Assembly (NCBI GenBank): GCA_946535455.1
Contig: CAMNDO010000003.1
Coordinates: 1-16,005 of the forward strand
Reading direction: 5' to 3'
DNA length: 16,005 bases
From: an uncultured Caryophanales bacterium
GTDB taxonomy: Bacteria > Bacillota_I > Bacilli_A > RF39 > UBA660
The stretch's first letter is position 1. Each line of letters opens with the position of its first letter. The position numbers and the translations under genes were made by a program. Positions 1-16,005 of the stretch are shown here, piece by piece. Under the pieces are notes generated by a model. It ran no database searches, was not told the origin of the DNA, and saw only the letters and a program-made list of their open reading frames with translations.

Positions 1-1032
1 GAAAAAATATCAGGAGGATCTTCTGGAGGAAGTGCCACAACCATAGCGGCAGGAGATGTTTTATTTGCTTTAGGAAGTGACACCGGTGGATCGATTCGTC
101 AACCAGCTAGTTACACAGGAATCGTGGGAATGAAACCAACTTATGGTAGAGTTTCTCGTTATGGATTAGTAGCATTTGCATCTAGTCTTGATCAATTAGG
201 CCCTATGACGAAAAGAGTTTATGATAACGCTTTATTACTAAATGTCATTGCAGGAAAAGATGAAAAAGACTTAACTTCTGTTCGAAAAGAAGAAGAAGAC
301 TTCACAAGAATGATTGGAAAAGATATCGAAGGTATGAAGATCGCTGTTCCAAACTTCTTGATGAGTGATATTGTATCGGATGAAGTATTAAATAAAATCA
401 AAGAAACCATTTCTCTTTTAGAAAAAAAAGGAGCCACTGTAGATTATGTGGATGTGAAATATTTAGAACATGCTATGACACTATATCAAATTATCGCAAT
501 GGGAGAAGCAAGTTCTAACCTCGCAAGATTTGATGGAATTCGATATGGATATTCGGAACAAAATCCAGAAAACATTGATGATTTATATTTAAAAACGAGA
601 AAAGAAGGATTTGGAGAAGAAGTCAAACGAAGAATCATGGTAGGATCTTACTTGTTAAGTGGAGAAAATGCCAAAGTTTATTACAACAAAGCATTATCAA
701 TTCGTGATGATATGCAAAAAGAATTTAAAAAAGTATTTGAAAAATATGATTTGATTATTGGACCAAGTACTACTACAACTGCATATTCTTTAGAGGATCC
801 TATGGATGATCCTAGAAAAAGTTTCATGGATGATGTTTTGGTGATTCCTGTCAATATGGCAGGACTACCAGGATTAAATTTACCAGTTGGGTTTGATCAA
901 AATCATATGCCAATTGGAATGCAGATTATTGGAAATTCTTTTGAAGAAGCAAAAATCTATCAGTTAGCGGCTTTCTTAGAAAAAGAATTAAACTTAGATT
1001 TAGATCCTTGGGGAGGTGCTGAAAATGAATAA
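1..1032 (+). CDS. gatA: Glutamyl-tRNA(Gln)/aspartyl-tRNA(Asn) amidotransferase subunit A, 3' part
   Basis: GatA is the glutaminase subunit of GatCAB, which converts Glu-tRNA(Gln) (and often Asp-tRNA(Asn)) to the amidated form in the cytoplasm. Frame 1 is open from the first base, so the gene begins upstream of the window. 343 residues are present, and comparison with the usual length of about 485 suggests that roughly 147 N-terminal residues are missing, including the catalytic Lys. The amidase signature is intact: GGSSGGSA at visible residues 5-12 and GSDTGGSIRQPAS at 25-37. The cis-Ser (visible S7) and nucleophile Ser (S31) are 24 residues apart, as in the family. The stop codon lies inside gatB (8-bp overlap), which implies translational coupling. 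gatC would be expected upstream, outside the window. Identification is certain. Confidence 0.97.
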   Translation, partial: EKISGGSSGGSATTIAAGDVLFALGSDTGGSIRQPASYTGIVGMKPTYGRVSRYGLVAFASSLDQLGPMTKRVYDNALLLNVIAGKDEKDLTSVRKEEEDFTRMIGKDIEGMKIAVPNFLMSDIVSDEVLNKIKETISLLEKKGATVDYVDVKYLEHAMTLYQIIAMGEASSNLARFDGIRYGYSEQNPENIDDLYLKTRKEGFGEEVKRRIMVGSYLLSGENAKVYYNKALSIRDDMQKEFKKVFEKYDLIIGPSTTTTAYSLEDPMDDPRKSFMDDVLVIPVNMAGLPGLNLPVGFDQNHMPIGMQIIGNSFEEAKIYQLAAFLEKELNLDLDPWGGAENE

Positions 1033-2449
1033 TTATATCCCAACCATTGGATGCGAAGTACACTTAGAATTAAAAACGAATACTAAAATTTTTTCTAACG
1101 CTATCAATGGTTATGGAGAAATGGCAAACTCTCTTACCAATGTGATTGATTTAGGATATCCTGGAACCTTACCAACATTAAATGAAGCGGTTGTGGATAC
1201 TGCTATTCGTGCCGCAACCATTCTAAATTGTAAGATTCAAAAAGTAATGCACTTTGATCGAAAAAATTATTTCTATCCAGATAATCCAAAAAATTACCAA
1301 ATTACACAAGCAAGAACACCAATTGGATATGATGGATATGTAGAAATTGAAGTAGATGGTGTGAAGAAAAAAATAGAAATTGAAGAAATGCATATTGAAG
1401 AAGATACTTGTAAGAGTGCCCATCGTGGGAATAAAACATTATTAGACTTCAATCGTGCAGGAGTTCCTTTGATTGAGATTGTTACTAAACCATGTATTTC
1501 CAGTGGAAAAGAAGCAAAGGCTTATTTAGAAAAACTAAGAGAATTAATGCTTTATGGAAACATTAGTGATTGTAAGATTGAAGAAGGGTCTATGCGCGCA
1601 GATGCCAATGTTTCGATCCGAAAAAAGGAAGAAGATCCTTACGGGACGAAAGCAGAAATTAAAAATATTGGTTCAATTTCCAATGTGGAAATTAGTATCA
1701 ATAAAGAAATAGAAAGACAAGCAAAATTATATGATAATGGAGAAACGTTCTTACCTCAAACAAGACGTTTTGATGATAAATTACAAGACACGGTTTTGAT
1801 GAGGGTAAAAGAAACCGGAAATGATTATCGTTATTTCCCAGAACCAGATATTCCATTTGTCATATTAACCGATGAAAGAATTGAAGAAGCAAGAAAAAGT
1901 ATTCCAATGTTACCAGATGAGAGAAGAGAAAAATATATGGCATTAGGGGTACCAGAATTAAATACCAATAAGTTAATTCAAAATAGACCATTAAGTGATT
2001 ATTTTAATGCTTTATTAGAAGAAAAAACGAATCACAAGATGGCTTCTAATTTATTGTTAGGAGATATTTCAGCCTATTTAAATAAGAATGAAAAAACAAT
2101 AGAGGAAACAACGTTAACCAAAGAAAGATTTTTGTCTTTAATTTCTTTGATGGAAGATAATACATTAACTTCAAAAAATCTAAAAGAAATATTAGATGTG
2201 ATTTTAGAAAGTGATGATTCTATAGAAGAAATTATGAAAGAAAAAGGAATTGAGAATATTACGAATGATGATGAGATTCGTAGTGTGATTCAAAAAGTTA
2301 TTTCCGATCATCCAGAGAGTGTACAAGATTATAAAAATGGTCATGATAGAGCTGTAAAATTCCTAATGGGACAAGTCATGAAAGAGACTGGCGGAAAAGC
2401 CAATCCACGTCTTGCCATGGATATTTTAATCGAAGAATTACAGGCATGA
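1025..2449 (+). CDS. gatB: Glutamyl-tRNA(Gln)/aspartyl-tRNA(Asn) amidotransferase subunit B
   Basis: GatB is the kinase-like subunit of GatCAB: it phosphorylates the Glu/Asp carboxylate on the misacylated tRNA and receives ammonia from GatA. I place the start at ATG 1025 because the GGGGAGGTG ribosome-binding site at 1010-1018 is correctly spaced for it; an in-frame GTG at 1016 lies inside that site. This gives 474 aa, the normal length. The EVHLEL metal/active-site motif is at residues 11-16, FDRKNYFYPD follows near residue 78, and HIEED is at 123-127. The C-terminal YqeY-like tRNA-binding tail ends with GKANPRLAMDIL. Compared with my recollection of the family consensus, Cys replaces Leu before EVH and Cys replaces Gly in the EEDxGK segment. 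No terminator follows, so transcripts could run into the next genes. Confidence 0.98.
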   Translation: MNNYIPTIGCEVHLELKTNTKIFSNAINGYGEMANSLTNVIDLGYPGTLPTLNEAVVDTAIRAATILNCKIQKVMHFDRKNYFYPDNPKNYQITQARTPIGYDGYVEIEVDGVKKKIEIEEMHIEEDTCKSAHRGNKTLLDFNRAGVPLIEIVTKPCISSGKEAKAYLEKLRELMLYGNISDCKIEEGSMRADANVSIRKKEEDPYGTKAEIKNIGSISNVEISINKEIERQAKLYDNGETFLPQTRRFDDKLQDTVLMRVKETGNDYRYFPEPDIPFVILTDERIEEARKSIPMLPDERREKYMALGVPELNTNKLIQNRPLSDYFNALLEEKTNHKMASNLLLGDISAYLNKNEKTIEETTLTKERFLSLISLMEDNTLTSKNLKEILDVILESDDSIEEIMKEKGIENITNDDEIRSVIQKVISDHPESVQDYKNGHDRAVKFLMGQVMKETGGKANPRLAMDILIEELQA

Positions 2450-2454
2450 GGAAG

Positions 2455-2483
2455 TTGAAAAAGTCATACACTTAGTGTATAAT
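2455..2483 (+). promoter_or_regulatory. Sigma-A type promoter for the membrane-protein/GGDEF/YihY operon
   Basis: TTGAAA (2455-2460) and TATAAT (2478-2483) are separated by exactly 17 bp, a near-consensus housekeeping promoter just after the gatB stop. An ATG that overlaps the -10 box (2482) cannot be the translation start of the next gene; the start at 2509 fits. Confidence 0.85.
2466..2480. promoter_or_regulatory. Perfect dyad within the promoter spacer, possible operator
   Basis: ATACAC-TTA-GTGTAT is a perfect 6-bp inverted repeat with a 3-nt centre. It lies between the -35 and -10 boxes and overlaps the first bases of the -10. There is no T-tract after it, so it is not a terminator. A repressor binding here would block polymerase. 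The regulator is unknown, and a short AT-rich dyad could arise by chance. Confidence 0.4.
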
Positions 2484-2508
2484 GAAAGATAGTTTAGGAT
2501 GTGAGATT

Positions 2509-2964
2509 ATGAGATGGATAAAAAAACATATTACTATCATCGTAATAGTAGTGGTTATCCTTTTATTAATAGGAGGTTTTTTCCTTGCGAAAGATATTTT
2601 CTTTCCAAATGAAAACAAAGCCATTTATGGAACTCGTTTAGAAGGAAGAGAAAAAGTAACCATCAGTAAAGAAACAAAAAACAAAGTAAAAGAATTATTA
2701 CAAGAAGGAACTGAAAAGGTAGATGTGAGAGTAGCCGGTAGAATTATTTATATCCATATTTATGTAACAGGAGATACTCCACAAGAAAAAGCAAAAGAAA
2801 TGGGAAATAAATCTTTAGAAGCATTTTCTGATGCCGAAAAATCTTATTATGATATTCAAATTATGATCAATCATAACGAGAATCAATCCCAATATCCAAT
2901 CTTAGGATATAAACACCATACTAAGACAGCAATTGTATGGACCAAAGATAGGGCGGCGAGTTAG
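2509..2964 (+). CDS. Small one-pass membrane protein of unknown function
   Basis: This gene encodes 151 aa starting at ATG 2509, chosen because the upstream in-frame ATG at 2482 lies in the -10 box. A short basic N-terminus (RWIKKH) is followed by one strongly hydrophobic helix at about residues 8-27 and then a soluble domain of about 120 residues. The positive-inside rule places that domain outside the cell. The soluble part contains alternating beta-type stretches (VDVRVAGRIIYIHIYV) and an amphipathic helix (EKAKEMGNKSLEAF), suggesting a small alpha/beta fold. There is no lipobox. I do not recognise the family. The stop is 1 bp before the start of the GGDEF-sensor gene, so co-translation is likely, and the extracytoplasmic domain could be an accessory to that sensor (inference only). 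Confidence 0.8.
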   Translation: MRWIKKHITIIVIVVVILLLIGGFFLAKDIFFPNENKAIYGTRLEGREKVTISKETKNKVKELLQEGTEKVDVRVAGRIIYIHIYVTGDTPQEKAKEMGNKSLEAFSDAEKSYYDIQIMINHNENQSQYPILGYKHHTKTAIVWTKDRAAS

Positions 2965-2965
2965 T

Positions 2966-5002
2966 ATGAAAAAGAAAGTATTGATTATTATCCCCATCAT
3001 CATTGCAGCAGTGGCTTTCTTTTTTGTCTATCGTTATTACAACAAAGAAGATAAAACTACGACATTAACCGTTGCGCAAAAAAAATGGGTAGAAGAAAAT
3101 AAAGGAACAACCTATGACTTTGAAGTCATCAATGATTATCCGTTATATGGAACCAATGGAGAAGGAGTTATTTTTGATTTTTTAGCAGACTTTGAAGAAC
3201 AAATTGGTATGGAATTTAATAAAATTCCATATTTGAAAACATCCACTCCTACAACAGATTCTTTAAGAATTCGTATTTTAGGAAATGATGCGAAATTAGA
3301 AGAAAAAGACTTACTTCTATTTAATGATAATTACGTAGCGGTAGGGAAAACCTATCAAAGAATCAATCATATTTCTGATATGAAAAACATGGTTATTGGT
3401 ACCTTAAAAGAAGATTCAGAAGAAGTGAGTTTCTATTTAAAAAGTGGAAACAATCTTTCTTATAAAGGATATGAAAATATTACAGACTTATACAAAGCAT
3501 TGAATGAATCAGCAGTCAATATGATTGTGGTTCCTAATGTAATGTATTTAGATTATACAATTGAGAAAAATAAATATTCTGTGAATTATTATTTCACGGA
3601 AATGAAAAAACAAATTGTATTAACACTAAGTGATAATAAGAATTTAAATGGTATTGTGACAAAATACTATAATAAGTGGAGACAAACCAAATATATTGAA
3701 GAGTATAATAATGCGTATTTAAATTATTATTTAGAAAAAAATAAGTTAGATGCTAAGACAAAAGCAACTTTAATTTCGAAAAACTATGTATATGGTTATG
3801 TAGAAAATCCTCCATATGAATTAAAAGTCAATGGAAGAGTTGCTGGTATTGCAGGAGAATATATTGATCGTATTGGAAGACTAGCGAATATTAATTTTAA
3901 ATATAAAAAGTATTCCAGTAAAAAAGATTTACAAGAAGCGATTGATGAAGGAAAAATAGATGTTTATTTTGATTATTATAATTATAGTAATGATAAATAT
4001 CTTTCTACTTTATCTACCTTTATTGAGGATTATGTCATTTTAGGAAGACAAGAGGATAACCATATTGTGAATTCTTTTGAGAGTTTAAAAGGAAAAGAAA
4101 TTGCTATGGTATCGGATGATTCTTTATATAATTATTTTTCTACCAACTCAAGAGCCAATATTAAAGAATATAAAAATATTGATACTCTATTAAGAGAAGC
4201 AAAAGATCGTATTATTGTAGTAGATAGTGAAATTTATTCTTACTATCAAAATAATAAATTTAAGAAATTAAAATTATTATATAAATCGACTATGATGAAT
4301 GATTATAAGTTTATGGTAAAAAATAATAATGATGCATTCTATGATTTATTCAATTATATTATTAATACCAATTCTTATTATAATTATCGTAATTCAGGAA
4401 TTGAGAATTTAAATGCATCTATTTTAGAAGATTCTACATTAGAACAAGTATATATGATTGTACTAATGATTATCTTTACTCCGGTTATTGTTTTAATTGT
4501 ATTATGGTTAATCTTTAAGAAGAAAAAAGAAAAGAAAAAAGTAAAATTAACAGATCGTCATAAATATACCGATATGTTAACTTCATTAAAGAATCGAAAC
4601 TATTTAAATATTAAGATGAAAGAATGGGAAGATTGTGAAGTATTCCCACAAGCGATCGTCATGGTAGATTTGAATAGTGTAAAATACGTAAATGATAATT
4701 ATGGTCATGAAGAAGGAGATCAATTAATTATCAAGGCAGCTGGAATTCTAGTAAATACACAATTAGAGAATAGTGAAATTATTCGTACCGATGGAAATGA
4801 ATTCTTAATCTACTTAATTGGATATAGTGAAAGACAAATTAGTACATATACCAAAAAATTATCAAAAGAGATGAAGGCATTACCACATGAATTTGGAGCT
4901 GCGATTGGATTTAGTATGATTACAGATGAAATTAAAACATTAGATGATGCCATTAATGAAGCAACATTAGAAATGATTACGAATAAAGAAGAATATAAGT
5001 AA
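2966..5002 (+). CDS. Membrane sensor with two SBP_bac_3-like modules and a degenerate GGDEF domain
   Basis: This gene encodes 678 aa starting at ATG 2966, 1 bp after the upstream stop. In order: a signal-anchor helix at about residues 5-23; a first binding-protein-like (Venus-flytrap) module at about 40-265, opening with a BvgS-like segment (KKWVEENKG); a second module at about 275-490, beginning YVYGYVENPPYEL; a second transmembrane helix at about 495-516; a basic linker; and a cytoplasmic GGDEF domain at about 531-678. The metal-binding Asp (D568 in VDLN) and the K-x-x-ND...GHxxGD nucleotide-binding stretch are kept. The signature itself reads DGNEF (609-613) instead of GG[DE]EF, with Asn where the second metal carboxylate normally sits. 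No RxxD inhibitory site precedes it. It probably senses an extracellular small molecule, with an output that is either no diguanylate cyclase activity or an altered one. It sits in an operon with a small membrane protein and YihY. Confidence 0.85.
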   Translation: MKKKVLIIIPIIIAAVAFFFVYRYYNKEDKTTTLTVAQKKWVEENKGTTYDFEVINDYPLYGTNGEGVIFDFLADFEEQIGMEFNKIPYLKTSTPTTDSLRIRILGNDAKLEEKDLLLFNDNYVAVGKTYQRINHISDMKNMVIGTLKEDSEEVSFYLKSGNNLSYKGYENITDLYKALNESAVNMIVVPNVMYLDYTIEKNKYSVNYYFTEMKKQIVLTLSDNKNLNGIVTKYYNKWRQTKYIEEYNNAYLNYYLEKNKLDAKTKATLISKNYVYGYVENPPYELKVNGRVAGIAGEYIDRIGRLANINFKYKKYSSKKDLQEAIDEGKIDVYFDYYNYSNDKYLSTLSTFIEDYVILGRQEDNHIVNSFESLKGKEIAMVSDDSLYNYFSTNSRANIKEYKNIDTLLREAKDRIIVVDSEIYSYYQNNKFKKLKLLYKSTMMNDYKFMVKNNNDAFYDLFNYIINTNSYYNYRNSGIENLNASILEDSTLEQVYMIVLMIIFTPVIVLIVLWLIFKKKKEKKKVKLTDRHKYTDMLTSLKNRNYLNIKMKEWEDCEVFPQAIVMVDLNSVKYVNDNYGHEEGDQLIIKAAGILVNTQLENSEIIRTDGNEFLIYLIGYSERQISTYTKKLSKEMKALPHEFGAAIGFSMITDEIKTLDDAINEATLEMITNKEEYK

Positions 5003-5013
5003 TAGGTGATAAT

Positions 5014-5829
5014 ATGGAAAAAGCAAGGGAATTTATACTGAAGATATTCAAATTACTGATGAGACCAGAGATGAGAATATTACCAGGGCAACTTGCTTTT
5101 TTTCTGGTATTAACCATTATCCCTTTAATTGCAGTAATTGCGACATTAGCCGCAACATTATCCATCTCGACAGAACCAATTAGTAGAGCCATTTCTTCTT
5201 CTGCACCAAGAGAAATTGCAGGAATTATGAATAGTATTATTCAAGGAGAAGGAATTAATTTTAATATTATTGTTTTCTATTTATCTGCATTTTTATTGGC
5301 GTCGAATGGAATGTATTCTATGATTAATATTTCTAATGAAATTTATAAACTACGTCCCAATCGTATGTTACGAAGAAGAGGAAAAGCCATTCTTATGACA
5401 TTTCTTTTAGTAGGAGTATTCTTTTTCTTCCTATTAATTCCCATCTTTGGAGAAACTTTATTTGAAATTATTATTGAAGTAACCGGAAGCCATGTCGTGG
5501 TATTGGTGATTCAAAATATGTTTCGTATTTTAAAATATCCTCTTTTATTAATCCTATTATTTATTAGTATTAAATTTATGTATGTGATAGCACCAGATCA
5601 AGAAATTCAATCGAAGAGTACGAATAAAGGAGCTATTTTCACAACCATTGGATGGGTCTTATCGACAGAAATATTTTCTTTCTATATTGGAAAATTTGCA
5701 AGATATGATATTTTCTATGGAAGTATTTCAAACATTTTAGTATTACTATTATGGGTTTATTTATTATCCTATATTTATGTATTGGGAATGGTTATTAATG
5801 CGAGTGGTTATAAAGAAGAACAACAGTAG
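5014..5829 (+). CDS. YihY/BrkB-family multipass membrane protein
   Basis: This gene encodes 271 aa starting at ATG 5014, with an AGGTGAT ribosome-binding site 11 bp after the previous stop. Six hydrophobic helices are visible at about residues 24-48, 86-108, 125-150, 172-194, 206-228 and 236-262, the usual architecture and length of the family formerly mis-named ribonuclease BN. Family marks are the PGQLAFFLVLTIIPL segment in helix 1 and the C-terminal segment YGSISNILVLLLWVYLL...GMVINA. The biochemical role of the family is not settled; an envelope or transport role is generally assumed. It is the last gene of its operon, and its stop codon lies in the loop of a terminator. Confidence 0.92.
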   Translation: MEKAREFILKIFKLLMRPEMRILPGQLAFFLVLTIIPLIAVIATLAATLSISTEPISRAISSSAPREIAGIMNSIIQGEGINFNIIVFYLSAFLLASNGMYSMINISNEIYKLRPNRMLRRRGKAILMTFLLVGVFFFFLLIPIFGETLFEIIIEVTGSHVVVLVIQNMFRILKYPLLLILLFISIKFMYVIAPDQEIQSKSTNKGAIFTTIGWVLSTEIFSFYIGKFARYDIFYGSISNILVLLLWVYLLSYIYVLGMVINASGYKEEQQ

Positions 5830-5840
5830 TTCTTCTTTTT
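5812..5840 (+). terminator. Intrinsic terminator overlapping the YihY stop codon
   Basis: AAAGAAGAAC (5812-5821) pairs perfectly with GTTCTTCTTT (5829-5838) around a 7-nt loop, followed by further T residues. The stop TAG (5827-5829) lies across the loop and the first stem base. The stem is AT-rich, so it may be only moderately efficient. Confidence 0.75.
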
Positions 5841-5847
5841 AATTTCA

Positions 5848-5876
5848 TTGAAAAAGAGGATAGAAAATGATATAAT
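5848..5876 (+). promoter_or_regulatory. Extended -10 sigma-A promoter for the LTA-synthase-family gene
   Basis: TTGAAA (5848-5853), a 17-bp spacer and TATAAT (5871-5876), with an extended -10 TGa immediately before the hexamer (5868-5870). It lies right after the terminator and 21 bp before the start codon. Confidence 0.88.
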
Positions 5877-5896
5877 AGAGAAGATGAGGTAGTCCT

Positions 5897-7978
5897 ATGA
5901 AAAATATCAAAAATGGATTCCGTAAATGGAAAAAGAATTTCATAAAATATATGAAAAGAGTACGAAAAGAACACTTGATTTATGAATACATGAAAAACAA
6001 TGTTTTGTTTTTAACATTCGTAATCGTTTGTGTATTAGAATCCACTGTACTTCGTTTCTTTTGTATGCATTCCTTAGAAAATTTCCTATCTTGGAAAGCC
6101 ATTCTAGGGGATTTAATCGTGGTTGTTTTTGCGGGAAGTTTTGGATATTTATTCAAACCAAAGAATCGCTTTTATTATTACTTTGGATTTAATGCTTTCT
6201 TTACCGCAATCTGTATTATCAATTCTGTTTACTATACCTTTTATACTTCATTTGCTTCTATTTCAATGTTATCTTTAACACAATATATTGGAGATGTAGG
6301 AGATGCTGTAGTAGAAAATGTATTACAACCAAAAGATTTATTATATTTAATAGGACCACTTGTATTACTAGTTCTTCATGTTCGTTTGAAGAAGAAAAAA
6401 TATTATAAAAAAGTAGAATTAAAGGGAGAAAGAAGAAGAAAAACTTTTAAAACTTTAGGAGCTTCTGGAGCGTTATTAGTGATTTTCTTATTTACATTAT
6501 CTTCCTTAGATGTATCGAGATTTCTAAAACAATGGAATAAAGAATATATTGTTATGAGATTTGGTATTTATATTTACCAAGCAAATGATGTAGTGACATC
6601 TATTCAACCAAAAATTAATTCTATGTTTGGTTATGATAAAGCAAGAAAAAGATTTTATGAGTATTTTGAAATGGTACCAGAAAATCCTAACAAAAATGAA
6701 TATACCGATCTATTTGAAGGAAAGAATGTAGTGGTCATTCATGCAGAAAGTATGATGACCAATGCGATGGACTTAACATTCAATGAAAAAGAAGTGACGC
6801 CTAACTTAAATCGTTTGGCAAGGGAAGGAATGTTTTTCTCAAACTTTTATTCTCAAGTGAGTGTGGGAACCAGTAGTGATTCGGAATTAACTTATAATAC
6901 ATCGTTAATGCCTACAAAGAGTGGTACGGCATTTGTATCTTATTCAGATCGTAGTTATATTGGAATACCTGATTTATTAAAAGAAAAAGGATATTATACA
7001 TTTAGTATGCATGCCAATAATGCAGATTTCTGGAATCGAAGAGCCATGCATAATAAACTAGGATATGATAAGTTTTATAGTAAAGTAGATTATGAGATTT
7101 CAAAAGAAAATGTCATTGGATTAGGACTTTCGGATAAAGAATTCTTTAAACAATCGATTGAGAAGATGGAAAAAATCAATGAAGAACATGAGAAATGGTA
7201 TGGGTTATTGATTATGTTATCCAATCATACTCCATTCTCTGACGTAGATAAATATGGAGAATTCCCTGTCGATATGAAGGAAACCATTACCCATGAAGAT
7301 GGCACAACAGAAGAAGTGGTTTATCCTTATATGGAAGGAACCAAATTAGGAAATTATTTCAAATCTCTTCACTATGCCGATGAGGCACTAGGAGATTTGA
7401 TTCAAGGAATGGATGAGAAAGGATTATTAGAAAATACCGTTGTTGTGATCTATGGTGATCATGATGCGAGATTATCGAGAAGAGATTATAATAGATTATA
7501 TAACTATGATAAAGAAACCAATGATATTTTAGAAGAAGAAAATGAAAACTACAAAGAGTATGATTCCTATCAATATGAACTAGGTCGAAAAGTGCCATTC
7601 ATTATTTGGATAAAAAACAGTGTAGGAACGAAAATTAATCAAAAGAATGAGAATGTGATGGGAATGTATGATATTGTCCCAACACTAGGAAATATGTTTG
7701 GTTTCTATAATCGATATGCATTAGGTCACGATATCTTTGAAATCAAAGAGAATAATATCGTAGTATTTCCAAATGGAAATTGGGTCAATAATAAACTATA
7801 TTACAATGCCCAAAAAGCATCTTATTATCCATTATCGGAAGAGGAAATTACAGAAGAAGAAATTACCAATCATACAGAATATACCAATCAATTATTAGAT
7901 GTTTCCAATGATATTATCGTTTTTGATTTATTGAATGAAGATAAAAGAAAAGCCATGGAAATGATAGAGGAGAAATAA
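5897..7978 (+). CDS. LTA synthase family (LtaS-type sulfatase-fold phosphoglycerol transferase)
   Basis: This gene encodes 693 aa starting at ATG 5897, with a GAGGT ribosome-binding site. Five N-terminal helices (about residues 35-53, 69-86, 93-115, 147-164, 187-204) precede an extracytoplasmic sulfatase-fold domain, the LtaS architecture. LtaS polymerises glycerol phosphate from phosphatidylglycerol into lipoteichoic acid; some paralogues are primases. Active-site motifs visible: HAESM with metal-ligand Glu 284, the nucleophile region GTSSDSE at 324-330, SMHANN...FWNRR, LSNHTPF, and YGDHD with D521/H522. Aligned without gaps to the S. aureus motif GKTSDAE, the catalytic Thr position is Ser 326, although the neighbouring Thr 325 could serve with a one-residue shift. 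The protein carries a C-terminal tail of about 100 residues after the catalytic core. A 1-bp gap to the next gene indicates an operon. Synthase versus primase or another polymer substrate cannot be decided from sequence. Confidence 0.92.
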   Translation: MKNIKNGFRKWKKNFIKYMKRVRKEHLIYEYMKNNVLFLTFVIVCVLESTVLRFFCMHSLENFLSWKAILGDLIVVVFAGSFGYLFKPKNRFYYYFGFNAFFTAICIINSVYYTFYTSFASISMLSLTQYIGDVGDAVVENVLQPKDLLYLIGPLVLLVLHVRLKKKKYYKKVELKGERRRKTFKTLGASGALLVIFLFTLSSLDVSRFLKQWNKEYIVMRFGIYIYQANDVVTSIQPKINSMFGYDKARKRFYEYFEMVPENPNKNEYTDLFEGKNVVVIHAESMMTNAMDLTFNEKEVTPNLNRLAREGMFFSNFYSQVSVGTSSDSELTYNTSLMPTKSGTAFVSYSDRSYIGIPDLLKEKGYYTFSMHANNADFWNRRAMHNKLGYDKFYSKVDYEISKENVIGLGLSDKEFFKQSIEKMEKINEEHEKWYGLLIMLSNHTPFSDVDKYGEFPVDMKETITHEDGTTEEVVYPYMEGTKLGNYFKSLHYADEALGDLIQGMDEKGLLENTVVVIYGDHDARLSRRDYNRLYNYDKETNDILEEENENYKEYDSYQYELGRKVPFIIWIKNSVGTKINQKNENVMGMYDIVPTLGNMFGFYNRYALGHDIFEIKENNIVVFPNGNWVNNKLYYNAQKASYYPLSEEEITEEEITNHTEYTNQLLDVSNDIIVFDLLNEDKRKAMEMIEEK

Positions 7979-7979
7979 T

Positions 7980-8594
7980 ATGAAGAAAAGAAAAAGAAGA
8001 ATTAGAATCATCATTATACTAATTCTAATTGCAGTAATAGGATATTTCTTATATCAAAACTTAGGAAAAAAGGAAGAACAAGAAATTAAAGTAATCAGTC
8101 AAGTAGAGAAGTATGGATACTCTTTAAAAGAAAATAAACCAAAAAAGTATAAAGAAATGTTTGAAGAACTAAAGAAAATACTAAATGCGAAAGAAATAGA
8201 GGAAGAAGAATACGCGAAAAAAATCACAGAGATGTTTATCTATGACTTTTATTCTTTAAATGATAAAACAGCAAAAACGGATGTTGGAGGAGTAGAATTC
8301 ATTCATCCAAACATCTTAGAAAACTTTTTAGAAAATGCACAAGATACGTATTATAAGTACATAGAGAATAATATTTATAATAATAGAAAACAATCTTTAC
8401 CTACAGTATCTAATATCACAATAGAAGATGTAAAACAACAAGAATTTGCATATGAGAAAGAAATCGATGATAAAGCCTATGTGATTAAAGTAAACTGGTC
8501 TTATACAGATGATTCTTTTTCCAATTATCAAAGAGAAGCAACATTAGTACTAGCACATGTCGATCATAAATTATATATCATACAGCTACAGTAA
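7980..8594 (+). CDS. One-pass membrane protein of unknown function, co-operonic with the LTA synthase-like gene
   Basis: This gene encodes 204 aa starting at ATG 7980 with an AGAGGAGA ribosome-binding site inside the end of the previous gene. A very basic N-terminus (KKRKRRIR) and one helix at about residues 8-25 predict an extracytoplasmic domain of about 175 residues. That domain starts with a charged helical segment (to about residue 80), then a conserved-looking stretch (FIYDFYSLNDK...DVGGVEF), and ends in beta-rich sequence (AYVIKVNWSYTDD, REATLVLAHVDHKLYIIQL). The helices followed by a curved beta sheet recall NTF2-like folds, but that is a guess. I do not recognise a named family. Tight coupling to the LTA-synthase-like gene suggests a helper role in the same envelope process. 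Confidence 0.85.
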   Translation: MKKRKRRIRIIIILILIAVIGYFLYQNLGKKEEQEIKVISQVEKYGYSLKENKPKKYKEMFEELKKILNAKEIEEEEYAKKITEMFIYDFYSLNDKTAKTDVGGVEFIHPNILENFLENAQDTYYKYIENNIYNNRKQSLPTVSNITIEDVKQQEFAYEKEIDDKAYVIKVNWSYTDDSFSNYQREATLVLAHVDHKLYIIQLQ

Positions 8595-8607
8595 TGTAGC
8601 TTTTTTT
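8584..8607 (+). terminator. Intrinsic terminator with stop codon in the loop
   Basis: AGCTACA (8584-8590), loop GTAA, TGTAGCT (8595-8601), then a run of T to 8607. The TAA stop of the upstream gene (8592-8594) is in the loop. Confidence 0.85.
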
Positions 8608-8611
8608 GTGC

Positions 8612-8639
8612 AAAAAAAAGAACCAGATTATTCATCTGG
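8612..8639 (-). terminator. Intrinsic terminator of the LCP gene (minus strand)
   Basis: On the minus strand, CCAGAT and ATCTGG (8639-8634 and 8628-8623) form a 6-bp stem with a 5-nt loop, followed by TTC and eight T (8622-8612). The TAA stop of the LCP gene (8630-8628) lies at the loop/stem border. It is tail-to-tail with the plus-strand terminator at 8584-8607. Confidence 0.75.
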
Positions 8640-10598
8640 ATCTTCTGTACTTGGTGTTGTATTTTCTCCTGGGGTGGTAGAAGAATTATTTTCTTCTTCC
8701 TCTTCTTCAGTTGTGGTATTTCCGGTTTCTTTTTCCTTCTTTTTCTTTTTTTCTTCTTCTTCCTCTTTTTCCTCTTTATCAGAAGATAAGGTTAATACTA
8801 GTGGATCTTTCATATGATCAATTCTTGTTCTTACTGGATAACTTTGATCGACAACGGTACCACTCTTTCCTTTAAAGGTAAGTGTAATTCCGTATTGCGT
8901 AGCCGTTGCTTTTGCTTGTGCTTCGGTATCTCCCGTAAAGTCAGGAAGAAGACTATAAAGTGTATTATTATTGTAAGGTCCTTCTCCAATAATCTTTTTC
9001 TTATAAGGTTGATTGATAGAGAAATGGAACTCTGTAATATTTTTGTGATCTACTAATTCTAAGTTTTCTTTCATGGCTTGAACAATATCTTTACGACTAC
9101 TTTTATTTGGAATATAGTTCCATAGAACCATTCTAGCTCTTTCATCATAAATCATTTGTCCAGTACCTTGTAAGTATAATTGTTGAATATTGACTAGGTT
9201 GGCATCATCTGCACTTAAACTTCTTTTTACTAAATCTTTCGCAACATTGTAGAAAGAAAGGATTTGTTTGGTTGTAAGGTTGGTATCCAAACTGTTGGAA
9301 ATGGTATTTAAAATATTGACGAATTTACTTACTTCTGTAATTCCTTTGATTTTGTTGATTAATGCTTTAATAATTTCTTGTTGATGTTGTCCTCTACCAA
9401 TATCTCCATTTTGTAAGGCTTTTCGGTTTCTTGCGAATACCAAAGCTTGTTCTCCATCTAATGTTTGGAATCCTGGTTGAATACAAACTTCTTCTTCACG
9501 ATTAGAGTTATCCGTACATAGAACTTGTTCTACATTGACATCCACACCACCTACGGCATTGACTAATTTCACAAGTCCTTTGAAGTTGATTTTGGCATAA
9601 TAATCAATTTTGACATCAAAGTAGTTTTGAATGGTTTGAATCATACAATCATTTCCATAGGCTGCGGCATGTGTAATTTTATTTTCTGGTCTACCACTCC
9701 AACAAGCAATTGGAACATAACTATCTCTTGGAATCGATACCATAGTCGCATTTAAGGTTTTCGGATTGAAGGTAATTAAGATTAAGGTATCTCCGTTCGC
9801 AATCGCATTCTTGGTTAGAACTTCATCCGTAGAATCAATTCCCATCAAAAGAATGGTAAAAGGTTCACTAATATCTTTTAATGCAGAAGCTGTCTCAATC
9901 TCAGAAGTATCTGCTTTTTTCATTTTTTTATCTTTACTGATAATGACTTTCGTGTCTGTGGAAATATTTTCATATCCTGTAATACCAGAAAACATAGATA
10001 CATAACTATCAGTTACAAACATTGCATCTAATTCTTTGGAATACATATCTACAAGCATAGTAGTGTAATCATCATACTCTACAATTTCATTTTCATCTTC
10101 TAAGGTATATTCTTTAATAATTTCTTTTGGAATAATATATCCTTCTGGAGATTTCTTATCACTCAAAATGGCAATCTTCATATCGGATACATCTTCAATC
10201 GTATTCGCAGGATTGTGACTCATCACTAACAAATCAGAAGTATAAGTAATCACTTCTTTATTCAATCCATCAATCTTTCCATAGATGTAAGAAATGACTC
10301 CTCCTACAAATAAACAAAGAATAGAATAAACAATCAAAAAGAATAAAAAGAATCCTCTGTGATACTTTCGATATTTTCTTTTGTGATAACGTATCATTTT
10401 TAAAATACAAAAGATATCAGTGGCTCCTATGATTCCCATTACAATATAACGAATGAGATCCTCTATGGAATCTAATAAAAAGATTTCATAAAATGCGAAG
10501 AATGAAGAACAAATGGCAATGATTAAAAAGAATGTTAGGATTCCATTTAAGGCTCCATAGTTTCTTCGTTCTACTCGTCTTTCTGTGACATGATTCAT
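8628..10598 (-). CDS. LCP (LytR-CpsA-Psr) family protein with binding-protein-like and PASTA-like modules
   Basis: LCP enzymes transfer undecaprenyl-linked anionic glycopolymers to peptidoglycan outside the cell. This gene encodes 656 aa from ATG 10598; a TTG at 10613 is rejected because the GGGAGGG ribosome-binding site lies between it and the ATG. In order: three N-terminal helices (about residues 20-42, 48-69, 82-106); a partial binding-protein-like module (about 110-235); the LCP domain (about 243-400) with LLMGID, NGDTLIL, SIPRDSYV (R291, D292), NKITHAAAYG, GGVDVNV and the FARNRK...GDIGRGQHQQ active-site segment; a helical region; a PASTA-like domain (about 549-606: PDFTGDTEAQAKATA...GTVVDQSYP); and a Glu/Lys/Thr/Ser-rich tail (about 607-656). 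Cys pairs in the extracytoplasmic LCP domain suggest disulfides. It is divergent from an autolysin gene and shares a regulatory region with it. Confidence 0.93.
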   Translation of the reverse strand: MNHVTERRVERRNYGALNGILTFFLIIAICSSFFAFYEIFLLDSIEDLIRYIVMGIIGATDIFCILKMIRYHKRKYRKYHRGFFLFFLIVYSILCLFVGGVISYIYGKIDGLNKEVITYTSDLLVMSHNPANTIEDVSDMKIAILSDKKSPEGYIIPKEIIKEYTLEDENEIVEYDDYTTMLVDMYSKELDAMFVTDSYVSMFSGITGYENISTDTKVIISKDKKMKKADTSEIETASALKDISEPFTILLMGIDSTDEVLTKNAIANGDTLILITFNPKTLNATMVSIPRDSYVPIACWSGRPENKITHAAAYGNDCMIQTIQNYFDVKIDYYAKINFKGLVKLVNAVGGVDVNVEQVLCTDNSNREEEVCIQPGFQTLDGEQALVFARNRKALQNGDIGRGQHQQEIIKALINKIKGITEVSKFVNILNTISNSLDTNLTTKQILSFYNVAKDLVKRSLSADDANLVNIQQLYLQGTGQMIYDERARMVLWNYIPNKSSRKDIVQAMKENLELVDHKNITEFHFSINQPYKKKIIGEGPYNNNTLYSLLPDFTGDTEAQAKATATQYGITLTFKGKSGTVVDQSYPVRTRIDHMKDPLVLTLSSDKEEKEEEEEKKKKKEKETGNTTTEEEEEENNSSTTPGENTTPSTEDPDE

Positions 10599-10629
10599 AA
10601 TGTACCCTCCCAAGTAAGTCTACTATAAG

Positions 10630-10658
10630 ATTATATCGAAAATTTTGTTTTTTATCAA
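10630..10658 (-). promoter_or_regulatory. Sigma-A promoter of the LCP gene
   Basis: On the minus strand, TTGATA (10658-10653), a 17-bp spacer and TATAAT (10635-10630). It is 31 bp upstream of the start codon, with a clear -35, unlike the divergent autolysin promoter. Confidence 0.83.
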
Positions 10659-10683
10659 GTGGACAAAACAGGTCGCTGTCAAT

Positions 10684-10722
10684 TGTAAATATCGTGTAAA
10701 CACAAAGTAAAATCAATGTAAA
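10684..10722 (+). promoter_or_regulatory. Array of four 11-bp-phased hexamers: WalR-box-like (or PhoP-box-like) site
   Basis: TGTAAA at 10684-10689, TGTAAA at 10695-10700, AGTAAA at 10706-10711 and TGTAAA at 10717-10722, each separated by exactly 5 nt, so all lie on one helix face. The first pair is a full match to the published WalR (YycF) box TGTWAH-N5-TGTWAH. WalR controls cell-wall hydrolases, and the gene downstream on the same strand is one. The array ends 27 bp before the autolysin -10. Read on the minus strand it is TTTACA-type repeats, which also resembles a PhoP box directed toward the LCP gene. The repeats are seen directly; regulator identity is inference. Confidence 0.72.
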
Positions 10723-10746
10723 TTATCATTCAGAACTGTCAAATGC

Positions 10747-10755
10747 TGATATAAT
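10747..10755 (+). promoter_or_regulatory. Extended -10 promoter of the autolysin gene, no clear -35
   Basis: TGATATAAT (10747-10755) is an extended -10. At 16-18 bp spacing upstream only poor matches to TTGACA occur (such as CATTCA at 10727-10732). A weak -35 directly after a phased activator-like array suggests an activator-dependent promoter. Confidence 0.75.
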
Positions 10756-10785
10756 AGAAATAAGAATGGAGAAGGAGGCTTGTTT

Positions 10786-13700
10786 ATGAAGAAAATATTT
10801 ATGATTTTCCTATTTTTTCTATCATTTTTCATGGTAAAAAATGTTTATGCCTTCGACTCTAATAACTATAAAAATCGAAATCTTTGCGGTGGTTTTGAAG
10901 TAGCAGGATTTCATGCGGATGGTGTCATCGATAAAGTAGAGTGTTTTGACACGTATGAAAAAGCAAGAACGTTTATGAAAAACAATGGCGCAATCGATTT
11001 GGCCATTATGGCAAAAGTCAATGGACAAACAAAAATTATTGATGCGAATGTTGCTTTGTTAGATTTAAGTGTAAATCCAGAAACCTTAACTTATTTTTAT
11101 ACCAATCCGAATTTAACAGGTTCTTCTTATACCTATATGGACACAGGATCTTTATATGGTGGAGTAGATGGGGTGCATCTAGATACCGCATATTCTTCTA
11201 CCGCAAATGTTTGGACAGCCAAGGTAAGAATTGGAAACTTCACAGGATGGATTCGTCAATCGGCTTATGAAATTGTCCCAATCACTTGGGTGAAATCTTC
11301 TAGTTCCTATACGGTAACTGCGAATGATATTAGACATAATTATGTTTCTAAAATTCAAGAGACCTATTCTGGTTCAAAGGGAAGTACCATTGGACCAAAG
11401 CCAACTATGTTAAATGTAGGAACGTATTATAGTTATGATGGACACTATTTCTACAAAGATAGAACAACGATGATTAAAGATTATAAAAATGGAAATTATA
11501 ACAATGCTGTGAATAAAAACAATGTTTACTACAACTATTATATGTATTTATCCAATCATACAAGAACCAATTACTCAAGTATCAATATCGATGAATACAT
11601 TCGAAACAATTTAGGATATAAGAAAAATGTTTATGGAAATAGTGCAAGTAGTGGAACGTCACGTCTTTATGGAATGGGAAATTTCTTCTACTATGCACAA
11701 GAAAAGTATGGAGTAAATGCCATCCTTTCGTTGAGTTTAAGTCGAAATGAAACAGGAAATGGTACGAGTAACTTAGCAATCAATAAAAACAATGGATTTG
11801 GATTAAATGCAGTAGATTCTAATCCAACACAAGCAGCGGACTGGTATGCAACTTTCTCAAGTAGTATTTTAGGGTATGCTTCCAAATGGATTACCTATGG
11901 ATATGCACACCCAAGAGATTGGAGATACTTTGGTCCACAATTTGGAGATAAATGGATTGGAATGAACGTAAAGTATGCTTCTGATACTTACTGGTCTGAG
12001 AAAATGGCTGCCAATTATTATGCTTTGGATAGGGCTTTTGGATTACAAGACTATAACTATTACCAATTAGGAGTCGTGAATGGACCAACCATTGCTTATA
12101 AAGATCCAAATACTTCTTCAAAACAAATTTATACCTATCCAGAAAAAGAAGATGCTGTTGTGATTGTAGGAGAAGTAACAAAGAATAACGAGAAATGGTA
12201 TCAAGTAGTGAGTGATTTAAATATCAATTCGAACTACAACGAAATCACTAGTGGAAATTACAATTGGAATGCGACAGTTTATGTCAAAGCTTCCGGAGTA
12301 ACCAAAATCAATACTGGTAAAAATGGATATATTTCTCCAAACCGAGTATTTGAATATCAAAATAAAAATTATGAATATAATTTATATATTGAAAATACAG
12401 AGTTGAAACCAAAAGTAGCAATTACTACAAAAAACACACCATACTATTATGATAGTGCGTTGACTTCTAAGACAGGAACTACATTATTAAAAGATCGTTA
12501 TGTTATGGTTTATGCGGTAGCTTATCAAAATAGTATTCCAGTTTCTTACTTAGTAACGAGTGATTATTGGTATGATCAAAAAGAATGGATTTCAGCAGAC
12601 TCTATTCAATTCAAAGATCTTTCTTATGGAAAAGTCAGTGTAACAGTATCGGGAAATCAATATACTTGGGTAAATTCCAATACACAAGATATTAAAGATA
12701 CTTTAATTAGTGGACTATACACAAATTCTTATGTTCCCGTATTAGAATCTTTAAAAGTAGGAAATAATACTTGGTATAAAGTTCCAGTTAATTTAACAAG
12801 TAACAATAATATTTATGGTTATACTTTAGCAGCTGCTCCTGGAGTATCCATTACGCTATCAAAATCAGTGATTCAAAACACACCACCAGTGATTACTGCG
12901 AGTGACAAAGTGTTAAACATCGGAGATGCTTTTGATCCAAAAACGGGAGTTACGGCAAGTGATGCAGAAGATGGAAATATTACCAGTAAACTTCAAGTAA
13001 CAGAAAATACTGTGAACACAGGAAAAGCAGGGGAATATAAAGTTACTTATAAAGTAACAGATTCTAAAAATCTAACGACAACAAAAACCATTAAAGTAAC
13101 CGTAAAAGGCAATCAAGTACCAGTGATTACTGCGAGTGATAAAACATTAACGGTAGGAGATAGCTTTAATCCAAAACAAGGTGTCACAGCAAAAGATGCA
13201 GAAGACGGAGATTTAACGAGCAAGATTCAAGTAACCACGAATACCGTGATTACAACAAAAGTAGGAACCTATAAAGTGGTGTATACGGTAACCGATAATA
13301 ATAAACAAACTGCAACAAAAGAAATTAAAGTGATTGTACAACCAAAATCGGAACCAGTTACGATCGAAGGAAAAACCATTGAGGAATTACTCAATACTCA
13401 AAAAGAAGGAGGCTTCTATTTAGATAATTTAGTATGGGATGCGAATCAAAAGAAATTTGTCATTAGTGGATATTTAATTATTTTAAATCAAAATAACACA
13501 AATAAAGAGTATTCTCTTCTAGCAGTAGATAAAAATACAAAGAAAATATATATTAGTAAAATTGCTGCCTGGAAACAAAATACCCCATACGATTTAGGAA
13601 GCAGTAATGGAAATAATTATTCCGATTCATGGTTTAAAGGAACAATCGATTACAGTAATATTCCTAATGGAGATTATGATTTGTATATGTTGGCAAATTC

Positions 13701-14307
13701 TAACGCAGGATTTACAATCTCTCAAGTTACCAATCTTTTTAATAAAAAAATTAGTAGAAGAGGAAATGATGCACTTCATGGATATGAGTATAAAGTGCAA
13801 CAAAAATTGAAACAAAAACAAATTGAATTATCTGTACGAGAAGAGTTATATACAACGGAAGAACCACCAACAGAAAGAAATATGATAAATGGTTATGCAG
13901 AAATTAAATTTAAGAATAATAAACTATATATATTAGGATACTCATATGATTATAATGGAATCTATAACAATCCAAAAGAAATTAACAGAAAAATCATACT
14001 AGAAAATACAAGCAACTATCAACAACACGTTTTTGATGTTACAACAAGACAAGGACCTTCTTTGATTCAAACGGTCGATGGAAAAGATAAAACCTATGCT
14101 TGGTATGAGGGAGAATTAGATATCTCTAGTTTGGATAAAGGTACATATGCATTATTGATTTATACCAAAACTTCCAATTCTACAAATTATGATGATATCA
14201 AAGATGTATTAAGAATGTTAAATGTAGAAGCAACAATGAATGGAAAAAATTATAAAGTAACCTATAATATGACTCGACAAAATCGAATTGAATTCATCAT
14301 AAAATAA
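10786..14307 (+). CDS. Secreted multidomain N-acetylglucosaminidase (GH73-type autolysin)
   Basis: This gene encodes 1173 aa from ATG 10786 with an AGGAGG ribosome-binding site at 10773-10778; the TTG at 10780 is too close to that site. A signal peptide is present (1-22, cleavage after VYA). An N-terminal region (about 23-190) has Cys 34 and Cys 53, the only Cys I see in the mature chain, and an SH3-like stretch. The glucosaminidase domain (about 285-410) has the putative catalytic Glu 322 in SRNETGNGTS, followed by the NNGFGLNA segment. SH3-like wall-binding segments follow (about 425-510 and 545-690). Next are two Ig-like repeats (701-778 and 779-856) that open PVITASDK and contain DAEDG, similar to DUF5011/HYR-like modules. 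The C-terminus holds two divergent copies of a beta-rich domain (about 875-1017 and 1032-1173). There is no LPXTG anchor, so retention is probably through the SH3 or C-terminal modules. The enzyme would cut the glycan strand of peptidoglycan. WalR-like control is suggested by the upstream array. Confidence 0.92.
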   Translation: MKKIFMIFLFFLSFFMVKNVYAFDSNNYKNRNLCGGFEVAGFHADGVIDKVECFDTYEKARTFMKNNGAIDLAIMAKVNGQTKIIDANVALLDLSVNPETLTYFYTNPNLTGSSYTYMDTGSLYGGVDGVHLDTAYSSTANVWTAKVRIGNFTGWIRQSAYEIVPITWVKSSSSYTVTANDIRHNYVSKIQETYSGSKGSTIGPKPTMLNVGTYYSYDGHYFYKDRTTMIKDYKNGNYNNAVNKNNVYYNYYMYLSNHTRTNYSSINIDEYIRNNLGYKKNVYGNSASSGTSRLYGMGNFFYYAQEKYGVNAILSLSLSRNETGNGTSNLAINKNNGFGLNAVDSNPTQAADWYATFSSSILGYASKWITYGYAHPRDWRYFGPQFGDKWIGMNVKYASDTYWSEKMAANYYALDRAFGLQDYNYYQLGVVNGPTIAYKDPNTSSKQIYTYPEKEDAVVIVGEVTKNNEKWYQVVSDLNINSNYNEITSGNYNWNATVYVKASGVTKINTGKNGYISPNRVFEYQNKNYEYNLYIENTELKPKVAITTKNTPYYYDSALTSKTGTTLLKDRYVMVYAVAYQNSIPVSYLVTSDYWYDQKEWISADSIQFKDLSYGKVSVTVSGNQYTWVNSNTQDIKDTLISGLYTNSYVPVLESLKVGNNTWYKVPVNLTSNNNIYGYTLAAAPGVSITLSKSVIQNTPPVITASDKVLNIGDAFDPKTGVTASDAEDGNITSKLQVTENTVNTGKAGEYKVTYKVTDSKNLTTTKTIKVTVKGNQVPVITASDKTLTVGDSFNPKQGVTAKDAEDGDLTSKIQVTTNTVITTKVGTYKVVYTVTDNNKQTATKEIKVIVQPKSEPVTIEGKTIEELLNTQKEGGFYLDNLVWDANQKKFVISGYLIILNQNNTNKEYSLLAVDKNTKKIYISKIAAWKQNTPYDLGSSNGNNYSDSWFKGTIDYSNIPNGDYDLYMLANSNAGFTISQVTNLFNKKISRRGNDALHGYEYKVQQKLKQKQIELSVREELYTTEEPPTERNMINGYAEIKFKNNKLYILGYSYDYNGIYNNPKEINRKIILENTSNYQQHVFDVTTRQGPSLIQTVDGKDKTYAWYEGELDISSLDKGTYALLIYTKTSNSTNYDDIKDVLRMLNVEATMNGKNYKVTYNMTRQNRIEFIIK
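12886..13353 (+). repeat. Tandem Ig-like repeats (2 x 234 bp) within the autolysin gene
   Basis: Two consecutive 78-residue units start with the same 20-bp DNA run (from 12886 and from 13120) and share PVITASDK, the GD-F-PK-GVTA-DAEDG core and a Y-V-Y-VTD end. The unit looks like the bacterial DUF5011/HYR-type Ig-like domain, probably a spacer in the wall. Confidence 0.85.
13408..14304 (+). repeat. Divergent duplicated C-terminal domain of the autolysin
   Basis: Residues 875-1017 and 1032-1173 share an ordered set of landmarks at protein level only: KFVISGY / KLYILGY, NTNKE / NNPKE, SWFKGTIDYSNIPNGDYDLYM / AWYEGELDISSLDKGTYALLI, and YEYKV / KNYKV near the end. The fold is not one I can name; it is beta-rich and may bind wall polymer. 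Confidence 0.6.
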
Positions 14308-14333
14308 AACCTAGTGATTTCCACTAGGTTTTT
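14306..14333. terminator. Bidirectional intrinsic terminator between convergent genes
   Basis: AAAACCTAGTG (14306-14316) pairs with CACTAGGTTTT (14322-14332) around a 5-nt loop, with T-runs on both strands. It begins inside the autolysin stop TAA (14305-14307) and ends at the stop of the minus-strand gene (14334-14332), so it serves both. Confidence 0.9.
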
Positions 14334-14664
14334 ATTTTGCTCTTCCAACGGGTTCATTAAAAACAATTTCTCCATCTTTTTCAATATATTGAATTCCCAT
14401 TCCTTCTCCGCCAACATATTCTTCATTGCGTGTATTTGGAACTCCGTAATCATTCGTAGCACTCATACCTACAAATTCATTGGCATTTGCTACAGGAATA
14501 GAATAGTATTGTGAGATTGCACTCGCAACTCCTAATTCAAATTCTTCTTTTGCTTCAGGACCAAATCTTCTTCCATAATCCTCTGCAATAATTCTTGTGC
14601 TTTGAATACTTTCCGTAGCATGTTTTGCTCCGATTTCGAAGAAATCAAATGTGCCATGTTTCAT
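14332..14664 (-). CDS. 110-aa soluble protein of unknown function
   Basis: The start at ATG 14664 is chosen for the AGGAGA ribosome-binding site at 14676-14671; open sequence extends further upstream to 14706 but overlaps the -10 box. The protein begins MKHGTFDFFEIGAKHATE, has no signal peptide, membrane helix or Cys, and has two likely parts: a helical, charged N-terminal half (IAEDYGRRFGPEAKEEFELG) and a Gly/Asn/Glu-rich C-terminal half (NDYGVPNTRNEEYVGGEG). It has its own strong promoter and a shared terminator, so it is a single-gene unit. I do not recognise a family. Well-formed expression signals support it being a real gene. Confidence 0.8.
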   Translation of the reverse strand: MKHGTFDFFEIGAKHATESIQSTRIIAEDYGRRFGPEAKEEFELGVASAISQYYSIPVANANEFVGMSATNDYGVPNTRNEEYVGGEGMGIQYIEKDGEIVFNEPVGRAK

Positions 14665-14688
14665 GTAATATCTCCTTTCAACGAGAAG

Positions 14689-14717
14689 ATTATAACATAT
14701 TTTCATTGATATGACAA
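14689..14717 (-). promoter_or_regulatory. Promoter of the 110-aa orphan (minus strand)
   Basis: On the minus strand, TTGTCA (14717-14712), a 17-bp spacer and TATAAT (14694-14689), with an extended -10 TGt directly before it. This is one of the strongest promoters in the window. Confidence 0.83.
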
Positions 14718-14722
14718 CAAAA

Positions 14723-14752
14723 TTTATATTTTCCCGTTTTTTCGTGTATAAT
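14723..14752 (+). promoter_or_regulatory. Probable promoter of the M29 aminopeptidase gene
   Basis: A clear TATAAT (14747-14752) lies 19 bp before the start codon. The -35 is weaker: TTTATA (14723-14728) with an 18-bp spacer, or TTATAT one base later with 17 bp. It is divergent from the orphan promoter. Confidence 0.6.
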
Positions 14753-14771
14753 AGAAATGTAGGAGGTATTT

Positions 14772-16004
14772 ATGAAAGAGTTACAAGAAAAATATGCAAG
14801 AGTGATATTAGAGTCTTGCTTAAAAGTAGAAAAAAATCAACCATTATTCATTAGTTTCCATATTGAAAGAATAGACTTCGCAAGAATTGTTGCGAAAATC
14901 GCTTTTGAAATGGGAGTAAAAGATATTTATTTTGAAGCCTCAGATCCGTATCTAAAACATGAGGCATTAAAAAATTTAGAAGTAGAAGAGTTAAAAGAGT
15001 TAACATTTTGGAATAAAGAGATGTGGGATGTTTATGCGAAAAAGAATGCAGCATTTTTGATGTTAGCATCTGAAACACCTGGATTAATGAAAGATATTGA
15101 TCCAAAGAAAATGAGTGCGATGACAAAATATGCTTATGAGACGAGAAAAGAATTCGATGCTCTAAGAGATCAATCTGCTTTAGCTTGGTGTATCGCAGCA
15201 GTACCAACCAAAGCATGGGCAGAAGTATTATATCCAGAAAGTCAAAACCCAACAGAAGAACTATGGAATCAAATCTTTGAAATTTGTAGTATTCCAGAAG
15301 AAGACCCAGTTGCAGTATGGGATCAAAAAATTCAAAAACTACAGGAAAGAGCGAAAAAATTAAATGAGTATCAATTCCAAACATTACATTATCAAAGTGC
15401 GAATGGAACTGATTTTAAAATTGGTCTTCCAAAGAACCATTTATGGGTTTCTGGAAGAGAAACATTATCTAGTGGAAAAGAAGTATTAGTAAACTTCCCA
15501 ACAGAAGAAGTGTTTACTTCTCCCGATCGATTAACTGCAGAGGGAATTGTGTATTCTTCCAAACCACTTTCTTACCAAGATGTGATTATTGATGAATTTT
15601 CTGTTCGATTTGAAAAAGGAAAAGCAGTAGAAGTACAAGCCAAACAAGGAGAAGAAACATTAAAGAATATGATTCATATTTGTGAGAATGCAGATTACTT
15701 AGGAGAAGTGGCATTGGTACCATATGATTCTCCAATTTCAAATACAAAGCAAATATTCTTAGAAACATTATTCGATGAAAATGCCGCATGCCATATTGCC
15801 TTAGGAGATTCTTTCCCAGAATGTGTAGAAAATGGTCCTAGTATTCCAAAAGATACATTACTAGAAGAATATCATTTAAATAAATGTGACTCTCATGTAG
15901 ACTTTATGATTGGAAATGAAGATATGAATATTACAGGAATTACCAAAGACGGAAAAGAAGTTCCAATCTTCATTCATGGAAATTTTTCGAAAGAGTTTGA
16001 ATAA
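14772..16004 (+). CDS. M29-family (AmpS/AmpT/PepS-type) metallo-aminopeptidase
   Basis: This cytoplasmic aminopeptidase uses a two-metal centre to remove N-terminal residues from peptides. The gene encodes 410 aa, full family length, starting at ATG 14772 with an AGGAGGT ribosome-binding site and ending one base before the window edge. Expected metal ligands are in place: Glu 246 in NFPTEEVFTSP, Glu 312 in GEVALVP, His 341 in CHIALG, and His 375 and Asp 377 in SHVDFMIG. The catalytic Tyr expected seven residues after that first His (His 345/Tyr 352 in Thermus AmpT numbering) is Phe 348 here, in HIALGDSFP. That may reduce activity, or the alignment may tolerate another Tyr. It is transcribed alone as far as the window shows. 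Confidence 0.95.
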   Translation: MKELQEKYARVILESCLKVEKNQPLFISFHIERIDFARIVAKIAFEMGVKDIYFEASDPYLKHEALKNLEVEELKELTFWNKEMWDVYAKKNAAFLMLASETPGLMKDIDPKKMSAMTKYAYETRKEFDALRDQSALAWCIAAVPTKAWAEVLYPESQNPTEELWNQIFEICSIPEEDPVAVWDQKIQKLQERAKKLNEYQFQTLHYQSANGTDFKIGLPKNHLWVSGRETLSSGKEVLVNFPTEEVFTSPDRLTAEGIVYSSKPLSYQDVIIDEFSVRFEKGKAVEVQAKQGEETLKNMIHICENADYLGEVALVPYDSPISNTKQIFLETLFDENAACHIALGDSFPECVENGPSIPKDTLLEEYHLNKCDSHVDFMIGNEDMNITGITKDGKEVPIFIHGNFSKEFE

Positions 16005-16005
16005 G

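Follow-up and report, generated by a model that had tools for sequence, protein, structure and literature searches.

A Helically Phased TGTMAA Pair Upstream of an Autolysin Gene Recurs at Division and Envelope Genes in an Uncultured Genus of Bacilli

Results

The window analyzed here (the whole stretch of 16,005 nucleotides) belongs to a genome of an uncultured genus of Bacilli, which is 60% complete and comprises 661 kb. It harbors a gene of the LytR-CpsA-Psr (LCP) family and, divergently oriented, a gene for a glucosaminidase with Ig-like domains (Table 1). The latter is referred to as the autolysin; its original description as a secreted glucosaminidase agrees with the Pfam match and with the N-terminus, from which secretion was judged by eye. 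Elsewhere in the window, positions 2933-5002 encode a protein joining an SBP_bac_3-like region (22.9 bits, under the Pfam cut-off) to a GGDEF domain, and positions 5897-7978 encode a membrane protein of the Sulfatase family, LtaS-like by eye. Genes resembling this Sulfatase gene by eye in two other genomes have a TGTAAA pair upstream (L145/L179 and L189).

Table 1. Features of the window around the autolysin promoter.
Feature	Position	Strand	Evidence and remarks
Autolysin: secreted glucosaminidase of 1173 aa (counted from the ATG at 10786), Ig-like domains	10786..14307	+	PF01832 2.9e-10; PF16403 3.1e-22 (2 stretches)
LytR-CpsA-Psr (LCP) protein with C-terminal PASTA match	8628..10598	-	PF03816 3.8e-46; PF03793 7.2e-6
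Divergent LCP promoter TTGATA-N17-TATAAT	10631..10659	-	Sequence
Core pair TGTAAA-N5-TGTAAA, conserved	10684..10700	+	Distance to the -10: 66 bp (first box), 55 bp (second box)
Facultative in-phase extension AGTAAA-N5-TGTAAA	10706..10722	+	Distance to the -10: 44 bp (first box), 33 bp (second box); not conserved as such
Further half-site TGTCAA	10677..10682	+	73 bp upstream of the -10; about 2 bp off lattice
Further half-site TGTCAA	10737..10742	+	13 bp upstream of the -10; on lattice
Autolysin promoter: extended -10 TGATATAAT without a -35	10747..10755	+	Sequence; TGN-TATAAT common in homologues

Reading of the sequence confirmed three TGTAAA hexamers (10684-10689, 10695-10700, and 10717-10722) and one AGTAAA (10706-10711) at a pitch of exactly 11 bp. 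The array ends 27 bases before the TATAAT (10750-10755) of an extended -10, whose TG occupies 10747-10748. No -35 can be recognized at this promoter, because the best match to TTGACA at spacers of 16, 17, and 18 is only 2 of 6. The arrangement of array and promoter is as originally described. The four-hexamer pattern occurs once in the window and in none of 200 dinucleotide shuffles, even with three mismatches. The two-hexamer form with at most one mismatch gave three matches, all overlapping pairs of the array, against a shuffle mean of 0.41, and three matches were reached in 2 of the 200 shuffles.

Conservation was studied in a genus set of 39 genomes, which are fragmentary assemblies, many of them incomplete, and the weight of each absence reported below depends on how complete the genome concerned is. 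The autolysin had a match in 38 of the 39 genomes (some of them partial), and a second collection contributed 67 loci with the LCP protein. From the autolysin and LCP loci 43 upstream regions were taken, distinct in their last 150 bases and still including near-duplicates (e.g., L062, L065, and L067). An exact TGTMAA-N4/5-TGTMAA pair at most 100 bp upstream of the -10 is present in 33 of the 43 autolysin promoters, compared with a shuffle mean of 0.09 and a maximum of 1. It is absent from the other 10, and the most divergent promoters (L092 and L094) have no recognizable pair. TGN-TATAAT is present in 38 of the 43, while the best -35 score averages 2.33 of 6 against 2.62 in shuffles. Distance statistics used 38 rows, namely those in which pair score and LCP promoter score are both at least 10: the first box is placed 63-66 bp from the -10 in 32 of them and 74-77 bp in the remaining 6. 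What relatives conserve of the array first described is thus its first pair, and not the complete set of four hexamers. An inverted TTTACAA also recurs 19 bp upstream of the -10 in about 10 of the 43 promoters, near the place of a would-be -35 and at the wrong spacing for one.

The logo of the motif was built from 68 conserved sites, chosen by a score which favors A or C at position 4 and allows one other mismatch in twelve. Spacing is N4 in 35 of them and N5 in 33. Position 4 of the 136 half-sites is A in 104, C in 32, and T in none, and the following base is A in all 136. The best-conserved base is the G of the half-site (2.7-2.9 bits), present in 135 of 136. Outside the pair, the 43 promoters contain 21 TGTMAA half-sites which fall on a 10.4-bp lattice with a mean cosine of 0.70; none of 20,000 random sets reaches this value, in a control that treats related genomes as independent samples, which they are not. 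When four near-duplicate promoters were left out, 20 half-sites remained and again 0 of 20,000 random sets reached the value. Relatives thus add half-sites in register with the pair. The longer array of the window can be regarded as a species-specific extension, because the extra half-sites of relatives share the same 10.4-bp lattice. Among the nine promoters listed, the window has the most half-sites, namely the four hexamers and the two TGTCAA of Table 1, which the original description does not mention. By sequence comparison, the repeated hexamers mark a real, conserved regulatory site.

A single site coordinating autolysin and LCP, as was originally suggested, is not supported. The LCP gene has a promoter of its own, with a spacer of 17 in the 38 kept rows of 43 (in a search over 16-18 that slightly favors 17). 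The distance from this promoter to the pair varies, with a standard deviation of 9.8 bp against 3.9 bp for the autolysin -10 (38 of 43 rows), and phasing outside the main cluster is poor (0.18 in 16 rows, against 0.81 in 6 rows). Co-regulation of the LCP gene was rejected on these distances, and LCP is probably not a target of the pair. In a related lineage including Onthousia, LCP mostly has a gene for another secreted protein as its divergent neighbor (L066-L107), and the intergenic region often carries, by eye, a different element, TGTMAAGTTKACG, in several cases with TTTGTCGAA near the -10.

The pair was also found upstream of other genes. Followed by TATAAT, it gave 73 matches over the 39 genomes (two of which overlap at one site of G061), against 10 for the reversed pattern. 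A pair scan of seven good genomes gave 70 matches against 37 in the control, i.e., the background equals about half. In the 60%-complete window genome, two exact TGTAAA pairs were found against two in the control, so that pair matches exceed the reversed-pattern controls, a comparison relevant to the original grounds for refutation, across the genus and in the seven genomes, and not in the window genome itself. The second exact pair of that genome is located just past a gene end, beside an apparent terminator; we take the gene to be ssb, and the match looks like a gene-end or terminator coincidence. The same appears to apply to pair matches in five genomes at the end of a gene which is presumably tsf. 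By our own count, with Pfam run on one representative of each new family, 30 of the 70 pairs precede mraZ (7), a DcuC-like gene (6), the autolysin (5), MscS (5), mraY (4), ftsK (2), or divIC (1). A few further families recur in two genomes.

Besides the autolysin, the target that recurred strongly in the genus-wide search was mraZ, the head of the division and wall cluster, and this gene was found in 35 of the 39 genomes. Of its upstream regions, 31 had sufficient length for scoring; 28 of these contain an exact pair (shuffle mean 0.04), and the distance to the -10 is 64-66 bp in 26 of the 31. In this scoring L234 was misanchored by the pattern (the pair is visible in its sequence), L231 was too short, L211 is probably one helix-register off, and for L218 and L219 the score refers to a neighboring N3 pair. 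A -35 is present at the mraZ promoter, although imperfect. The pair-to--10 distance is about 65 bp at autolysin and mraZ, 53-55 at mraY, 44-45 at ftsK, and 32-33 and 23 at DcuC-type genes. For 11 hand-picked target distances, among them the off-phase 41 bp of divIC (L246), the phasing was matched by 6 of 20,000 random sets, again with related genomes treated as independent. Specifically, the pair of the gene for a DcuC-like membrane protein lies 23-33 bp from a TATAAT (L239, L247, L256, L263, L280, and L282) and might be bound by a repressor or constitute a different element. No TATAAT was found downstream of two of the six MscS sites in the stretch shown (L255 and L285). Owing to these two sites and to the closeness of the DcuC-like pair to the -10, the DcuC-like and MscS sites may represent another element.

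Discussion

The array was originally read as a doubled WalR box that resembles a PhoP box on the other strand, and thus as the site of a WalR- or PhoP-type response regulator of the OmpR family. Two half-sites of the window match the published WalR form TGTWAH-N5-TGTWAH (PMC4168254) exactly, pitch and autolysin target fit, and the WalR (YycF/VicR) box likewise consists of direct repeats of a hexamer, spaced by roughly one turn, before autolysin and division genes. The relatives, however, conserve TGTMAA, with N4 as common as N5 and never a T at position 4, and the pair sits near -69 or at one-turn steps away from it. OmpR-type regulators, recognized by Trans_reg_C, are present in 31 of the 39 genomes, but none was found in the other eight (G000, G009, G016, G019, G020, G022, G033, and G061), which are mostly 60-88% complete (G016 94%, G033 91%) and which all keep the pair at autolysin, mraZ, or both. 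WalRK has been described as occurring in all Firmicutes and as essential for viability (PMC9210968). Here, six representative OmpR-type regulators scored 137-183 bits against a YycF/WalR cut-off of 340, and by eye the regulators form several patchy groups. Response_reg matches occur in all 39 genomes, exactly one each in G020 and G061, and this one must be Spo0A, because full-length Spo0A accounts for it. The PhoP box of B. subtilis is made of TTNACA-like repeats. The window resembles it in having four such helix-phased repeats in the opposite reading, and differs in that only one pair is conserved in the genus and that the OmpR family as a whole, PhoP included, was not found in the eight site-bearing genomes. 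On gene presence, consensus, and spacing, WalR or PhoP was rejected as the general binder and is quite unlikely, and since several relatives retain the site although neither regulator was detected in them, another protein probably reads it. The pair could instead be a variant of the tandem Spo0A box, with Spo0A running a wall regulon, which we consider improbable. At abrB, tandem 0A boxes are found at a 10-bp pitch, and the 0A box TGTCGAA shares TGT...AA half-sites with the pair. Spo0A_C was detected in 37 of the 39 genomes, including that of the window and even species lacking a strong SpoIVA match; the recognition segment of the Spo0A copy in the window genome (SRVERAIRHAIEV) is identical to that of solved Spo0A chains; a C at position 4 makes the half-site similar to TGTCRAA; and canonical 0A boxes occur in 4 of the 43 autolysin regions. 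Moreover, in the four genomes where Spo0A is decayed or was not found (G003, G008, G015, and G021) position 4 is A in all 12 half-sites counted and C in none, the corresponding numbers elsewhere being 92 and 32. On the other side, exact TGTCGAA on either strand is present in 19 of the 37 spo0A upstream regions (read between -150 and +60 relative to the start as called, a stretch that varies since some starts are called too far upstream) and the TGTMAA pair in none, while among the 31 mraZ regions the pair is present in 28 and an exact 0A box in none. C4A and G5A each lower the affinity of C. difficile Spo0A about 10-fold (PMC3485338), and TGTAAAA combines both changes; C4 is found in 32 of the 136 half-sites, always followed by A. 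The pair also persists where the protein has decayed. In G003, G008, and G015, where no SpoIVA match exceeded the cut-off, Spo0A has no receiver left and the sequence of its recognition helix is SNIESSIRY, TNIESSIRY, or SSVESNIRR. Autolysin and mraZ nevertheless retain an intact pair in these genomes, to which the altered proteins may yet be able to bind. G021 is not counted as a natural knock-out, because its missing Spo0A_C may be an assembly loss (SpoIVA is present). The spo0A loci of G003, G008, and G015 have no exact box, which is only suggestive, because 15 of the 34 other loci have none either (several carry near matches). Spo0A was set aside for two reasons: the canonical box is found at many spo0A promoters and the pair at none of them, and the pair persists in genomes with a decayed Spo0A.

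Two regulators connected with cell division were also weighed. MraZ, which would have to bind the pair in a second mode, was the first alternative considered once pairs were met before mraZ. It occurs in 35 of the 39 genomes, the pair sits in its promoter, and it is known to bind a series of direct repeats (PMC8475190). Nevertheless, all 32 mraZ regions examined by eye carry separate AGTGG-type repeats at a 10-bp pitch. Both elements are direct repeats within the mraZ promoter, but the MraZ repeats read AGTGG and sit downstream of the -10, while the autolysin promoters carry the pair and by eye no AGTGG-type repeats. MraZ was dropped on this finding: because the same promoters carry the AGTGG repeats separately, the MraZ-type site and the pair are different things, and a second binding mode appears highly improbable. 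WhiA as the binder is unlikely too, although it would be compatible with the explanation preferred below. HTH_WhiA was found in 38 of the 39 genomes with one match each, and WhiA activates ftsZ, ftsW, and ftsK in Streptomyces, with a division-gene regulon reported for S. venezuelae (PMC3781837). In B. subtilis, by contrast, it is described as regulating no division or segregation gene (PMC10714963). The published core is GACAC (GAYACRCY in Mycoplasma gallisepticum), neither of which is contained in TGTMAA or its reverse TTKACA, and so this near-universal protein does not match the pair by its published core. Finally, the pair might be an A/T-rich UP element read without a dedicated protein, being AT-rich, upstream of promoters, and helically phased. 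UP elements are A/T tracts, unlike the half-site with its G as the best-conserved base, and this possibility seems very unlikely. The CtsR operator RGTCAAANANRGTCAAA is similar to the pair as well.

Several observations were made at the loci examined for these regulators. At the mraZ loci L209-L238, a triplet of the AGTGG-type repeats, close to the known MraZ type, is located between the -10 and the start codon. The receiver-less Spo0A remains an open reading frame at L358 (891-1361), L359 (934-1407), and L360 (1735-2385), corresponding to G003, G008, and G015. Upstream of spo0A, TTCGACA (the reverse 0A box) often lies by eye within the loop of an apparent terminator hairpin of the preceding gene, of the form GGACAAG-TTCGACAAAA-CTTGTCC followed by a T run (L352 at about 1530-1609, and other spo0A loci).

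Taken together, we consider it likely that the phased TGTMAA site is read by one protein, probably an activator of a small envelope regulon, distinct from WalR/PhoP, MraZ, and Spo0A, all of which are unlikely binders in view of the site and gene distributions described. A sequence-specific DNA-binding protein would dock on one helix face upstream of its promoters. The evidence is comparative and establishes the conservation of the sequence, its geometry, and the set of genes that carry it. The obligatory element would be a single TGTMAA pair, its half-sites spaced by one turn and centered near -69. Where further half-sites are added in register toward the promoter, as they are in the window, the bound array would become longer and, we infer, its occupancy would rise cooperatively. 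The phased pair near -69, together with an extended -10 lacking a -35, fits an activator touching RNA polymerase, which would be contacted from a fixed face at promoters where the -35 is missing (autolysin) or imperfect (mraZ). Class I activator sites are helix-phased, e.g., those of CRP at -61.5, -71.5, and -82.5. The pair is similar in lying at about one-turn steps from the core promoter and differs in being a direct repeat, unlike the CRP palindrome. The proposed activator would serve the autolysin, the dcw cluster via mraZ, mraY, and the genes of an MscS-type channel and a DcuC-type membrane protein, joined in certain species by ftsK or divIC. That these genes share the site suggests that the cell coordinates wall cleavage with division and with the synthesis of new wall.

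A broader reading is put forward tentatively, as a real possibility rather than an expectation, namely that a walled, partly spore-forming lineage of Bacilli lacking WalR runs a WalR-like regulon of wall and division genes via a different activator that reads TGTMAA repeats. Among the titles and abstracts of the literature surveyed, none describes this motif or a loss of WalR in this lineage. If the reading is true, the logic of the WalR regulon (autolysin, dcw, mraY, and a mechanosensitive channel) would have persisted while the regulator is now a different protein, and the coupling between wall cleavage and division could be rewired to a protein other than WalR. The pair-bearing promoters would then provide a short list for finding that regulator.
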